A DNA stretch of 64,000 nt from Collinsella aerofaciens ATCC 25986 (GTDB taxonomy: Bacteria; Actinomycetota; Coriobacteriia; Coriobacteriales; Coriobacteriaceae), in assembly GCF_010509075.1 (NCBI RefSeq), contig NZ_CP048433.1, forward strand, positions 1,984,001 through 2,048,000. Direction: 5' to 3'. Positions 1 through 64,000 of this stretch are shown in pieces. The translations under genes were made by a program, and so were the position numbers. The first letter of the stretch is position 1. Each line of letters begins with the position of its first letter. Under the pieces are notes generated by a model. That model did not search any database, had not been told where the DNA came from, and saw only the letters and a list, made by a program, of their open reading frames with translations.

Positions 1-361
1 AAAGCGCAAGGCGTAGGCGGCGGGCCGGAAGCGCGTGGCTTGTGGTGTGCGACGCGGGGTGAGGGGAGGAATTGCCGCGATCGCGTTGAGGTCGCGAAAA
101 GGAACGCTTGACGTAGTAGTCGGTCTTACGGCGATCGTAGCGGCGTGGCTGCGATGTGTCGGTCTGACGTTGGCGTGTGCTCGTACTCACGCGGTCTGAC
201 TGCTGCACGGTACGGCTTTGCTGCCGCGAAGAAGCCCCGGGCTGCTCTTGGGGGCGCTGCGGGTTGTCGTTGTCGGAGGTGCTTCTGGGCGTTGGCGTGG
301 TGCGGCCGGCAAGGCGCACGCTTTGTGGCCGTTGGTCGCCGTCATTGTATCCGTATGCCAT
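1..361 (-). CDS. N-terminal part of an unknown basic, Gln/Arg/Ser-rich protein (runs off the left edge)
   Basis: An open frame of 120 codons starts at an ATG (361-359) and continues past the window edge. It begins MAYGYNDGDQRPQ. An AAGGTG Shine-Dalgarno-like sequence lies about 7 bases upstream. The visible part is low in hydrophobic residues and rich in Q, R, S, T and P, with the basic run PRRYDRRKTDYYVKR. That suggests a disordered cytoplasmic N-terminus, perhaps ahead of membrane segments, since it turns hydrophobic at the edge (ARRLRLAL). It is divergent from the permease gene at 716. No family is recognised and the function is unknown. The start is supported; the product is not identified. 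Confidence 0.55.
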   Translation of the reverse strand, partial: MAYGYNDGDQRPQSVRLAGRTTPTPRSTSDNDNPQRPQEQPGASSRQQSRTVQQSDRVSTSTRQRQTDTSQPRRYDRRKTDYYVKRSFSRPQRDRGNSSPHPASHTTSHALPARRLRLAL

Positions 362-715
362 TCGAATCACCTTGCCTCATGTGTAACTTGTCTATCCTAC
401 ATAAAAAGATGCACGACACATGGGTATGTGCGCCAAAAGCCTGACAAATGGTATGAACGTTGCCGCGCCGCGCGCCAAGCGTCACGGCAACAGGTCTTCA
501 AAAGCAGACAAGATGAAAGCGTCCAAGACGAATGACGTCTCCCGCCGTTCGTCCCAAAAACGGTGCCGCTCGTTTTGCAGTTCTGCCTTCGGTCGAGCTG
601 CGAGCGGCGCTGCTGCGCCAAGGCCGTATCTTAAAGCCATGGAATAAAAGCGCGCGGCAAAACGGACCGCGCAAGGGGTGACGCCAAGGGCGTCAAAAAG
701 GAAAGGAGGGGAACA
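362..715. other. Divergent intergenic region, 354 bp, no convincing gene
   Basis: This stretch separates the leftward gene ending its 5' side at 361 from the permease start at 716. It must hold two divergent promoters, but I see no pair of -35/-10 boxes good enough to name. Short open frames here lack ribosome binding sites and credible composition. The last 20 bases carry the strong AAAGGAGGGG ribosome binding site of the permease. Confidence 0.5.
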
Positions 716-2167
716 ATGGCGGACAAGAACGCAGAAGTTGCAGTCGAGGATAACGGCGGCATGAAGAAAACGCTCTCGCTCTGGAACTTCTTCACCATCG
801 GCTTTGGTGCCATTATCGGTACCGGTTGGGTTCTGCAGGTCGGCGACTGGATGGTCGTGGGCGGCGGTCCCGTTCCCGCTATGATCGCATTCCTCTTGGG
901 TGCAATCTTCCTCGTGCCCGTCGGAGCTGTTTTCGGTGAGCTCACGGCCGCTATCCCCATCTCGGGCGGCATCGTCGAGTATGTCGATCGTAGCTTTGGC
1001 CGTACGCTGAGCTACATCACCGGATGGCTTTTGGCCCTGGGCAACGGCATCCTGTGCCCGTGGGAGGCCATTGCCATTTCGACTCTCGTGTCCGAGATGT
1101 TCGGTAGCCTGCCCGGCCTTGAGTGGCTGCGCGCCGTCAAGCTCTACACCATCCTGGGGGCCGACGTTTACCTGTTCCCGACGCTGATCGCGCTCGGCTT
1201 TGCAGTTTACGTCATCTTCCTCAACTTCCGTGGTGCCAGCTCGGCCGCCAAGCTTCAGGCCTTCCTGACCAAGGCTCTGCTCTGCGGCATGCTGCTCGCC
1301 ATGGGCGTCTCGCTGTTCACCGGCTCGCCGGACAACGCCATGCCCGTGTTCTCCCAGGTCGCCGGCGCTGGCGGCGGCAAGGCCGCTACCGAGAGCTCCA
1401 GCCTGTTTGCCGGCATCGTGTCGGTCCTGGTTCTGACCCCGTTCTTCTACGCCGGCTTCGACACCATTCCTCAGCAGGCTGAGGAAGCAGCCGAGGGCCT
1501 CAACTGGAACAAGTTCGGCAAGATCATCTCCTTGGCTCTGCTGGCCGCCGGCGGCTTCTACATGGTCTGCATCTACTCGTTCGGCACCATCCTCGACTGG
1601 CATGAGTTTGTTAAGAGCCCGGTTCCCGCGCTCGCCTGCCTCAAGGGCATCAACATGCTCCTGTACCTGGCCATGCTCGTCATCGCCACGCTTGGACCCA
1701 TGGGCCCGATGAATTCCTTCTACGGCGCCACGAGCCGCATCATGCTCGCCATGGGCCGCAAGGGCCAGCTGCCCGAGCAGTTCGCCGAGGTCGACCCCAA
1801 GTCCGGCGCTCCCAAGCTCGCCTGCGTCGTTCTGGGCGCCATCACCGTCGTCGGTCCGTTCCTGGGCAAGAACATGCTCATCCCTCTGACCAACGTGTCG
1901 GCTCTCGCCTTCATCTTCTCCTGCGGCATGGTCGCCCTCGCTTGCCTGCGCATGCGCTTCACCGAGCCCGACCTGCCTCGTCCCTACGAGGTGCCCGGCG
2001 GCAAGTTTGGCATCGGCCTCGCTATCGCTGCCTGCGCCATCATCATCGGCCTGCTCGTGATTCCGTTCTCTCCCGCCTCCCTCAACATGGTGGAGTGGAG
2101 CATCGTGATCGGCTGGCTGGCCGTCGGCCTGGCTCTCATGGCCTTCACCAATTCCCGCAAAAAGTAA
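716..2167 (+). CDS. APC-superfamily amino acid permease
   Basis: A 483-residue integral membrane protein with about 12 hydrophobic segments. The N-terminal GFGAIIGTGW is the unwound TM1 substrate-binding motif of the amino acid-polyamine-organocation family, and the length is typical. The start ATG follows AAAGGAGGGGAACA. The amidohydrolase gene lies 131 bp downstream on the same strand, so the pair may import and degrade one compound such as an amino acid derivative, amide or dipeptide. That link is inference from adjacency. Substrate specificity cannot be read from the sequence. A hairpin in the gap suggests uneven expression of the two genes. Confidence 0.88.
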   Translation: MADKNAEVAVEDNGGMKKTLSLWNFFTIGFGAIIGTGWVLQVGDWMVVGGGPVPAMIAFLLGAIFLVPVGAVFGELTAAIPISGGIVEYVDRSFGRTLSYITGWLLALGNGILCPWEAIAISTLVSEMFGSLPGLEWLRAVKLYTILGADVYLFPTLIALGFAVYVIFLNFRGASSAAKLQAFLTKALLCGMLLAMGVSLFTGSPDNAMPVFSQVAGAGGGKAATESSSLFAGIVSVLVLTPFFYAGFDTIPQQAEEAAEGLNWNKFGKIISLALLAAGGFYMVCIYSFGTILDWHEFVKSPVPALACLKGINMLLYLAMLVIATLGPMGPMNSFYGATSRIMLAMGRKGQLPEQFAEVDPKSGAPKLACVVLGAITVVGPFLGKNMLIPLTNVSALAFIFSCGMVALACLRMRFTEPDLPRPYEVPGGKFGIGLAIAACAIIIGLLVIPFSPASLNMVEWSIVIGWLAVGLALMAFTNSRKK

Positions 2168-2187
2168 CGCCGAGCCGGGGCGGATCA

Positions 2188-2216
2188 GGTGCGCGGGACC
2201 CTCTCTTCCGCGCACC
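2188..2216 (+). terminator. Hairpin between permease and amidohydrolase
   Basis: Perfect 9-bp stem GGTGCGCGG/CCGCGCACC with an 11-nt loop, directly after the permease stop. No T-run follows, so it may be an mRNA-stabilising or processing hairpin rather than a true intrinsic terminator. A second weaker pairing, TTGGGT/ACCCAA, follows it. Confidence 0.45.
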
Positions 2217-2298
2217 GAACCCGGCACCACTTGGGTAGCTTTGTGAGGCCTTAACCCAACGCGGCCTCGCCCACTATATGGATCCATAAGGAGGAACC

Positions 2299-3576
2299 AT
2301 GTCCACTAAGTATGCAATCGTTGGCGGCAAGCTCATCGACGGTACCGGTGCCGGGCCGGTCGAGAACTCCCTCGTTCTCGTCGACGACAACGGCAAGATC
2401 GAGTACGCCGGCGCCATGCAGGACCTTCCCGAGGGCGTTGAGGTCATCGACGCCGCCGGCAAGACCGTCCTTCCCGGCCTGATCGACACCCACCTGCACT
2501 TCTCGGGCAACTTGACCGACGATGACACCGACTGGGTCATGCAGCCGCTCCTCGAGAAGCAGGCCGTCGCCGTCAAGCAGGCCTACGACTGCCTCACCCA
2601 CGGCCTCACCACCGTCTGCGAGATCGGCCGCTTTGGTATCCAGATCCGTGACTGCATCGACAAGGGCGTCTTCAAGGGCCCGCGCGTTCTGGCCACCGGC
2701 CTTGGCTTCTGCCGCGTTGCCGGCCACGGCGACTCCCACCACTGCAGCCAGGAGCTCAACAAGGAATCGCACCCCTGGGGCGATCAGGTCGACGGTCCTT
2801 GGGATCTGCGCAAGGCCGTCCGCCGTCGCCTGCGTGAGAACCCCGATGCCATCAAGATCTGGGCTACCGGTGGCGGCATCTGGCGCTGGGACTCCGGCCG
2901 CGACCAGCACTACTGCTCCGAGGAGATCCAGGCCGTGGTCGAAGAGGCAAAGATGGTCGGCATCCCCGTGTGGAGCCACTGCTACAACAACCACGCCGCT
3001 GCCTACGATTCCGTTCGCTTTGGCTGCGAGCAGCTGATTCACGGCTTCGATATCGATGAGCGCACCATGGACCTCATGGCCGAGCAGGGCACCTTCTTCA
3101 CTCCGACGATCGCCTTCCTGCCCACCTGGTACGCCACCTATCCGCCCGTCTACGTTCCCGAGCTGCACGACAAGTACGAGGGCACCCTGGTCGAGAAGGA
3201 GCTGCAGCGCAACTACGACTGCCTGCGCGAGGCCAAGAAGCGCGGCGTCGTCATGACGATCGGCTCCGACTCCTTCTCCTTCGTCACCCCGTACGGCACT
3301 TGCTCCATCGAGGAGATGTACGAGTTCGTCGACAAGATCGGCTTCACTCCGGTCGAGACCATCACCTGCGCCACCCTCAACGGTGCCAAGATGTGCCACA
3401 TCGAGGACGAGACCGGTTCCATCGAGGCCGGCAAGTGCGCCGACCTGCTGGTCGTCAACGGTGACGTCGCCGCCGACATCCACGTGCTCAACACCGACAA
3501 CATGGACGTCATCATGAAGGACGGCTGGATTGTCGAGGGCGGCACCTTCGGCGAGGCAAACAAGTACAGCGCCTAA
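2299..3576 (+). CDS. Metal-dependent amidohydrolase
   Basis: A 425-residue cytosolic hydrolase of the amidohydrolase superfamily (imidazolonepropionase / Xaa-Pro dipeptidase-like branch). Visible metal and catalytic residues are H65 and H67 in LIDTHLHF, a candidate bridging lysine K186 in DAIKIWATGG, H227 in VWSHCYNNH, H248 in QLIHGF and D324 in IGSDSF. The N-terminal ~60 residues form the small beta-sandwich lobe and the C-terminus returns to it (IEAGKCADLLVV). A strong AAGGAGGAACC site precedes the ATG. It probably hydrolyses a C-N bond in a compound brought in by the upstream permease. The exact substrate is unknown. Confidence 0.85.
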   Translation: MSTKYAIVGGKLIDGTGAGPVENSLVLVDDNGKIEYAGAMQDLPEGVEVIDAAGKTVLPGLIDTHLHFSGNLTDDDTDWVMQPLLEKQAVAVKQAYDCLTHGLTTVCEIGRFGIQIRDCIDKGVFKGPRVLATGLGFCRVAGHGDSHHCSQELNKESHPWGDQVDGPWDLRKAVRRRLRENPDAIKIWATGGGIWRWDSGRDQHYCSEEIQAVVEEAKMVGIPVWSHCYNNHAAAYDSVRFGCEQLIHGFDIDERTMDLMAEQGTFFTPTIAFLPTWYATYPPVYVPELHDKYEGTLVEKELQRNYDCLREAKKRGVVMTIGSDSFSFVTPYGTCSIEEMYEFVDKIGFTPVETITCATLNGAKMCHIEDETGSIEAGKCADLLVVNGDVAADIHVLNTDNMDVIMKDGWIVEGGTFGEANKYSA

Positions 3577-3633
3577 GCTACCGTTCATCGATGGCTTGAT
3601 GTAAAACACAGTATTTGATTGCATAATGCAATG

Positions 3634-3662
3634 GAGAGGGTCGCTTGCGGCCCTCTTTATTG
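3634..3662 (+). terminator. Intrinsic terminator after the amidohydrolase
   Basis: Stem GAGGGTCG/CGGCCCTC with tetraloop CTTG followed by TTTATT. It lies upstream of the true start of the next gene (3695), which argues against starting that gene further upstream. Confidence 0.7.
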
Positions 3663-3694
3663 CTATGGGGTGCGTCGGTAAGAAGGAGATGACG

Positions 3695-5080
3695 GTGGAT
3701 CTCAATAGGCTGATTCTGGGCAAGAGCTACAACTCTACCAAGGTCTTTCGTACCGCTCAGCATGTGGTTCAAGCCATCTTGCTCGGTATTGTCGTTCCGC
3801 TGCTTATCCTGCTGCTCATCTGGGATCTAACCGATAATCCCAATCCCGTTCCGGCCGTTGTCGTCATTGCCGGCTTGGTCATGCTGTGCTTCTTCTTCTC
3901 GTACGTCTTTCTCGTTCCCGACGACCTCACATCGAGCGCAACCGACCGCACGCTCGCCATCGCTTCAAAAATATTCGCCTACACGTCGCGCGGCCTTACG
4001 CCCGAAGCTGCCCTGGGCGCCTCTAAGATCATCCTGTCCGAAACTACCGCCTCTGCCATCTGCTTTACCGACGGCAAGCAGGTGTTGGCAAGCTGGGGCG
4101 AGGACTCGGCAAAATGCCCCGCGGGCACCCCGGTGGTGCTGCGGACTACGCTCAACGTGATCAACAGCGGTGAGCAAAGCGTGTTCTCGCGCGATGCCTC
4201 GACCGAGACAGGTGGCTACTTTCCGCGCCTGCGCGCCGGTATTGTCGCACCGCTTACCGTGCGCGGGCATTGCGTGGGCACGCTCGAGTTGTATTATCCC
4301 CGTCTGAGCAGCATCGATATGCGCCAGACGGCGCTTGCCTCGGGCTTTGCCGACCTCATTTCCACGCAGCTTGCGAGCTTTGAGCTCGAGCGCCAGGACG
4401 AGCTTACGGCCCGCGTGGAGCTGCGCGCCTTGCAATCGCAGGTCGATCCTCATTTTCTGTTTAACACCATCAGCACCATCGTGTCGCTCGTACGTACCGA
4501 GCCGGACAAGGCCAGGTCGCTGCTGATCGACTTTTCCAATTACTACCGTCAGACGCTTTCTGATTCCGATACCCTCACAACGCTCGAGCACGAGGTGGAA
4601 CAGGGCACTCGCTATATCAATCTTATGCAGGCTCGTTATGGCGACGGCCGTCTGCGCGTCTCGGTCGATATCGACTTTGAGGTGCGCGATTGCATGGTGC
4701 CGCCGTTTATCTTGCAGCCGTTGCTCGAAAACTGCATCAAGCACGCGCAGCGCGAGACCGAGCCGCTTTCTATTCATGTTAGGGCTTTCGAGACCGATGA
4801 CGGTTTGGAGATCATCGTCGAGGACGACGGCATCGGTATGAGCGAAGAAGTCTGCGCGCATCTGTTTGAGCAACATCGCCTGGAGGAGCCCGAGAGCATT
4901 ACCGCCGACGGCTCCGTCAAGCGAGGTTGCGGCCTGGCGCTCTTCAACGTGCTTCAGCGCATCCATTTCTTTTACGGAGAAGATTCCGGCATGCGCGTGA
5001 AGTCCCAGGAGGGCGTGGGAACGCAGGTCATCGTCGAGCTGAACGGCGAGCCGCATGAGCCGGCGCCGTTGACGGCGTAG
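3695..5080 (+). CDS. LytS-type sensor histidine kinase (pair 1)
   Basis: A 461-residue membrane sensor kinase. Two hydrophobic segments (about residues 24-43 and 52-74) are followed by a GAF-like domain (about 80-225) and the LytS/YehU-type phosphoacceptor domain with H253 in QVDPHFLFNTIS. The HATPase has N346 in PLLENCIKH, the G1 box EDDGIGM near 376-382 and GCGLALFNV. The frame is open from 3626, but I start at GTG 3695: AGAAGGAG (3681-3688) is ideally spaced 6 nt from it, the in-frame ATG at 3689 abuts the ribosome site, and the extension would overlap a terminator. It should phosphorylate the LytTR regulator encoded 38 bp downstream. The input signal is unknown. A paralogous pair lies at 9607-11739. 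Confidence 0.88.
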   Translation: MDLNRLILGKSYNSTKVFRTAQHVVQAILLGIVVPLLILLLIWDLTDNPNPVPAVVVIAGLVMLCFFFSYVFLVPDDLTSSATDRTLAIASKIFAYTSRGLTPEAALGASKIILSETTASAICFTDGKQVLASWGEDSAKCPAGTPVVLRTTLNVINSGEQSVFSRDASTETGGYFPRLRAGIVAPLTVRGHCVGTLELYYPRLSSIDMRQTALASGFADLISTQLASFELERQDELTARVELRALQSQVDPHFLFNTISTIVSLVRTEPDKARSLLIDFSNYYRQTLSDSDTLTTLEHEVEQGTRYINLMQARYGDGRLRVSVDIDFEVRDCMVPPFILQPLLENCIKHAQRETEPLSIHVRAFETDDGLEIIVEDDGIGMSEEVCAHLFEQHRLEEPESITADGSVKRGCGLALFNVLQRIHFFYGEDSGMRVKSQEGVGTQVIVELNGEPHEPAPLTA

Positions 5081-5118
5081 CACGCGGTTGGATTGAGAGA
5101 AAAAGAGGGGAAGCACAT

Positions 5119-5853
5119 ATGTCCGAAGGCTGGAACATCTTGGTGGTTGATGACGAACCTCCCATTAGGGCTGAGCTACGCTATCTGTTGGAAAAGGATA
5201 CGCGTGTGGGCCAGATTGCCGAGGCGGGCAATGTCACCGAGGCCGTGGAGTCGATTCTCTCGAACAAGCCCAACGTGTTGTTTTTGGACATCACGATGCC
5301 CGGCCGCTCGGGAATTGAGCTTGCCGAGACGCTGCAGAACCTAAAGACGCCGCCGGTGGTTGTGTTTGTGACGGCGTTTGCCGAGTTTGCCGCCGATGCG
5401 TATAACCTCGATGCGGTCGACTATGTCGTCAAGCCGGTCGAGGACGCACGCCTGTCAAAGGCACTCGACAAGATCGAGGCAGCCTTGGGTGCCCGTCGTG
5501 TTATCCACGCTCCGCGCCAGCCTTTGCGTCTGACGGTGGACCGCGGGGGCAAAAAGGTGTTCATTCCCGCCGCAGACGTCTGCTACTTTGAGGCGCGCGC
5601 CGATTTTTGCAACGCCATCTGCGCCGAGGGAACGTACCTGATCAATGAGTCGATCTCTTCGCTCGAGCGTCGCTTGGTCTCCGAGGGCTTTATTCGCGTT
5701 CATCGCAGCTATCTGGTCAATTTGGAAGACGTGCACAATGTCGAGATCGGTTCCACGGGTCTTATGGAGCTCAGACTCGATCGCGTAACCTCGACGGTGC
5801 CCGTGTCCCGCCGTCGCGCTGCCGAGGTTAAAGCACACTTGGGGCTTGCGTAG
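5119..5853 (+). CDS. LytTR-family response regulator (pair 1)
   Basis: A 244-residue two-domain regulator. The receiver domain shows the acidic pocket D11/D12, phosphoacceptor D57 in VLFLDITMPG, a threonine in FVTAF and K105 in VVKPVED. The LytTR DNA-binding domain spans about residues 140-240 (GKKVFIPAADVCYFEA, GFIRVHRSYLVNL). The gene follows its kinase closely, which is the usual LytS/LytR operon arrangement. LytTR regulators in Gram-positive bacteria control carbon uptake, peptide signalling or cell-wall genes; which applies here is not visible. Confidence 0.9.
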   Translation: MSEGWNILVVDDEPPIRAELRYLLEKDTRVGQIAEAGNVTEAVESILSNKPNVLFLDITMPGRSGIELAETLQNLKTPPVVVFVTAFAEFAADAYNLDAVDYVVKPVEDARLSKALDKIEAALGARRVIHAPRQPLRLTVDRGGKKVFIPAADVCYFEARADFCNAICAEGTYLINESISSLERRLVSEGFIRVHRSYLVNLEDVHNVEIGSTGLMELRLDRVTSTVPVSRRRAAEVKAHLGLA

Positions 5854-5874
5854 ACGGTCTGCGTGCCGTCGTTT
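5853..5874 (+). terminator. Weak hairpin after response regulator 1
   Basis: Short stem GACGG/CCGTC overlapping the stop codon, followed by GTTT. A possible weak intrinsic terminator; the stem is only 5 bp. Confidence 0.3.
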
Positions 5875-5945
5875 ACCATCGCAGGTTTGGCATGGGCGCG
5901 CGGTGGGCATAATGGGTGGCATCGAATGAAATCGAAAGGATCATT

Positions 5946-6890
5946 ATGCCCGCGCTTATCACCCATCATCTGTTTGGCGAGGAAAGCATCGACCGTCTTC
6001 CGCAGGGCGTCATCACGTCCGATGAAGAGCGCATTGCCTTTATCTTGGGCAACCAAGGCCCCGACCCGTTTTTCTTTCACATTCTGACACCGCGTGTTTC
6101 CGACTGCACGCTGCTGGCGCAGGTCATGCATCGGTCGCGCATGTCTCGCCAGTTCGCGTGCCTGCGCGACGGCGTGTCGCATCTGCTGCCGCGCGACGCC
6201 AGCTTGGGTCGCGCCTTTGCGCTGGGCCTGCTGTCTCATTACGTGCTCGACCGCAACGCCCACCCCTTTGTCTATGAGCAGCAGTTTGGCATCGTGGAAT
6301 CCGACTCAGAGCTTGAGGATTCGAGCAGTCAGGTCCATGCCGTGATCGAGAGCGACCTGGATGTACTGATGCTGCAGCTTAAACGCGATGGCGCTACGGT
6401 CGACGATTACCCGCCGGCGGGCGAGATCGTCACCACCGATCGCATCAATCGCGTGGCCGGCGTGCTGATGAGCTATGTTGCCGGACGCGTGTATGGCATT
6501 GACATTCCGGCGGGGGAGTACGGTGCTGCCGTTGCCAATATGCAGCGACTTTACCGCGCGATTGAGCCGGCCGGCTCCGCAAAGACGCGCGCGATCTCGC
6601 TGGTTGAGGGCTTGGTGCACGACTACTCGCTGCTCGACGGCCTTGCCCATCGCGTGACGACGGAGCTGCCCGAGCGCACCGGTAACCTGGGCCATCTGAC
6701 ATGGAAGAATCCCTTTACCGACGAGGTCTCGAACGAGAGTTTCCCCGAGGTCTTTGATCGCGCGCTGGTCGATTACGAGTGCACGGTCGCACGTTTTATC
6801 GAGACCGGTGACATGGATGCCGTGACCAGTCACGTCAACTACAGCGGTCGCGTGCTCAATGCCGATGAGGAGTTCGACCGCGAGGAATAG
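5946..6890 (+). CDS. Zinc-dependent phospholipase C-like protein
   Basis: A 314-residue protein of the bacterial zinc-dependent phospholipase C/S1-P1-like fold (family PF00882). The N-terminus MPALITHHLFGE, the segment QGPDPFFFHIL and the motif LGLLSHYVLDRNAHPF, with His and Asp residues for metal binding, are typical; SSQVHAVIESDLD supplies further ligands. The frame is open from further upstream, but the ATG at 5946 follows GAAAGGATCATT and gives the conserved N-terminus. No signal peptide is visible, so it is probably intracellular. Substrates of these Firmicutes/Actinobacteria homologues are not established. It stands alone between the LytTR gene and an MFS gene. Confidence 0.78.
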   Translation: MPALITHHLFGEESIDRLPQGVITSDEERIAFILGNQGPDPFFFHILTPRVSDCTLLAQVMHRSRMSRQFACLRDGVSHLLPRDASLGRAFALGLLSHYVLDRNAHPFVYEQQFGIVESDSELEDSSSQVHAVIESDLDVLMLQLKRDGATVDDYPPAGEIVTTDRINRVAGVLMSYVAGRVYGIDIPAGEYGAAVANMQRLYRAIEPAGSAKTRAISLVEGLVHDYSLLDGLAHRVTTELPERTGNLGHLTWKNPFTDEVSNESFPEVFDRALVDYECTVARFIETGDMDAVTSHVNYSGRVLNADEEFDREE

Positions 6891-6991
6891 GGCTCGTGCG
6901 TGCCCCTTTGCCGAATCCTTACCGGCGGTTCTGGACAATTGGGGTACGATGAGCTAACTGCATATCGGGCGAATACGAAGGGTCCCTGTCC

Positions 6992-8251
6992 ATGAAATAC
7001 ACCAAGCTCGAGCGTAACTGGGTTATGTATGATGTGGGCAATTCGGCCCTCGTGCTGCTCAATACCTCGGTGGTGCCCATTTACTTTAACGCCATCAATA
7101 CCGGCGCTTCCTCGGCCGACCTGGTGGTCGCCTGGGGCAATGCGCAGACGATTGCCTCGCTGGTCATCGCCATGCTCATGCCCATTCTGGGCGCGCTTGC
7201 CGACTACGCCGGCAACAAGATCAAGTTCTTCTTGGGCTTCTTCCTCACGGGCCTGGTGCTTTGCCTGGCGCAGGCTATCCCAATGTCCGCCATGGCATTT
7301 TTGACCGTGTACGTGCTGTGCACCATCGGCCTTAACTCTTCTATGACGTTCTACGACGCCATGCTGCCCGACATTACCACCGACGAGCGCATGGACGCCG
7401 TGTCCAGCTCGGGTTATGCCTGGGGCTACATCGGTTCCACCGTGCCGTTCGTCATCTGCCTGGCGCTCATCATGGGTGGCCCCGCTCTTGGTGTCCCCAC
7501 CATGCTGGCAACGCGTCTGTCGTTTATCATCACCGGTGCCTGGTGGCTCATCTTTACCCTGCCGCTCATTCGCACCTATAAGCAAAAGTACGGTCGCGAG
7601 CGCGGTCCCGAGGACACCATCGGCCACATCGTGGGCGGTGTGTTCTCCGAGGTCGGACACACCATGCGCGAGATCGCCCACAACAAGACCGTGCTGGTCT
7701 ACATGATCGCGTTCTTCTTCTATATCGACGGTGTGCACACGGTCATTTCCATGGCAACCAGCTACGGATCGGCCTTGGGCATCGATTCGACCCAGTTGGT
7801 CCTGGCGCTGCTCGTCACGCAGTTCGTGGCCTTTCCGTCCGCCATCATCTACGGCAAGCTTGCCGGACGCGTGGGCACGCTCAACATGATCTTGGTGGCA
7901 GTCGCCGCCTATATGGGCATTGTGCTGTTCGCCGCGTTCTTCCTAAAGACCGCCTTTGAATTCTGGGTGCTTGCCATTATGGTCGGCCTGTTCCAGGGCG
8001 GCGTGCAGGCGCTCAGCCGTAGCTACTTTGGCCGCATTATCCCCAAGGAAAAGTCCAACGAGTACTACGGCTTCTTTGACATCTTCGGTCGTTATGCAAG
8101 CGTCATGGGCACTTTCCTAGTGTCGGTCGTCACCTCGCTGACCGGCAATCCGTCGCTGGGCGTCCTTTCCATTGGCGTGCTGCTGATCGTTGGCTTTATG
8201 CTGCTGGTCCGCCTGTCCCGCATGACTCGGGCGGCAGAGCATGCCGCATAG
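6992..8251 (+). CDS. MFS transporter, UMF1/Atg22-like
   Basis: A 419-residue integral membrane protein with about 12 hydrophobic segments. The N-terminal ERNWVMYDVGNSA and the later GLFQGGVQALSRSYFG with PKEKSNEYYGFFDIFGR are hallmarks of the UMF1 branch of the major facilitator superfamily (related to fungal vacuolar Atg22 amino acid effluxers). It is likely a plasma-membrane carrier for amino acids or small metabolites; direction and substrate are unknown. The ATG is preceded by a GGGTCCCTGTCC stretch, so its ribosome binding site is weak. Confidence 0.85.
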   Translation: MKYTKLERNWVMYDVGNSALVLLNTSVVPIYFNAINTGASSADLVVAWGNAQTIASLVIAMLMPILGALADYAGNKIKFFLGFFLTGLVLCLAQAIPMSAMAFLTVYVLCTIGLNSSMTFYDAMLPDITTDERMDAVSSSGYAWGYIGSTVPFVICLALIMGGPALGVPTMLATRLSFIITGAWWLIFTLPLIRTYKQKYGRERGPEDTIGHIVGGVFSEVGHTMREIAHNKTVLVYMIAFFFYIDGVHTVISMATSYGSALGIDSTQLVLALLVTQFVAFPSAIIYGKLAGRVGTLNMILVAVAAYMGIVLFAAFFLKTAFEFWVLAIMVGLFQGGVQALSRSYFGRIIPKEKSNEYYGFFDIFGRYASVMGTFLVSVVTSLTGNPSLGVLSIGVLLIVGFMLLVRLSRMTRAAEHAA

Positions 8252-8366
8252 GAGCGAGCGGCTATTGTGCCTGTCCACGGTACTCTTTTGGGGTTATCCG
8301 CAATAAACATTGCGACTTGCGAGCAATGATTTGCCCAAGTGGGTATGATGGAATCAGCTAGGTCGC

Positions 8367-8402
8367 GGGGCGTCGCCTGTGTTTGGCGGCGTCCCGTTTT
8401 TG
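8367..8402 (+). terminator. Terminator-like hairpin ahead of the glycosyltransferase gene
   Basis: Stem GGGCGTCGCC pairing with GGCGGCGTCCC (one bulge, one G-U) followed by GTTTTTG. It lies 115 bp past the MFS stop but only about 20 nt before the next start codon. It can act as the MFS terminator or, if transcription starts near TATGAT (8344-8349), as an attenuator for the downstream three-gene unit. Confidence 0.6.
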
Positions 8403-8422
8403 TGTTGCAGGGAGGGTAAGGC

Positions 8423-9610
8423 ATGAACGCCACAGTCGTGATTCCAACGTATTGGGCGGGCGATGACGCTTGCGCAAACGCCCCTGGCACCTATGACCAT
8501 TCGACGCGACTCAACGCCGACAATCCCGAACTCGACCGCTGCCTGGCCTCGCTTGAGCAGGTACGTGACATCCCTCGCATCATCCTTTTGGTGGTCTGTC
8601 CCGTTTCTGCCACAGCCGATGTGTCGCTGCACGTGCGCGAGATTGTCGACGCGCATCCCACGCTCAAGGTCACCGTTGTCACCAACACCCAGGCCTCGCG
8701 CATTGCAGACCGGGTTGCTCAGATCGCGCCCAAGGGTTCGGGCGAGTGCGTGAGCCTGCGAGGCTACGGTGCCATCCGCAACATGGGGCTAGCCTGTGCC
8801 GCTGTGCTGGGGCATGACGCGGTTATCTTTTTGGATGACGATGAGACTGTCATCGACGCCGACTTTATGAAGCGCGCGACCTATGCGTTGGGGCAGCAGA
8901 CGCGTCAGGGCTTGCCGATCTTGGTCAAGAGCGGTTATTTCTACGATCGCGACGGCTCACCGCTGGCTCCCACGGACAAGGCGGGCATCTGCCATCGTTG
9001 GTGGACCAAGCGCATCGAGTTCAACCGTTGGATGAAAAAGGCGCTCTCGGGCACCCGCATCTCGCGCTCCAACTACGTGTGTGGCGGCCTGATGGCCCTG
9101 CACGCCCGCGCCTTTACGCGTGTGGCCTTTGACCCGTTTATCACCCGCGGCGAGGACTTGGATTACCTCTTTAACATGCGCATGTTTGGCTACGACGTGT
9201 GGTTCGATAACGAGTGGACCGTGCGCCATCTGCCTCCGGAGTCCGAAAAGCGCTCACCGCGCTTTATGCAGGATGTATACCGTTGGTACTACGAACGGGC
9301 CAAGTTGACATTCGCCGCGCATCAAAAGGAGCTCATTCCCGTTACGGCGGCATCGCTCATGCCCTACCCGGGCCCGTGGATTTCGCGCGAGCTCGACGAC
9401 CGCGTGCGCAAGACCGCTATGGTCCGCAGCGTGTTTACCCGCGAGCATGAGGGCTACCTGCGCATTTGGCGCCATGGTATCGGCGAGGCAAAGGCCTATG
9501 CGCGCCAAAACGCTGCAAGCTACCTGCGTTTCCAGAGCTTTTGGCCCAAGATCATGGACGGGCTTTGGCGTGACGCACAACTGATCAGTATCCTGGAGGG
9601 GGCCGAATGA
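8423..9610 (+). CDS. Glycosyltransferase family 2 protein
   Basis: A 395-residue GT-A-fold glycosyltransferase. The nucleotide-sugar domain begins at once (NATVVIPTYW); LDDDE at about residues 137-141 is the metal-binding acidic motif, and RGEDLDYLFNMRMFG near 237 is the acceptor/catalytic ED motif. No membrane segment is obvious, so it is cytosolic or peripheral. The ATG follows a GGGAGGG site. Its stop overlaps the start of the next gene by 4 nt (ATGA), so it is translationally coupled to a sensor kinase. This suggests that the kinase/regulator pair and this transferase share a cell-surface role; acceptor and sugar are unknown. Confidence 0.82.
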   Translation: MNATVVIPTYWAGDDACANAPGTYDHSTRLNADNPELDRCLASLEQVRDIPRIILLVVCPVSATADVSLHVREIVDAHPTLKVTVVTNTQASRIADRVAQIAPKGSGECVSLRGYGAIRNMGLACAAVLGHDAVIFLDDDETVIDADFMKRATYALGQQTRQGLPILVKSGYFYDRDGSPLAPTDKAGICHRWWTKRIEFNRWMKKALSGTRISRSNYVCGGLMALHARAFTRVAFDPFITRGEDLDYLFNMRMFGYDVWFDNEWTVRHLPPESEKRSPRFMQDVYRWYYERAKLTFAAHQKELIPVTAASLMPYPGPWISRELDDRVRKTAMVRSVFTREHEGYLRIWRHGIGEAKAYARQNAASYLRFQSFWPKIMDGLWRDAQLISILEGAE

Positions 9611-10950
9611 TCGACCGCCGCGCCCAGCGCGATAGTTCAATATCAATCTTTCGCATCATTGCCGTCGCCTGCGCCATTTGCGTGCTGGTGTACTTTATTT
9701 TTGCCTTGGTGACCGGTATCGAGCCGATCGCCACGGTGATTGCCTGCGCGCTGCTATGCATCTTTCTGTGCATCTTTATCTTTTTGACGCTCAATCCCGA
9801 TTCGGTGCGTTCCCAGTACACCGAGGAGACGCTCTCGGTGGCCTCGGCCATGCTTGAGGACATTAAGGGCGGTCTGACGCAGGAGTCGGCACGTTTGGTG
9901 TGCCGGCGCATTTTGCCCGAGACGCGCGCCATGACGGTGGCCATCACCGACGAGGACAACGTGCTTGCCTGCGCGGGCGAGTTTGAGGAAAAACTGCTGC
10001 CCGATACTCCCATCCACACGCTTGCCACACGCTACGTTATCGAACATGGCATCGTGCAGTCGTTCAACCGTATGGTGGATGTCGTGGGCTCGGACGGCTC
10101 GCACAACCAAGTCCCCGCCGGCATTATCGCCCCCATCAAGGTGGGCGATCGTACCGTCGGCACGCTCAAGTTCTACTACAAGACCCCGCGCGCCGTCGAC
10201 CGTACCCAGTATGCGCTTGCCTCGGGCTTTGCCGAGATCTTGTCCACACAGCTCGCCATCCACGAGCTCGAGGTGCAAAAGGAACTCACGGCGCGCGCCG
10301 AGGTGCGTGCGCTGCAGGCGCAGATTAACCCGCACTTCCTGTTCAACACGCTGAACACCATTGCATCGTTTACGCGCACCGACCCGCTGCGGGCCCGCGA
10401 ACTGCTTCGTGAGTTCTCATCGTTCTATCGTGCCACGCTCGACAACTCGGGATCGCTTATTCCGGTCTCGCGTGAGGTCGCACAGACCAAGCGCTACCTT
10501 ACCTTTGAGAAGGCCCGCTTTGGCGAGGACCGCGTGCTTGCGACGTTCGATGTGTCCGAGGACGTGGAAGATACGCTGGTGCCGGCGTTCGTGATCCAGC
10601 CGATTGTCGAGAACGCCGTACGTCATGGTATGGGCGATGACGACGCCCTGAGGATCGACGTGACCGTTCACCAAGACGGCGAGGATGCAATCTTGATTGC
10701 CGTGGCCGATAATGGCGTGGGCATGGATGAGGGTACCGCCGCCAGACTGTTTGACGAGCGTTCTGCCCGTCCCGACGCCAGCTCTCCCCAGGGTGGCGGC
10801 GCCGGTGTGGCCATGCACAATATTTCGGAGCGCATCCATCGCTTTTATGGGCCGCACTCCTATACGCGTGTCGAATCGGCGCCGGGCAAGGGCACCAAAG
10901 TGCTCCTTCATCTTGATTTGTCAGAGAGCATCTTCGACATTCAAGAGTAA
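9607..10950 (+). CDS. LytS-type sensor histidine kinase (pair 2)
   Basis: A 447-residue kinase paralogous to the product at 3695. Two hydrophobic segments (about 14-34 and 40-61), a GAF-like domain (about 75-222), phosphoacceptor H243 in QINPHFLFNTLN, HATPase motifs IQPIVENAVRHG and ADNGVGMD and the glycine-rich loop GAGVAMHNI. The start ATG sits inside the stop of the glycosyltransferase gene (ATGA), with GGAGGGG just upstream, so translation is coupled. The LytTR gene follows after 72 bp. The signal sensed is unknown; conservation with kinase 1 in the helix around the histidine points to a duplication. Confidence 0.88.
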   Translation: MIDRRAQRDSSISIFRIIAVACAICVLVYFIFALVTGIEPIATVIACALLCIFLCIFIFLTLNPDSVRSQYTEETLSVASAMLEDIKGGLTQESARLVCRRILPETRAMTVAITDEDNVLACAGEFEEKLLPDTPIHTLATRYVIEHGIVQSFNRMVDVVGSDGSHNQVPAGIIAPIKVGDRTVGTLKFYYKTPRAVDRTQYALASGFAEILSTQLAIHELEVQKELTARAEVRALQAQINPHFLFNTLNTIASFTRTDPLRARELLREFSSFYRATLDNSGSLIPVSREVAQTKRYLTFEKARFGEDRVLATFDVSEDVEDTLVPAFVIQPIVENAVRHGMGDDDALRIDVTVHQDGEDAILIAVADNGVGMDEGTAARLFDERSARPDASSPQGGGAGVAMHNISERIHRFYGPHSYTRVESAPGKGTKVLLHLDLSESIFDIQE

Positions 10951-11022
10951 AATAAAAGGCTACGGGCTCAACGTCATGCGACGGATGCCCGGCGTAGTTA
11001 GTTGACGAAAGGTTTTATCCCT

Positions 11023-11739
11023 ATGCTGCGTGCGATGATTGTGGATGATGAGGCGCCGGCTCGCTCGGAGCTTCGCTTCCTGCTCGAGCAAACGGGCAAG
11101 ATCGGCACGATCACGGAGGCGTCGAGCGTCCGCTCCGCCATCGAGATGCTTATGGAAAGTCGCGTGGATGTCGTGTTTCTCGATATCTCGATGCCCGGTG
11201 CCTCGGGCCTGCAACTTGCCGAGGCGCTGCATAAGCTCAAAAATCCGCCGGCGATCGTGTTTGTGACTGCGTATAGTGACCATGCGGTCGAGGCATTCGA
11301 CGTGGATGCCGTCGATTATCTGATGAAGCCGGTCGAAGAAGCTCGCTTGGATCGCGCGATCGAGAAGGTCATGCAACGCGCCAAGCCGGTTACGGACAGC
11401 AAGGTGACCATCGAGCGTATCCCGGTGGAAAAGGGCGGCCGCAAGGTGCTCATTCCCGTGGACGATATTCGCTTTATCATGGCCAAGGACGATTACTCCT
11501 GCATCTATACCGTCGATGATCGCTTTTTGTCGACGACCTCGCTGGCGCAGTTTGAGGCCAAGCTCTGCGACTTTGGCTTCTTCCGTGTTCACCGCCGCTA
11601 TATCGTCAACTTGGCGTGCGTCACGGATGTGGAGACGGTGCCCTCGGGTGCCATCCAGCTGGGCATTACGGGCGTCGACGAACGCGTTCCGGTTTCGCGT
11701 CGCCGCGTCGTGCCGCTCAAGAAGGCTCTGAGTCTCTAG
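11023..11739 (+). CDS. LytTR-family response regulator (pair 2)
   Basis: A 238-residue regulator with receiver acidic residues D8/D9, phosphoacceptor D54 in VVFLDISMPGASG, K102 in LMKPVEE and a LytTR DNA-binding domain from about residue 130 (GGRKVLIPVDDIRFI, FFRVHRRYIVNL, PVSRRRVVPLKK). I use ATG 11023; a TTG at 11002 would add seven residues but would place the GAAAGG ribosome site inside the gene. It is paralogous to the regulator at 5119, and the partner kinase is immediately upstream. A strong terminator follows. Confidence 0.9.
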   Translation: MLRAMIVDDEAPARSELRFLLEQTGKIGTITEASSVRSAIEMLMESRVDVVFLDISMPGASGLQLAEALHKLKNPPAIVFVTAYSDHAVEAFDVDAVDYLMKPVEEARLDRAIEKVMQRAKPVTDSKVTIERIPVEKGGRKVLIPVDDIRFIMAKDDYSCIYTVDDRFLSTTSLAQFEAKLCDFGFFRVHRRYIVNLACVTDVETVPSGAIQLGITGVDERVPVSRRRVVPLKKALSL

Positions 11740-11745
11740 CACACT

Positions 11746-11796
11746 GGCCCCGCAGCCCTGTAGACCCATCGTCTGCGGAGCCGTGGGGCCTTTTTT
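11746..11796 (+). terminator. Intrinsic terminator after pair 2
   Basis: Outer stem GGCCCC/GGGGCC with inner GCAG/CTGC, followed by TTTTTTG. It ends the glycosyltransferase-kinase-regulator unit. Confidence 0.8.
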
Positions 11797-11835
11797 GTAT
11801 GTATCTGCCGAATCGTTTTTTGCGGAAGGGATCCC

Positions 11836-12303
11836 ATGAACAGTGCAAGCGCCAAGCGTATCGACATCATCTCGGACACCCACGGCTATTTATCGCCTGC
11901 GCTCCTGGATGAGCTTGAAGGCGCAGACCTGATCATCCACGCTGGCGACCTCACGTCAGAGATGGACTACGAGCACCTATGCACCATCGCCCCCGTGCGG
12001 GCCGTACTGGGTAACAACGATTACTACCGCGACTACGGCCCCGATGTAGACCGTCTTGCGCTCTTTACCTACGAAGGCCTTAAATTCGCCGTAGCCCACT
12101 ACCGCGAAGACCTTCCGGTGGGATCCGTAGACGTAGCCATCAACGGCCACACCCACGTAACCAAAGAAGCCCAAGTGGGCCGTTGCTTAGTCCTCAACCC
12201 GGGCAGCGCCAGCTACCCCAGAGGCACCCGAGGCCCCACCATGGCCAGAATGCTAGTAAAAGACGGCAAGATCCTAAGCACTAAGTTTATTGACCTAGAG
12301 TAA
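11836..12303 (+). CDS. YfcE/MJ0936-type metallophosphoesterase
   Basis: A 155-residue calcineurin-fold phosphodiesterase. The metal-binding motifs are all present: D14 and H16 in ISDTHG, D38 in HAGDL, N60 in LGNND and H105/H107 in NGHTHV. The length is standard for this family, which hydrolyses phosphodiesters in vitro; the physiological substrate is not settled. The ATG follows GGAAGGGATCCC. It sits between two terminators, so it is monocistronic. Confidence 0.87.
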   Translation: MNSASAKRIDIISDTHGYLSPALLDELEGADLIIHAGDLTSEMDYEHLCTIAPVRAVLGNNDYYRDYGPDVDRLALFTYEGLKFAVAHYREDLPVGSVDVAINGHTHVTKEAQVGRCLVLNPGSASYPRGTRGPTMARMLVKDGKILSTKFIDLE

Positions 12304-12314
12304 TCACAACAAAA

Positions 12315-12342
12315 ACGGGGGATGCAGATGCGTCCCCCGTTT
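12315..12342 (+). terminator. Terminator after the phosphodiesterase gene
   Basis: Stem ACGGGGGA/TCCCCCGT with a 10-12 nt loop, followed by TTCC. A good stem with a short T-tract. Confidence 0.65.
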
Positions 12343-12461
12343 CCATTTGAGCCAATGGCCGAGCTTCAACAAGATCCATCAGACCAACCCCGCCGCGGAG
12401 AACGGGGCCGCCGAGCCGCGAAGCGGCGAGCAACAACAACGGCTCGAACAAAGTGACGGCA

Positions 12462-12606
12462 GGGAGGGTCTCCGGGGCCGGCTGGCGCGGGTTAAGTTTG
12501 TCGCGAGTTCCGCACGCAAAGGAAAGCACTTAATGTGCTTTCCGTCTTGCGCAGGACTGTAGAGCAGCAAACTTAACCCGCGCCAGCCGGCCCCGGAGAC
12601 CCTCCC
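12462..12606. repeat. 145-bp nested palindrome with 38-bp perfect arms
   Basis: The left arm 12462-12499 is the exact reverse complement of the right arm 12569-12606 (38 of 38; 39 with the next G-C). The 69-bp interior contains a second perfect 9-bp hairpin, GGAAAGCAC/GTGCTTTCC (12521-12543, loop TTAAT), with partially complementary flanks (AGTTCC and AGGACT). The right arm is followed by GGAGGG, adding a short local palindrome. It lies between the phosphodiesterase terminator and the tRNA-Asp promoter. No credible gene is inside it. It could be a MITE-like element, an extrudable cruciform or a long structured RNA. Confidence 0.85.
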
Positions 12607-12638
12607 GGAGGGACCGAAAAATTTTTTCAAAAAAGTTG

Positions 12639-12668
12639 TTGCGCGGCGGACAGACTTCTGTGTATACT
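12639..12668 (+). promoter_or_regulatory. Promoter of tRNA-Asp
   Basis: -35 TTGCGC (12639-12644), 18-bp spacer, -10 TATACT (12663-12668). An A/T-rich tract lies just upstream. The predicted start is about 45 nt before the mature tRNA. Confidence 0.65.
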
Positions 12669-12714
12669 AATCCCCGCAGCGCACGCGAGCGGAAACAAAC
12701 GCGAACGACTGCCT

Positions 12715-12792
<78 letters not shown>

Positions 12793-12800
12793 ACGCAATT

Positions 12801-12828
12801 AAAGCCACGTCTTCGGACGTGGCTTTTT
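12801..12828 (+). terminator. Terminator of tRNA-Asp
   Basis: Stem AAAGCCACGTC/GACGTGGCTTT closed by the TTCG tetraloop and followed by a T-run. A textbook intrinsic terminator. Confidence 0.9.
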
Positions 12829-13151
12829 GCGTTTGATGCACTTTGTTTCGATAGAACGATCGCCCTGGTGCATCTTCGCCCAGAATCCTCGCGCCTTCGG
12901 GAACGCAAGTAAAATCCAATAAGTATATCTGTCTGAACAACAGCTTTGTTGCGCAACACCTGTTCAACGAGACAGGGGGTTAGGTTATACTAAATTGCAC
13001 TGTGCGCCGCATCTGATGCATTTCGCTCCAAGCGCGGCACTCAGTGGATATCCGATTTACCATTTGGATGTCCTGGCGGTCATTTAGCGTCTCGACACAA
13101 GCTCGGCCCCGGAGCTCGTTCGAGCTGTTCGTATTCCTTGAAAGGGGAAAA
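12829..13151 (+). promoter_or_regulatory. Leader and promoter region of the Rrf2 gene
   Basis: A 323-bp non-coding stretch. A -10-like TATACT lies at 12986-12991 with a weak -35 TTCAAC at 12963-12968 (17-bp spacer). This would give a leader of about 155 nt. The leader contains GGATATCC and GGATGTCC 20 bp apart, and the short palindrome AGCTCG-TT-CGAGCT close to the start codon. No operator of a known Fe-S regulator is recognised. Confidence 0.4.
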
Positions 13152-13637
13152 ATGGACATATCGAGGAAGACTGATTACGCCCTTCGTATGCTGGCGATGC
13201 TTGCCGAGGATCCGGAGTGCTTACTTTCTGTTCGCACCGCTGCCGAAGAGGTCAATGTCCCGTATTCGTTTGCCCGCTCGATTCAGCACGGTTTGGTCCA
13301 GGCCGGTATTGTGGAGAGCCTGCGTGGCGTCCACGGTGGCATGCGTCTCAAGGTCAGTCCGGACGACGTCACTATCCGCCAGGTCGTCGAGGCCGTTCAG
13401 GGTCCTATGGTTATGAACGATTGCACCGCGCCCGATGGTGACTGTGCGCGCATGGGCGCGTGCTGCTATCATCCCCTGTGGGCCGGAGCCCAGGCGTTGA
13501 TGCGCGACTACCTCGATTCCGTTTCGCTCGGCGACATCGTCGCTCACCGCCAGTTCCCAGCCGTCGATCCCAAGTTCGCCGACCGCGAAGCGTTTCCCGA
13601 GTACGCCACCTGCGCGTGCGCTTACCGGGAGGAATAG
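13152..13637 (+). CDS. Rrf2-family transcriptional regulator with putative Fe-S ligands
   Basis: A 161-residue winged-helix regulator of the IscR/NsrR/RsrR group. It begins MDISRKTDYALRMLAML, the canonical Rrf2 N-terminus, after AAAGGGGAAAA, so I reject the longer upstream frame. C91, C98 and C104 (plus C105) lie in DCTAPDGDCARMGACC, close to the cluster-binding spacing of IscR and NsrR, so a redox- or NO-sensing iron-sulfur cluster is likely. It is 21 bp upstream of the MutY-like gene and close to rubrerythrin, which suggests control of an oxidative-stress response. That regulatory link is inference. Confidence 0.85.
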   Translation: MDISRKTDYALRMLAMLAEDPECLLSVRTAAEEVNVPYSFARSIQHGLVQAGIVESLRGVHGGMRLKVSPDDVTIRQVVEAVQGPMVMNDCTAPDGDCARMGACCYHPLWAGAQALMRDYLDSVSLGDIVAHRQFPAVDPKFADREAFPEYATCACAYREE

Positions 13638-13658
13638 CGCCGCATAAGGAGCATAGCC

Positions 13659-14564
13659 ATGATTCAGGACCCCTTTCGTTCGATGATTCGTTCGGAAGGG
13701 GTCCTGCGTTATCGCGACCTTCCGTGGCGCCGTACACGCGATCCGTACATCATTTGGCTTTCTGAGGTTATGTTGCAGCAAACACAGGTGCCGCGCGTGG
13801 AGACGCGTATGCCGGCGTGGCTCGATCGCTTTCCGACTGTTCAGGCGCTCGCTCAGGCTGTCCCTTCCGATGTCTTGGATGCGTGGCAGGGGATGGGCTA
13901 TAATCGCCGCGCCTTGGCGCTTCACAGGGCTGCACAGTGCGTTGTAGAGGACTGGGATGGGGAGTTTCCGCGCGAGACGCGTGACTTGGTCGCTCTGCCC
14001 GGCATTGGCCCGGCAACGGCGCAGGGCATCCGTTCGTTTGCGTTTGATCTTCCGGGCGTGTATTTGGAGACCAATGTGCGCACGGTCTTTTTGCATCATT
14101 TCTTTCCCGATGTGCCGGCCGTTCCCGATCGCGAACTGGTGCCGCTGATCCAAGCTGCCTGTCCGGCGGCCCCCGGTGCGGCGGCGGACGAGATCGCTCC
14201 CTTTGCCGCGCCTCAAGACGATGCCGACACGCCGCGCGCGTGGTATTACGCATTGCTGGATTACGGCGCGTATCTTAAAAAGACGCTGCCCAATCCGTCC
14301 AGGCGGTCGGCGGGCTATAGTCGTCAGTCCAAGTTTGAGGGCTCGCGCCGCCAAAAGCGCGCGCATATCGTGCGTATGTTGTTGGCAGCGCGCGATGGGC
14401 AGCCGGCGGGGATTACGCTTGCTGATGCCGTGGTGGGCGTTAACGAGATGGAAGCGGCAGCCGGTCGCGGGCCGGTCGAGTGCGACTTGATCGCGGGCAT
14501 TCTAGCTGACCTGGAGCGCGAGGGCTTTTGCCGAGCCGAGGACGATCGTTGGTTGAGTGTGTAG
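13659..14564 (+). CDS. MutY-like adenine DNA glycosylase, variant without Fe-S cluster cysteines
   Basis: A 301-residue HhH-GPD protein. The MutY hallmark SEVMLQQTQV supplies E36, and the helix-hairpin-helix is LPGIGPATAQGI. Two features depart from classical MutY: the catalytic Asp expected before the TNVRTV segment is Glu (E137 in YLETNVRTVFLHHFF), and there is no C-X6-C-X2-C-X5-C cluster loop (the four Cys are scattered). Cluster-less MutY relatives are known, so it may still remove A opposite 8-oxoG, but the D-to-E change makes that uncertain. It has an AAGGAG site and follows Rrf2 closely. The protein is shorter than full MutY and lacks an obvious C-terminal NUDIX-like 8-oxoG domain. Confidence 0.75.
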   Translation: MIQDPFRSMIRSEGVLRYRDLPWRRTRDPYIIWLSEVMLQQTQVPRVETRMPAWLDRFPTVQALAQAVPSDVLDAWQGMGYNRRALALHRAAQCVVEDWDGEFPRETRDLVALPGIGPATAQGIRSFAFDLPGVYLETNVRTVFLHHFFPDVPAVPDRELVPLIQAACPAAPGAAADEIAPFAAPQDDADTPRAWYYALLDYGAYLKKTLPNPSRRSAGYSRQSKFEGSRRQKRAHIVRMLLAARDGQPAGITLADAVVGVNEMEAAAGRGPVECDLIAGILADLEREGFCRAEDDRWLSV

Positions 14565-14678
14565 CCCGCTCAAATCTGAAGAACGGGATTGTAAGGTTTA
14601 AATTCGCGGCTTGAGGGCATCCTAAAGACAAGGTCGCTCAAAGCCTATGGGCGGCACGTGTTGAAGGGAAGTACACCT

Positions 14679-15218
14679 ATGGATTTTGAGAATTCCCAAA
14701 CCAAGAAGAACCTCGAGACCGCTTTTGCCGGTGAGTCCCAGGCACACACCAAGTATCGCTACTACGCATCTAAGGCCAAGAAGGATGGCTACGTTCAGAT
14801 CTCGAATATCTTTGCCGAGACGGCGGGCAACGAGTCCGAGCACGCCAAGCTGTGGTTTAAGTATCTGCACGACGGCGCCGTTCCGGGCACTCTGGACAAC
14901 CTGCGCGACGCCGCCGCGGGCGAGAACTACGAGTGGACCACGATGTACGACGAGTTCGCCAAGACCGCCGAGGAGGAGGGCTTTGCCGAGATCGCCGAGA
15001 AGTTCCGTGGTGTCGCCGCCGTCGAGAAGGCCCACGAGGAGCGCTACAACAAACTCGTCGAGCGCATCGAGTCGGGCGAGGTGTTTGAGCGTGAGGGCGT
15101 GAAGGTATGGAAGTGCCTGAACTGCGGGCACCTGCACGTTGGTGCCGAGGCGCCTGAGGTGTGCCCGGTGTGTAACCACCCGAAGGCGTACTTTGAGGAG
15201 CAGGTGGTGAACTACTAG
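14679..15218 (+). CDS. Rubrerythrin
   Basis: A 179-residue two-domain non-heme iron protein. The diiron four-helix bundle (about 1-140) carries the family motifs [13 protein letters not shown] and [10 protein letters not shown]. The C-terminal rubredoxin-like domain has two CxxC pairs ([10 protein letters not shown] and CPVCNHP). It reduces hydrogen peroxide in the cytoplasm of anaerobes. ATG 14679 is chosen because GAAGGGAA lies 8 nt upstream and the conserved N-terminus begins there. It stands alone, followed by a large palindrome and a terminator. Confidence 0.95.
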
Positions 15219-15239
15219 CGCTTGGCGCTAGCGTGAGCT

Positions 15240-15325
15240 GGGCCGGGAGGGCCGGACTACCTTCCCTCCTCGCTCACGGCTTCGCAGGGTCGCGTTGAGG
15301 GAAGGTAGTCCGGCCCTCCCGGCCC
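15240..15325. repeat. Constant-loop palindrome, family I copy A
   Basis: The left arm 15240-15268 and right arm 15297-15325 are perfect reverse complements over 29 bp. The 28-nt loop contains CTCGCTCACGGCTTCGCAGG and GTCGCG. The same loop, within a totally different stem, recurs at 16184-16269. The T-rich terminator at 15376 follows in both copies. Confidence 0.85.
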
Positions 15326-15375
15326 GCTTTGGGTCGTCGCGTGCTCGTTACAGAAAAGCTAATAAAAAAGTTTGT

Positions 15376-15405
15376 GTGCCGCCCCTTTTGGGGCGGCACG
15401 TTTTT
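15376..15405 (+). terminator. Terminator downstream of rubrerythrin
   Basis: Perfect stem GTGCCGCCCC/GGGGCGGCAC with TTTT loop, followed by GTTTTTG. An almost identical terminator lies at 16312, each about 50 nt beyond a family I palindrome. Confidence 0.9.
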
Positions 15406-15496
15406 GTATGGGGACTGGTTGGGACGGCGCCGTTCATGGGTGGGGTACACTGGGTAGCGACTTTTAGTTTATCTACTACCTGATGGGGTGTTTTTT

Positions 15497-16129
15497 ATGG
15501 GCAAGAAGTCTCGAGCTCGGGTTGCTGCGGCGGGAACTCGCAAGGATCCTGGTCATCGGGTTGCCGAGGGTAAAAAGGCCGATCGTGCTGAGAAGGACAA
15601 GAAAGTCGGCGCGCATGCTCATCCTGAGTGGGCGCCTCATTTGAATTCGGCTAGTGAGGATTTGACTGCCAAGTTGTTTACTCTGGTCGAGGTAATTTTG
15701 GGCGTGGTGCCCCTTGTGGTTATCGGTTTATTCTTGGCTTCGAAGGACGCCACGAGTGTCGATAAACTCACCGAGGTCTTTTCGCAGGACCCCTCGATGG
15801 TGGTCTCGTTTATTTCTGCGTGCTTGCAGCCGTTTGTGGCGTACATGCTGTATATGGTCTACCGCAAATACTGCGAGGGTGATGCGGGCTTTGCCGCCGG
15901 TAACCTGATCGGTCTTTTGTGCTCCGAGATCCTACTGCTCAATATCCCGGGCGTCATCGGTATGGGCATCTTGCTGTGGCGTGTTTGGCGCAACGTCGCC
16001 CCGCACTTTGAGAGCTGGTTGTTTGAACGCCGTGCAATGGGCGTGCTGGCAGACATCGCGGGCTCGCTCGTGATTCTAGCCTTGGCGTTTATGTGCGCCA
16101 CCGCCGCCCGAGGTCTCGCAGGCATGTAG
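15497..16129 (+). CDS. Unknown membrane protein with basic N-terminus
   Basis: A 210-residue protein. Residues 1-45 are strongly basic and polar (MGKKSRARVAAAG, KADRAEKDKKVG). The rest contains about four hydrophobic segments (LFTLVEVILGVVPLVVIGLF, a VAYMLYMVY segment, NLIGLLCSEILLLNIPGVIG and the C-terminal SLVILALAFMC). I use ATG 15497, 8 nt after a GGGG stretch; a GTG nine bases upstream is less likely. It is bracketed by two copies of the same palindrome-plus-terminator module, so it is transcribed alone. No family is recognised. Confidence 0.65.
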   Translation: MGKKSRARVAAAGTRKDPGHRVAEGKKADRAEKDKKVGAHAHPEWAPHLNSASEDLTAKLFTLVEVILGVVPLVVIGLFLASKDATSVDKLTEVFSQDPSMVVSFISACLQPFVAYMLYMVYRKYCEGDAGFAAGNLIGLLCSEILLLNIPGVIGMGILLWRVWRNVAPHFESWLFERRAMGVLADIAGSLVILALAFMCATAARGLAGM

Positions 16130-16183
16130 TCTGTCCTCACCGACCACGGAGCGCAGGGCAACTGCTGGTTTCACCGCTCCGGA

Positions 16184-16269
16184 CGTCAGACCCGCGGCGC
16201 ATCCCTTTCCCTCTCGCTCACGGCTTCGCAGAGTCACGCGAGGCAAAGGCATGCGCCGCGGGTCTGACG
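16184..16269. repeat. Constant-loop palindrome, family I copy B
   Basis: The outer arms 16184-16202 and 16251-16269 are perfect over 19 bp; pairing continues inward over 11 bp with two mismatches. The loop TCGCTCACGGCTTCGCAG plus AGTCACGC matches copy A at 15269-15296 apart from transitions, while the stem sequence is unrelated to copy A. Confidence 0.82.
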
Positions 16270-16311
16270 ACGCGGGCTTGCCAACGAGTTTTGGCTAATA
16301 GATTGGTTTGT

Positions 16312-16339
16312 GTGCCGCCCCTTTGGGGCGGCACTTTTT
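16312..16339 (+). terminator. Terminator downstream of the membrane protein gene
   Basis: Stem GTGCCGCCCC/GGGGCGGCAC, TTT loop and TTTTTG. It duplicates the terminator at 15376, including the preceding GCTAATA and GTTTGT words. Confidence 0.9.
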
Positions 16340-16592
16340 GTGTGGGGTCCCGGTCTCCACAATTTTCGTCAAGCTATTGGTTAGATTTTGGTCAGTTGGC
16401 GTAAGGGTGGAAGGCCAAAAGATTGTTGGCGAAAAAAGCTCAGAGAAAGTGCTGGTAGGGGAGTTGTTGAGCTTTTCGACAGCTTTTGAGCAGAAGAAAC
16501 TTTGTGGCTATTGCCGGCGATTGCGTTGTCGCGGTCATGGCGGTGCGGGATGCTGGTCGTAAGCGTCGAATGCTCCGATTTTGGAGGCCAGC
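16340..16592 (+). other. Intergenic region before the 16593 gene
   Basis: No gene is seen. It begins with GGTCCCGGTCTCCACAATTT (16346-16365), which recurs inverted at 44629-44648 with one mismatch. Next come ATTGGTTAG and TTTTGGTCAG words resembling a pair at about 44710-44745. The remainder should contain the promoter of the 16593 gene, which I cannot place. Confidence 0.4.
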
Positions 16593-17015
16593 ATGGATCT
16601 GTTTCTTGAGACTCCGCAGCAACAAGCCGAGCGCATGTTGCGCCAACGGCAACGGCTTATGGAGATGCAAATGCAAGGGGTAGCCGCCCAGCCCCCTGCG
16701 CAAAATGCCACGCCTGCGGTTTCGCCTGCGGGCGGATCGGCGCCAGAGAACTATTCCGTACAACAAGATTCATATGCGCAGGAGCTTGCGTTCGACAAAC
16801 GCCGCACGCGTCGTCGCCGCGTGGGCCAGCGCCTGCGCACATTGGCGATGATCGTGCTCATTCCGCTAGGACTTGCGGCGATTTTCTTGGTCTCGTATGC
16901 GCTCACCTGCATCCTCAACGGTGCTTCGCCCGGCGAAGTGCTCCAACATCTGTCAGCCCTGGGCCAGCGCCTAGGCGACGTCATGACAACCATTCGCACC
17001 GGCTGGGAGAGCTAG
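16593..17015 (+). CDS. Unknown single-pass membrane protein
   Basis: A 140-residue protein. Residues 1-25 are Gln/Arg/Met-rich and probably helical (QQQAERMLRQRQRLMEMQMQ), followed by a Pro/Ala-rich linker, a basic patch (DKRRTRRRRVGQRLR) and one membrane segment (TLAMIVLIPLGLAAIFLVSY). The basic patch before the segment predicts an inside N-terminus. ATG 16593 has GGAG eight bases upstream. It precedes rmuC by 124 bp on the same strand. Function unknown. Confidence 0.6.
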   Translation: MDLFLETPQQQAERMLRQRQRLMEMQMQGVAAQPPAQNATPAVSPAGGSAPENYSVQQDSYAQELAFDKRRTRRRRVGQRLRTLAMIVLIPLGLAAIFLVSYALTCILNGASPGEVLQHLSALGQRLGDVMTTIRTGWES

Positions 17016-17139
17016 CGTTTTAGCGTCCGCGGCTCTAAGAGAAATTTGTCTGCAAGGCAGTGGGTGATCCGTGCGTGTGGCGGGGTAAGATTGATCGCGG
17101 TTTTGATTGATGACCGATTGAGTTTGTTGGGCGGAGTCT

Positions 17140-18495
17140 ATGTCTGCTATTGATATCGTGCTTGTTGTGATCGCCTTGGTGGCGGTGGGGGTTGCTGTGG
17201 CTTGCGCCCTCCAGCTCAAGAGCCTGCGTGCCGAGTTGCGGGAGCGTGGCGACAGTAGCGCGGAAACGCTGGCAGCACTCGAGCAGGCCAACAACGCGCT
17301 CGATGCCCTGAACGTCGCGCTGGCCGAAACTCGCCGCACGGCCAACGCCATCGCGCAGCAGCAGACGACAGATGCGGCCGTGGGGCAGCAACGTTACCTG
17401 ACCATTGCACGTGAGTTTTCGCAAGCTGGTGACCGGATGGATGACCTTCGCCGCGAGACGGCCCAACAGCTCGGTGCCAACCGCGAGGGCATCGAGCACC
17501 GCCTGGACAAGGTGCGCGAGACGGTCGATGCCCAGCTGGGTGCTATCCGCAAAGACAACAACGTGCAACTCGATCAGATGCGCGCGACGGTGGACGAGAA
17601 ACTCTCCCGCACGCTCAACGATCGCCTGTCGGCATCGTTTAAGCAGGTGAGCGACCAGCTCGAGGCCGTGTACAAGGGCCTGGGCGACATGCAGTCCATC
17701 GCCACCGGCGTGGGCGACCTTAAGCGCGTGCTGGGCAACGTGAAGGCGCGTGGTATTTTGGGCGAGGTGCAGCTGGGTGCAATTCTGGCGGACATTCTTA
17801 CACCCGACCAGTATCTGGAAAACGTCGCCACCAAGCCCGGCGCCTCGGAGCGCGTTGAGTTTGCCGTCAAGCTGCCGGTGGACGAGGGCGATCCCGTGCT
17901 GCTGCCGATTGACTCCAAGTTTCCGGGCGACGCGTACGAGCATTTGCTCGACGCGCAGGAGTCGGGCGATGCGGAGACCGTGGCGGCTGCGCGCAAGACG
18001 CTCGATACCATGGTCAAGCGCGAGGCCAATGATATCTGCGAAAAGTACCTGAGTGTGCCGGCAACGACCAACTTTGGCATCATGTTCGTGCCGTTTGAAG
18101 GACTGTACGCCGAGGTCGTCAGCCGCCCCGGGCTTATCGAGACCCTGGGCCGCGACTATCACGTCAACGTTGCCGGCCCCAGCACCATGGCGGCCATTCT
18201 CAACAGCCTGCAGATGAGTTACCAAACGTTTAAGCTGCAAAAACGCACCGACGATGTACTGCGCGTGCTCTCCGCTGTCAAGGCCGAGCTGCCGCGCTAT
18301 CAAAAGGCGCTGCGCCGCGCCCAGCAGCAGATCGAGACCGCGGGCAAAACGGTCGAGGGCATCATCACCACGCGCACCAACGTCATGGAGCGCAAGCTCA
18401 AGGACATCGACGCCCTGGAAGATGCCGAGGAGGCCGACGAGATCTTGGGGCTTACGTCTGCGAGCCTGCTCGCAGACCAAAAAGACGAGGACTAG
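17140..18495 (+). CDS. rmuC: DNA recombination protein RmuC homologue
   Basis: A 451-residue protein with an N-terminal membrane anchor (about 4-24, IDIVLVVIALVAVGVAVACA), a long coiled coil (about 25-165) and the RmuC nuclease-like domain (about 180-400) with the family segments RGILGEVQLGAILADIL, LPIDSKFPGDAYEHLL and NFGIMFVPFEGLYAE. RmuC limits inversions at short inverted repeats in E. coli, which is notable here because the region is dense in palindromes. The length matches the family. The ATG is preceded by GGGCGGAG. Confidence 0.92.
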   Translation: MSAIDIVLVVIALVAVGVAVACALQLKSLRAELRERGDSSAETLAALEQANNALDALNVALAETRRTANAIAQQQTTDAAVGQQRYLTIAREFSQAGDRMDDLRRETAQQLGANREGIEHRLDKVRETVDAQLGAIRKDNNVQLDQMRATVDEKLSRTLNDRLSASFKQVSDQLEAVYKGLGDMQSIATGVGDLKRVLGNVKARGILGEVQLGAILADILTPDQYLENVATKPGASERVEFAVKLPVDEGDPVLLPIDSKFPGDAYEHLLDAQESGDAETVAAARKTLDTMVKREANDICEKYLSVPATTNFGIMFVPFEGLYAEVVSRPGLIETLGRDYHVNVAGPSTMAAILNSLQMSYQTFKLQKRTDDVLRVLSAVKAELPRYQKALRRAQQQIETAGKTVEGIITTRTNVMERKLKDIDALEDAEEADEILGLTSASLLADQKDED

Positions 18496-18620
18496 CTTCA
18501 TCTGACGGCGGGGCGCCTGCGCAAGCGCGGGGCGCGGGCGCTTTTCGCGTCGCACTTGCCTGAAGTGCGCTTTAGTGTGCAACAATGGCGTTTCGCCCTA
18601 TCAGACGCGAAAGGAAGCCC

Positions 18621-20423
<1,803 letters not shown>

Positions 20424-20486
20424 GCGTCTCGGACGTGGGACAATTGTGCCCATAAGTTTATTGTGCCGTTGAGCCGAGGAGTCGTT

Positions 20487-21152
20487 ATGCCACGCGAGAC
20501 CAATGCCGCCAAACGCGAGCGCGCCGTTGAGGTGTGTGAGCGCCTCAACCGTCGCTATGGCCCGGTCGAGTGCTTTTTGGACCACGAGAATCCCTTCCGC
20601 CTGCTGATCGCGGTGTTGCTCTCGGCGCAAACGACCGACGCGCAGGTCAACAAGGTGACGCCGAAGCTGTTTGCCCAGTGGCCCACGCCCGAGGCCATGG
20701 CCGGGGCGAGTGTGGCTGACGTGGCAGACACCATCAAGTCACTCGGCTTTTATAAGAGCAAGGCCAAGCACGCCGTGGAGGCCGCGCAGATGATCGTCGC
20801 CGACTATGGCGGCGAGGTGCCGGCCGACATGAAGGAACTCGTGAAGCTGCCGGGCGTGGGACGCAAGACGGCGAACATCGTGCTCAACGTGGGGTATGGC
20901 ATCGTGGAGGGCATTGCGGTGGACACGCACGTCAACCGCATTGCGCATCGCCTGATGTTGAGTCCCAAGACACATGCCAAGGAGCCGCTCAAGACCGAGC
21001 AGGATCTGCTCAAGATTTTGCCGCACGAGTATTGGGAGTCGGTCAACCATCAGTGGATCACCTTCGGTCGCGAGATCTGCGACGCCCGCAAACCCAAGTG
21101 TGACGAGTGTCCGCTGGCAGATTTGTGCCCCAGCGTGCGCGTAGCGGGGTAG
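20487..21152 (+). CDS. nth: Endonuclease III
   Basis: A 221-residue HhH-GPD glycosylase/AP lyase for oxidised pyrimidines. K127 in LPGVGRKTANIVL is the Schiff-base lysine, D146 in AVDTHVNRI the catalytic aspartate, and C198, C205, C208 and C214 form an exact C-X6-C-X2-C-X5-C iron-sulfur cluster loop. GAGGAG precedes ATG 20487. Gene length and all key residues are canonical, in contrast to the MutY-like protein at 13659. It lies directly upstream of mfd. Confidence 0.96.
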   Translation: MPRETNAAKRERAVEVCERLNRRYGPVECFLDHENPFRLLIAVLLSAQTTDAQVNKVTPKLFAQWPTPEAMAGASVADVADTIKSLGFYKSKAKHAVEAAQMIVADYGGEVPADMKELVKLPGVGRKTANIVLNVGYGIVEGIAVDTHVNRIAHRLMLSPKTHAKEPLKTEQDLLKILPHEYWESVNHQWITFGREICDARKPKCDECPLADLCPSVRVAG

Positions 21153-21256
21153 GGCGGAACGCATCTTCGTCTGGCGTTTTTTGCGGGGCTGGGTTTGCTC
21201 TTGAGCCGGAGTCCTCTCCATGCGCTACCATGACAGGCAATGAAATCCGCCGCATA

Positions 21257-21284
21257 CCCGCCGAGCTTGCCCCGGCGGGCTTTT
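21257..21284 (+). terminator. Terminator-like hairpin between nth and mfd
   Basis: Stem CCCGCCG/CGGCGGG with a 9-nt loop, followed by CTTTT. It lies about 25 nt before the mfd start, so it may end the nth transcript or lie in the mfd leader. Confidence 0.55.
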
Positions 21285-21309
21285 GGCGTTGCAATGCCGG
21301 AGGAACAGC

Positions 21310-24300
21310 ATGCTCATTCACCGTATAGCCGCGCAGCTCTACACTGCCGAGGCCTTGCAGGCCGTCGAGGCCGGGCTCGATGCTGGCGAGGACGTGACGC
21401 TGGCTGTGTCGCAGTCGGGCCGCACGCTTATGGCGGCCGCCCAGTTTGCGCGCCGTCCGCGCCCGACGGTCTATATCGTGAGCGGCGAGGATGCGGCCGA
21501 TCGCGCCGCGCGTAGCCTTGCCGCCTACGTGGGCCTGGCGCACGTGTGTCGTTTTCCTGAGCGCAAGGACTATCCGTGGCGCGAGCAGGCGCCGGACGAC
21601 GCCGTGGTGGCGCAGCGCTGCGAGGCTCTGGGGCGCATCGTGCGCGGGGACAACTGCATCATGGTCGCCTCGGCTCGCGCGCTGCTGCGCTGCGTGCCGC
21701 CGGTCGAGAGCCGCTACTGGGAGTCCACTACTTTTGCGGTGGGCGAGGAGATTCCCTTTGACGAGGTGCCGCAGCGCTTGGTGGGCATGGGCTACACCAA
21801 TGCCGGCGCCGCCGATGCGCCCGGCTTGTTTCGCGTTCACGGCGACACCGTCGAGGTGTTCCCCGCACAGGAAAAGGCACCCGTGCGCATCGAGTTCTTC
21901 GGCGACGAGATTGACCGCATCCGCCGCATGGTGAGCTCCACGGGGCAGACCATCGGCAACGAGGACAGCATCGAAATCTTTCCCTGCCGCGAACTGGCAC
22001 TCACCGACGAGGCCGTCCACAACATGCATGTGGCGCTCTATCGCGCCAGCCAGGATGACAGCAAACTGGCGGCGCTGCTCGAGATGGTGGATGCGCGCAT
22101 CGTCACGCCCGAGCTCGACCGCTTTTTGCCGGTGATGTACGGCCAGACCGTAAGCCCGTTGGCGCACGTGAGCGGCAAGGCGCTCGTGGTTCTGTCCGAG
22201 CCGCGCTCGCTGTTCGACGACTGCCTGCGCGCCTACGAGGATATCGAGGCGCGTGCCGGCGAGGCAGGGATTGACCGCCTGGATGGTCTGTACGTGCGCG
22301 CTCAACAGCTCGATTTTGGTGCCCAGCAGCGCTTGAACTACGTAAGCCTCATCCGTGCCGGCGGTGCGGTGACGGCCGAGCTCAAGATTGAGCAGCCTGC
22401 TATCGCAGGCTCGGACAACCGTTTTATGACGCGCGTTCAGGAAGTCGTGGGCAAGCGCTATGCCTGCGTGTTTGCCATTCCCGACCGCGGCGCGCGCGAG
22501 TCGATGGAGCTCACCTTTGGCGACGAGGGCATTACCTTTGAGGAATCGCTGACGGCCGCGCCCGAAAACGCCGGCGTCATTGGCGAGCGCGTGCGCGTGG
22601 CGGCGGCAGATTCTGCCGATCGTGCTGCCCGTCAGGATGCTCATGCTGCAATTCGCGAGCGTAAGGCTGACGCGCTCAACGCCCGCTCGCTCGAGGCGGG
22701 CGCGGCCCAGGCTGCCGCCGGTGCTGCCGTGCCCACTATCTCGCGCGGACGCGTGACCTTTGTCGATGCCGCCCTGCCGCAGGGCGTGGTGGTGCCCGAT
22801 GCCAACCTGGCCGTGTTCTCGATCGCCGACCTCAACGCCCGTATGGATGCCAACCGCGCGCGCAGCCGCCGCAAGGTGGACATTACGCAGATCACGTTTC
22901 CGTTTAAGCCGGGCGACTACGTGGTGCACGCCACTCACGGCATCGCGCTCTTTAGCGAGATCGCGCGCCAGGAAGTGGGCGGCAAGGAGCGCGACTACTT
23001 TTTGCTGGAATATGCCGACGGCGACAAGCTCTACGTGCCGCTCGAGCAGGTCGACCGCATCACGCGCTATGTTGGCCCCGACGGCGACAAGCCGCGCCTG
23101 ACCAGGCTCAACACCGCCGACTGGACGCGGGCTACCAACAAGGCGCGCAAGAATGCCAAAAAGCTGGCGTTTGACCTGGTCGACCTGTATACACGCCGCT
23201 CGTCGATTACCGGTATCGCCTGCCCGCCCGACACGCCCGAGCAGATCGAGATGGAGGAGAGCTTTCCCTACGACGAGACGCGCGACCAGCTGGAGGCTAT
23301 TGCCGACATCAAGGCCGACATGGAAGCGCCCAAGCCCATGGACCGCCTGCTGTGCGGCGACGTGGGCTTTGGCAAGACCGAGGTTGCCCTGCGCGCGGCG
23401 TTTAAGTGCGTGGACTCCGGCCGCCAGGTCATGGTGCTCTGCCCCACGACCATTCTGGCCCAGCAGCACTATGAGACGTTCTTTGAGCGCTTTGCCCCGT
23501 TTGGCCTCGAGGTCGAAGTGCTCAGCCGCTTCCGCACCCCGGCGCAGCAAAAGCGCGCGCTTAAGGCGTTTGCCGAGGGCACGATCGACGTGCTCATCGG
23601 CACGCACCGCTTGCTTTCTGCCGACGTGAACCCCAAGAACCTGGGCATGGTGATCATCGACGAGGAGCAGCGCTTTGGTGTGCAGCACAAGGAGCAGCTC
23701 AAGAACCTGCGCGAGCAAATCGACGTGCTCACGCTTTCGGCAACGCCTATTCCGCGAACCATGCAGATGGCCACGAGCGGCGTGCGCGACATGAGCCTGA
23801 TCACCACACCGCCGACCGGGCGTCGTCCCGTGATCGTGCACGTGGGGGAGTACGACCCCGATGTGGTGAGCGCGGCGATTCGCCTGGAGGTGGGCCGCGG
23901 CGGCCAGGTGTACTACGTGTCCAACCGCGTTAAGACCATCGATGACGCCGTGGCGCGCGTGCATGAGGCCGCGCCCGAGGCGCGCGTGGGCGTGGCACAC
24001 GGCAAGATGAGCCCGCGCGAGGTCGAGGACGTGATGATTGAGTTCGCGACCAAAAAGATCGATGTGCTCATCGCCACGACCATCGTGGAGAGCGGCATCG
24101 ACAACGCAACGGCCAACACGCTGATCATCGAGGACTCGCAGCGCCTTGGCCTGGCGCAGCTCTACCAGCTCAAGGGCCGTGTGGGCCGCTCTGCCACGCA
24201 GGCCTACGCGTACTTTATGTTCCCCGGCGAGCTGCCGCTCACCGAGGAGGCAACGGCGCGCCTGACCGCACTTTCCGAGTTCCAGGACCTGGGCAGCGGC

Positions 24301-24942
24301 ATGCGCATCGCCATGCGCGACCTAGAGATCCGTGGCGCCGGTTCGCTTATGGGAGCCGAGCAGCACGGCAACCTGTCGAGCGTGGGCTTTGATCTGTTTA
24401 CGCAGATGCTGGGCCAGGCCGTGGCCGAGGCGCGCGGCGATGACGACGCCGGCGTGGAGGCGGCGAGCGTGGGTATTAACCTGCCGGCCGACTACTTCTT
24501 GTCCGAGGAGTACCTGCCGGCGGTGGACCAGCGCGTGCTCGTGTACCGTAAGCTCGCAGCGGCCGAGGACCTGGAGAGCATTGACGAGGTGCAGGAAGAG
24601 ACCGAGGCCGCGCATGGTGAGCTGCCGTTGGCGGGACTCAACCTGTTCAATCGCGCGCGCATCCGCATTCGCGGCGAGCGCCTGGGGCTCGAGAGCGTCA
24701 CGCTCAGCGGCGGTCGCATCACGTTTTTGGGCGTCGACGTGCCCAAGAAGGTGGCCTTTGAGCTTAAGACCCGCTATGGCGCGGTGAACTTCCCCAAGAG
24801 CCGCAAGCTATCGGTGCCCTACAAGGCGGGCGCCGGCGCGGGCAGCGGCCTGGGTCGCGGTCTCGACGCCAACGACGGCACCGGCCCCGTGGCGGCCGCG
24901 CTCATGCTGCTGCAACAGCTGGGTGCCAGCGACGACGACTAA
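21310..24942 (+). CDS. mfd: Transcription-repair coupling factor Mfd
   Basis: A 1210-residue ATP-dependent translocase that removes stalled RNA polymerase and recruits UvrA. In order: UvrB-like N-terminal domains, the RNA polymerase-interacting domain (GDYVVHATHGIALF, YVPLEQVDRITRYVG), RecG-like helicase motifs with Walker A CGDVGFGKTEVALRA, DEEQ box VIIDEEQRFGVQHKE, motif III LSATPIPRTMQM and the QLKGRVGRS motif VI, then the C-terminal UvrA-autoinhibitory module. A GGAGG site precedes ATG 21310. An Ala-rich insertion lies between the UvrB-like part and the polymerase-binding domain. The length is normal for the family. Confidence 0.97.
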   Translation: MLIHRIAAQLYTAEALQAVEAGLDAGEDVTLAVSQSGRTLMAAAQFARRPRPTVYIVSGEDAADRAARSLAAYVGLAHVCRFPERKDYPWREQAPDDAVVAQRCEALGRIVRGDNCIMVASARALLRCVPPVESRYWESTTFAVGEEIPFDEVPQRLVGMGYTNAGAADAPGLFRVHGDTVEVFPAQEKAPVRIEFFGDEIDRIRRMVSSTGQTIGNEDSIEIFPCRELALTDEAVHNMHVALYRASQDDSKLAALLEMVDARIVTPELDRFLPVMYGQTVSPLAHVSGKALVVLSEPRSLFDDCLRAYEDIEARAGEAGIDRLDGLYVRAQQLDFGAQQRLNYVSLIRAGGAVTAELKIEQPAIAGSDNRFMTRVQEVVGKRYACVFAIPDRGARESMELTFGDEGITFEESLTAAPENAGVIGERVRVAAADSADRAARQDAHAAIRERKADALNARSLEAGAAQAAAGAAVPTISRGRVTFVDAALPQGVVVPDANLAVFSIADLNARMDANRARSRRKVDITQITFPFKPGDYVVHATHGIALFSEIARQEVGGKERDYFLLEYADGDKLYVPLEQVDRITRYVGPDGDKPRLTRLNTADWTRATNKARKNAKKLAFDLVDLYTRRSSITGIACPPDTPEQIEMEESFPYDETRDQLEAIADIKADMEAPKPMDRLLCGDVGFGKTEVALRAAFKCVDSGRQVMVLCPTTILAQQHYETFFERFAPFGLEVEVLSRFRTPAQQKRALKAFAEGTIDVLIGTHRLLSADVNPKNLGMVIIDEEQRFGVQHKEQLKNLREQIDVLTLSATPIPRTMQMATSGVRDMSLITTPPTGRRPVIVHVGEYDPDVVSAAIRLEVGRGGQVYYVSNRVKTIDDAVARVHEAAPEARVGVAHGKMSPREVEDVMIEFATKKIDVLIATTIVESGIDNATANTLIIEDSQRLGLAQLYQLKGRVGRSATQAYAYFMFPGELPLTEEATARLTALSEFQDLGSGMRIAMRDLEIRGAGSLMGAEQHGNLSSVGFDLFTQMLGQAVAEARGDDDAGVEAASVGINLPADYFLSEEYLPAVDQRVLVYRKLAAAEDLESIDEVQEETEAAHGELPLAGLNLFNRARIRIRGERLGLESVTLSGGRITFLGVDVPKKVAFELKTRYGAVNFPKSRKLSVPYKAGAGAGSGLGRGLDANDGTGPVAAALMLLQQLGASDDD

Positions 24943-24946
24943 CGGG

Positions 24947-24979
24947 TCGACGCTGCAAACGCCCCATTTGGGCAATCTG
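24947..24979 (+). repeat. Short hairpin related to the family II palindrome
   Basis: TCGACGCTGCAAACGCCCC followed 5 bp later by GGCAATCTG. Both words recur with the same spacing at 37946-37978. Here the hairpin GCCC-CATTT-GGGC closes at once, whereas at 37.9 kb a long core is inserted. It sits just after the mfd stop. Confidence 0.55.
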
Positions 24980-24998
24980 GCTCCATCGAAAGGAAAGC

Positions 24999-25862
24999 AT
25001 GTTCGGATACATCTATAAGAAAGATGTCGCCATTATCGCGGTTGTCCTGTGTCTTTGTCTGGGCGTGGGCAGCTTCTTCGATTATCAGATCTCGAGCGCG
25101 CTGTTCAATATCGGCAGCATGTACGGTCGCTTTATCGAGGCGGCCGGCGAGCTGCCGTTTGAGCTGACGGCGAGCATCGCGGGCGTTATGCTCGTGCGCG
25201 CGGTGCGTCCCGACTCCAGGGGGAGCAAATGGCTCGCCGTGCTCGGCATCCTCATCAACGTGGGCCTGCTCGGCTACGAGATCGTTTCGTCCCTGAGGGT
25301 TGGCGGCAAACTCATCGCGGCTCAGTTGGTGCTGACGTTTGTGCTGGTCATCGCCGCCAATCTTATCGTCTATCGTCTCACGCGCACGACCGAGCCCGAC
25401 GAGCTCACGCGCTGGGCGTTGATGGTGCTTGTCGTGTGGGTCGCTCAGGCCATCATCCTCAACGTGATTGTCAAGCCGCTGTGGTCGCGCCCACGCATGC
25501 GCGTGATCGAGGTGACGCAGGGACTCGAGTTTCAGCCGTGGTGGGTGATCGGCAACCCTGACAAGTGGGCCTATATTGCCGCCGGTGTAGTCAAGGACGG
25601 CTTTAAGTCGTTTGCGAGCGGACACACGGCGCATGCGGCGATTGGCCTTATGCTCGCCGGGCTTCCCGCGGCAGCCTTTAAGGAAAAATCTTCGCGTCGC
25701 CGCGTGATCTTTTGGGCGGCGGCTGTGGTCGCGGCGCTCGTCGCGCTTGGCCGCATCGTGATCGGTGCACACTTTTTGAGCGACGTGAGCTGCGGTTTTG
25801 CCCTGGTACTGGCGCTTGAGTGCCTTGCCGCGCGCATTGCCTATCCCAACGGCGTACAATAG
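24999..25862 (+). CDS. PAP2-family membrane phosphatase
   Basis: A 287-residue membrane protein with six or more hydrophobic segments. The three-part phosphatidic acid phosphatase signature is visible: KPLWSRPRMR, FASGHTAH and GRIVIGAHFLSD, whose two histidines and arginines form the active site. It likely dephosphorylates a lipid or isoprenoid pyrophosphate at the outer face of the membrane (undecaprenyl-PP recycling is one possibility). GAAAGGAAAGC precedes the ATG. Confidence 0.88.
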   Translation: MFGYIYKKDVAIIAVVLCLCLGVGSFFDYQISSALFNIGSMYGRFIEAAGELPFELTASIAGVMLVRAVRPDSRGSKWLAVLGILINVGLLGYEIVSSLRVGGKLIAAQLVLTFVLVIAANLIVYRLTRTTEPDELTRWALMVLVVWVAQAIILNVIVKPLWSRPRMRVIEVTQGLEFQPWWVIGNPDKWAYIAAGVVKDGFKSFASGHTAHAAIGLMLAGLPAAAFKEKSSRRRVIFWAAAVVAALVALGRIVIGAHFLSDVSCGFALVLALECLAARIAYPNGVQ

Positions 25863-25907
25863 CTCCGTTTGAATCATCTGGCCGATACCCGGTAAGAGAG
25901 GATTGCC

Positions 25908-26933
25908 ATGCTCGCGTTCAACAACGACTATTCCCACGGCGCACACCCAGCGGTGCTGCAGGCGCTCGTCGATACCAACATGGAGCCGCAGCCCGGCTAC
26001 GGTACCGATGCGCATACCGAGCGTGCCAAGCAACTTATTCGCGAGGCCTGCCAGGCCCCCGATGCCGACGTGTTTTTTCTGGTGGGCGGCACGCAGGCCA
26101 ACGCGACGGTGATCGACATGCTGCTCGCGCCGTACGAGGGCGTCGTTGCTGCCGAGACTGGCCACGTCGCCTGCCACGAGGCGGGCGCCATCGAGTTTGG
26201 CGGCCACAAGGTACTCACCATCCCCGGCTACGAGGGCAAGATGCACGCCGAGGACCTCGAGAACTATATCCAGGTGTTCTACGAAAACGAGAGCTACGAG
26301 CACACGGTGTTCCCGGGCGCCGTGTACGTGAGTCTATCGACCGAGTACGGCACGCTGTACTCCAAGGCCGAGCTCGCGGCGATTCATGCGGTATGCCAGA
26401 AGCGCGAGATTCCGCTGTTTGTGGACGGTGCTCGCCTGGCCTATGCGCTGGCGGCCGATGAGTGCGACATTACCCTGCCCGAGCTGGCGCAGCTGTGCGA
26501 CGTGTTCTACATCGGCGGCACCAAGTGCGGCGCGCTCTGCGGCGAGGCTGTGGTGTTCTGCGGCATGCACGCTCCGGCACATCCCATTCCGCGCATTAAG
26601 CAGCACGGCGCGCTGTTGGCCAAGGGCCGCCTGACGGGCGTGCAGTTTGAGGCACTCTTTACCGATGGCTTGTATTTTGAGATTGGTCGACAGGCGATCG
26701 AGACGGCCCAGACGCTACGTCGTGTGCTGCACGAGCGCGGTTACCAGTTCTTTTTGGAGACGCCCACGAACCAGCAGTTTGTGATTCTGCCCAACGAGGA
26801 TATGGCCCGCATTCGCGAGCATGCCTCGATCGAGTACTGGGAAAAGTACGACGATACTCACACGGTGGTGCGCTTTTGCACCAGCTGGGCCACGACGCAG
26901 GAGGACATCGACGCGTTGGCGGCTGTCCTGTAG
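25908..26933 (+). CDS. Low-specificity L-threonine aldolase-like PLP enzyme
   Basis: A 341-residue fold-type I PLP enzyme of the beta-eliminating lyase/threonine aldolase family. K206 in YIGGTKCGAL is the Schiff-base lysine, D173 in FVDGARL the pyridine-N partner, and LVGGTQANATV binds phosphate. The N-terminal FNNDYSHGAHP resembles threonine aldolases. It likely cleaves threonine or allo-threonine to glycine and acetaldehyde; other beta-hydroxy amino acids are possible. GAGAGGATTGCC precedes the ATG. The terminator at 26952 ends the unit. Confidence 0.87.
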   Translation: MLAFNNDYSHGAHPAVLQALVDTNMEPQPGYGTDAHTERAKQLIREACQAPDADVFFLVGGTQANATVIDMLLAPYEGVVAAETGHVACHEAGAIEFGGHKVLTIPGYEGKMHAEDLENYIQVFYENESYEHTVFPGAVYVSLSTEYGTLYSKAELAAIHAVCQKREIPLFVDGARLAYALAADECDITLPELAQLCDVFYIGGTKCGALCGEAVVFCGMHAPAHPIPRIKQHGALLAKGRLTGVQFEALFTDGLYFEIGRQAIETAQTLRRVLHERGYQFFLETPTNQQFVILPNEDMARIREHASIEYWEKYDDTHTVVRFCTSWATTQEDIDALAAVL

Positions 26934-26951
26934 CCTGATGTAATGACGAGG

Positions 26952-26994
26952 GGCCGCCTTGCGCTGGGTTTGGCGCAAGGTGGCCTTTGTTTTT
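26952..26994 (+). terminator. Terminator after the aldolase gene
   Basis: 13-bp stem GGCCGCCTTGCGC/GCGCAAGGTGGCC (one G-U) followed by TTTGTTTTTG. Confidence 0.88.
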
Positions 26995-27010
26995 GAGGGG
27001 GAAGGGTTGT

Positions 27011-27601
27011 ATGACCGAGATGTCCGATCCGACGATTCGTCTGGCGACGCCCGATGATGCGCCGGCGTTGCTTGCCATCTATGAGCCGTATGTGCGCCAG
27101 ACGGCGATTACCTGCGAATACGAGGTGCCGAGCGTTGAGGAGTTCGCCGGGCGCATCGAGCGCACGCTCAAGCGCTATCCGTATCTGGTGATGGAACTGG
27201 ACGGGCGTCCGGTAGGCTATGCCTATGTGAGTCCGCTCAACAGCCGCGAGGCATACGACTGGTCGGTCGAGACATCGATCTACCTGGCGCGTGATGTGCG
27301 CCACGGCGGGCTGGGCCGCAAGCTGCATGACGCGCTTAAGCAATGCCTGATCGCGATGGGTATCACCAACATGTGCGCCCTCATCGCCGTGCCGCACGAC
27401 AAGGACGATGAGTACCTGACGCACAACAGCCAGGACTTCCATGCCCATATGGGGTATCGCCTGGTGGGCGCCTTCGATCGCTGCGCCCAAAAGTTCGGCC
27501 GCTGGTACGACATGTGCTGGATGGAGTTGGTCCTAGCCGAGCGCGTCCCCAACCAACCCAAACCAACCTGGTTCCCCGACCTCCTCAAACCTACCATTTA
27601 G
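27011..27601 (+). CDS. GNAT-family N-acetyltransferase (phosphinothricin-acetyltransferase-like)
   Basis: A 196-residue acetyltransferase. IRLATPDDAPALLAIYEPYV is the typical PAT/BAR N-terminus and the acetyl-CoA loop is VRHGGLGRKL. Homologues acetylate the amino group of phosphinothricin, methionine sulfone or related amines; the native substrate here is unknown. ATG 27011 has GAAGGG upstream; an ATG nine bases further on is an alternative. Its last codons and stop (TAG) lie inside a repeat copy (27587-27625), so the C-terminal LKPTI is repeat-encoded. Confidence 0.82.
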   Translation: MTEMSDPTIRLATPDDAPALLAIYEPYVRQTAITCEYEVPSVEEFAGRIERTLKRYPYLVMELDGRPVGYAYVSPLNSREAYDWSVETSIYLARDVRHGGLGRKLHDALKQCLIAMGITNMCALIAVPHDKDDEYLTHNSQDFHAHMGYRLVGAFDRCAQKFGRWYDMCWMELVLAERVPNQPKPTWFPDLLKPTI

Positions 27602-27625
27602 GGACAGGTTTATTTTGGCAGGTTA
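27587..27625 (-). repeat. ACCTRCCAAAA palindrome, copy 1 (between convergent genes)
   Basis: The inverted arms ACCTACCA/TGGCAGGT flank GGGACAGGTTTATT. It matches the copies at 34926, 37053 and 46544. It contains the stop codon of the GNAT gene on the plus strand and that of the GntR gene on the minus strand, and so probably serves as a two-way terminator. Confidence 0.75.
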
Positions 27626-28345
27626 GCCGATGGGCTCGGTGTATTTGGCACGGTCGGTGCGCTGGATGCGCTTGGAGACATGGAGCGGTCGGCCGTCGGT
27701 GTCGTACACGTAGTCGGTGATCAGGATCAGCGCCTGCCCGCGCCCAACGTTGAGCAAAAACGCCTCGTTTTGCGAGGCATAGCACACCTCAAAGGTCTTA
27801 TGTCCCTGTGCCGGCGCGCGATGGAATTCCTGGCGCAGCGTGGCGTAGAGCGAACCGTTGATATCGCGATCGATGAGTGCTTCAAAGCTCGGTGGTAGAT
27901 AGGTGGTCTCCAGGCACAGCGGCGCATCGTCCAGATAACGCAGGCGGACAAGTTTGACGAGCTTGCTGCCCACGGCGACATCGAAGAACTTGGCCGCATT
28001 GCCCGCGGCCTTGGCAAAGCCCGAGTCCACCGTGCGCGTGGTGGGCTTCATACCCTGACCCTGGACCTGTGTCGTGTAGCTCGAAAACACCAGGTTGTTC
28101 TCGTGGAGTGCCGGCGTGTCGGCCACAAAGGCGCCACGCCCGCGCTCGGTGCGCACCAGGCCCTCGTCAACGAGCACCTTAAGGGCGTGGCGTACGGTGC
28201 TGCGCGACAGCCCCGATTCGTCCATGAGTTCCATCTCGGACGGCAGCTTGTCTCCGCGCGCGTAGGTGCCGGAGGCGATGCGGTCGCGCAGCATGCCCGC
28301 CAAGCGCTCGTATTGGGTCAGTCTCTTTTTAGATGAAGCGTTCAT
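27623..28345 (-). CDS. GntR/UTRA-family regulator 1
   Basis: A 240-residue repressor of the HutC/FarR type. The winged helix spans about 10-78 (GDKLPSEMELMDESGLSRST, VRHALKVLVDEGLVR, GRGAFV), followed by a UTRA effector domain (about 95-235) that usually binds a phosphorylated sugar or amine. It is divergent from the SIS gene at 28551. Two copies of a 22-bp motif (28352 and 28491) flank the divergent promoter region and are likely its operators. It therefore probably represses the SIS gene and itself until the phosphorylated substrate appears. Confidence 0.88.
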   Translation of the reverse strand: MNASSKKRLTQYERLAGMLRDRIASGTYARGDKLPSEMELMDESGLSRSTVRHALKVLVDEGLVRTERGRGAFVADTPALHENNLVFSSYTTQVQGQGMKPTTRTVDSGFAKAAGNAAKFFDVAVGSKLVKLVRLRYLDDAPLCLETTYLPPSFEALIDRDINGSLYATLRQEFHRAPAQGHKTFEVCYASQNEAFLLNVGRGQALILITDYVYDTDGRPLHVSKRIQRTDRAKYTEPIG

Positions 28346-28351
28346 GCGATC

Positions 28352-28373
28352 AACCTGTATCTAACCTGTATGC
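28352..28373. promoter_or_regulatory. Operator-like direct repeat, copy 1
   Basis: AACCTGTATCTAACCTGTAT then GC. It matches 19 of 22 positions with the copy at 28491-28512 and sits 7 bp upstream of the GntR 1 start. Each copy is itself built from two TGTAT words 11 bp apart. Confidence 0.6.
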
Positions 28374-28490
28374 GTATCTAATCAAGCATGTATTCAATAC
28401 AACAACAAAACCGCTGGTATCAAGTTATCGAAAACCGTATCAGCAAATTTTTTAAGACAAATATAGCATACAACTAGTCGACATAACCAA

Positions 28491-28512
28491 AACATGTATG
28501 TAACTTGTATGC
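28491..28512. promoter_or_regulatory. Operator-like direct repeat, copy 2
   Basis: AACATGTATGTAACTTGTAT then GC. It is in the same orientation as the copy at 28352 and lies 38 bp upstream of the SIS gene. The region between the copies is strikingly A/T-rich compared with the genome average, as expected for a divergent promoter. Confidence 0.6.
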
Positions 28513-28550
28513 CATCGAGAGCATCAAACGAGAAGAAAGGCTGATGCACG

Positions 28551-29543
28551 ATGACTACTCAGGAACAGGTTAAGGACGTCGTCTCCCAGGTTTTGGCCGA
28601 CAAGGCAGACAAGGGCGGCATCAAGCGCGTCGTGTGGATTGGCGCCGGCGGATCCAACGGTGGCAACTATCCTGCCCAGTACTTTATGGAGCACGAGGCC
28701 ACGCAGGTCGTGAGCTCCAGCTACACCAGCAATGAGTTCGTGCACGCCACGCCCGCCTATGTCAACGAGAACACCCTGGCCGTCGTCGTGTCCATGCGCG
28801 GCACCAAGGAGACCATCGTCGCCGCCCAGGTCGCCAAGGACCACGGCGCCAGCACCATCGCCATCTATGTCGATGAGTCCGGCCTCACCGAGGTCTGCGA
28901 CTACAAGATTCAGTATGACAGCCTGGCCGTCGACGAGTCTTGCATGGGCCGTACCAACTCCGCCGTCGTGACCATGATCGCCATGGAGCTTACGCAGCAG
29001 ACCGAGGGCTATGCCGAGTATGAGACCGCTATGGCCGCCTTCGACCTGGTTGACCCCATCTATCGCAAGGCCGTCGAGTACACCCGTCCGCTCGCCGCCA
29101 AGTGGGCCGAGCAAAACGCCGACAAGCCCTGCATCAACGTGATGGCTCAGGGTCCGCTCTTTGGTGCCGCCTACGTCTTTAGCATCTGCAACGTGCAGGA
29201 GATGCTGCAGATCGACTCCTGCACCATCAACACCTGCGACTTCTTCCACGGCCCCTTCGAGATCCTGGACAAGCGCACCTCGCTGTTCCAGCTCATCAGC
29301 GTCGGCCGCAGCCGCTGCAACGACGAGCGCGGCATCCGCTTCGTCAACCAGTACGGTGGCGAGCGCGTCTATCAGCTCGACGCCAAGGAGCTCGGCCTCA
29401 ACGACATCAAGGACAGCGTGAGCGAGTACTTCAATCACCTGATCTTTGCCCCGATCCTCAACAACGTGTACATGCGTGCGCTCTCTGCCGTCACCCACAA
29501 GGACTACATGACGCGCCGCTACATGTGGAAGCTGGACTACTAG
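28551..29543 (+). CDS. SIS-domain protein, FrlB-like deglycase/isomerase (paralogue 1)
   Basis: A 330-residue protein with two sugar-isomerase (SIS) subdomains. IGAGGSNGGNYPAQYFM and the ST-rich VVVSMRGTKETIV bind the phosphosugar; FFHGPFEILD supplies the conserved HGPFE segment typical of glucosamine-synthase-like and fructoselysine-6-phosphate deglycase (FrlB/GfrF) proteins. The C-terminus TRRYMWKLDY is shared with paralogue 2. It likely splits a phosphorylated Amadori-type sugar amine, or isomerises an amino-sugar phosphate. AGAAAGG lies 10 nt before the ATG. It is divergent from GntR 1 and upstream of the PTS. Confidence 0.8.
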   Translation: MTTQEQVKDVVSQVLADKADKGGIKRVVWIGAGGSNGGNYPAQYFMEHEATQVVSSSYTSNEFVHATPAYVNENTLAVVVSMRGTKETIVAAQVAKDHGASTIAIYVDESGLTEVCDYKIQYDSLAVDESCMGRTNSAVVTMIAMELTQQTEGYAEYETAMAAFDLVDPIYRKAVEYTRPLAAKWAEQNADKPCINVMAQGPLFGAAYVFSICNVQEMLQIDSCTINTCDFFHGPFEILDKRTSLFQLISVGRSRCNDERGIRFVNQYGGERVYQLDAKELGLNDIKDSVSEYFNHLIFAPILNNVYMRALSAVTHKDYMTRRYMWKLDY

Positions 29544-29579
29544 GGGATAGAGCGGCCTAACAGCTCGATGTCCTCATAA

Positions 29580-29644
29580 GTTGCGGTGGAATAGTTCCTG
29601 CTTGGGGGCTTGAAGCCTCTATTTAGGAACTATTTCACCGCAAC
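29580..29644 (+). repeat. 20-bp inverted repeat hairpin after SIS gene 1
   Basis: Arms GTTGCGGTGGAATAGTTCCT (29580-29599) and AGGAACTATTTCACCGCAAC (29625-29644) pair over 20 bp with one mismatch; the loop contains GGCTTGAAGCC. A second hairpin CCGCCC/GGGCGG follows at once. No T-run follows, so it may be an RNA-stability or processing element. Confidence 0.7.
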
Positions 29645-29718
29645 CGCCCAGTAATCCGCTGGGGGCGGAGGAAAACGGATCACTTATCCGCTCGCCGATT
29701 TGTGTCTTGAAAAATGTA

Positions 29719-29734
29719 TATAACGACTATAACG
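29719..29734. promoter_or_regulatory. Tandem TATAACG motifs before the DMT gene
   Basis: TATAACG-AC-TATAACG. The reverse complement ACGTTATA recurs at 31005-31012 upstream of the PTS genes and 37145-37152 upstream of GntR 2, suggesting one regulator for all three. Confidence 0.45.
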
Positions 29735-29774
29735 TAGTACGAAACATATTGGAAACAATACCGAGGAGGCTGCG

Positions 29775-30857
29775 TTGAAGAAAAGCAATCTGGGCTATGT
29801 GCTGGTGCTGATCGCCGCGCTTATGTGGGGCAGCATCGGAATCTTTGTAAACGGCATCTCGGCCATGGGCGTTTCGTCCCAGAGCATGGCTGCCTTTCGC
29901 TTGTTGGTCGGAGCGCTTATCTTGGCGCCGGTCCTGATGTTTATGGGCTGCCGTCCGGGTGAGGGGTCTACCGTGGCTCAGGGTCCGCTGGCCCTGTTCA
30001 AGGCAAGCCCTAAAGAGCTTGTTCCCTGTGCGCTTGTCGGCATCGTCGGTTTGGCCGCCGCCAACACCTGTTATTACGAGTGCATGGGCGAGGTGGGCAT
30101 GTCCACGGCCTCGGTGCTGCTCTACACCTCGCCGGTGTTTGGCGTCATGCTCGGCCGCGTGCTTTATCGCGAGGACGTGACCCCCAACAAGCTCGTTGCC
30201 ATTGTCTTTAACATCGTAGGCTGCGTGCTTGCAGTGACCAATGGCGACCTTTCCGGTTTTCATTTTTCGGTTTGGGGCGTCACGTCGGGCGTGATTGCAG
30301 GCCTTTGTGGTGCGTCGCTCGCGGTGTTTAGCCGAATAGCAACCAAGACGGTCCACCCGCTGGCTGTCACGTTTTGGGGCTTTGTTTTTGGCGGTGCGGT
30401 TATGGCAGCTATCGCGGCTCCGTGGCCGGATGTCGCCGCGGCAATGTCGCCACAGCTGCTGCTGCTGTTCCTTGGCTTTGGACTCATCCCCACAGCCGTT
30501 GCTTACATCTTATATATGCAGGGTCTGTCCATGGGGCTCGAGACATCGAAAGTTCCCGTCGTAATGTCTTTCGAGACGGTCGTCACCGTACTGGTGGGCA
30601 TTGGTGTCTACGCCGAGCCCGCCGGCGCGATTAAAGTCCTGGGCATCGTGTTGGTGCTCGCGTCCATCCTGATTATGAACACCGACTTCTCCAAGCTGCG
30701 CAACAGTGTGTTTGTCGGTCATGTCATTGAGAGCATGACCTTTAAGCCCAACGCGTGGTGGACCGAAAAATCTCAGGACATGGATCTGTTTAAGGAACGC
30801 ACCGGCATTGCGCTGGAACCCACCGTACAGGAAAGCCCCTGGTACTTCGTGCGATAG
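29775..30857 (+). CDS. DMT-superfamily (EamA) transporter
   Basis: A 360-residue membrane protein with ten hydrophobic segments in two EamA repeats (GYVLVLIAALMWGSIGIFV at the N-terminus). A polar C-terminal tail of about 50 residues ends DLFKERTGIALEP and so on, longer than usual. The start is a TTG, decided by GAGGAGG placed 5 nt upstream. It sits between SIS gene 1 and the PTS genes. It may export the amino acid released from the sugar adduct, or import the adduct; both ideas are inference. Confidence 0.82.
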   Translation: MKKSNLGYVLVLIAALMWGSIGIFVNGISAMGVSSQSMAAFRLLVGALILAPVLMFMGCRPGEGSTVAQGPLALFKASPKELVPCALVGIVGLAAANTCYYECMGEVGMSTASVLLYTSPVFGVMLGRVLYREDVTPNKLVAIVFNIVGCVLAVTNGDLSGFHFSVWGVTSGVIAGLCGASLAVFSRIATKTVHPLAVTFWGFVFGGAVMAAIAAPWPDVAAAMSPQLLLLFLGFGLIPTAVAYILYMQGLSMGLETSKVPVVMSFETVVTVLVGIGVYAEPAGAIKVLGIVLVLASILIMNTDFSKLRNSVFVGHVIESMTFKPNAWWTEKSQDMDLFKERTGIALEPTVQESPWYFVR

Positions 30858-31004
30858 GGGATTGCGCGCAGGGTCTGACCTGGGGTTATCCAGCCAGCGC
30901 CGACCTACCCAGCCCCAACGTTTCAAGTACGTTAAACCCGTCAACGGTCGATTTTCACCCGCGAACGGTCTTTATACTAATTAGCAATATAAGCAACGTA
31001 TAAG

Positions 31005-31024
31005 ACGTTATAATGACCATAACG
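31005..31024. promoter_or_regulatory. Promoter/operator region of the PTS operon
   Basis: A consensus -10 TATAAT (31009-31014) overlaps ACGTTATA (31005-31012), and CATAACG follows at 31018-31024, giving the inverted pair CGTTAT/ATAACG. A regulator binding here would block the -10. No clear -35 is seen at the right distance. A further TATACT lies at 30973-30978. Confidence 0.45.
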
Positions 31025-31040
31025 AAAAGGAGGAGGCAAG

Positions 31041-31964
31041 ATGAATCAGATCATTCTCGCATCTCATGGCGGCCTGGCCGCAGGCGCCAAAGACACGCTC
31101 GAGATGGTTCTCGGCGACGTGTCGAACGTCCACGTCGTGTCGCTTGCTCGTGACGACAAGGAGCCCATCACCAACAAGGTGGACGCCATGATCGCCACGT
31201 TCAACGCGGACGACACCGTCTATGTGCTGACCGATATGCTCGGCAGCTCGGTCAACAACAGCATGGTCGAGCTTTCCAAGAACGGCACGAAGTTCACGGT
31301 TGTCAGCGGTTTCAACATCCCGCTGGCGCTCACGCTCGCTATGAGCCCCGTCCCCGTCAAGGGCGCCGAGCTCGCGGCCCTCATCAACGAGGCCCGCACC
31401 GGTCTGACCAACCCCAACGCACCGGTCGAGGCCGCCGCGGCCCCCGCCAAGAAGGCCACGGCGTCCCGTCACAGCTCCGGTCCCGCCAAGATCGTCCTCG
31501 CACGTCTTGACTACCGTCTGCTGCACGGCCAGGTCGTCTTTACCTGGACCACCAAGGTTCAGGCCGAGCGCATCATCGTCGTCGACAACGCTGCCGCCAA
31601 CGATGACATCAAGAAGGGCGCTCTCAAGCTGGCCAAGCCCCAGGGCGTGCGCCTGAACGTCTTCACCGTCGAGCGTGCCCTCGCCAAGATGGACAAGCTC
31701 AACACCCTCGGCGAGCGCGTCATGTTCGTCTTTGGCAACACTGCCGAGATGCTGCAGTTCTGCCAGGGCTACAAGCTCGACGCCATCAACCTGGGCGCCA
31801 CCGCCAACCACGACGGTGCCGATCAGGTCGGCGGCAAGGACAGCTCCGTCTTTCTCGACGCCACCCAGAAGGCCGACGTCAATCAGCTGCTCGACATGGG
31901 CATCAAGCTCTATGTTCAGCAGACCCCTACGTATCAGAGCGTCGACATCGACGCCAAGCTGTAA
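31041..31964 (+). CDS. PTS mannose/sorbose-family EIIAB
   Basis: A 307-residue fused phosphotransfer protein. The EIIA domain (about 1-125) has the phosphorylated H9 in LASHGGLA. A linker rich in Ala/Lys/Ser (about 126-148) leads to the EIIB domain with H162 in RLDYRLLHGQVVFTW. It passes phosphate from HPr to the incoming sugar with the EIIC and EIID proteins encoded directly after. AAAAGGAGGAGG precedes the ATG. The family transports mannose, sorbose, fructose, amino sugars and, in some bacteria, glucoselysine and fructoselysine; the deglycase-like neighbours favour the latter group. Confidence 0.93.
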   Translation: MNQIILASHGGLAAGAKDTLEMVLGDVSNVHVVSLARDDKEPITNKVDAMIATFNADDTVYVLTDMLGSSVNNSMVELSKNGTKFTVVSGFNIPLALTLAMSPVPVKGAELAALINEARTGLTNPNAPVEAAAAPAKKATASRHSSGPAKIVLARLDYRLLHGQVVFTWTTKVQAERIIVVDNAAANDDIKKGALKLAKPQGVRLNVFTVERALAKMDKLNTLGERVMFVFGNTAEMLQFCQGYKLDAINLGATANHDGADQVGGKDSSVFLDATQKADVNQLLDMGIKLYVQQTPTYQSVDIDAKL

Positions 31965-32000
31965 TCAACCAGGCTTTTGCCTGACTGAAAGGAGAAGGGT

Positions 32001-32795
32001 ATGAATACGTTCATCAGTGCGGTGCTCGTCGGCCTCGTCGGCGTGTTCTGCATGTGGGACTCCCGCCTGCTCGGTCGTCTTAACTTCGAGCAGCCCCTCG
32101 TTGGCGCTACGCTCGTCGGTCTGCTGCTGGGCGATGTGCCCACCGGCCTTGCCGTCGGTGCCGCCGTCGAGCTCGTGTCCATGGGCCTGGTGCAGGTCGG
32201 CGCCGCCGTTCCGCCCGATATGGTCCTGGGCGGCATCGTGGCCGCTGCCTTTGCGTGCCTGACCGATGCTTCCGCCGAGACCGCCATGACGATCGCCATC
32301 CCGGTCGCCGTCCTGGGTCAGCTTCTCGGCATCGTGTTCCGTTCCATCATCGCCGCCCTCACCCATGTGGCAGATAGCGCGATCGATAACGGAAAGTTCA
32401 AGACCGCCTACCGTATGCACATCTGCGCCGGCTCCGGTCTGTACGCCGTCATGTACTTCCTGCCGATCTTCCTCGCCGTTTTTGTTGGCACCGACCTGGT
32501 TCAGGCCATCGTCAACATGGTTCCCGAGTGGCTGTCCACTGGTCTTAACGTTTCGACCAAGATCATGACCGCCTACGGCTTGGCCCTGCTGCTCACCATG
32601 ATGATCAAGAAGGGTATGACTCCGTTCCTGTTCATCGGTTTCCTGCTCGCCGCTTACCTCAACCTGTCCGTCATCGCGGTCGCTCTGATCGGTGTGTGCC
32701 TGGCTGTCGTCTTCATGGGCTTCAAGTTCAACGGTTCCCATGCAGCCGCCGGTGTCGATTCCGACTACGATCCGCTCGAAGACGACGAAGACTAA
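32001..32795 (+). CDS. PTS mannose/sorbose-family EIIC
   Basis: A 264-residue membrane component. The N-terminal FISAVLVGLVGVFCMWDSR, the conserved VGLLLGDVPTGLAVGAAVEL and VPPDMVLGGIVAA are the EIIC-Man signature regions; several further hydrophobic segments follow, and the tail is acidic. With EIID it forms the channel for the sugar. AAAGGAGAAGGGT precedes the ATG. It lies 36 bp after EIIAB and 13 bp before EIID, so it is clearly one operon. Confidence 0.93.
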   Translation: MNTFISAVLVGLVGVFCMWDSRLLGRLNFEQPLVGATLVGLLLGDVPTGLAVGAAVELVSMGLVQVGAAVPPDMVLGGIVAAAFACLTDASAETAMTIAIPVAVLGQLLGIVFRSIIAALTHVADSAIDNGKFKTAYRMHICAGSGLYAVMYFLPIFLAVFVGTDLVQAIVNMVPEWLSTGLNVSTKIMTAYGLALLLTMMIKKGMTPFLFIGFLLAAYLNLSVIAVALIGVCLAVVFMGFKFNGSHAAAGVDSDYDPLEDDED

Positions 32796-32808
32796 GGAGG
32801 AACACACT

Positions 32809-33642
32809 ATGGCAACCGCAACCAAGGACGTGTCCCTGAACAAGAAGGTCAGCCAGTTCTTCTGGCGCTCCTGGGCCATCCAGGCCTCTTGGAACTACGA
32901 GCGTCAGATGAACATGGGCTTCCTCTACGGCATGGTTCCCACGCTCGATCGCCTCTATCCGGACGAGTCCGACCCCAAGCAGCTCGCTGCTAAGAAAGAG
33001 GCTTACCACCGTCACATGGCGTTCTACAACTGCACCCCGCAGACGAGCGCCTTTATCCTGGGCCTCACCGCCTCCATGGAGGAGGAGTACGCCAAGGATC
33101 CCGAGAACTTCGATCCCGATTCGATCAACGCGGTCAAGACCTCCCTCATGGGTCCGCTTTCCGGCATCGGCGACTCCTTCTTCCAGGGCACCATCCGCGT
33201 TATCGCCTTTGGCCTGGGCGTTCAGCTGGCTCAGCAGGGCTCCATCATGGGCCCGATCCTGGCCATGCTCATCTCCATCGTCCCCTCTGTGCTGATCACC
33301 TGGTTCGCCGCCAAGATGGGCTATCAGGGCGGCCACGAGTACCTGAGCAAGCTTCAGGGCGGCGACCTCATGGAGAAGCTCATGTATGTCTGCGGCATCG
33401 TGGGTCTTATGTCCGTGGGCGGCATGATCGCCACGCTGATCGGCGCCACCACCCCGCTGCAGTTCGCTGAGGGCACCGTCGTTATCCAGGACATCCTGGA
33501 CGGCATGATGCCCCAGATGATCTCCCTTGGCCTCACCGGCCTTATGTACTGGCTCATCAAGAAGAACGTCAACACCGGTTGGCTTCTCGTGATCGCCATC
33601 GTGGGCGGCATCGCCCTCTCCGCGGCCGGCATTCTGGCCTAG
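32809..33642 (+). CDS. PTS mannose/sorbose-family EIID
   Basis: A 277-residue membrane component. FFWRSWAIQASWNYERQMN and GFLYGMVPTLDRLYP form the classic EIID N-terminus; MGPLSGIGDSFFQGT is the conserved central motif, and the C-terminus ends in hydrophobic segments. ATG 32809 is chosen because TAAGGAGGAACAC lies just upstream and overlaps the end of EIIC. It completes the transporter. Two hairpins follow the gene. Confidence 0.93.
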   Translation: MATATKDVSLNKKVSQFFWRSWAIQASWNYERQMNMGFLYGMVPTLDRLYPDESDPKQLAAKKEAYHRHMAFYNCTPQTSAFILGLTASMEEEYAKDPENFDPDSINAVKTSLMGPLSGIGDSFFQGTIRVIAFGLGVQLAQQGSIMGPILAMLISIVPSVLITWFAAKMGYQGGHEYLSKLQGGDLMEKLMYVCGIVGLMSVGGMIATLIGATTPLQFAEGTVVIQDILDGMMPQMISLGLTGLMYWLIKKNVNTGWLLVIAIVGGIALSAAGILA

Positions 33643-33676
33643 TCGCGACCAAGCGCCTAACCGCTTTCCCCCGGGG

Positions 33677-33707
33677 GCCTGCCTGGCATCCCATACCCCA
33701 GGCAGGC
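33677..33707 (+). terminator. Hairpin after EIID
   Basis: 10-bp stem GCCTGCCTGG/CCAGGCAGGC, not followed by a T-run. It is a probable transcript 3' boundary or partial terminator between the PTS genes and SIS gene 2. Confidence 0.5.
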
Positions 33708-33720
33708 TTCCATCCCCAAA

Positions 33721-33751
33721 ATGCGACAATGGGACAGTCCCCTTGTCGCAT
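33721..33751. repeat. Hairpin with GGGACAGTCCC loop
   Basis: Arms ATGCGACAA/TTGTCGCAT enclose TGGGACAGTCCCC, itself GGGAC-A-GTCCC. GGGACAG or CTGTCCC also lies in the loops of the hairpins at 27587, 34926, 46544 and 46606, whose stems differ. Confidence 0.6.
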
Positions 33752-33841
33752 CCTCAACGGACCGGCGACTCGGTCCAAACCACGGTAACCCTGCGAGCGC
33801 CCGGCAATGTGGCGCCGCAAAAATCGAAAGGAATGTGTCAG

Positions 33842-34825
33842 ATGTACGAGATCGACCTTAACCTCCCTAAGCAGATCGTCGCTGACGTCCTGTCCAACCA
33901 CGAGATCCACAGTGTCGCCTTCGTCGGCTGCGGTGCTTCCATGTCCGACCTGTACCCCGCCAAGTACTTCCTGGCCAACAACACGGACAAGCTGAACGTT
34001 CAGATCTTCACCGCTAACGAGTTCAACTACGACACGCCTTCCTGGGTCAACGAGCACACCTTCGTGATCACCTGCTCCCTCGGTGGCTCCACGCCCGAGA
34101 CCGTCGAGGCCAACAAGACCGCCAAGAAGCACAACTGCCCGGTCGTCTCCCTCACCAACAAGGCTGGCTCCGCTCTGACCGTCGACGCTGACTACGTCAT
34201 CGTTCACGGCTTCCACGCCAACTTCGCTGCCAAGTGCGAGAAGCCCGGCTATGCCATCGCTCTTGCTCTCGAGATCCTTCAGCAGACCGAGGGCTATGAC
34301 AAGTACGACGACATGATCACCGGCCTCACCAACGTCTTCGATCTCTGCGAGAACGCTGCTCAGTCCTGCAAGAAGCTCGCCAAGAAGTTCGCTGAGGACT
34401 TCAAGGACGACAAGATGATTTACTTCATGGCCTCTGGTGCCTCCGAGAAGATGGCTTACTCTCACGCCGCCTTCCTGTTCACCGAGATGCAGTGGATCGA
34501 CGCCGCCGCCTACAACACCGGCGAGTACTTCCACGGCCCGTTCGAGGTTTCCACCGAGGGTAAGCCCTACGTCTTCTTCATGTCCGATGGCGCTACCCGT
34601 CCGATGGACGCCCGCGCCCTCACCTTCCTTGAGCGCATGGGCGCCAAGGTCGCTCTGATCGACTCCAAGGACTACGGCCTGGCTGACGCCGTGCCCGCGA
34701 GCGTCGTCACCTACTTCAACCCGCTGCTGCACCTCGCCGTTATGCGCGAGTACGGCAACCAGATCGCCGAGGCCCGTCAGCATCCGCTGACCATGCGTCG
34801 CTACATGTGGAAGCTTTCCTACTAA
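33842..34825 (+). CDS. SIS-domain protein, FrlB-like deglycase/isomerase (paralogue 2)
   Basis: A 327-residue double-SIS protein. VAFVGCGASMSDLYPAKYFL and CSLGGSTPETVEANK bind the phosphosugar; NTGEYFHGPFEVS carries the catalytic HGPFE segment. It ends TMRRYMWKLSY, like paralogue 1. The start ATG 33842 follows GAAAGGA. Codon choice is strongly biased to C-ending and GCT codons, as in highly expressed genes. It follows the PTS operon after 199 bp with hairpins between, so it may be co-regulated with it. A fructoselysine- or glucoselysine-6-phosphate deglycase role is inference; an amino-sugar isomerase is the alternative. Confidence 0.82.
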   Translation: MYEIDLNLPKQIVADVLSNHEIHSVAFVGCGASMSDLYPAKYFLANNTDKLNVQIFTANEFNYDTPSWVNEHTFVITCSLGGSTPETVEANKTAKKHNCPVVSLTNKAGSALTVDADYVIVHGFHANFAAKCEKPGYAIALALEILQQTEGYDKYDDMITGLTNVFDLCENAAQSCKKLAKKFAEDFKDDKMIYFMASGASEKMAYSHAAFLFTEMQWIDAAAYNTGEYFHGPFEVSTEGKPYVFFMSDGATRPMDARALTFLERMGAKVALIDSKDYGLADAVPASVVTYFNPLLHLAVMREYGNQIAEARQHPLTMRRYMWKLSY

Positions 34826-34859
34826 TCACAAGTAAGTAGACCTTACGGGTTGATTGAGA

Positions 34860-34891
34860 GGGGATGGGGTTTGCGCCCCATCCCCTTTTTT
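34860..34891 (+). terminator. Terminator after SIS gene 2
   Basis: Perfect stem GGGGATGGGG/CCCCATCCCC, 6-nt loop and TTTTTT. A very strong intrinsic terminator. Confidence 0.93.
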
Positions 34892-34925
34892 GCTCTGGGG
34901 AGGGCGTGTCTGTCGCGTCGCAAAT

Positions 34926-34970
34926 CCCAGATAAAACCTACCAAAATAAACCTGTCCCTTTTTGGCAGGT
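34926..34970 (+). repeat. ACCTRCCAAAA palindrome, copy 2
   Basis: CCCAGATAAAACCTACCAAA begins the element; the right arm is TTTTTGGCAGGT. Arms ACCTACCAAAA/TTTTGGCAGGT surround TAAACCTGTCCC. It directly precedes the GGGAGGAG ribosome site of the HAD gene, so it lies in its leader. Confidence 0.78.
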
Positions 34971-34984
34971 GGGAGGAGATGCGT

Positions 34985-35614
34985 ATGATCAAGGCAGTGC
35001 TGTTTGACATGGACGGCGTGCTGGTCGATACCGAGTGGTTCTACAACCGTCGTCGCGTGGCGTTTATGGAGGAGAAGGGCTTTCACTTTGACGAGATCCC
35101 CGATCTTTCGGGGTCTAACGAGCCCGCCATTTGGAAGTCGCTGGTACCTGACGATGTTGAGCTGCGCGAGCGCCTGCGCGTGGAGTACAAGCAGGTCTAC
35201 AGCCCAGACCATCCCGTTCCGTATGCCGAGCTGCTCAACGAGCAGACGGAGCCGGTGATGCGCAAGCTGCACGAGCGCGGCGTGAAGTGCGCCATCGCAA
35301 GCTCGTCCTATCGCGAGCTCATTGACGAGCTGGTGGGGATTGCCGGTATCGCCGACGTGCTGGACTACACCATCAGCGGTCACGAGTGCAGTGCGTTTAA
35401 GCCCGACCCCGAGATCTACCTGCGTGCCATGGAGGCGCTGGGTGTGGAGCCTACCGAGTGCCTGGTTATCGAGGACTCGCCTTTGGGCATCGAGGCTGGC
35501 AAACGTTCCGGCGCCCGCGTCCTGGCACTGCGCCCGCACGAGGGCGTCAACCTCGATCAATCGCGAGCCGATGCCGTTATTGATAATCTGACCGACATTT
35601 TGGCCGCTTTGTAG
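34985..35614 (+). CDS. HAD-superfamily phosphatase/phosphoglucomutase-like
   Basis: A 209-residue HAD subfamily IA protein. D8 and D10 lie in VLFDMDGVLVDTEW, the serine motif in AIASSSY, the lysine in KPDPEIYL and the acidic motif in VIEDSPLGIEAG. The cap resembles beta-phosphoglucomutase-type phosphatases. Start ATG 34985 is 6 nt past GGAGGAG; an ATG at 34979 is too close. It may dephosphorylate or isomerise a sugar phosphate from the neighbouring PTS pathway, which is inference from position. Confidence 0.87.
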   Translation: MIKAVLFDMDGVLVDTEWFYNRRRVAFMEEKGFHFDEIPDLSGSNEPAIWKSLVPDDVELRERLRVEYKQVYSPDHPVPYAELLNEQTEPVMRKLHERGVKCAIASSSYRELIDELVGIAGIADVLDYTISGHECSAFKPDPEIYLRAMEALGVEPTECLVIEDSPLGIEAGKRSGARVLALRPHEGVNLDQSRADAVIDNLTDILAAL

Positions 35615-35968
35615 TGTCAATCCGCCGCGAGAAGCACGGGTTCAAACGTTTTTTGCGGTGGACTGGCTCAATTTGGTTTCGATTTTGATCCGTTTGGCTT
35701 CGATTCGGACTAAGTGAGTAGACTTTTTGGTGCAGGACGAGCACAAAGCGCATCTGCTCTAGTAAAACCGCAGGTCACAGGGGTGGCGGTTTTGGGTGTG
35801 CTCTGCAGGTCGCGTAAAGTCTACTCACTTGTAATTTGGGCCTTTGGTCGTGGGGTTGCTGGTCCCGCTTTGGTTGTCGAGAGAGGGTGAATTGAAGCGC
35901 CCCCGCACGCTCCATGCTACAATCGCGGACATACCCCACAACTACATCTGCCTTCGAAAGGAGCCTGC
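35615..35968. other. Intergenic region with structured element, before yitT-like gene
   Basis: 354 bp without a gene. The first 90 bp contain two related TTTGGYTTCGATT words (35680-35707). The central 119 bp form the multi-stem element described at 35712-35830. The last 100 bp should contain the promoter of the YitT-like gene. Confidence 0.5.
35712..35830. ncRNA. Possible structured RNA or palindromic element with three nested stems
   Basis: Outer arms AAGTGAGTAGACTTT (35712-35726) and AAAGTCTACTCACTT (35816-35830) pair perfectly over 15 bp. Inside, GAGCACA pairs with TGTGCTC, and AAAACCGC with GCGGTTTT. The stems nest in register, as in a long interrupted hairpin RNA. It matches no riboswitch or housekeeping RNA that I recognise. 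It may equally be a mobile palindrome. Confidence 0.45.
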
Positions 35969-36976
35969 GTGGCGAACGCCATCGATCAGCTCACGGACCG
36001 AGTGCTCGTACTCGGCCGCCTCACCATCGTCCGCCGCGCTATTACTGCCGTGGCGGTCACGATTTCCGCCGTTCTCCAGACATTCCTGATCCAGGCGTTC
36101 ATTCAGCCCGCCGACTTGCTTCCGAGCGGCCTCACCGGCGTTGCGGTCCTGCTCGATCGCGTTACCTCGCTGGGCGGCGTTCACATCGACATTTCGCTCG
36201 GTATGCTCGCGCTCAACATCCCCGTGGCGCTCCTATGCTGGAGCGGCATTAGCAAGCGCTTCGTCATCTTCTCGATGATGCAGGTCGTGCTCTCGTCGCT
36301 GTTCCTCAACGTCTTTCACTTCGCTCCATTTTTGGGCGACAAGATCATGCTCATCATTTTTGGCGGCGTGGTCTCGGGTCTGGGCGCTGCCATCGCACTT
36401 AAATCCGGCGCATCCACCGGCGGCACCGACTTTATCGCGCTGTGGGTTTCCAACCACACGGGCAAGACCATCTGGGGCGTCATCTTTGGTTTCAACTGCT
36501 TTATCCTGGCGATCTTTGGCTTTATGTTTGGCTGGGACAAGGCGGCGTATTCCATCGTGTTCCAGTTTATTTCGACCAAGACCATCGACAGTTTCTATCG
36601 TCGCTACGATCGCGTGACGCTGCAGATTACGACACGCAAGGCAGACGAGGTCATGACTGCCTACGTAAACCATTTTCAGCACGGCATTAGCTGCGCCGAG
36701 GTCGTCGGCGGATACAGCCGCGAAAAGATGTACCTGCTGAACACCGTTGTTTCGACCTACGAGAGCCAGGACATTATCAAGTTGGTGTGCGACGTTGATC
36801 CCGGCGCCGTGATCAACGTGTTCCACACGCTCAACTTTGTGGGCGGCTGGTGGGGCGGTCATGTCGACGAGCCCATGCCCACGGCCGTTCCCGATCCCGA
36901 CAAGCCCGCACGCATGGCCAGCAGGCAGGCGCGCCTCAGCGAACAGGACAGCCTGCAGCAGGACGACGGCAAGTAG
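35969..36976 (+). CDS. YitT-family membrane protein (DUF161/DUF2179)
   Basis: A 335-residue protein with five or six membrane segments in the first ~190 residues (QAFIQPADLLPSGLTGVAVL, LKSGASTGGTDFIALW) and the cytosolic DUF2179 domain (about 205-285, REKMYLLNTVV, DPGAVINVFHT). A charged tail follows. The start is GTG 35969, set by AAAGGAG 5 nt upstream. The family is widespread in Firmicutes and Actinobacteria; function is not established. Confidence 0.88.
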   Translation: MANAIDQLTDRVLVLGRLTIVRRAITAVAVTISAVLQTFLIQAFIQPADLLPSGLTGVAVLLDRVTSLGGVHIDISLGMLALNIPVALLCWSGISKRFVIFSMMQVVLSSLFLNVFHFAPFLGDKIMLIIFGGVVSGLGAAIALKSGASTGGTDFIALWVSNHTGKTIWGVIFGFNCFILAIFGFMFGWDKAAYSIVFQFISTKTIDSFYRRYDRVTLQITTRKADEVMTAYVNHFQHGISCAEVVGGYSREKMYLLNTVVSTYESQDIIKLVCDVDPGAVINVFHTLNFVGGWWGGHVDEPMPTAVPDPDKPARMASRQARLSEQDSLQQDDGK

Positions 36977-37016
36977 GGTATTGGCATTTTGCCGGTCCTG
37001 CGCAACCCATCCGAAC

Positions 37017-37056
37017 GAGCCCCCCGAAAGCCCCGTTGCTTTCGAGGGCTCTCGTT
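37017..37056 (+). terminator. Terminator after the YitT-like gene
   Basis: Composite stem GAGCCC/GGGCTC and CGAAAGC/GCTTTCG with a small loop, followed by TCGTTT. It runs into the repeat copy at 37053. Confidence 0.7.
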
Positions 37057-37102
37057 TGCCCAGATAAAACCTACCAAAATGAAGCTGTCGCTTTTTGGTA
37101 GG
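37053..37102 (+). repeat. ACCTRCCAAAA palindrome, copy 3
   Basis: CGTTTGCCCAGATAAAACCT begins the copy, with right arm TTTTTGGTAGG. The centre has diverged (GAAGCTGTCGC instead of TAAACCTGTCCC). It shares the longer left flank with copy 4 at 46544. Confidence 0.75.
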
Positions 37103-37143
37103 GAGGGTGTATCGTTTTATCAATATGAGGTAACATGAAACTA

Positions 37144-37160
37144 GACGTTATATACGTATT
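37144..37160. promoter_or_regulatory. GACGTTATA motif upstream of GntR 2
   Basis: GACGTTATATACGTATT. It shares GACGTTATA with the PTS promoter (31004-31012) and the inverted TATAACG pair before the DMT gene. It lies 35 bp before the start codon in an A/T-rich leader, consistent with autoregulation by GntR 2. Confidence 0.45.
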
Positions 37161-37194
37161 AGAAATTTAGCTATTTTGATAAGAGTGATCAGAT

Positions 37195-37914
37195 ATGCCT
37201 GCGCCCAAAAATGCACCGCTTTACCAGCAGATTTATGACGAAATCAAGGATGCGATCGAGAAAGGTGTTTATGCACCCAAGGAGCGTATTCCGTCCGAGC
37301 TTGAACTAGCCGAGCAGTACGAGGTGAGCCGTATTACGGTGCGCCGCGCTGTCGAGGAGCTGTGCTCCGATGGTTACCTGGTTAAGCAGCAGGGCCGCGG
37401 CACCTTTGTCTCCACGCCGCACATCAACCGCCAGTTTCACGCCTCGACGCTGCAGACGTTTACCGCGCTGTGTGCCGGCAACGGCATGAAGGCCGGTGCG
37501 CACGTGATCGATCGCCAGATCGTTCCGGCGCGCCAAAACGAGATGGAGTTCTTTGGCCTGCAGAAGGATGCGCTGCTGCTGCATATCAAGCGCGTGCGTA
37601 CGGCCGACGGCGAGCCCATCTTTGAGGAGAACATCTTTGTGCCGTTTGACGCCTACCGTGAGCTGTTGACGGCCGATCTTGAGGACAAGTCGATTTTTGC
37701 CGAGGTCGAGCGTGTTGGCGGAACGCCGATTGTCTCGGTTGGCTACCGTACGGTCGAGGCCGTTCGAGCTAACGCCGAGCAGGCGGCCGAGCTGGGCATT
37801 GCTCCGCACGATCCGCTGCTCAACCTGCGTGCCGGCTTTACCGGTCCCGATGACGAGCCGGTTTTGATGGGTAAGCAGTACTACGTGGGATCGCGCTACG
37901 TTATGGTCATGTAA
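37195..37914 (+). CDS. GntR/UTRA-family regulator 2
   Basis: A 239-residue regulator. The winged helix (about 8-75) shows LYQQIYDEIKDAIEKGVY, ERIPSELELAEQYEVSRITV and GRGTFVS; a UTRA effector domain follows (about 90-235). It is closely similar to GntR 3 at 40219 (RIPSEXEL, ITVRRAXEEL, QQGRGTFV, GSRYV near the C-terminus), so the two are paralogues. The ribosome site is weak (AGAGTGAT). The shared GACGTTATA motif makes it the best candidate regulator of the PTS operon and DMT gene. The effector is likely a phosphorylated sugar or adduct (inference). Confidence 0.88.
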   Translation: MPAPKNAPLYQQIYDEIKDAIEKGVYAPKERIPSELELAEQYEVSRITVRRAVEELCSDGYLVKQQGRGTFVSTPHINRQFHASTLQTFTALCAGNGMKAGAHVIDRQIVPARQNEMEFFGLQKDALLLHIKRVRTADGEPIFEENIFVPFDAYRELLTADLEDKSIFAEVERVGGTPIVSVGYRTVEAVRANAEQAAELGIAPHDPLLNLRAGFTGPDDEPVLMGKQYYVGSRYVMVM

Positions 37915-37942
37915 GTTACGCGGTTTTACCAAACCGCGTAAC
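37915..37942 (+). terminator. Hairpin directly after GntR 2
   Basis: Perfect 12-bp stem GTTACGCGGTTT/AAACCGCGTAAC with loop TACC, starting on the base after the stop codon. No T-run follows. Confidence 0.55.
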
Positions 37943-37945
37943 GGC

Positions 37946-38054
37946 TCGACGCTGCAAACGCCCCTAAGCGGCAATCTGACGTTCAATCGTCGGTCGCGTA
38001 CCCAAAGTACGCTTCCCTCCTCTTTCACGTCACCTTGCTCGCTTAGGGGCGTTT
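37946..38054. repeat. Constant-core palindrome, family II copy A
   Basis: Outer arms AAACGCCCCTAAGCG (37956-37970) and CGCTTAGGGGCGTTT (38040-38054) are perfect over 15 bp. Inside, TGACGT/ACGTCA pairs and encloses a core with TTCAATCGTCGGT, the hairpin GCGTAC-CCAAA-GTACGC and CCCTCCTCTTTCA. The same core, inside different stems, occurs at 63650-63745. The left flank shares TCGACGCTGCAAACGCCCC and GGCAATCTG with 24947-24979. Confidence 0.83.
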
Positions 38055-38236
38055 TCGCTGACTTATGCTCAACCAGCGACGTTTGCGCGCTTGTCAAGAG
38101 ATTAGCCGTTGGGAAAGTGTCCAAAAATCCCACGCTCGTTCCTTTTGGATTGCGTTGCCCGTGGCCGACAGCCGTGCGGCACCGGTCCGCGTGGCGGCGT
38201 ATAATCGGCGGCAGATGACTTGGACGTTAGGAAACC

Positions 38237-40216
38237 ATGACCGATAGCATGCAGCAGATGGCGCTCGACACGCTCGGCGCCTATTTTGGCTACACCTCGT
38301 TTCGCCCGGGACAGGACCGCATGGTCGATGCGATCCTTGCCGGTCGCGATGCGCTGGGTGTTATGCCCACGGGTGCCGGCAAGTCCATTTGCTACCAGGT
38401 GCCCGCGCTCATGCTGCCCGGCATCACCTTTGTGGTGAGTCCGCTGCTGTCGCTTATGGAGGACCAGACCCGTGCGTTGCTCGCGGCGGGTGCGCGACCC
38501 AGCTATCTCAACTCCAGCCTTACTCCGGCCCAGCAAAACACCGTGCTCAAGCGGGCGCGCGAGGGCCGCTACCAGCTTATGTACGTGGCGCCCGAGCGCT
38601 TGCTCGAGCCGCGTTTTTTGGCCTTTGCGCAGGAGGCTGCGGGTTCCGCCGGCATTGGCGTGCCGCTCGTGGCCATTGACGAGGCCCACTGCGTAAGCCA
38701 ATGGGGTCAGGATTTCCGCCCCGCCTATCTGCAGATTCGTGAGTTCATCGATTCCCTGCCGCAGCGCCCCATCGTGGCGGCGTTTACCGCCACGGCGACC
38801 GAACGCGTGCGTGCGGATATTCAGCAGATGCTCGGCCTGCAAAACCCTGCGACGGTGGTGACGGGCTTCGATCGCAAGAATCTCTACTTTGGTTGCGAGG
38901 AGATGGGCGACAAGGCCAAGACTGCCTGGGTGCGCGACTATGTGATCGCGCATTCGAGCGAGAGCGGTATCGTGTATTGCTCGACCCGCAAGACGGTCGA
39001 TGCGCTGGCGGGCGAGCTTGCCGAGGCGCTGGGCCCCAGCGGCATTCGCGTTGGCCGCTACCATGCCGGCATGGGCAACGACGCCCGTCGCCAAAGCCAG
39101 CGCGCCTTTATCGACGACGATATCCAGGTGATGGTTGCCACCAACGCCTTTGGCATGGGCATCGACAAGCCCAACGTGCGCTACGTGATCCACAACAACG
39201 TGCCCGAGAGCATCGAAGCCTACTACCAGGAGGCGGGCCGCGCCGGCCGCGATGGCGACCCGGCCAGCTGCTACTTGCTGTGGAACGGCAACGATTTTCG
39301 CATGCGCCGCTTTCTGATCGACCGCGGCGATGCTGCCGATGAGGCGCTCGACGACGAGCAGCGCGCGTGGGCGCTCCAGAATCGATATCGTCTGCTCAGC
39401 CAGATGGAGGGCTACTGCAATACCACCGGCTGCCTGCGCGAATACATGCTGCGCTACTTTGGCGACGAGGCCGCGGCCGAGCATGCCGCGGCCAGTACGG
39501 GCGGCACCGCCGCGGACGACGTCGAGAGCTGCGGCAACTGCAGCAACTGCCTCACGCAGTTCGAGGTCGAGGACGTCACCGATATGGCCCGCGCCGCCGT
39601 GCGCTACGTGGCCACGCGTCCCATGCGCTTTGGCAAGTCGCTCATCGCCGATGTGCTCCACGGCGGCAACACCGAGCGCATTCGCCAGATGCATCTGGAC
39701 GAGGACCGCGGCTACGGTGAGCTGTCGAGCGAATCGGTCGGGCGCATCAAGGACATCATCGGCCAGCTGTGCGGCCGCGGTTATCTGGCCACCTCGCAGG
39801 GGCAGTACCCGGTCGTGGGGCTGGGTCCGCGTGCCGTCGAGGTCGAGGATGAGGCGTTCGCCTTTACCGTTAAGCGTCGTGCGTCCAAGCGCAAAGCTTC
39901 GGCCCGCGCCCGCCGCGCCGTCGATCTGCTGCGCGAGGAGGCCGAGCTGGATCAGCGCCCGCGTGTTGGCGACGATGCCGAGCTGTTCGAGCGCCTGCGT
40001 GCCCTGCGCAAGGAGATCTCGACGGAGCTGGAGATGGCGCCGTACATGGTCTTTTCCGACAAGGCCCTGCGCGGCCTGTGCCGCCTACGCCCACAGACGC
40101 GCGACGAGCTTATCCAGGTCAACGGCATCGGCGAGAAAAAAGCCGACGCCTTTGGCGAGCAGTTTATGGCGGCGATTGAAGAATTTGAGTCCGAGCATGC
40201 GCGGGATGGAGCGTAA
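38237..40216 (+). CDS. recQ: ATP-dependent DNA helicase RecQ
   Basis: A 659-residue helicase. FGYTSFRPGQ (motif 0), Walker A MPTGAGKSICYQVPA, DEAH box AIDEAHCVSQWGQDFR, TATATERV and the C-terminal motifs AFGMGIDKPNVR and QEAGRAGRDG. The RecQ-C zinc motif is visible as YCNTTGCLR with CGNCSNC. An HRDC domain ends the protein (ELIQVNGIGEKKADAFGE). It unwinds recombination intermediates. Its stop is only 2 nt before the ATG of GntR 3, so the two are translationally coupled, an unexpected partnership. Confidence 0.95.
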   Translation: MTDSMQQMALDTLGAYFGYTSFRPGQDRMVDAILAGRDALGVMPTGAGKSICYQVPALMLPGITFVVSPLLSLMEDQTRALLAAGARPSYLNSSLTPAQQNTVLKRAREGRYQLMYVAPERLLEPRFLAFAQEAAGSAGIGVPLVAIDEAHCVSQWGQDFRPAYLQIREFIDSLPQRPIVAAFTATATERVRADIQQMLGLQNPATVVTGFDRKNLYFGCEEMGDKAKTAWVRDYVIAHSSESGIVYCSTRKTVDALAGELAEALGPSGIRVGRYHAGMGNDARRQSQRAFIDDDIQVMVATNAFGMGIDKPNVRYVIHNNVPESIEAYYQEAGRAGRDGDPASCYLLWNGNDFRMRRFLIDRGDAADEALDDEQRAWALQNRYRLLSQMEGYCNTTGCLREYMLRYFGDEAAAEHAAASTGGTAADDVESCGNCSNCLTQFEVEDVTDMARAAVRYVATRPMRFGKSLIADVLHGGNTERIRQMHLDEDRGYGELSSESVGRIKDIIGQLCGRGYLATSQGQYPVVGLGPRAVEVEDEAFAFTVKRRASKRKASARARRAVDLLREEAELDQRPRVGDDAELFERLRALRKEISTELEMAPYMVFSDKALRGLCRLRPQTRDELIQVNGIGEKKADAFGEQFMAAIEEFESEHARDGA

Positions 40217-40218
40217 CG

Positions 40219-40974
40219 ATGGCATTCGACGATAAAACCGACCGCACTGACGTGCCCGCCGTGCCGCTGTACCAACAGGTCATGGATGACCTAAAGGGCG
40301 AGATCGCGCGCGGTGTGTACCCCGCCGGCTCGCGCATTCCTTCCGAGATGGAGCTCGTGAAGTACTACGGCGTGGGACGCATCACCGTGCGCCGCGCCAT
40401 CGAGGAGCTGTCGCGCGCGGGGTATCTCAACCGCCAGCAGGGGAGGGGCACGTTTGTGTGCGCGCCCAAGCTCAAGCGCAAGATTGTCCAGAAGGGTGAC
40501 GTTCAGAGCTTTTCCGAGGGTTGCGCTGCCAACGACATGGTGGCCGGAGCACGTCTGGTGTCACGCACGGTGGTTGCGGCGACGCGCGAGGACGCGGCGT
40601 TTTTTGGGGTGGAACCCGGCTGCGAGCTCATCGTTGTCGAGCGCGTGCGCACGGCAGACGGCGTGCCCGTCATGCTCGAGAACAACGCCTTCGTGCTGGC
40701 CGACCATCCCTATCTGCAGACGCTTGCCGACAAGGACCTCACGGACAATTCCATCTTTGCGCTCGTTGCCGAGCATTCGGGCCGCGCGCCGCTCAAATCC
40801 GACCCCTGCACCGTGGAGATTGCGCTTGCCGATGCTCAGGCAGCCCCGCTGCTGGAGGTGCCGGTCGGCGAGCCGCTCTTCTATATGGAGGCGTACTTTA
40901 CCGATGCGGACGAGCGGCCCTTGCTGCTCGGACGCCAAAAGATCGTGGGCTCGCGCTACGTGTTCGACATCTAA
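40219..40974 (+). CDS. GntR/UTRA-family regulator 3
   Basis: A 251-residue paralogue of GntR 2. Winged helix (about 18-85: LYQQVMDDLKGEIARGVY, SRIPSEMELVKYYGVGRITV, GRGTFVC) and UTRA domain (about 100-248). It begins 2 nt after the recQ stop, without a separate promoter visible. The SIS gene at 41119 follows after 144 bp; that gap contains two direct repeats (40984 and 41046) likely to be its operators. It probably represses SIS gene 3. Confidence 0.88.
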   Translation: MAFDDKTDRTDVPAVPLYQQVMDDLKGEIARGVYPAGSRIPSEMELVKYYGVGRITVRRAIEELSRAGYLNRQQGRGTFVCAPKLKRKIVQKGDVQSFSEGCAANDMVAGARLVSRTVVAATREDAAFFGVEPGCELIVVERVRTADGVPVMLENNAFVLADHPYLQTLADKDLTDNSIFALVAEHSGRAPLKSDPCTVEIALADAQAAPLLEVPVGEPLFYMEAYFTDADERPLLLGRQKIVGSRYVFDI

Positions 40975-40983
40975 CGTCCATAG

Positions 40984-41000
40984 ATAGAACAACATAGAAC
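40984..41000 (+). promoter_or_regulatory. Operator-like repeat, copy 1 (GntR 3 / SIS 3)
   Basis: ATAGAACAACATAGAAC. It is identical at 16 of 17 positions to 41046-41062 and in the same orientation, 62 bp apart, which is about six helical turns. Each copy contains two ATAGRAC half sites 10 bp apart. Confidence 0.65.
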
Positions 41001-41045
41001 AAGTTTGGTGAAATGACTTCACGAGCGTCGTCGTGCGTGCTATAA

Positions 41046-41062
41046 ATAGGACAACATAGAAC
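41046..41062 (+). promoter_or_regulatory. Operator-like repeat, copy 2 (GntR 3 / SIS 3)
   Basis: ATAGGACAACATAGAAC. It overlaps the TATAAATAG sequence (41041 on) that resembles a -10 element, so binding here would block transcription of SIS gene 3. Confidence 0.65.
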
Positions 41063-41118
41063 GACCGCAGGTACGAGCTGTCGTCGTTCAAAACCGCCAC
41101 ACAAGGAGGAAAACCAGG

Positions 41119-42087
41119 ATGAACGCACATGATCTGGTTCAGGAAATCATCGAGCGCAAGGGCAAGATTGAGAACGTCTTTTGGATCGCTTGCGGCGGTT
41201 CGATGATCGACCTGATGCCGGCTAACGAGCTGCTCAAGCGCGAGGCCACCACGTTTACCTCGACGGTCTACACTGCACGCGAGTTTTGCCTGATGGCCCC
41301 CAAGAGCCTTGGCGAGAAGTCGCTCGTTATTGCCTGCAGCCACAGCGGCAACACGCAGGAGGTCGTCGACGGCTGCGAGATGGCGCTGGCTGCCGGCGCC
41401 GAGGTCGTTGCCCTCACCGACTGCGAGGGCTCCAAGATCGATAACGGCAAGTGGACCACCTGGGTCTATCCGTGGGGCGAGGGCGTGTCACAGGTCGAGG
41501 TGCCGCAGGGCATCGGCGCTCTGATCGCCGCCGAGCTGCTCGACCAGCAGGAAGGCTACGAGGCACTCGCTGACATGTACGAGGGCCTCAAGCAGATGGA
41601 TGCGCTGCTGCCCGCCGCCCGCGAGAAGGTCAACGCCGAGCTGGGCGATCGCTTTGCCGAGCTCTGCCAGCAGCACAAGTTCTTCTATATCCTTGGTTCC
41701 GGCCCCAACTTTAGCCAGACCTATGCCATGGCCATCTGCTCGCTCATGGAGATGCAGTGGCAGCACTGCTGCTACATCCACTCCGGCGAGTACTTCCACG
41801 GCCCCTTCGAGGCCACCGAGCCCGGCGTGTTCTACTTCGTGCAGCTCGGATCGGGCGAGTGCCGCCCCATGGAGGAGCGCGCGCTGGCGTTCCTCAACAC
41901 GCATACCGATACGGTAATGGTGCTCGATGCACTCGAGTACGGCGTGGGCGAGGTGCCCGCCAGCGTGCGTTCGTACCTGGAGCCGATCTTCTTCTACAAC
42001 ATGAGCTGCGAGCTGCGCGCCGCCCGCGGAAAGGTGTTCGACCACAGCCCTGAGATTCGTCGCTACATGGGCATCGAGCAGTACTAA
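41119..42087 (+). CDS. SIS-domain protein, FrlB-like deglycase/isomerase (paralogue 3)
   Basis: A 322-residue double-SIS protein. FWIACGGSMIDLMPANEL and IACSHSGNTQEVV bind the phosphosugar, and HSGEYFHGPFEATE carries the HGPFE segment. It ends RRYMGIEQY, divergent from the WKLxY tail of paralogues 1 and 2. AAGGAGGAAAACC precedes the ATG. There is no transporter next to it, so it may rely on the PTS at 31 kb. The distinct regulator implies a distinct substrate. Fructoselysine-6-phosphate deglycase (FrlB) is the nearest characterised type I recognise. Confidence 0.82.
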   Translation: MNAHDLVQEIIERKGKIENVFWIACGGSMIDLMPANELLKREATTFTSTVYTAREFCLMAPKSLGEKSLVIACSHSGNTQEVVDGCEMALAAGAEVVALTDCEGSKIDNGKWTTWVYPWGEGVSQVEVPQGIGALIAAELLDQQEGYEALADMYEGLKQMDALLPAAREKVNAELGDRFAELCQQHKFFYILGSGPNFSQTYAMAICSLMEMQWQHCCYIHSGEYFHGPFEATEPGVFYFVQLGSGECRPMEERALAFLNTHTDTVMVLDALEYGVGEVPASVRSYLEPIFFYNMSCELRAARGKVFDHSPEIRRYMGIEQY

Positions 42088-42136
42088 GTAACGGGAAAAG
42101 TATTCACCTTCGATTCGCAGGGGCACTGCGTGAGTC

Positions 42137-42179
42137 AAAAAAGCGGGCCGCGCCGGTGGGTTTCCGGCGCGGCCCGCTT
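42137..42179 (-). terminator. Terminator between convergent SIS 3 and dehydrogenase genes
   Basis: Perfect 16-bp stem AAGCGGGCCGCGCCGG / CCGGCGCGGCCCGCTT with a 7-nt loop. The T-run (complement of AAAAAA at 42137-42142) follows it on the minus strand, so it mainly ends the dehydrogenase transcript, though the stem will also affect the plus strand. Confidence 0.9.
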
Positions 42180-42220
42180 AGTATCGCGCATAGATTCGCA
42201 AGGTTGCGGTAGCCAGCGGC

Positions 42221-43198
42221 CTACTTTGCGTCGTAGGCCTCGGCGTCCCACCAGTCGAGCTGGGCGATGTTGTCGCGGATGTGCTGGCAGCTCTTGTGGA
42301 GGCCCTCGAGCTCGTGCTCGGACAGGTCCAGCGTGTAGACCTCCTCGACGCCCTCGGCACCGATCACGCACGGCAGGGAGGTGAAGATGCCCTCCTCGCC
42401 ATACTGGCCGGTCATAAGCGTAGAGGCCGAAAGCACGGCATGCTCGTTGTGCAGCACGGCGGCGCAAACGCGCGCGGCGGAGTTGGCGACGGCGTACTCG
42501 GTGCACTGTTTGCCCTGGTAGGTTACGTAGCCGCCCTTGCGCGCGAGCTCCTCGACCTCCATGTGGTCAAAGGCGTACTTGTCGGGGTTCTCGGCCTGAA
42601 GCTCGTTAAGGCTCTTGCCGGCGATGGTTGCGGCCTTAAAGGCAGCCAGCTGGCTAAAGCCGTGCTCGCCGATCATGTAGGCGTCGACGGACTTGGGGCT
42701 TACGCCGACCTTCTTGGAGATCTCGGTGCGCAGGCGGGCGGAGTCCAGGCCGCAACCCGAGCCGATGATCTTCTTGGGATCGTAGCCGGTCAGGTGCCAC
42801 AGCTCGGTGCACACGACGTCGCAGGGGTTGGAGATGCTCACGAAGATGCCGTCGAAGCCGGCGTCGACGATGCGCTTGGCAAAGGAGCGGGCGGCGTCGG
42901 TGGTAAAGAACAGCTCGCCGTCGCGGTTGCCGGCGGCCAGCGCGACCTTGCCGGCGGCGTTGACGATGACGTCGCAGCAGGCAAGCTCCTCGTAGTGGTC
43001 GTAGCAGTTGACGATCTTGGTGTTGTACGGGACAAACGAAAGGGAGTCGCGCAGGTCCTGAACCTCGGACGTCACCTTGGCCTCGTTGATATCGCACAGG
43101 TACAGCTCGTCGGCAATGCCCTGCATGAGCAGGCTGTTGGCGACATGTGCTCCTACGTGGCCCTGGCCGACCACACCGATCTTACGCGTCTGGTACAT
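42221..43198 (-). CDS. L-lactate / L-2-hydroxyisocaproate dehydrogenase family enzyme
   Basis: A 325-residue NAD-dependent 2-hydroxyacid dehydrogenase of the LDH/MDH fold. The Rossmann motif is GVVGQGHVGAHVA, with cofactor Asp in LCDINEAK; ISNPCDVV and IGEHGFSQ (catalytic His) are conserved. The substrate loop NAAGKVALAAGNRDGE and the segment ARKGGYVTYQGKQ look more like L-hydroxyisocaproate dehydrogenase than classical L-LDH, where GAxQKPGETR is expected. It may reduce branched 2-oxoacids. GAAAGGATACATATA precedes the ATG. It is divergent from metA. Confidence 0.82.
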   Translation of the reverse strand: MYQTRKIGVVGQGHVGAHVANSLLMQGIADELYLCDINEAKVTSEVQDLRDSLSFVPYNTKIVNCYDHYEELACCDVIVNAAGKVALAAGNRDGELFFTTDAARSFAKRIVDAGFDGIFVSISNPCDVVCTELWHLTGYDPKKIIGSGCGLDSARLRTEISKKVGVSPKSVDAYMIGEHGFSQLAAFKAATIAGKSLNELQAENPDKYAFDHMEVEELARKGGYVTYQGKQCTEYAVANSAARVCAAVLHNEHAVLSASTLMTGQYGEEGIFTSLPCVIGAEGVEEVYTLDLSEHELEGLHKSCQHIRDNIAQLDWWDAEAYDAK

Positions 43199-43236
43199 TA
43201 TATGTATCCTTTCGGCCGAGTTTTTCGCGTCGAACC

Positions 43237-43242
43237 ATTGTA
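43237..43242 (-). promoter_or_regulatory. Candidate -10 box of the dehydrogenase gene
   Basis: TACAAT on the minus strand, about 40 bp upstream of the start codon. The -35 is poor (GCAAAG-like at 20-bp spacing), so this is tentative. Confidence 0.3.
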
Positions 43243-43409
43243 GCGTCCTGCTGCCACTTTGCTAGGCTAAAGCGCCATAGATTTTTGGGCATGCCTTAAT
43301 CTCTACTTTTGGAGTGATTTGGGCCGCTGACGGCATCGCTGGGCGATGTACTCGCGCGGATGGGGCCGCTCGTTGTACCATAGCTGCAACTGACTCGTAA
43401 GGAGCATCC

Positions 43410-44336
43410 ATGCCCATTCGCATCCCCGACGCCCTCCCTGCCGCCGCGCAGCTCGAGAGCGAGAACATCTTTGTCATGACCGAGTACCGCGCGCTGCACC
43501 AGGACATCCGTCCGCTGCGCGTGCTCATCCTCAACCTCATGCCCACCAAGATCGCTACCGAGACGCAGATCATGCGCAAGCTCTCCAACACGCCGCTGCA
43601 GGTGGAGGTGGACCTGCTGCGCACGAAAACGCACGAGGCCACGCACGTGAGCGCCGGCCACCTGGAGACGTTCTACCGCACGTTCGACGACATCCGCGAC
43701 ATCCACTACGACGGCCTGATCATCACGGGCGCGCCGGTGGAGCAGATGCCGTTCGAGGAGGTCGACTACTGGCCCGAGCTCTGCCAGATCATGGATTGGT
43801 CCACCACGCACGTGCACTCTACGCTGCACATTTGTTGGGGCGCGCAGGCCGGCCTGTACCATCATTACGGCATCCAGAAGTACGACCTGCCGGCAAAGGC
43901 GAGCGGCGTGTTCGAGCATTATCTGGTGAAGCCGCAAAGCCCGCTGGTCCGCGGCTTTGACGACCGCTTCTATGCCGTACATTCGCGCAACACCGACGTG
44001 CGCCGCGAGGACGTGGAGGCCGAGCCGCAGCTTGAGGTCGTGGCCGTGTCCGACGAGGTGGGCCTGTACATCGTCAAGTCGACCGACAGCCGTCGCTTCT
44101 TTGTCTTTGGTCACCCCGAGTACGATACCGACACGCTGCGCCTGGAGTACGAGCGCGACGTGAAGCGCGGCCTCAACCCTCAGGTGCCGGCGCACTACTT
44201 TCCGGGTGACGACCCCACCGCCGAGCCGCGCAACGTCTGGCGCAGCCAGGCTCAGCTGTTCTACACCAACTGGCTCAACTACTACGTCTACCAGACCACG
44301 CCCTACGACCTGGCCCGCGCCGGCGAGGAGCACTAG
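43410..44336 (+). CDS. metA: Homoserine O-acetyltransferase (MetA type)
   Basis: A 308-residue enzyme of methionine synthesis that activates homoserine. The catalytic triad falls at canonical numbers: C142 in [10 protein letters not shown]235 in FGHPEYD and E237. Residue 111 is Glu ([16 protein letters not shown]); in this family Glu111 correlates with acetyl-CoA and Gly111 with succinyl-CoA, so acetyl transfer is predicted despite the older succinyltransferase naming. GTAAGGAGCATCC precedes the ATG. It has no other met gene nearby. Confidence 0.94.
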
Positions 44337-44798
44337 GCTGTAGCTGTGGTTGCTGCTGCGGCCGTTGCTGTGCTCGCGGCGTGACGAACGTGGATTTTCG
44401 GACACACGAGCGTGGATTTTCGGACGTTTACAAATCGAGCGTGGATAATCTCCCACTTTTGGCCGAGGAAGGGGCCAAAAACGGGAGATTTTCCACGCTC
44501 GATTTTTCTGTAGCTGTCATGCCGGCGGCCTCATTACACGTCGAGTGCATACGGGCCACGTTGCAAACAAGGTAGTTTTGAGCCACAGCATATTTTCTTT
44601 AAAAGAAATCGACGGCTTTAGAGGCGCCAAATTGTGGAGACAGGGACCTCTCGACAACTACCCTACCTGCAGATATAAGCCATCAGCCTAAAACGTCCAA
44701 AACCGTCAAGTATTTGGTCAGCGCCCGGACAGCATTTGGTCAGACTTCGCATGAAACCGTCTGGTACGTTTGCGCCGTTCCAAGAGTTGGGAGGCGAC
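44337..44798. other. Intergenic region with GAGCGTGGA repeats, before the AbiEi-like gene
   Basis: 462 bp without a gene. 44384-44505 holds the repeat cluster described separately. 44629-44648 is the inverted counterpart of 16346-16365. 44710-44745 holds two TTTGGTCAG words. A promoter for the 44799 gene must lie near the end but is not clear. Confidence 0.45.
44384..44505. repeat. GAGCGTGGA repeat cluster, locus a
   Basis: Two direct units, ACGAACGTGGATTTTCGGAC (44384) and ACGAGCGTGGATTTTCGGAC (44406), precede a hairpin with arms 44432-44454 and 44483-44505 (AAATCGAGCGTGGA then TAATCTCCC), 23 bp with one mismatch. An inner stem TTTTGGCC/GGCCAAAA nests within. A near copy lies at 45837-45904 on the other side of the AbiEi-like gene. 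Confidence 0.82.
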
Positions 44799-45761
44799 AT
44801 GGGAAACATGACGGCGAATCAAAGACTTACAAGCCACATTAAAGCGTGCGAACAGCAGATGAGCTGCGTGTACGCACGCACGGCGGCGGAGGCAAAGCAG
44901 ATTGAGCGGCGTGTGGCGGCGGGAAGTCTAGAGGCGGTCATGCCGGGGCTGTATGCGCGTCCGGATTATTGGTCCGAGCTCAAGTTTCGGCAACGTTATC
45001 TGCATCGGGTGCGGGCCCTTGCGCAAAAGCATCCCGACTGGACGTTTTGCTCCTATACGGCGGCTGTTATCCATGGCCTTTCGGTTTCGCATGCCAATTT
45101 GACGCACATCCATATCGCCGCGGCGCCGGCGCAATCGACGACGCCGGGCTCTCGGGTGATTCGCCATCGTTATGCTCGTCAAACGCGGGCAATCCAGATG
45201 GATATTGCCGTGACCGATATCGACCAAACGATTACGGATTGCCTGGTCGATGCATCGTTTGTCGAGGGACTGATCATTGCGGACTCGGCGCTTCATGAGC
45301 AGCTGTTGTCGAAGGAGCATCTCGTTGAGGCAATCAACAAGCTTGGCTTAAATCGTCGCGGTGTTGTGACGGCGCGAAGTGTTGCGCGGTGTGCCGATGG
45401 CCTATCGGAAAGCGGTGGCGAGTCCAAGGCGCGTGCTCTGATGATTGAGCGCGGCTGGCAGACGCCGGAGCTGCAAGTTGAGCTGTTCGACCCGGTTGAG
45501 CCGGGGCGGCCGTATCGAGTTGACTACTTGTGGCGTGTGGGCGACCGGCTGATTATCGGGGAGTTCGACGGATTCGTTAAAAGCGAGAAGGCGGCGGAGG
45601 AGGGCAAGCTCGCGAAGGCGCAGTTTGATGAGCGCCAGCGCGAGTCGAGGCTTTCGCTGCTTGATAACTGCAAGATCGTGCGCTTGTGCTGGGATGATCT
45701 AAGGGATCCGACAAAGCTCGATCGCAAGCTCAAGGTCGCCGGCGTGCCGCGTGCGTGCTGA
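44799..45761 (+). CDS. AbiEi-like protein with C-terminal nuclease-fold domain
   Basis: A 320-residue protein. The N-terminus resembles the winged-helix AbiEi-type antitoxin domain (IERRVAAGSLEAVMPGLYA then an SYTAAVIHGL segment). The C-terminus resembles the restriction-endonuclease-like DUF559 fold (YRVDYLWRV, LIIGEFDGFVK, with D, E and K in nuclease-like order). No AbiEii toxin gene is adjacent. Start ATG 44799 has GGGAGG 4 nt upstream; ATG 44808 is an alternative. The gene is flanked on both sides by the same inverted-repeat family in the same orientation, which suggests a cassette acquired as a unit. A regulatory or defence role is inference. Confidence 0.65.
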   Translation: MGNMTANQRLTSHIKACEQQMSCVYARTAAEAKQIERRVAAGSLEAVMPGLYARPDYWSELKFRQRYLHRVRALAQKHPDWTFCSYTAAVIHGLSVSHANLTHIHIAAAPAQSTTPGSRVIRHRYARQTRAIQMDIAVTDIDQTITDCLVDASFVEGLIIADSALHEQLLSKEHLVEAINKLGLNRRGVVTARSVARCADGLSESGGESKARALMIERGWQTPELQVELFDPVEPGRPYRVDYLWRVGDRLIIGEFDGFVKSEKAAEEGKLAKAQFDERQRESRLSLLDNCKIVRLCWDDLRDPTKLDRKLKVAGVPRAC

Positions 45762-45788
45762 GGCAGTTGCAAGGCGTTTGGCTGCACG

Positions 45789-45904
45789 GGCGTGGAAAAT
45801 CAGACGGACGAGCGTGGAAATCTGGACGTTTGTTGAATGAGCGTGGATAATCTCCCATTTTTGGCTCGTAAGGGGGCCCAAAGTGGGAGATTTTCCACAC
45901 TCAT
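45789..45904. repeat. GAGCGTGGA repeat cluster, locus b
   Basis: Units GGGCGTGGAAAATCAGACGG (45788 on) and ACGAGCGTGGAAATCTGGAC (45809 on) precede a hairpin with arms ATGAGCGTGGATAATCTCCC plus A (45837-45857) and 45884-45904, 21 bp with two mismatches. The inner part TTTGG/CCCAAA matches the layout of locus a. Confidence 0.8.
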
Positions 45905-45928
45905 CTTGCGGGTGCGAAACAGCGGCGA

Positions 45929-46525
45929 TCAGGCGCTGACGATGTGGGGTAGTGGCAGGTCGTGAGCGTCGGTGGGAACGCGGTCGACACGCTGCTCGTC
46001 AAAGGCGATGCCGATGATTTGGCATGCGGGCGAGAGCATGGGCAGGTAGCGGTCGTAGCAACCGCCGCCGTAGCCCAGGCGCGCGCCGGTTTGGTCGAAG
46101 GCCACGAGCGGCACGACGATCATGTCGAGAGCTTCGGCAGGCACGATAGGGAAGTGGTTGCTGTCGATGTCCGTGGCCGCAAAGGCCCGCGTAGGGTGGG
46201 CGATAAACGGAGCCGCGGACGCATCGTCGGCGGCAACTGCCCGCATACACATGCGCTGGCCACAAGCTGCGGCATCAATTGCCGAGAGCATGCACGGATA
46301 GGCTACGCGCCAGCCGCGCACGGCGGCCGCAGCGGCAAACGCGGCAGGGTCTGCCTCGGAACCCATCGCGGCATAGACGGCAACGGTGCGCGGCGCCGCG
46401 GAATCCGAGCGATCCAACAGCTCAACAAGCCGCGCACAGATAATGGTAGACTTCGCCGTCCGCACATCCAAATCAAGAGCATCGCGCTGGGCAATCACCG
46501 CCCGCCGCAACTCAGCCTTGTCCAT
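45929..46525 (-). CDS. 5-formyltetrahydrofolate cyclo-ligase
   Basis: A 198-residue enzyme converting 5-formyl-THF to 5,10-methenyl-THF with ATP. The basic N-terminus KAELRRAVIAQRDAL and the signature LGYGGGCYDRYL are visible; FDEQRVDRVPTDAHD is the conserved C-terminal segment. ATG 46525 has GAGAGGGAG just upstream; an upstream in-frame ATG would start inside a repeat. Only the minus-strand gene for the M16C protease lies upstream, separated by two hairpins, so it is probably monocistronic. Confidence 0.9.
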   Translation of the reverse strand: MDKAELRRAVIAQRDALDLDVRTAKSTIICARLVELLDRSDSAAPRTVAVYAAMGSEADPAAFAAAAAVRGWRVAYPCMLSAIDAAACGQRMCMRAVAADDASAAPFIAHPTRAFAATDIDSNHFPIVPAEALDMIVVPLVAFDQTGARLGYGGGCYDRYLPMLSPACQIIGIAFDEQRVDRVPTDAHDLPLPHIVSA

Positions 46526-46543
46526 CCCGGCTCCCTCTCCCAA

Positions 46544-46594
46544 ACCTGCCAAAAAGGGACAGGTTTATTTTGGTAGGTTTTATCTGGGCAAACG
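46544..46594 (-). repeat. ACCTRCCAAAA palindrome, copy 4
   Basis: Read on the minus strand it begins CGTTTGCCCAGATAAAACCT and ends TTTTTGGCAGGT, with TAAACCTGTCCC in the loop, nearly identical to copy 2 and with the long left flank of copy 3. It lies 19 bp upstream of the cyclo-ligase start codon, so it is in that gene's leader or promoter. Confidence 0.78.
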
Positions 46595-46605
46595 CGATAA
46601 AGACG

Positions 46606-46649
46606 GCAAAACCACCACGAAGGTGCTGTCCCCTTTGTGGTGGTTTTGC
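46606..46649 (-). terminator. Terminator of the M16C protease gene
   Basis: 13-bp stem GCAAAACCACCAC/GTGGTGGTTTTGC with a loop containing CTGTCCCC. On the minus strand it follows the protease stop codon by about 10 nt. Its loop shares the CTGTCCC word with the ACCTRCCAAAA palindromes. Confidence 0.75.
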
Positions 46650-46659
46650 TTGTCGTGCC

Positions 46660-49600
46660 TTAGCCCAGCAGGTCGACTACGTTGAAGCCGGCGTTGCTCT
46701 TGGCGATGACGTCTCGGCCGCCAAAGACGCAGGTGGGCGACTCGGCTGCGATGCGCGTCACGTCGGCGCCGAGCGAGCGCAGCTCAACGGGCGTGGCGGC
46801 GAGCATCTGGGCGCGACGCTCCTCGCGCGCATGCGGATCGAGCCCGGCCAGGTAGGTCGTGTTGCGGCGCTTGGTGAGCGCGTACGGCTTCACTGGCGCG
46901 TCCATACCGCTCACACAGCTCACGATAAAGCCCTCAAAGGCGGCCTCGTCAGGCTCAAAGCTGCCGAGCCATTCGCCTGCGCGCGCCACGCGCTCAATCG
47001 AGGGGTCGATTGCCGGGTCGCGGTAGGTGTAGAACGCCGTCTGACGCTCACCGGCCGCGCGGAATCCGCAGCCGTACGCACCGCCCTTAACGCGGATCTC
47101 GTTCCACAGGTAGTCGTAGGAGAGCGCGTTGGCGGCAACCGCCCAGGCGCCCGTCACGTCAATGCCCAGGCGACGCGGGTCGCACGCGCTTGCCGCAAAG
47201 CAGATGTCACTGGGGATGACAAAGGCCTCGTGGCAGTCGCGCGGCGTCGGCACCACGAGCGCGTTGCGGCCGGCATCGGTGCTGTCGCCAGCGCCCAGCC
47301 CCAGGTCGCCAGCAGCATTCCAGTACGCGTCAAAGTCCTCGTTGCTGCCGGTAAAGCTCGCCATGCAGCCATCGGCCACAAAGATGCGCTCCGCCAGCTC
47401 GGCAAGCTTGGTACGCAGCCCGTCCACGCGCTCGTCAAAGTGCTCGAGCAGATCGCGCAGGAACAGGTAGAAATCCACGCCCGAAAGCTGCTCGCGCACC
47501 ACGGCCGAAGGCGAGCTGTAGCTCATCGCGCGACCGAGCGCCGCCGAGTGGCCGTTGTTGATAAAGCCCTGCTCAAGCCCAATGCGAATCTGCGTGAGCA
47601 CGTCGCGCATGCGGTCGGCATCGGCATCTGCCAAAAGCGTGCTCGACCACACCTCGCGCGGCAGGCTCGCCAGCGCATCGATCTTCTCGGACAGGGCGCC
47701 GGCGCTCACCAGCAGGTAGGGGCGCACGCCGTCCACGTCGGGCTGGGTCATGACTTCGGTCGTAAAGCTCAAAAAGCCCAGTTTGCCGGCGAGCAAGTTG
47801 TCGAGCTCCTCGGCCGAGTGCTCGCTCGTGGGCAGCTGTTTGAGCAGGCGGCAGAGCAGCGTCACATAGGGCAGGTCTTCAAACGCGACGCAGCTCAGGT
47901 CGAAATACTGCATGGCGTAGGCCAGGCGGTTGGTGGGGATGTCGTGGCGCAGGCAGGGGATGGGCGCAGTCGTGTCTACGACCAGCGGAGGCTCGGGGCG
48001 CGCCTCGCCAATGTCGGACACGCGCAGGCGCGGCAGCGTGGCCTTGGCCTCGGGCGTGTCCTCGGCCTCCTGCGCGGCACGCAGCGCAGCTGTGCGCTCG
48101 ACCACGTCGGCCAGCTCGGCATCGGTCATGGCATCGCGCTTGGCTGCCAGCTCGGCGGCCTCGGCGATCTCCGCGCCCTCGGCGGCGTCCACCGGCACCA
48201 GCTCGACCAGTGCCATGTGATCGTTCTGCAGCACCAGCTCGCGCAGCAGGTCCTCAAAGTAGCTGCCGTCCAGGTCGCCGCGCAGCTCCTCATACACTGG
48301 ACCGTACTTGAGCGCCAGCGTCGCGGCGTCGTCATCGTAGAGCCATGTGCTCAGCGCGTCGCACGCAATGGCCACGCCGTCGGCGATACCGTAGTCGCGC
48401 TGGCGCAGGTCGTATTCGTTGCTGCTGATGATGGCTTCCAGGCGCTCGCGCGGAACGCCATGCTCGCATAGGTCGCGGCAGGCGTCCTGGAACACGCGAC
48501 GCAGCTCGCGCGCCACGCCGGGCTGCGCGTTTTGCAGCATGATGAGCTCGTAGGGCTGCAGGCTCTCGGCCGCGGTGTAGCTCACCACGTTGCCGCCCAG
48601 GCCGGCGGCCAGAATGGCCTTCTTAACCGGCGCTTCGTTGGAACCCAGCAGTGCTTCAAACAGGATATCCGCCGCGATCGTGCGTTTGCGGTCGAGCGCG
48701 CTGCCCAGCACCAGGCCCAAGCCCACCAGGGCGTTCTCGGGTGTAGTGGCCATCTCGACGCGCTTGTACTCGCAGGTCACGGGTGGCCTGCACGCCCAGC
48801 GGATTGGGCGCCAGCGCGGAGGGGCCTCGCCGGCGGCAACGGCGGCGTCCATGCGGCGGCTCGCGGCACTCGACTGCGACAGATAACGCTCGTCCAAAAA
48901 GGCCAGGGCGCGGTCCACGTCCAGGTCGCCGTAGAGCGTTATATAGGAGTTGGAAGGATTGTAGTGGCGTGCGTGCGTATCCAGGAACTGCTCGTAGGTG
49001 AGCGCGGGAATCGCACGCGGGTCGCCGCCGCTCTCGTGCGCATAGGCGGTGTCGGGATAGAGCGCGGCGTTGACAGCATCGTCCAGCACGCTCATGGGAT
49101 CGGACAGCGCGCCCTTCATCTCGTTGAACACCACGCCGTTATAGCGCAGGGTGCCCTCGCGCAGGCTCGCGGAGCCGCCCTCGCCATCGCCCTCGGCGTC
49201 CTCCGGCAGGTCCAGCTCGTAGTGCCAGCCCTCCTGCTCAAAAATGGTGGACTTGGTGTAGATGGCCGGGTTGAACACCGCGTCCAGATACACGTCCATC
49301 AGGTTGTACAGATCCTGCTCGTTGGTGGTGGCAACGGGGTAGATGGTCTTGTCGGGGTAGGTCATGGCGTTGAGAAACGTCTGCATGGAGCTCTTGATCA
49401 GGTCGACAAACGGCTCCTTGACGGGGAACTTTGCCGATCCGCACAGGACCGAGTGCTCAAGAATATGGAACACGCCGGTGGAATCGGCCGGCGGCGTCTT
49501 AAAGCCAATGGCAAAGGCCTTGTTTTCGTCGTCGCATGCCAGGTACAGCAGGCGAGCGCCCGAGGCGGTGTGGCGCAGCACGTAGGCGTCCGAGTCGAGC

Positions 49601-49704
49601 TCGGGCACGGTCTCGCGGCGCTCGACGGCAAAGCCGTGGCAGGTAGTGCCGGGCACCAGCAGTGCGGCGGCAGCGGCGCGCGGGTCGGTTGAGGTGGTGG
49701 GCAT
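46660..49704 (-). CDS. M16C zinc metalloprotease (PreP-like)
   Basis: A 1014-residue peptidase of the presequence-protease branch of M16. The inverted zinc motif HILEH gives H80, E83 and H84; the following LCGSAKFPVKEPFVDL and NAMTYPDKTIYPVATTN are M16C hallmarks. Two catalytic/inactive halves are joined by a linker with a Glu/Ala-rich helix. Start ATG 49704 has AAAGGAGA upstream; the long open extension beyond it runs into palindromic repeats and is rejected. No signal peptide, so it is a cytosolic oligopeptide-degrading enzyme. Confidence 0.9.
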   Translation of the reverse strand: MPTTSTDPRAAAAALLVPGTTCHGFAVERRETVPELDSDAYVLRHTASGARLLYLACDDENKAFAIGFKTPPADSTGVFHILEHSVLCGSAKFPVKEPFVDLIKSSMQTFLNAMTYPDKTIYPVATTNEQDLYNLMDVYLDAVFNPAIYTKSTIFEQEGWHYELDLPEDAEGDGEGGSASLREGTLRYNGVVFNEMKGALSDPMSVLDDAVNAALYPDTAYAHESGGDPRAIPALTYEQFLDTHARHYNPSNSYITLYGDLDVDRALAFLDERYLSQSSAASRRMDAAVAAGEAPPRWRPIRWACRPPVTCEYKRVEMATTPENALVGLGLVLGSALDRKRTIAADILFEALLGSNEAPVKKAILAAGLGGNVVSYTAAESLQPYELIMLQNAQPGVARELRRVFQDACRDLCEHGVPRERLEAIISSNEYDLRQRDYGIADGVAIACDALSTWLYDDDAATLALKYGPVYEELRGDLDGSYFEDLLRELVLQNDHMALVELVPVDAAEGAEIAEAAELAAKRDAMTDAELADVVERTAALRAAQEAEDTPEAKATLPRLRVSDIGEARPEPPLVVDTTAPIPCLRHDIPTNRLAYAMQYFDLSCVAFEDLPYVTLLCRLLKQLPTSEHSAEELDNLLAGKLGFLSFTTEVMTQPDVDGVRPYLLVSAGALSEKIDALASLPREVWSSTLLADADADRMRDVLTQIRIGLEQGFINNGHSAALGRAMSYSSPSAVVREQLSGVDFYLFLRDLLEHFDERVDGLRTKLAELAERIFVADGCMASFTGSNEDFDAYWNAAGDLGLGAGDSTDAGRNALVVPTPRDCHEAFVIPSDICFAASACDPRRLGIDVTGAWAVAANALSYDYLWNEIRVKGGAYGCGFRAAGERQTAFYTYRDPAIDPSIERVARAGEWLGSFEPDEAAFEGFIVSCVSGMDAPVKPYALTKRRNTTYLAGLDPHAREERRAQMLAATPVELRSLGADVTRIAAESPTCVFGGRDVIAKSNAGFNVVDLLG

Positions 49705-49849
49705 ATGCAGTCTCCTTTGACGCCCCAGCGGGGGCGAATCGAGTCGAATCCTCGAGAGTATACCCATATGGGGCCGCGACCCTGCGGCGAACTGGAGACG
49801 ATGCCAGCGGATTGGGCGAAGGGCTCGCGTGCCCGCCGCACGAGCGTGG

Positions 49850-50018
49850 AAAATTGGACACTCGCCAAACGAGAGTGGATATTCGGACGGACGAGCGAGG
49901 ATTTCCGGATACCTATCGAACGAGAGTGGATATTTGGACGGAATTTGCCGCAAAAGCCCCAAAAACCGTCCAAATATCCACTCTCGATATCCGACCGTCC
50001 GAAAATCCTCGCTCGTCC
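49850..50018. repeat. GAGCGTGGA repeat cluster, locus c, with 53-bp arms
   Basis: Direct units at 49850 (ACGAGCGTGGAAAATTGGAC) and 49869 (ACGAGAGTGGATATTCGGAC) lead into a large hairpin. Left arm 49889-49941 and right arm 49966-50018 pair over 53 positions with the outer 21 (one mismatch) and inner 20 bp matching and a diverged middle. The loop is 24 nt. The sequence of the units relates it to loci a and b. Confidence 0.8.
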
Positions 50019-50089
50019 ATCACTCGCGTATCTCTCGTCCCTCATTCGTCTCTAATATGAGAGATGACAGGAAGATGAGAGAAAAATAT

Positions 50090-50270
50090 GAGAGATAACT
50101 GAGCAGCAAAGAGACAGGCAATCATGGTATTGTCTCAATACCAATTGTTCTACCAGCAAAAATATGTATAAATGAAGCAAATGGTAGACATTCCATCTCT
50201 CATCTATCTCTCTATCTCTAAGCCGAGAGATAGAGAGATAGATGAGAGATAATTTCGAGAGATAACTGAG
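50090..50270. repeat. GAGAGAT repeats and 25-bp perfect palindrome upstream of the AlbA_2 gene
   Basis: GAGAGATAACTGAG occurs at 50090-50103 and again at 50257-50270. Between them, arms 50195-50219 and 50226-50250 are perfect reverse complements over 25 bp, with a 6-nt loop, built entirely of ATCTCTC/GAGAGAT words. Base composition is far lower in GC than the surroundings. Confidence 0.85.
50145..50172 (+). promoter_or_regulatory. Candidate promoter of the AlbA_2 gene
   Basis: -35 TTGTTC (50145-50150), 16-bp spacer, -10 TATAAA (50167-50172). Transcription would start just before the 25-bp palindrome, placing that hairpin at the 5' end of the mRNA. Confidence 0.5.
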
Positions 50271-50327
50271 AGACGAGGGAAATCTATCCGCGGCATTCTC
50301 CGCAGGACCGAGCGAAAGGACGTGCAG

Positions 50328-51794
50328 ATGAACGAAAACGAGCTGACCGGTCTGCTTGAGTCTTTAAGGCGTATGGGCTCGGATGATCTTAACGTCGAAG
50401 TGAAGGAGAGCGCCACGACGCTTTCCCGCGATGTGTGGGAAACGGTGAGCGCATTCGCGAACACTGCCGGCGGAATCATCGTGCTCGGAGTGAGTGAGCG
50501 CGCAGGTTTTGTCCCGGTTGAGAACTTCGAGACCGAGAAAGTGCTCAACCAATTTGTGTCAGGCATGGGTGATGCGGGCGGTCGAGGAAAGCTGGCCAAT
50601 CCGCCTAAATACACGATCGAGCGAGTGGAGCTTCAGGGCGTCATCGTTCTCGTCATTGCGATTGAGGAGCTCGATCCGTCGAGCAAGCCCTGCTATGTCA
50701 TAGAGCGGGGCGCCCAGGGCGGCAGCTACAAGCGCATCGATGACAAAGATGTGCCGCTTTCATCGACCGAGGTGCTCGCATTGGCGTCATACGGTCGAGC
50801 GACTCCGAGCGATCGGGACGCGGTGGCGGGTGCGGGCGCGGACAATCTCGACGAGACGCTGGTCGACCGTACGATAGATCGGGCTTTCTCGTTGACGCCC
50901 CGGGCAATGCGCGGCGCGCCGGACAAACAAACGAAGCTGGAGCGCCTAAATATCCTTGATTCCCAGGGCAATGTCACCAAGGCTGGACTCCTAGTTGTGG
51001 GCACCTACCCTCAGCAGTTCTATCCCAAGCTCTTCATTGACGTGGCTGTCCATGCGGGAACTCAGAAGGGCATGGCGGGGTCGCTGAGGTTCATGGACCG
51101 CACAATCTGTGAGGGAACGTTGGGCGAGATGATCTCGGATGCCGTCGCAGCCGTCGCCAAGAATTTGCGGCGAACCTCGACCGTCCAAGGCGTCTCGCGT
51201 GTCGACTCGCTTGAGATTCCCGAGGAGGTTCTGCGCGAGGCAATCGCCAACGCCGTAATCCATCGAGAATACGGGGATCGGTTCTGTGGACAATCGATTG
51301 CCGTCGACGTCTTTGATGATCGTGTCGAGGTGACAAATCCTGGCGGCCTTTACGGGGGAAAGACTCGCGAGAACTTGTTTGACGGCAGCTCCCGATGCCG
51401 TAACGCGACGCTTGTGAAGCTCATGTCGATTGTCCCGCTGCCGGATGGCGCAGGTTCGCCGGCTGAGGGCAATGGCTCGGGCATCCCGATGATGATCGAT
51501 GCCATGCGCGCGCATGGTCTGGCCGGGCCCCTGTTCTGCCCGGGATTCGATCGGTTCAAGGTCGTACTTTACCGTTCAAAGATCGAGCCGGTCGATCATG
51601 GCGGGGGCTTAATTGTGACGGCACTCAAACACTACGGCGAGCTGGGGACGCGCGAGCTGGCAGAGCACACAGGGCTCACAATTTCCCAGGTTAGGTCGCG
51701 CGTCAACGCGCTCATTGCTCAAGGCGAGCTTGAGCCCACGGCGCCGGCGACGAGCCGCAACCGCAAGTATCGACTGTCGGAGCGCGTGGGATAG
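50328..51794 (+). CDS. AlbA_2 (Schlafen-like) and HATPase_c_4 regulator
   Basis: A 488-residue protein. The N-terminal AlbA_2 domain (about 10-135) shows LNVEVKESATTLSRDVWETV, FANTAGGIIVLGV and SYKRIDDKDVPLS. The middle carries a GHKL-type ATPase-like region (about 280-390: VLREAIANAVIHREYG, VEVTNPGGLYGG, EGNGSGIPMMIDAM). A winged helix ends the protein (LGTRELAEHTGLTISQVRSR). Such proteins are thought to be DNA/RNA-binding regulators; some relatives occur in defence settings. Start ATG 50328 has GAAAGGA 7 nt upstream. The repeat-rich leader suggests autoregulation. Confidence 0.82.
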   Translation: MNENELTGLLESLRRMGSDDLNVEVKESATTLSRDVWETVSAFANTAGGIIVLGVSERAGFVPVENFETEKVLNQFVSGMGDAGGRGKLANPPKYTIERVELQGVIVLVIAIEELDPSSKPCYVIERGAQGGSYKRIDDKDVPLSSTEVLALASYGRATPSDRDAVAGAGADNLDETLVDRTIDRAFSLTPRAMRGAPDKQTKLERLNILDSQGNVTKAGLLVVGTYPQQFYPKLFIDVAVHAGTQKGMAGSLRFMDRTICEGTLGEMISDAVAAVAKNLRRTSTVQGVSRVDSLEIPEEVLREAIANAVIHREYGDRFCGQSIAVDVFDDRVEVTNPGGLYGGKTRENLFDGSSRCRNATLVKLMSIVPLPDGAGSPAEGNGSGIPMMIDAMRAHGLAGPLFCPGFDRFKVVLYRSKIEPVDHGGGLIVTALKHYGELGTRELAEHTGLTISQVRSRVNALIAQGELEPTAPATSRNRKYRLSERVG

Positions 51795-51894
51795 ATGCGT
51801 TAGTGGACGAGGCGACCCAATAATCGACCCTCGATTGGCGTCCATTAAGGTAAAGCGGTTGTTGCCCAGTCGACGGTGATGCTAAAGACTCGGC

Positions 51895-52386
51895 TTACGC
51901 CGGCATGGCCCCGAACCCGTCTATCAGGAACAGCCTAAGAACCAGCTTGATGACATTTCCCGGTTTGACTTCTGCCGCGTCAAAGACGTGGCGCTCGGCG
52001 AGCTCGCTGCAGTATGCATAGATGTCGCGGATAAGGTCCGCGCCCGAGAGCGTAAACATGTAGCCTGCGTCCGAAAGCGCATTGGGCGCGGCAGGCAACT
52101 TGGCCATGTGGCAGAACGTTTGCAGGTCGGGCGCCATAACGTTCTGGTAGTCGAGGTGGCCGTTGGCATCCTGCGCGGCAACCTCCAATTGGCGCACAAA
52201 ATCCAGCGCCGCCGCTAACACAAAGCTCGGCGTAGGCGCATTGACGTCCTGAGTGGTCGCCACAAGCCTGCCCGCCGCCTGCGTGACAAGCCAAGCGACC
52301 TCGCGCTGGCAACGCACGGCCTTGCGCGTAACCGGCTTGATGGACGAAGAAGAAACGCTTCCCTTAGGCGGATTCGAAACAGCCAC
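51895..52386 (-). CDS. Unknown alpha-helical protein
   Basis: A 163-residue protein starting at GTG 52386, with GGGAGG 5 nt upstream. It has no signal peptide or clear membrane segment; the N-terminal 25 residues are Ser/Lys-rich and the rest is predicted helical (REVAWLVTQAAGRLVATTQ, PSFVLAAALDFVRQLEVAAQ). It ends IDGFGAMPA. It is convergent with the AlbA_2 gene. No family is recognised. Codon use is normal for the region, which supports a real gene. Confidence 0.65.
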   Translation of the reverse strand: MAVSNPPKGSVSSSSIKPVTRKAVRCQREVAWLVTQAAGRLVATTQDVNAPTPSFVLAAALDFVRQLEVAAQDANGHLDYQNVMAPDLQTFCHMAKLPAAPNALSDAGYMFTLSGADLIRDIYAYCSELAERHVFDAAEVKPGNVIKLVLRLFLIDGFGAMPA

Positions 52387-52601
52387 AAGAACCTCCCATG
52401 AACGACCCGGCCCAACAAGCCCGGATGAAACACGTGCTACATCAGTATACAGGGAAGTGGGGTAGCGGGGTACAAGCGCGCCAGCGGCAAACCGAGAGCA
52501 TCAACGATGTGCCGATCGCGGAATGAGATCTCGTAATAATTGACTCTCGGCCATATTATTGAGGGGCATGACTCGCGTTCGTATGGTTGTAGGTGCTGGC
52601 G

Positions 52602-53684
52602 ATGAACGACATTGACCTTGCTGTTCCGTTGATGGATGGACCAAGCTATGACCGCGCCTGCAGTCTCGTGCCTTCCGAATACGTTGAGGCATGGGAGTGG
52701 TTTCTGGGTGAGGAACAGCGCGGCGGCGTTTGGACCAGCCTTCCGCACCACACCAAGGAAGATAGTCCTCAGTATCAGTACCGTTTGAGAATTGGCTCGG
52801 ACTTCTTTCCCGTAACGCGGGATTCAGGGATCTTCTGGCCGGGCCAGGATCGGGTGAAGCAAGATCCCAATAAGATCTTTGCGCTTTCGGTCCATAACTC
52901 TAAAAAGAGCTTCTACACCGATGTGCCTCCGCTCTATTTGGATGACGGTACGTGGGTCATTAAGTATTCGGTCCAAGCGCCAGGAGCCGTTGGTTCTCGA
53001 GACCAGAATTACAACCGTAAAATGCTCAACTGCATGGAATGTGGCGTCCCAGTCGGAGTCATATTTGCAACCGAGGTGGGCTATAAGGTGCTCGGCCTTG
53101 CGTTTGTTGAGCGGTTCGAGCCCGAAAATGGATGGTTTGTTCTGCACGGTCCTGTTCATAAAGGCGGACCGGACCCTCGTTTTGCGCCCGACATGAGTTA
53201 TCTGAAGCACATACCCGTCGATATTGAGTTTGCCGGACAGGGTGCGACCGACGACGAAAAGGTCCGCTATGCGTTAAGGCGCGAGCGATTGGGGCAGCAA
53301 TGGTTCCGCAAGCAGCTCGTTGCCGCCTATGATGGCCGTTGCGCGGTGTCGGACTGCGGCGTCAGTGAAGCTCTGGAGGCTGCACATATCGAGAATTACT
53401 CGGGACCCAAATCGCAGGTTGCCAGCAACGGTATTCTGCTTCGGCGCGATCTTCATTCCCTATTTGATGCTCACCTGATTTCGTTTGAGCCTGTTTGCGG
53501 CGAATATCGGCTGTGCGGATCGTACCTGCTGGATAAGACCGACTACGCTTCCTTTGCGGGTGCGACGCTAAGGCAGCCGGATGAGCGTCAGTGGCGACCC
53601 GATACGGTGTTTCTTGAGGCCCATCGCATTGAGTTCGATCGCTCGGAAAAGAAGCGTGAAAAGGCGGGGCTTCTGCCGTATTAG
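52602..53684 (+). CDS. HNH endonuclease, possibly modification-dependent
   Basis: A 360-residue protein. The C-terminal HNH_2-type nuclease domain is clear: RRERLGQQWFRKQLVAAYDG, CAVSDCGVSEALEAAHIENY and NGILLRRDLHSLFDAHLISF supply the H, N and H residues. The N-terminal ~210 residues (KIFALSVHNSKKSFYTDVPP, GVPVGVIFATEVGYKVLGLA) resemble the SRA/PUA-like reader part of type IV restriction enzymes, but this is a weak similarity. ATG 52602 follows AGGTG by 6 nt. Codon use is less GC-biased than the neighbours, consistent with acquisition. A restriction role is inference. Confidence 0.75.
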   Translation: MNDIDLAVPLMDGPSYDRACSLVPSEYVEAWEWFLGEEQRGGVWTSLPHHTKEDSPQYQYRLRIGSDFFPVTRDSGIFWPGQDRVKQDPNKIFALSVHNSKKSFYTDVPPLYLDDGTWVIKYSVQAPGAVGSRDQNYNRKMLNCMECGVPVGVIFATEVGYKVLGLAFVERFEPENGWFVLHGPVHKGGPDPRFAPDMSYLKHIPVDIEFAGQGATDDEKVRYALRRERLGQQWFRKQLVAAYDGRCAVSDCGVSEALEAAHIENYSGPKSQVASNGILLRRDLHSLFDAHLISFEPVCGEYRLCGSYLLDKTDYASFAGATLRQPDERQWRPDTVFLEAHRIEFDRSEKKREKAGLLPY

Positions 53685-53806
53685 CGTATTTGGCTTTGGC
53701 ATTCTTTGACGATCGTGTTGTTTGATCGGATCGCGTGGCGATGCAATCTCGCGCACGCCCGCCGGTGCATGCTCTTCCTGATTTGTATAGCGAGAGGGGA
53801 GCGTAT

Positions 53807-54091
53807 ATGAGCTGGCGAGGCGATATTGCGATGGGGAAGTACGGAAAACTGCCGTGTGCCCTTATAGACAACAATATGTTTCCGAGCGTAGAGGTTGATT
53901 GCGCGTCGTTTGTCGTCACCTGCCCTTGCTGCGGCTCGCAAATACCGTGTCTCGACATTCGGTTCATCGATGCACGTGACAGGTTCAGCGACGAAGTGAG
54001 GAAACGTACGGGCGTTCATATGCCGGTGTATCCGGAGAAATGCCCTGTTTGTGGCCTCGATATCGTGTACGACGCCGGCGACGAGGGATAG
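53807..54091 (+). CDS. Small zinc-ribbon-like protein
   Basis: A 94-residue protein with CPCCGSQIPC and, about 45 residues later, CPVCGLDIVYD, two CxxC knuckles that should bind one zinc. It starts MSWRGDIAMGKYG at ATG 53807, 5 nt after GAGAGGGGAG; the longer upstream frame has no ribosome site. It follows the HNH gene by 122 bp on the same strand. No family is recognised; a partner or accessory role with the HNH protein is speculation. Confidence 0.55.
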   Translation: MSWRGDIAMGKYGKLPCALIDNNMFPSVEVDCASFVVTCPCCGSQIPCLDIRFIDARDRFSDEVRKRTGVHMPVYPEKCPVCGLDIVYDAGDEG

Positions 54092-54128
54092 GTGATGCGG
54101 AGGAGTTGGCTGTGAGTGTCTTTTGCCT

Positions 54129-54815
54129 CTACAAATAAATCCCCTCACCGAGTTGCTTGTGGAACTCGGCGTGATGGTCGCGTGCCCAGGTAAAGAGCGC
54201 CTGGTCAAAGTCGGTGCGCGTGGCCGGGACGCCAAATACGCCGGCAACTTCGACGCGCACAAACTCCAGTGCCGGCAGCTTGTTGATGGCAGTGAGGGCA
54301 AATGGGGACGAGGGCTCCTCGAACAGATAGCGGCTGCCTTGCAGCGCGTCGCAACTGGTGCACGTGTTGCCGAGCGACGGGGCTTTGGAGGCTCGCGCGC
54401 CTACGGGCTTGTAGCCGCAGCGCTTATGAAGGTAGTCGCGGATCTCGCCCGGCACGCAGCCAAGAGCGGGCACGATGGCGAGTGCGTTGGCGTTGGCCGT
54501 GTCGATGGCAATGTGCCCGGCTTCGTTGGGCGCGTGCGCGATGGCGATGCTCTCGTCGTTATCGGTTCGATAGGGAATGCCGAAGGCCGCGACTGAGGTC
54601 TCTTTGTGACACTTCCAGCATTCGCGCTTGCCCAGTACTAGATATATATACGGCGCTGAGGGGTCGGATCGGTCAACACCGGGCAGCCACTCGGCAAAGG
54701 GCTCGGGGTTGACGCCGCTGGGTACATACCAGATCTTCTTGGTCCGGTCCCATTTGGCGCCCAGCGCCTTGGCTTCTTCTTTGTGCGAAAAGGGGACATC
54801 GAGCTCGGTGCGCAT
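54129..54815 (-). CDS. DUF5710-type protein with zinc knuckles
   Basis: A 228-residue protein. The N-terminal ~55 residues, DVPFSHKEEAKALGAKWDRT then KKIWYVPSGVNPEPFAEWLP, match the DUF5710 motif often found in phage, plasmid and conjugative-element primases or topoisomerase-like proteins. CWKCHKETS and CTSC form a probable zinc site. The rest is unrecognised. Start ATG 54815 has AAGGAG upstream; the long upstream extension is not coding. It is convergent with the zinc-ribbon gene. Confidence 0.7.
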   Translation of the reverse strand: MRTELDVPFSHKEEAKALGAKWDRTKKIWYVPSGVNPEPFAEWLPGVDRSDPSAPYIYLVLGKRECWKCHKETSVAAFGIPYRTDNDESIAIAHAPNEAGHIAIDTANANALAIVPALGCVPGEIRDYLHKRCGYKPVGARASKAPSLGNTCTSCDALQGSRYLFEEPSSPFALTAINKLPALEFVRVEVAGVFGVPATRTDFDQALFTWARDHHAEFHKQLGEGIYL

Positions 54816-55063
54816 GGCGGCTCCTTGGTGCTGCAGGTGCAAGTGGCTCAAGGATACCGCAGGACGCAGACATCGCGGCGTTTTGCTGAGAAGTTGCGGC
54901 TCGGATGGGTTCGAGACGTGTTGGTCTCGGCCTCGGTGACTATTGGGGCGGTTTTGATTGACTGCGGAGTCAGCCGGGATAGGCACTTGGGTCGCTGACG
55001 CGGTTTTGTGTATGGGCAGGGTGGTTGCTTGGGCGGTTGGAGCTGCCAGCTGATTTGGCGACA
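54816..55063. other. Gap between DUF5710 gene and tRNA-Val
   Basis: No credible gene or strong hairpin is visible. It presumably contains the promoter of the minus-strand DUF5710 gene, which I cannot locate. Confidence 0.35.
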
Positions 55064-55101
55064 TAAAACAAAACAGCCCAGAGGACATAGCCTCTGAGCT
55101 G
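55064..55101 (-). terminator. Terminator of tRNA-Val
   Basis: On the minus strand, stem CAGCTCAGAGG/CCTCTGGGCTG (two wobble or mismatch positions), followed by TTTTGTTTT. Confidence 0.8.
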
Positions 55102-55109
55102 CGAACATT

Positions 55110-55184
55110 TGGTGGGCGTTAGAAGATTTGAACTTCTGACCTCTTCCGTGTCAGGGAAGCGCTCTCCCCCTGAGCTAAACGCCC
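55110..55184 (-). tRNA. tRNA-Val (anticodon GAC)
   Basis: Cloverleaf on the minus strand: acceptor GGGCGTT/AACGCCC, D-arm TAGCTCAG, anticodon stem CTTCC/GGAAG with loop CTGACAC (anticodon GAC), T-arm with GTTCAAATC, discriminator A and encoded CCA. Confidence 0.95.
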
Positions 55185-55213
55185 GATCAAGGGTGCGCAA
55201 GCGCGCAAGGGAT

Positions 55214-55242
55214 AATATAACGGAGCCTGAACTCGGTGGCAA
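55214..55242 (-). promoter_or_regulatory. Promoter of tRNA-Val
   Basis: On the minus strand, -35 TTGCCA (55242-55237), 17-bp spacer and -10 TATATT (55219-55214), about 30 bp before the mature tRNA end. Confidence 0.7.
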
Positions 55243-55473
55243 GAACATTTTTAAAAATCGCTTACATTGTGGAATTCGGGGGCTTTGTCGCATCCATTTC
55301 AAAAGAGCCTGCTGCCGCGATTTGGCTGTCGCATAATGCAAGGCCATTGCGGTATCGAGCTATGGAAAGACGCCTGCGGAATTGTCCTACCGATAAGCGG
55401 ACAAGCCTCCAGCTGGTGACTTCGCCGTGGTAAGGTAAGCCGAATTGTTTCCAGGCTGTTTCGGGGGAGTGGA

Positions 55474-56496
55474 ATGAGCAAAGAGTGTGTCGAGCAGGTC
55501 GAAGGCGCAGGGGCTTCGGTGCCGATGACCGATATATCGAACATTGATGTGCCCGAGGGCACCGACGAGCTCAGCCGCAACACCCGTCGCGCATGGCGCG
55601 ACCGCCTGAACAGCGCTTCGACGCGCAAGATGATCACGGGCGTCTTGGCTACGCTGGTGGGCGGTTCGTTTTGGGGCTTCTCGGGCACCAGCGCGAGTTT
55701 TTTGTTCGATACCTACCATGTCGATACGTTGTGGCTTATGAGCATACGGCAGATTCTCGCCGGTCTACTCTTTATGGCCGTGGTTGTTACGCGCGACCGC
55801 GAGCGCCTGATTAAGCTCTGGACCACACCCGCCGATCGCAAGCAGCTGCTGCTCTTTACCGCCTTTGGCCTGCTGTTCAACCAGTTTTGCTATCTTTCGG
55901 CCGTGCGCCTGACGAACGCCGGAACCGCGACGGTGCTCCAGTGCCTGCAGCTCGTTATCATCATGGGCTACGCCTGCGTGACCGATCGCCGTATGCCGCG
56001 TACTCGCGAAGTCATCGGCATTGGCCTGGCTCTGGGTGGAACCTTTTTAATCGCCACCGGCGGCGATCCCACCAGCCTGAATATCTCGCCGCTTGGCCTG
56101 GCAGCAGGTCTTATGTGTGCGGTCAGCGCCGCGTGTATGGCGGTGATTCCCGCCAAGATCCTGCCCGAATACGGCAGCCCCATCGTCACGGGCTCGGCAA
56201 TGCTCACGGCGGGCGTGGTCTCGTGCGTCTTCGAGCAGCCCTGGGCGCATATGCCGGCGCTCGACGCTGCCGGCATCGAGGCGCTCGCGGTGTTCGTGGT
56301 TATCGGCTCGTTTTTTGCTTACATGCTTTATATGCAGGGCGTTAAGGACATCGGCTCGGTGCGCGCGAGCCTCATCGGAACTGTGGAGCCCGTCTCGGCG
56401 ACCATCACCAGCGCCGTTATGCTGGGGACGGTGTTTTTGCCGACCGACCTTATCGGCTTTGTCATGATCATCGTGATGATGTTCCTCACGGTGTAG
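55474..56496 (+). CDS. DMT-superfamily (EamA) transporter
   Basis: A 340-residue membrane protein. About 50 polar residues precede ten hydrophobic segments in two EamA halves (GVLATLVGGSFWGFSGTSAS, then FVVIGSFFAYMLYMQGVKDI and IGTVEPVSATITSAVMLG). A GGGGGAG site precedes the ATG. It is similar in type to the carrier at 29775 but not closely. Substrate unknown; family members export amino acids, purines or drug-like compounds. It is monocistronic. Confidence 0.85.
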   Translation: MSKECVEQVEGAGASVPMTDISNIDVPEGTDELSRNTRRAWRDRLNSASTRKMITGVLATLVGGSFWGFSGTSASFLFDTYHVDTLWLMSIRQILAGLLFMAVVVTRDRERLIKLWTTPADRKQLLLFTAFGLLFNQFCYLSAVRLTNAGTATVLQCLQLVIIMGYACVTDRRMPRTREVIGIGLALGGTFLIATGGDPTSLNISPLGLAAGLMCAVSAACMAVIPAKILPEYGSPIVTGSAMLTAGVVSCVFEQPWAHMPALDAAGIEALAVFVVIGSFFAYMLYMQGVKDIGSVRASLIGTVEPVSATITSAVMLGTVFLPTDLIGFVMIIVMMFLTV

Positions 56497-56645
56497 CTGG
56501 CGCCGCCGCCAAGACAGAAAAGGTGTTGTGCCGCATTTCCGCCAATTGATGTCCGTGTCTGGAGTTTAGCTGTCGATGCTCAAAATGCCATAAACTAGTA
56601 ACGTTATGGACTTTTTCATTGCGACTCAATTGCGAGGATTTCTTT

Positions 56646-58958
56646 ATGGCTGGTAATCACTTTAAGGGCAGCGATAGCGGCCGCCCTGCAGTTCCGCCGC
56701 GTTCGAACGGGGCTGGTAAGGCCGGCACGCCGGGCGGCGCTGGACAGGGCGGTTCCGGTAAGCGCGTGTCCCCGGGCGAGACGGCGATGTTTACCGCTCT
56801 GTACGAGCAGTCTCAAAAGGCAAAAAAGACCGGCCGTGCAAGAGGGAATGTCTTTGCGGGCGGTGCAACCTCCGCGTCGCAGCCGAGCGGGGCTCCTTCG
56901 GTGCCTGCGAACAACGCAGGTGCTGCCAACGCCGCGAATGCTGCCGGCAACGTTAATGCCGGCAAGGCCGCCAACAATACTCCCTCTGCTGGTGGCGCGG
57001 GGCTTACGGGTAACCTTGGCACGATTTACACCGGCGCCTCCGAGACTGGCACGTTCGCCCGCCTGGATGATAGCGGTGCCGAGTTTGCGGGCTCGGGTTC
57101 CAAGGAAGATTATTACGATTTTGGCTTGAACTACGGTAGCGATGCTTCGTCGAGTTCGACCTCTGACGGTCTGGTCCGTCATCGCCATCGCAAGGGCGAG
57201 CGCAAAAAGCGTCACACTGGCGCCATTGTTGCCGCTGTAGTCGCGGTGCTTCTCGTTGTGCTTGGCGCAAGCGGCTTTATGCTGCTTAACTCGGCAAAGA
57301 CCGTAAAGAGCGAAGCGAAGGAGGCTGTCGAGATCGTCGGTGGCCTTAAGGGCAAGGTCACGTCGGGCGATTTTTCGACGCTGCCTGACGACGCGAAGAA
57401 GATCGATGAGCTCTGTAACAGCATGAAGGCGGAGACCTCGAGCCCGCTGTGGGCGGCGGCTTCGTTTATCCCGGTGTATGGCAGCGATATCAATGCGGCC
57501 CGCACCATGATTGACGCCCTGTCCGATGTCTCGAGCAATGCGCTGGTTCCCATGGCCGACAACCTCTCGCAGGCTACGCCCGGCAAACTGTTCCAGGACG
57601 GCATGATTAACGTGTCCGCGCTGCAGGCGGTCGCCGATTCGCTTTCCAGCAGCTCGAAGGTGTTCAAGAGCGCCAACGAGAAGGTCCAGGGCATTGGCGA
57701 TACTCATATTTCCCAGGTGACCGAGCTGGTCGATAAGGCCAAGGACGGCTTTGCCACCCTCAACGGTGCGGTTGACGCGGCGGAGAAGGTCGCCCCCGTC
57801 CTTCCCCAGATGCTCGGCGCCAACGGCCAGACGCGCAACTACCTTATGTACGCCATGAACAACGTCGAGATTCGTGCCTGCGGCGGCTTTGGCGGTTCGC
57901 AGGGCCTGATTTCGGTCACCGACGGTCAGATGTCGATTGGCGAGTTTGTTCCCCGCATTGGACTCAGCGAGGATGAGGCGGTCGAGAGCGTCGACGAAGA
58001 GGATGAGGCGCTGTTCGGCAACCACAGCAACCTGTACAACTCGGGCAATACCTATTCGCCTGATTGGCCCCGCAACTCGCAGCGTGTCGCCGCGCTGTGG
58101 AAGTCCCAGTATGGACAGGACGTTGATGGCGTCATCGGTATCGACCCGGTGTTCCTGCAGTATCTGCTGGGCCTGGTCGGTAACGTGTCACTGCCCGACG
58201 GAACGGTTGTCGACGGTACCAACGCGGCGAAGGTTCTCATGCACGATGTGTATTGGAACTATCCGGTCGAGGAATCGGACGGCATCTTTGCGGCTGTTGC
58301 CAGCGCCGCCTTCGACAAGATTCTCGGTGGCATCGGTGACGTCGACGTTACAAAGCTTGTCGGTGCATTCGAGCGCGGTGCCGAAGAGGGCCGTCTGATT
58401 GCTTGGATGAGAAACGATGATGAGCAGAATGCCATCAAAGAGACGGGCATTGACGCTTCGCTGCCCGATCCGGATGATCCGAGTGCCGATCCCGTTGCCG
58501 GCGTTTACTTTAACAACCTGAGCTTCTCCAAGCTCGACTGGTATCTGAACGCCGACACGCAGATCGGCCAGGGCATCAAGAACGGCGACGGCACGTGCTC
58601 GTATCGCATCACCGTTACTCTGACGAACATCATGACGCAGGAGGAGGCTGGCAAGCTGCCCGACTACGTTGCGGCGAGCGCACCCGATGCCGCGCGTGAC
58701 GACGAGCGTCTGAATGTCTCGTTGTTTGCCCCGACGGGCGGCAACATTACTGATCTGACCGTCGAGGGCACCCAGTTTGGTCTTGGCGCCGCTACGTGGC
58801 ATGGAATCCCCTTCTATTCGGGCACCGTTGACCTGCATGCTGGCGAGACGACGACGATCACGTATACGCTGACCACGTCGGCCGAGGCGGGGGACAAGCC
58901 GCTTACGCTGCGTCAGACTCCTACATGCCAGGCGGCTCGCGACAGCGCGTCGGCGTAG
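56646..58958 (+). CDS. DUF4012-domain membrane-anchored protein
   Basis: A 770-residue protein. Residues 1-185 are a Gly/Ala/Asn/Ser-rich, probably disordered, cytoplasmic region ending in a basic patch (RHRHRKGERKKRHTG). One membrane segment lies at about 191-213. The outer domain contains the DUF4012 signature (RNYLMYAMNNVEIRACGGF then GGSQGLISVTDG). ATG 56646 has GAGGA 7 nt upstream. DUF4012 proteins are common in Gram-positive bacteria and often near surface polysaccharide genes; function unknown. The low-complexity N-terminus is unusual and specific to this lineage as far as I can tell. Confidence 0.82.
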   Translation: MAGNHFKGSDSGRPAVPPRSNGAGKAGTPGGAGQGGSGKRVSPGETAMFTALYEQSQKAKKTGRARGNVFAGGATSASQPSGAPSVPANNAGAANAANAAGNVNAGKAANNTPSAGGAGLTGNLGTIYTGASETGTFARLDDSGAEFAGSGSKEDYYDFGLNYGSDASSSSTSDGLVRHRHRKGERKKRHTGAIVAAVVAVLLVVLGASGFMLLNSAKTVKSEAKEAVEIVGGLKGKVTSGDFSTLPDDAKKIDELCNSMKAETSSPLWAAASFIPVYGSDINAARTMIDALSDVSSNALVPMADNLSQATPGKLFQDGMINVSALQAVADSLSSSSKVFKSANEKVQGIGDTHISQVTELVDKAKDGFATLNGAVDAAEKVAPVLPQMLGANGQTRNYLMYAMNNVEIRACGGFGGSQGLISVTDGQMSIGEFVPRIGLSEDEAVESVDEEDEALFGNHSNLYNSGNTYSPDWPRNSQRVAALWKSQYGQDVDGVIGIDPVFLQYLLGLVGNVSLPDGTVVDGTNAAKVLMHDVYWNYPVEESDGIFAAVASAAFDKILGGIGDVDVTKLVGAFERGAEEGRLIAWMRNDDEQNAIKETGIDASLPDPDDPSADPVAGVYFNNLSFSKLDWYLNADTQIGQGIKNGDGTCSYRITVTLTNIMTQEEAGKLPDYVAASAPDAARDDERLNVSLFAPTGGNITDLTVEGTQFGLGAATWHGIPFYSGTVDLHAGETTTITYTLTTSAEAGDKPLTLRQTPTCQAARDSASA

Positions 58959-58995
58959 GGTTTTTCTGGTAGCGCAGATAATCGAGTACCATTTT

Positions 58996-59029
58996 GGGGC
59001 GGACAGGCAATCTGTTCGCCCCTATTTTG
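58996..59029 (+). terminator. Terminator after the DUF4012 gene
   Basis: Stem GGGGCGGACAG/CTGTTCGCCCC (one G-U) followed by TATTTTG. It lies only 13 nt before glmM, so glmM translation begins right after it. Its loop contains GGCAATCTG. Confidence 0.8.
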
Positions 59030-59041
59030 TAAGGAGAGCGC

Positions 59042-60373
59042 ATGAAGTACTTTGGCACCGACGGCTTTCGCGGTGAGGCCAACGTTGGGCTGACGGTAGA
59101 GCACGCTTATAAGATTGGCCGTTTTGTGGGCTGGTATTACGGCGCCAACCGCGAGCGCAAAGCGCGCGTGATCGTGGGCAAGGACACGCGTCGCTCGAGT
59201 TATATGTTCGAGGCGGCGCTGGTGAGCGGCCTGGTCGCGAGCGGTGCGGACGCCTATATGCTGCATGTGATCCCGACGCCGGGCGTGGCGCATCAGACCG
59301 TGGAGGGCTGCTTCGATTGCGGCATCATGATCAGCGCGAGCCACAACCCGTTTTGCGATAACGGCATTAAGCTCGTCAACAGCGACGGCTTTAAGATGGA
59401 CGAGGACGTGCTGGAGCTCATCGAGGACTATATCGATGGCAAGAGCGAGGTGCCGCTGGCAACGGGCAATCACATCGGCGCCACGGTGGACTACATGCAG
59501 GGTCGCAACCGCTACATTGCTTCGCTCATCGCCAGCGCGAACTTTTCGCTGCAGGGCGTCAAGATCGGCATCGATTGCGCCAACGGCTCGGCTTCCTCGG
59601 TGGCCAAGCCGGTGTTTGACGCGCTGGGCGCCGACGTGCGCGTGATCAACGCCGCGCCCGATGGCTTTAACATCAACGTCGACTGCGGCTCCACGCATAT
59701 GGAGCGCCTGCAGCGCCACGTGGTGGAGCAGGGCCTGGACGTGGGTTTTGCTTACGATGGCGATGCCGACCGCTGCCTGGCCGTGGATGAGCGCGGTCGC
59801 GTGGTAGACGGCGACCAGATTTTGTACGTGTGCGGCGTGTATCTGAACAAGCACGGTCGCCTTTCGGGCGGTACCGTGGTACCGACGATCGCCAGCAACT
59901 TTGGTCTGGTCAAGTCGCTGGAGCTTGCCGGACTGAGCGCCGTGACCAGCGGTGTGGGCGACCGTCACGTGTATGCCAAGATGCGCGAGGGCGGCTACAG
60001 CCTGGGCGGCGAGCAGACGGGCCATACGATCTTTGGCGATATCGAGCGCACGGGCGACGGCATTATGACTTCGCTGCGCGTGATGGAAGTGATTCGTGCC
60101 GAGCGCGAGACGCTCTCGCAGCTCACGGCTCCGTGTAGGCTGCTGCCGCAGGCGCAGGTGGCCGTGCACGTGGCGGATAAGGACGCCGCGCTCGAGAACA
60201 TGGGCGTGCAGAACGCCATCGCCGAGGCCGAGGCTGCGCTGGCAGGCGAGGGCCGCGTGCTCGTGCGCAAGAGCGGAACCGAGTCGGTTATCCGCGTGCT
60301 GGCCGAGGCGCCCGACCAAGCATCCGCCGATGCCGCCATGAAGCGCATCGCCAACGCGCTCGAGGCTCTGTAA
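59042..60373 (+). CDS. glmM: Phosphoglucosamine mutase
   Basis: A 443-residue alpha-D-phosphohexomutase converting glucosamine-6-P to glucosamine-1-P for UDP-GlcNAc and cell wall. FGTDGFRG opens the protein; S100 in MISASHNPFCDNGIK is the phosphoserine; DGDADRC binds magnesium; GGEQTGHTIFG is the sugar loop; RKSGTESVIRV binds phosphate. AAGGAGAGCGC precedes the ATG. It may be read from its own promoter or by read-through past the terminator at 58996. Confidence 0.95.
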   Translation: MKYFGTDGFRGEANVGLTVEHAYKIGRFVGWYYGANRERKARVIVGKDTRRSSYMFEAALVSGLVASGADAYMLHVIPTPGVAHQTVEGCFDCGIMISASHNPFCDNGIKLVNSDGFKMDEDVLELIEDYIDGKSEVPLATGNHIGATVDYMQGRNRYIASLIASANFSLQGVKIGIDCANGSASSVAKPVFDALGADVRVINAAPDGFNINVDCGSTHMERLQRHVVEQGLDVGFAYDGDADRCLAVDERGRVVDGDQILYVCGVYLNKHGRLSGGTVVPTIASNFGLVKSLELAGLSAVTSGVGDRHVYAKMREGGYSLGGEQTGHTIFGDIERTGDGIMTSLRVMEVIRAERETLSQLTAPCRLLPQAQVAVHVADKDAALENMGVQNAIAEAEAALAGEGRVLVRKSGTESVIRVLAEAPDQASADAAMKRIANALEAL

Positions 60374-60409
60374 GGTAGTCATTGGGGACGTTCTTAAACG
60401 ACTAGGTGG

Positions 60410-60448
60410 AAAGGGGGCGCCGCGGATTGGTTCCGCGGCGTCCCCTTT
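60410..60448. terminator. Bidirectional terminator between glmM and carboxypeptidase
   Basis: Stem GGGGGCGCCGCGGA/TCCGCGGCGTCCCC with TTGGT loop, AAA on one side and TTT on the other. It serves the two convergent genes. Confidence 0.8.
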
Positions 60449-60470
60449 GCGTTGGCGTGTCGGTTATGCC

Positions 60471-62054
60471 TTACAGCTCGTAGAGCGTGGTGAACTTGTC
60501 CTGCAGGTAGCTGCAGTAGTAGCGGGCATCGAACGCCATGCCGCAGGCGCCCTTGATGAGCTCCGGCGCGTCCTTGGCGCGTCCCCACTGCCAAATGCGC
60601 TCGCCCAGCCAGGCGCGAACGGGCGCAAGGTCGCCGCTCGCGCAGGCGCCGGTAAGGTCGACGCCGTCGCGGCACATGGCCGGCACGAACATGGCGTCGT
60701 AGGCGCTGCCCAGCGCATAGGTGGGGAAGTAGCCAAACGAGCCGCCGCTCCAGTGCGTATCCTGCAGGCAACCACGCGTGTCGTCGGGAACGGGGATGCC
60801 CAGGTACTCGTTCATAAAGCGATTCCAAAGCGCGGGGATATCCTTGGCTGTGGCCTCGCCGGCAAACAGCATGCGCTCGATCTCGTAGCGCACCATAACG
60901 TGCAGCGGATAGGTGAGCTCGTCGGCCTCGGTGCGGATCAACGACGGCTGCGCGATGTTCACGGCGCGGTAGAGCGTGTCCTCGTCGACGTCGCCGTAGA
61001 CCTCGGGCGCGTGGCGGCGCAGCACCTCGAGCAGCGGTCCCATAAAGGCGCGGCTGCGACCCACGGTGTTCTCGAAAAAGCGGCTCTGGCTCTCGTGGAT
61101 GCCCATGGAGGTGCCGCCCTCAAGACAGGTGCGCGCATAGGCGGGATTGACGCCCAGCTCGTACATGGCATGTCCCGCCTCGTGGATGATGCTGTAGACG
61201 TTGGAGATGCAATCGTTCTCGTAGATGTGTGTCGCGATGCGCGCGTCACCCACGGCAAAGCCCTCGCTAAACGGGTGTTCGGTAAAGGCAAGCGTGGTGT
61301 CGTTCAGGTTCAGGCCGACGAGCTTCATAAGGTCGAAGCTCATGGCGCGCTGGGCGGCCTCGGGCACGCGGGCGTGCAAAAAGTCGGCAGCGGGCTGCTG
61401 GCCGCGCTCGCCGATGGCGTGCACGAGCGGCACGACCGTCGCCTTGACCTCATCGCAAAACGCATCGAAGCTCTTGGCGGAAAGGCCGCGCTCGTACTGG
61501 TCGAGCCAAACGTCGTATGGGTCGCGCTTGGGGTCCATGAGTTCGGCCTGATGCTTAAGTTGGGCGACGATTCTATCCACATAGGGCTCAAAACTCGCCC
61601 AGTCGTTGGCCGTCTTGGCCTTGTGCCACACGGCGTCGGCCTCGCAGGTGAGCCTGGTCCAGGCCTCGGCCTCCTCGGTAGGAATAACGCTTGCCTCGCG
61701 CTGGTCGCGGCCGAGCACGCGGATCTCGTCGAGCAGCTGCGGGTCGTCGATTTTGCCGCCTGCAACCGTCTCGCGCGCTAACGAGCGTACGAGCTCAACG
61801 GACTTCTCGCTGGTCAGTAGCTTGTGATGTTCGCCGGCAAGCGTGCCCATGGCGTCGGCACGGGCGGCAGCGCCGTTGGCAGGAGCAATCGTCGCTCCAT
61901 CGAACTCGGCAATCTTGAGCAGGTACTCGCGAGTCCACAGCTTGCCCTCGAGTTTGCGGAACTTTTTGACGGCCTTGTCGACTTTAGCAGCCTTGACGCC
62001 CTTGGCAGCCTTTGCCACGGCGGCCTGGGCCTTCTTATCGAGTTTCTTTCCCAT
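60471..62054 (-). CDS. M32 carboxypeptidase (Taq type)
   Basis: A 527-residue zinc carboxypeptidase. The active-site motif SIIHEAGHAMYE (HExxH) lies near residue 290, with the third ligand in GIHESQSRFFEN and the family segments LTYPLHVMVRYEIE and HWSGGSFGYFPTYALGS. The N-terminal 35 residues are Lys/Ala-rich, an unusual extension. Cytosolic, removes C-terminal residues from peptides. AAGGATACGGT precedes the ATG. It is convergent with glmM and divergent from the pheS leader. Confidence 0.92.
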   Translation of the reverse strand: MGKKLDKKAQAAVAKAAKGVKAAKVDKAVKKFRKLEGKLWTREYLLKIAEFDGATIAPANGAAARADAMGTLAGEHHKLLTSEKSVELVRSLARETVAGGKIDDPQLLDEIRVLGRDQREASVIPTEEAEAWTRLTCEADAVWHKAKTANDWASFEPYVDRIVAQLKHQAELMDPKRDPYDVWLDQYERGLSAKSFDAFCDEVKATVVPLVHAIGERGQQPAADFLHARVPEAAQRAMSFDLMKLVGLNLNDTTLAFTEHPFSEGFAVGDARIATHIYENDCISNVYSIIHEAGHAMYELGVNPAYARTCLEGGTSMGIHESQSRFFENTVGRSRAFMGPLLEVLRRHAPEVYGDVDEDTLYRAVNIAQPSLIRTEADELTYPLHVMVRYEIERMLFAGEATAKDIPALWNRFMNEYLGIPVPDDTRGCLQDTHWSGGSFGYFPTYALGSAYDAMFVPAMCRDGVDLTGACASGDLAPVRAWLGERIWQWGRAKDAPELIKGACGMAFDARYYCSYLQDKFTTLYEL

Positions 62055-62183
62055 ACCGTATCCTTAATCTCGCAGGCCGAGCGCCGCAGGCGGGTGCGCG
62101 GCCAATTTGCACAGCTACCTGCCTTGTACCCAGCGCGAACAAAACGGAACGCGGCGATGCGCTCGCGAAATGTGTTATCCTAT
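62055..62183. other. Divergent promoter region of carboxypeptidase and pheST leader
   Basis: About 130 bp. A possible -10 TATCCT lies at 62176-62181 for the rightward leader RNA, with no good -35. Otherwise nothing is seen. Confidence 0.35.
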
Positions 62184-62474
62184 AGCCCAATGCGTTGACG
62201 GAGAGGGTTTTTGCCCGCCGCGTCGCCGGCAAGAGAGGGAAGGTCATGGGCTGCAAGCCTTCCTGCGGTGGCAAGGGCCAAGCGTTCACTCCCGAGCAGC
62301 AACCTCAACGGGCGCGCGGCCAGCGGCGGCGATGTCCCCAGTAGGGAAGCCGTGAGCCTCGCGACAAGGGGCAAAGAGTGGGCGCGGCGGGCCATACATC
62401 CGCCGGGTCAAACAAGGTGGTACCGCGGAATTTAACCGTCCTTGGGCAATGCACATGCCCGAGGGCGGTTTTTT
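62184..62474 (+). promoter_or_regulatory. T-box leader (tRNA-Phe-sensing) of pheST
   Basis: The hallmark T-box sequence AAGGTGGTACCGCGG is at 62414-62428. Its TGGT bulge would pair with the ACCA end of uncharged tRNA, consistent with tRNA-Phe. It is followed by an intrinsic terminator (left CCGTCCTTGGGCA 62436-62448, right TGCCCGAGGGCGG 62456-62468, then TTTTTT), the alternative fold to the antiterminator. The upstream part forms a long stem I with GAGAGGG words. A TTC (Phe) triplet at 62260-62262 is a candidate specifier; its placement in the loop is not proven. Uncharged tRNA-Phe should allow read-through into pheS. Confidence 0.9.
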
Positions 62475-62559
62475 GTTACCGAACCGGGCCGCGCATCCGC
62501 AGCATCGGGAGGCGTCAGCCGTCCCGGAGCGCGGATGCGCGAGAGACGAAAGGGAAGAC

Positions 62560-63636
62560 ATGAGTCTGATTGATGATCTGGTCAAACTCGAGGAAGAGGC
62601 CAAGGAGCTCGTCGCAGGTGCCGACGACGCCGCAAAGCTCGAGGCTGCGCGCGTTGAGCTGCTCGGTCGCAAGGGCCGCATCACCGGCCTGATGCGCATG
62701 ATGGGCAAGCTCGCCCCCGAGGATCGCCCCGTCATGGGCAAGCGCGCCAACGAGATGCGCCAGCTGATCGAGGGCATGCTCGACGAGCGCACCACCGAGA
62801 TGAAGGCCGCCGCCCTCAAGCACGCACTGGAGCACGAGGCCGTCGACATCACGCTGCCGGGCATCCGTCCGCAGATCGGTCACCAGCACCTGATCAAGCA
62901 GATCATCGAGGAGGCCGAGGACATCTTCTGCGGCATCGGCTACACCGTCGAGTCCGGCCCCATGGTCGACACCTCCTACTACAACTTCACCGCGCTCAAC
63001 GCCCCCATGGATCACCCGAGCCGCTCGGCCCGCGATACCTTCTACGTGGTCGACAATAACCCCGGCAGCGTCGCGCACCCCGAGGCCCACGCCCACGGCG
63101 AGTCGGACGTGCTGCTGCGCACCCAGACTTCGGGCGTGCAGATCCACACTATGGAGTCGCAGAAGCCGCCCATCTACATGATCTGCCCGGGCACCGTCTA
63201 CCGTCCCGACACGGCCGATGCCTGCCACCTGCCGCAGTTCAACCAGATCGAGGGCCTGGTCGTCGACGAGGGCATCACCTTTGGCGACCTGAAGGGCACG
63301 CTCGACTACTTTGTTAAGTGCATGTTTGGCGAGGATCGCAAGACGCGTTACCGCCCGCACTTCTTCCCCTTCACCGAGCCCAGCTGCGAGGTGGACGTGA
63401 GCTGCCACGTGTGCGGTGGCAAGGGCTGCAACTTCTGCAAGCATAGCGGCTGGATCGAGATCTTGGGCTGCGGCATGGTCGACCCCAACGTTCTTATCAA
63501 CTGTGGCATCGACCCCGAGAAGTATACCGGCTTCGCCTTTGGCATTGGCGCCGAACGCGTCGCGGCCCTGCGCTACGACCTGCCCGACCTCAGAACGCTC
63601 ATGACAGGCGATATGCGCTTCTTAAATCAGTTCTAG
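62560..63636 (+). CDS. pheS: Phenylalanyl-tRNA synthetase alpha subunit
   Basis: A 358-residue class II synthetase subunit. An N-terminal coiled coil (about 1-85) precedes the catalytic core with LRTQTSGVQIHTM, PGTVYRPDTADACHLPQFNQ (motif 2 region), RPHFFPFTEPSCEVDV and GFAFGIGAERVAAL (motif 3). A small Cys-rich insert (CHVCGGKGCNFCKHSGW) is present, as in many Gram-positive PheS. ATG 62560 with AAAGGGAAG upstream is chosen over the long open frame starting in the T-box. It is controlled by the T-box leader. pheT follows after 161 bp. Confidence 0.96.
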   Translation: MSLIDDLVKLEEEAKELVAGADDAAKLEAARVELLGRKGRITGLMRMMGKLAPEDRPVMGKRANEMRQLIEGMLDERTTEMKAAALKHALEHEAVDITLPGIRPQIGHQHLIKQIIEEAEDIFCGIGYTVESGPMVDTSYYNFTALNAPMDHPSRSARDTFYVVDNNPGSVAHPEAHAHGESDVLLRTQTSGVQIHTMESQKPPIYMICPGTVYRPDTADACHLPQFNQIEGLVVDEGITFGDLKGTLDYFVKCMFGEDRKTRYRPHFFPFTEPSCEVDVSCHVCGGKGCNFCKHSGWIEILGCGMVDPNVLINCGIDPEKYTGFAFGIGAERVAALRYDLPDLRTLMTGDMRFLNQF

Positions 63637-63649
63637 TCCCGGCGGCTTT

Positions 63650-63745
63650 CCCAAGCACCGCACCTTGCCTTTCAATCGTCGGTTGCGTACCTAAGTACGC
63701 GGCCCTCCTCTTTCAAGGCAATCTGCGGCACTTGGAAAACCCGTC
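63650..63745. repeat. Constant-core palindrome, family II copy B (between pheS and pheT)
   Basis: Imperfect arms (TTTCCCAAG, CCGCA and TTGCCTT against AAGGCAA, TGCGG and CTTGGAAA) enclose the core TTCAATCGTCGGT, GCGTAC-CTAA-GTACGC and CCCTCCTCTTTCA. The core is nearly identical to that at 37981-38027, while the stems differ. It lies inside the pheST operon. Confidence 0.8.
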
Positions 63746-63797
63746 TCCGTTGCAGTTTTCCGGCTCAAAGCCGCATTTATGAAAGGAGACCAGTTAG

Positions 63798-64000
63798 ATG
63801 CGCGTTTCTTACGACTGGCTCAAGACCATGATCGATATTCCGGAGGATCCCAAGACCCTTTCGGACGAATATATCCGTACCGGCACCGAGGTCGAGGCGA
63901 TCGACACCGTGGGCGAGTCCTTTGACCACGTGGTGACCGCCAAGGTGCTCACCAAGACCCCGCACCCCGATAGCGACCACATGTATGTGTGCTCGGTCGA
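63798..64000 (+). CDS. pheT: Phenylalanyl-tRNA synthetase beta subunit (N-terminus, runs off the right edge)
   Basis: The first 67 codons of pheT. MRVSYDWLKTMIDIPEDPK is the standard N-terminus; VVTAKVLTKTPHPDSDHMYVC is the start of the EMAP/tRNA-binding domain. GAAAGGAGA precedes the ATG. It is co-transcribed with pheS under the T-box, unless the palindrome in between limits read-through. Confidence 0.93.
   Translation, partial: MRVSYDWLKTMIDIPEDPKTLSDEYIRTGTEVEAIDTVGESFDHVVTAKVLTKTPHPDSDHMYVCSV

Follow-up and report, generated by a model that had tools for sequence, protein, structure and literature searches.

The window, a stretch of 64,000 nucleotides from Collinsella aerofaciens ATCC 25986, contains two long palindromes (elements A and B) which we regard, on balance, as probable members of a family of structured 3′-UTR RNA elements of Coriobacteriia. 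According to this reading the elements would be recognised via a conserved apex, and their stems would be rewritten by template switching. Covarying helices, a conserved core and a position behind stop codons, three properties expected of a structured 3′-UTR RNA, were all found.

Element A (15240..15325, plus strand) follows a rubrerythrin gene (open reading frame 14679..15218, plus strand, stop codon 15216-15218; Pfam PF02915 and PF21349), its host gene. It has a perfect outer stem of 29 bp (stem haplotype A1) and matches our covariance model R2 (see below) at 15259-15308 with 62 bits. Its conserved apex (15269..15294, plus strand) reads CGC / TCAC / GGCTT-CGCA-GGGTC / GCG, a CTC...GTCG internal loop enclosing a small hairpin. 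Further downstream on the same strand are GCTAATA (15358..15364), an instance of a second conserved motif, GCTRAW, and an intrinsic terminator (GTGTGCCGCCCC... with a T-run; 15374..15405, hairpin 15374-15401). The open reading frame 15497..16129 (plus strand, stop codon 16127-16129) encodes a membrane protein without Pfam match and is the host gene of element B (16184..16269, plus strand, haplotype B2; R2 match 16203-16252, 56.4 bits). The stem of B is 30 positions long, of which the outer 19 pair perfectly and two further in are mismatched, and it encloses the conserved apex at 16213..16238 (plus strand); GCTAATA (16294..16300) and an intrinsic terminator with T-run (16312..16339, hairpin 16312-16334) follow, again on the plus strand. 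Between the membrane-protein gene and B, at 16145..16159 (plus strand), persists the outer left-arm sequence of another hairpin type, B1, which is found in most other strains with the membrane gene and differs from the stem of B itself.

A and B have the apex CGC-TCAC-GGCTT-CGCA-GRGTC in common, with closing GCG in A and ACG in B. The 19-mer loop occurs twice in the window, with no further match at up to three mismatches there (shuffle mean 0.08, 100 shuffles), and RNA folding gave z-scores of -10.8 for A and -9.1 for B, no equally stable fold being seen among 200 shuffles. The order behind both stop codons is hairpin, spacer, GCTAATA and intrinsic terminator, and since this tail is common to both, A and B are not fully independent. 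There is no T-run directly after either long hairpin, as the letters themselves show; our terminator scanner ignores loops of more than 8 nt. The hallmarks of an intrinsic terminator are found instead in the separate downstream hairpins, which start 49 nt (A) and 43 nt (B) past the long ones. The palindrome positions, stem lengths and shared apex, the GCTAATA motif and terminator behind each copy, and the single bracketed membrane-protein gene had all been described in an earlier sequence-only reading of this DNA and were recovered here.

When the exact loop was searched in a species-representative collection, it was found in 19 stretches, 13 from Collinsella with 18 copies and six from other bacteria. 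The earlier reading had proposed such a search with alignment of the flanks, and the flanks turned out to be complementary in all 18 Collinsella copies; one of these stretches (L010) is a C. aerofaciens contig carrying the same hairpin pair as the window. The matches in the six other bacteria were dismissed as chance, their flanks not being complementary. Allowing up to two mismatches, 22 of 43 genomes of the genus matched the loop pattern. Two of these (G013 and G029) lack the palindrome and were likewise set aside as chance matches, and the remaining 20 all have a hairpin at locus A, 14 of them with another at locus B, which makes 34 hairpins. The membrane-protein gene, with 94-100% identity at the protein level, is present in 14 of the 43 genomes, the same 14 that have hairpin B. 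Six genomes contain only one hairpin after rubrerythrin and lack both the membrane gene and B. In the three of these that were read (G002, G005 and G034) the lone hairpin is followed by the DNA that follows B elsewhere, and the membrane gene thus appears to be cargo that may be present or absent between the two unit copies. Locus A showed four or more stem types and locus B three, with outer and inner stem parts reshuffled between A and B types, both arms jointly. The B2 haplotype of the window was found in four of the 43 genomes, namely its own and three of the other 42. Four more distant Collinsella (L136, L138, L140 and L141) have no such hairpin downstream of rubrerythrin, and their intergenic DNA is too different to define a clean empty site.

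The sequence-only reading dealt with the module at this one locus; a restriction to it is not supported, as we found ten family loci in the same genome. A hairpin scan over 464 kb (the window and 20 sampled stretches) detected a third hairpin with a similar apex, and a covariance model (R1) built from nine A/B hairpins and this third one matched further copies, by which the idea of a local two-copy curiosity was ruled out. A second model (R2), built from 23 alleles, gave the ten loci. By Pfam, the genes concerned encode rubrerythrin, transaldolase, a DUF47/PhoU-like protein, carB (MGS domain), prs, purE (AIRC), class II aldolase (fba), a cation ATPase and aconitase, the tenth being the membrane gene of B without match. 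The assignment of aconitase is based on a C-terminal domain match of 21.3 bits, just below the cut-off of 22.8. The fba and ATPase loci, which were not part of the model, scored 39.1 bits and a weak 28.9 bits, respectively. At E≤0.001, R2 matched 31 of 65 genomes of the taxonomic family. Weak matches were noted in G037, G050, G054, G055 and G060. The class-wide search at E≤1e-4 gave matches in 41 of 396 Coriobacteriia genomes, spread over 5 of 153 genera: 21 in the aerofaciens-like clade, six others of the same family and 14 in a second family. Five of these 14 second-family matches were inspected (L323-L327), and all five lie in sense orientation after the stop codon of an open frame. Conservation of the apex over two taxonomic families, together with covarying helices, speaks for a family of elements.

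For the analysis of position we used 119 of 120 R2 matches, all from the aerofaciens-like clade, after dropping a second copy of the own-genome purE element. A script assigned 101 of them to the 3′ ends of genes of eight types, where they start 22-45 nt past the stop codon; the exceptions are the B2 type of the window (73 nt) and the second match of a tandem (125 nt). In the purE region, 11 of the 119 lie antisense upstream of purE and one (G008) in sense. The other six were not assigned by the script; by eye, two are B, one belongs to aconitase and three lie in the carB-purE region, the latter being an inverted copy in G018 like that of G008 and copies beside other cargo in G007 and G023. Across the 18 loci at which orientation was judged, 16 were in sense (p=0.0013), comprising nine of ten own loci with purE as the exception and seven of eight outside the clade with gltX of G027 as the exception. 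GCTRAW occurs 40-73 nt downstream of the R2 match at eight of the ten own loci and was not found at the other two, compared with a mean of 1.4 and a maximum of 5 in 2000 dinucleotide shuffles and with two on the opposite strand. We also considered GCTRAW as a general feature of terminators and rejected this, since only 2 of 33 strong terminators in the 464 kb have it, namely those of A and B. Background counts were 2 of 33 at 235-270 nt upstream and 3 of 33 on the opposite strand, so that outside the family the motif is at background level.

An intergenic hotspot between two elements is the region from carB (element VI) to purE (element IV), at C1:1766005-1771516 of the same genome (L266) and also in L267, L268 and L269. 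In the own genome it contains sorbose/mannose-type PTS genes (IIB, IIC and IID) and a ParE/RelE-like gene with a weak ParE-type match. In G004, G005 and G008 the cargo encodes a protein of about 2150 residues, for which the G004 copy (L267) shows glycosyl hydrolase 31, F5/8 type C and FIVAR domains.

Other long palindromes were noted along the way. Further ones in the window lie at 44432-44505, 49921-49986, 29580-29644, 46606-46649 and 50195-50250, the last being a perfect 25 bp palindrome with CT-rich repeats; some of them are similar to further dispersed families of the sampled genome, e.g. AGTTGCGGTGAAATAGGGACT..., with constant stem and variable loop. A second constant-loop pair, about 250 bp apart, is located at L148:14060-14130 and L148:14289-14392 (about C1:624060-624392 of the same genome), with a loop of the kind TGCTCAAACATTCTCGCT...CTGCGAAACTGCGCG, opposite orientations and different outer stems. 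In other Collinsella species, near-perfect or perfect palindromes of 49-60 bp with loops of 3-6 nt were seen within 1.5 kb of rubrerythrin (L138:1241-1364, L139:2204-2307, L140:1133-1248 and L141:1192-1300); those of L139, L140 and L141 share or resemble one another in the inner stem and differ in the outer parts.

The stems covary strongly. Among 21 distinct A/B haplotypes 96.5% of the alignment cells are paired, compared with 77.9% in shuffles and at most 51% in slid alignments, and 26 of 39 pairs show changes on both sides. Pairing, double changes and covariation score were reached by none of 500 shuffles and the number of pair types by 32 of 500. In the R2 alignment 91.4% are paired and 13 of 18 pairs have double changes (as many in 2 of 500 shuffles); here the number of pair types was unexceptional and reached by 215 of 500 shuffles. 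The earlier description of the stems of A and B as unrelated to each other yet self-complementary therefore holds, and the stems are specific to locus and strain. Among the alleles compared, each long hairpin has 17-44 paired positions. At locus A the arms diverge by 17-19%, about 3.5-fold more than the rubrerythrin coding sequence with a mean of 4.9%, and the divergences of left and right arm are correlated with r=0.93 over 190 genome pairs.

Minimum-spanning trees of the alleles gave 44 double versus 67 single changes. The counts come from 47 tree edges, none with more than 14 differences, and pool A with B, the fba and ATPase loci being left out; three locus III alleles were labelled IV in this count (edge L202-L233), and the totals are independent of the label. 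Transversions account for 17 of 38 clean Watson-Crick to Watson-Crick double changes, and for these 17 there is no route through G-U. Among the single changes, 51 of 67 create or abolish a base pair and 16 leave the pairing intact, which argues that stem pairing is not tightly selected. A symmetric count in the inner stem found 9 G-U versus 12 A-C contexts and thus no preference for the plus strand. Over full stems the count was 24 versus 10, a ratio biased by a scoring in favour of G-U; in view of this bias and of the 9:12 in the inner stem, wobble asymmetry was dropped as proof that the plus strand is made into RNA.

Larger rearrangements of the hairpin were also found. The purE apex of G008 is the exact reverse complement of that of G017, with identical arms and flanks. 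The aconitase copy of G020 combines a left arm of one type with a right arm of another and is mispaired, and its rubrerythrin copy is missing the right arm; for these broken copies (L130 and L306) a real change and an assembly effect are both possible. Three types of complete hairpin are involved at fba, where in 8 of 20 genomes a complete hairpin of one type precedes a half unit of another, consisting of apex stem, right arm and tail; one of the halves is a mosaic. The orders of types are reciprocal (p+q and q+p, p+r and r+p), and in none of the eight do the two types coincide. Small mismatches aside, the left half fits the right half nearer to it, with the exception of G011, whose outer right arm is of another type. 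The DUF47 locus of G006 has a left-half remnant 5′ of the full unit.

Template switching is described by Monttinen and Loytynoja 2022 (PMC8794818) and Abraham and Hazkani-Covo 2021 (PMC8604942) as homogenising arms in one step with multi-base compensatory changes, and inversion of the spacer or loop is given as its second signature. Both were found here, namely homogenisation of the arms and inversion of the spacer between them (G008 versus G017 at purE). The two papers deal with rRNA genes and yeast coding sequence, whereas the Collinsella hairpins form a dispersed 3′-UTR family in which the stem is mostly replaced between strains and half units occur beside full ones. Because 51 of 67 single changes toggle pairing and G-U contexts show no consistent excess over A-C, repair by template switching is favoured, and as an explanation of stem turnover, template switching combined with recombination would seem preferable to a mobile element or to selection pair by pair. 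Of the selection on stem pairing that the sequence-only reading had suggested, the paired and covarying stems remain; pair-by-pair selection is not needed, template-switch repair providing the better fit. Its other suggestion was a mobile element with palindromes as insertion sites or products; the positions after stop codons and the mostly sense orientation speak against it.

Judged from the sequence comparisons, the element is probably an mRNA 3′-end element recognised via its apex. As the sequences show, the unit presents, from the stop codon onwards, the long hairpin, the CTC...GTCG apex loop around the small hairpin, a spacer and, at most own loci, GCTGA or GCTAA. It would be transcribed together with the preceding gene as 3′ UTR. 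Apex and GCUGA motif might be bound by a protein or an RNA, and the unit might act as a 3′-end tag that governs the stability or processing of metabolic mRNAs or their coordinated regulation, with the stem required as a rigid helix of free sequence. Template switching between the arms during DNA replication could produce the observed likeness of the arms and the occasional inversion of the apex, and the exchanged whole or half units could result from recombination between strains and neighbouring units. Several findings count against a 3′-UTR element, namely the purE copy, which lies antisense and occurs in inverted form in G008 and G018, the antisense gltX copy of G027, the broken copies of G020, the lack of wobble asymmetry in the inner stem, the single changes that mostly toggle pairing, the unexceptional number of pair types in the R2 alignment and the failure to find GCTRAW at two own loci. 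A more far-reaching and rather improbable version is a stem-switching RNA system, in which spare half-hairpins would serve as donors; a new arm would be recombined in and the opposite arm rewritten to match, giving the same mRNAs a strain-specific dsRNA stem with untouched apex. It is based on the pairing of unlike types at fba. If it were true, the stem could tag the individual strain, or it could be a surface for escape from whatever targets it.

That the hairpins might be a repeat at the DNA level, i.e. a selfish palindrome of REP or MITE type in intergenic DNA with the apex as site for a protein or transposase in DNA or single-stranded DNA, is the least improbable of the alternatives, though still unlikely. 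The copies are dispersed, inversion of the apex is tolerated, inner-stem wobbles show no strand preference and other long palindrome families exist in the genome. REP/BIME palindromes with their RAYT transposases are likewise intergenic, near 3′ ends and present in several copies, but their stem sequence is kept, whereas the Collinsella family varies the stem, keeps the apex, is tied to stop codons and has only about ten copies; a conserved multi-copy palindrome stem as in REP/RAYT was not found. Sense orientation at most loci, the narrow distance from stops, the same loci across species and the linked GCTRAW also speak against this explanation. A phage-borne element was rejected as well: when viral contigs were searched with three core patterns, two of the patterns matched exactly once each and the third not at all, and both matches (L347 and L348) lack the long stem and score 17.9 and 19.4 bits. 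Even less credit, very little indeed, is given to integron-like cassette boundaries, in which hairpins would be recombination sites that gain or lose genes. Such a view would account for the optional gene bracketed by A and B (14 genomes with gene and B, six with hairpin A alone), for the start-to-start spacing of elements VI and IV, which ranges from about 0.25 kb in G017 through about 5.5 kb in the own genome to 7-10 kb in G004, G005 and G008, and for chimeric and half-unit breakpoints in or near the apex. Integron attC sites are folded hairpins flanking cargo, with conserved boxes at the stem base and a variable tip. The Collinsella family is the reverse, with conserved tip and variable stem base; no core boxes were found there, the outer arms being unrelated between haplotypes, and ordinary homologous recombination between repeats suffices.

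The sense orientation at most loci behind genes could suggest unusual extended terminators with the long hairpin as main termination signal. A conserved apex is not known to be required for termination, and the missing T-run at A and B as well as the canonical terminators 49 and 43 nt further on make this quite improbable. Somewhat less so, but still improbable, are neutral palindromes whose arms are kept alike by template switching alone, with nothing selected save perhaps termination. The toggling single changes, the frequent double transversions and the paired arm changes agree with this, and template switching is known to act in this way (PMC8794818). It does not account for an apex internal loop kept across loci, genera and a second family, for the linked GCTRAW, for the separate terminators behind A and B or for element positions that are kept despite stem turnover. 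A structured 3′-UTR element with recognised apex and rewritten stem is the reading we prefer.

Comparison with Rfam (release 15, 4227 families) at gathering threshold yielded only two tRNAs in the window and no match at A or B, in line with the earlier remark that no named element of this kind is known. Matches at A and B with E≤10 were all sub-threshold and mostly to microRNA models. In the 20 family loci the only hit at gathering threshold was Corio-PBP RNA (RF02945, L326:436-509, 94.8 bits), about 1 kb from the family element of a second-family genome. Collinsella-1 RNA (RF01700), listed as a candidate structured RNA in a table of PMC2864571, is similar in being such a candidate from the same genus, but neither the window nor the 20 family loci match it; its one match in the own genome (C1:980022-980214) lies elsewhere, and it was discarded. 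Fremin and Bhatt 2021 (PMC8040213) also report palindromic candidate RNAs of gut bacteria, and overlap with their candidate list is possible. Literature outside that list contained no description of the element that we could find. It apparently represents a new family of candidate structured RNAs, and for its stem behaviour, too, we found no description.

The same loci in about 20 related genomes, with intermediates, chimeras, half units and an apex inversion, allow template switching to be tested directly against compensatory selection. This bears on the old question of how long RNA stems change their sequence without loss of pairing, and it cautions that strong covariation of a stem need not imply selection on each pair. 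For Collinsella, a common gut genus, the finding points to what appears to be an undescribed RNA family at the 3′ ends of core metabolic genes, and its second conserved motif makes a binding partner searchable.
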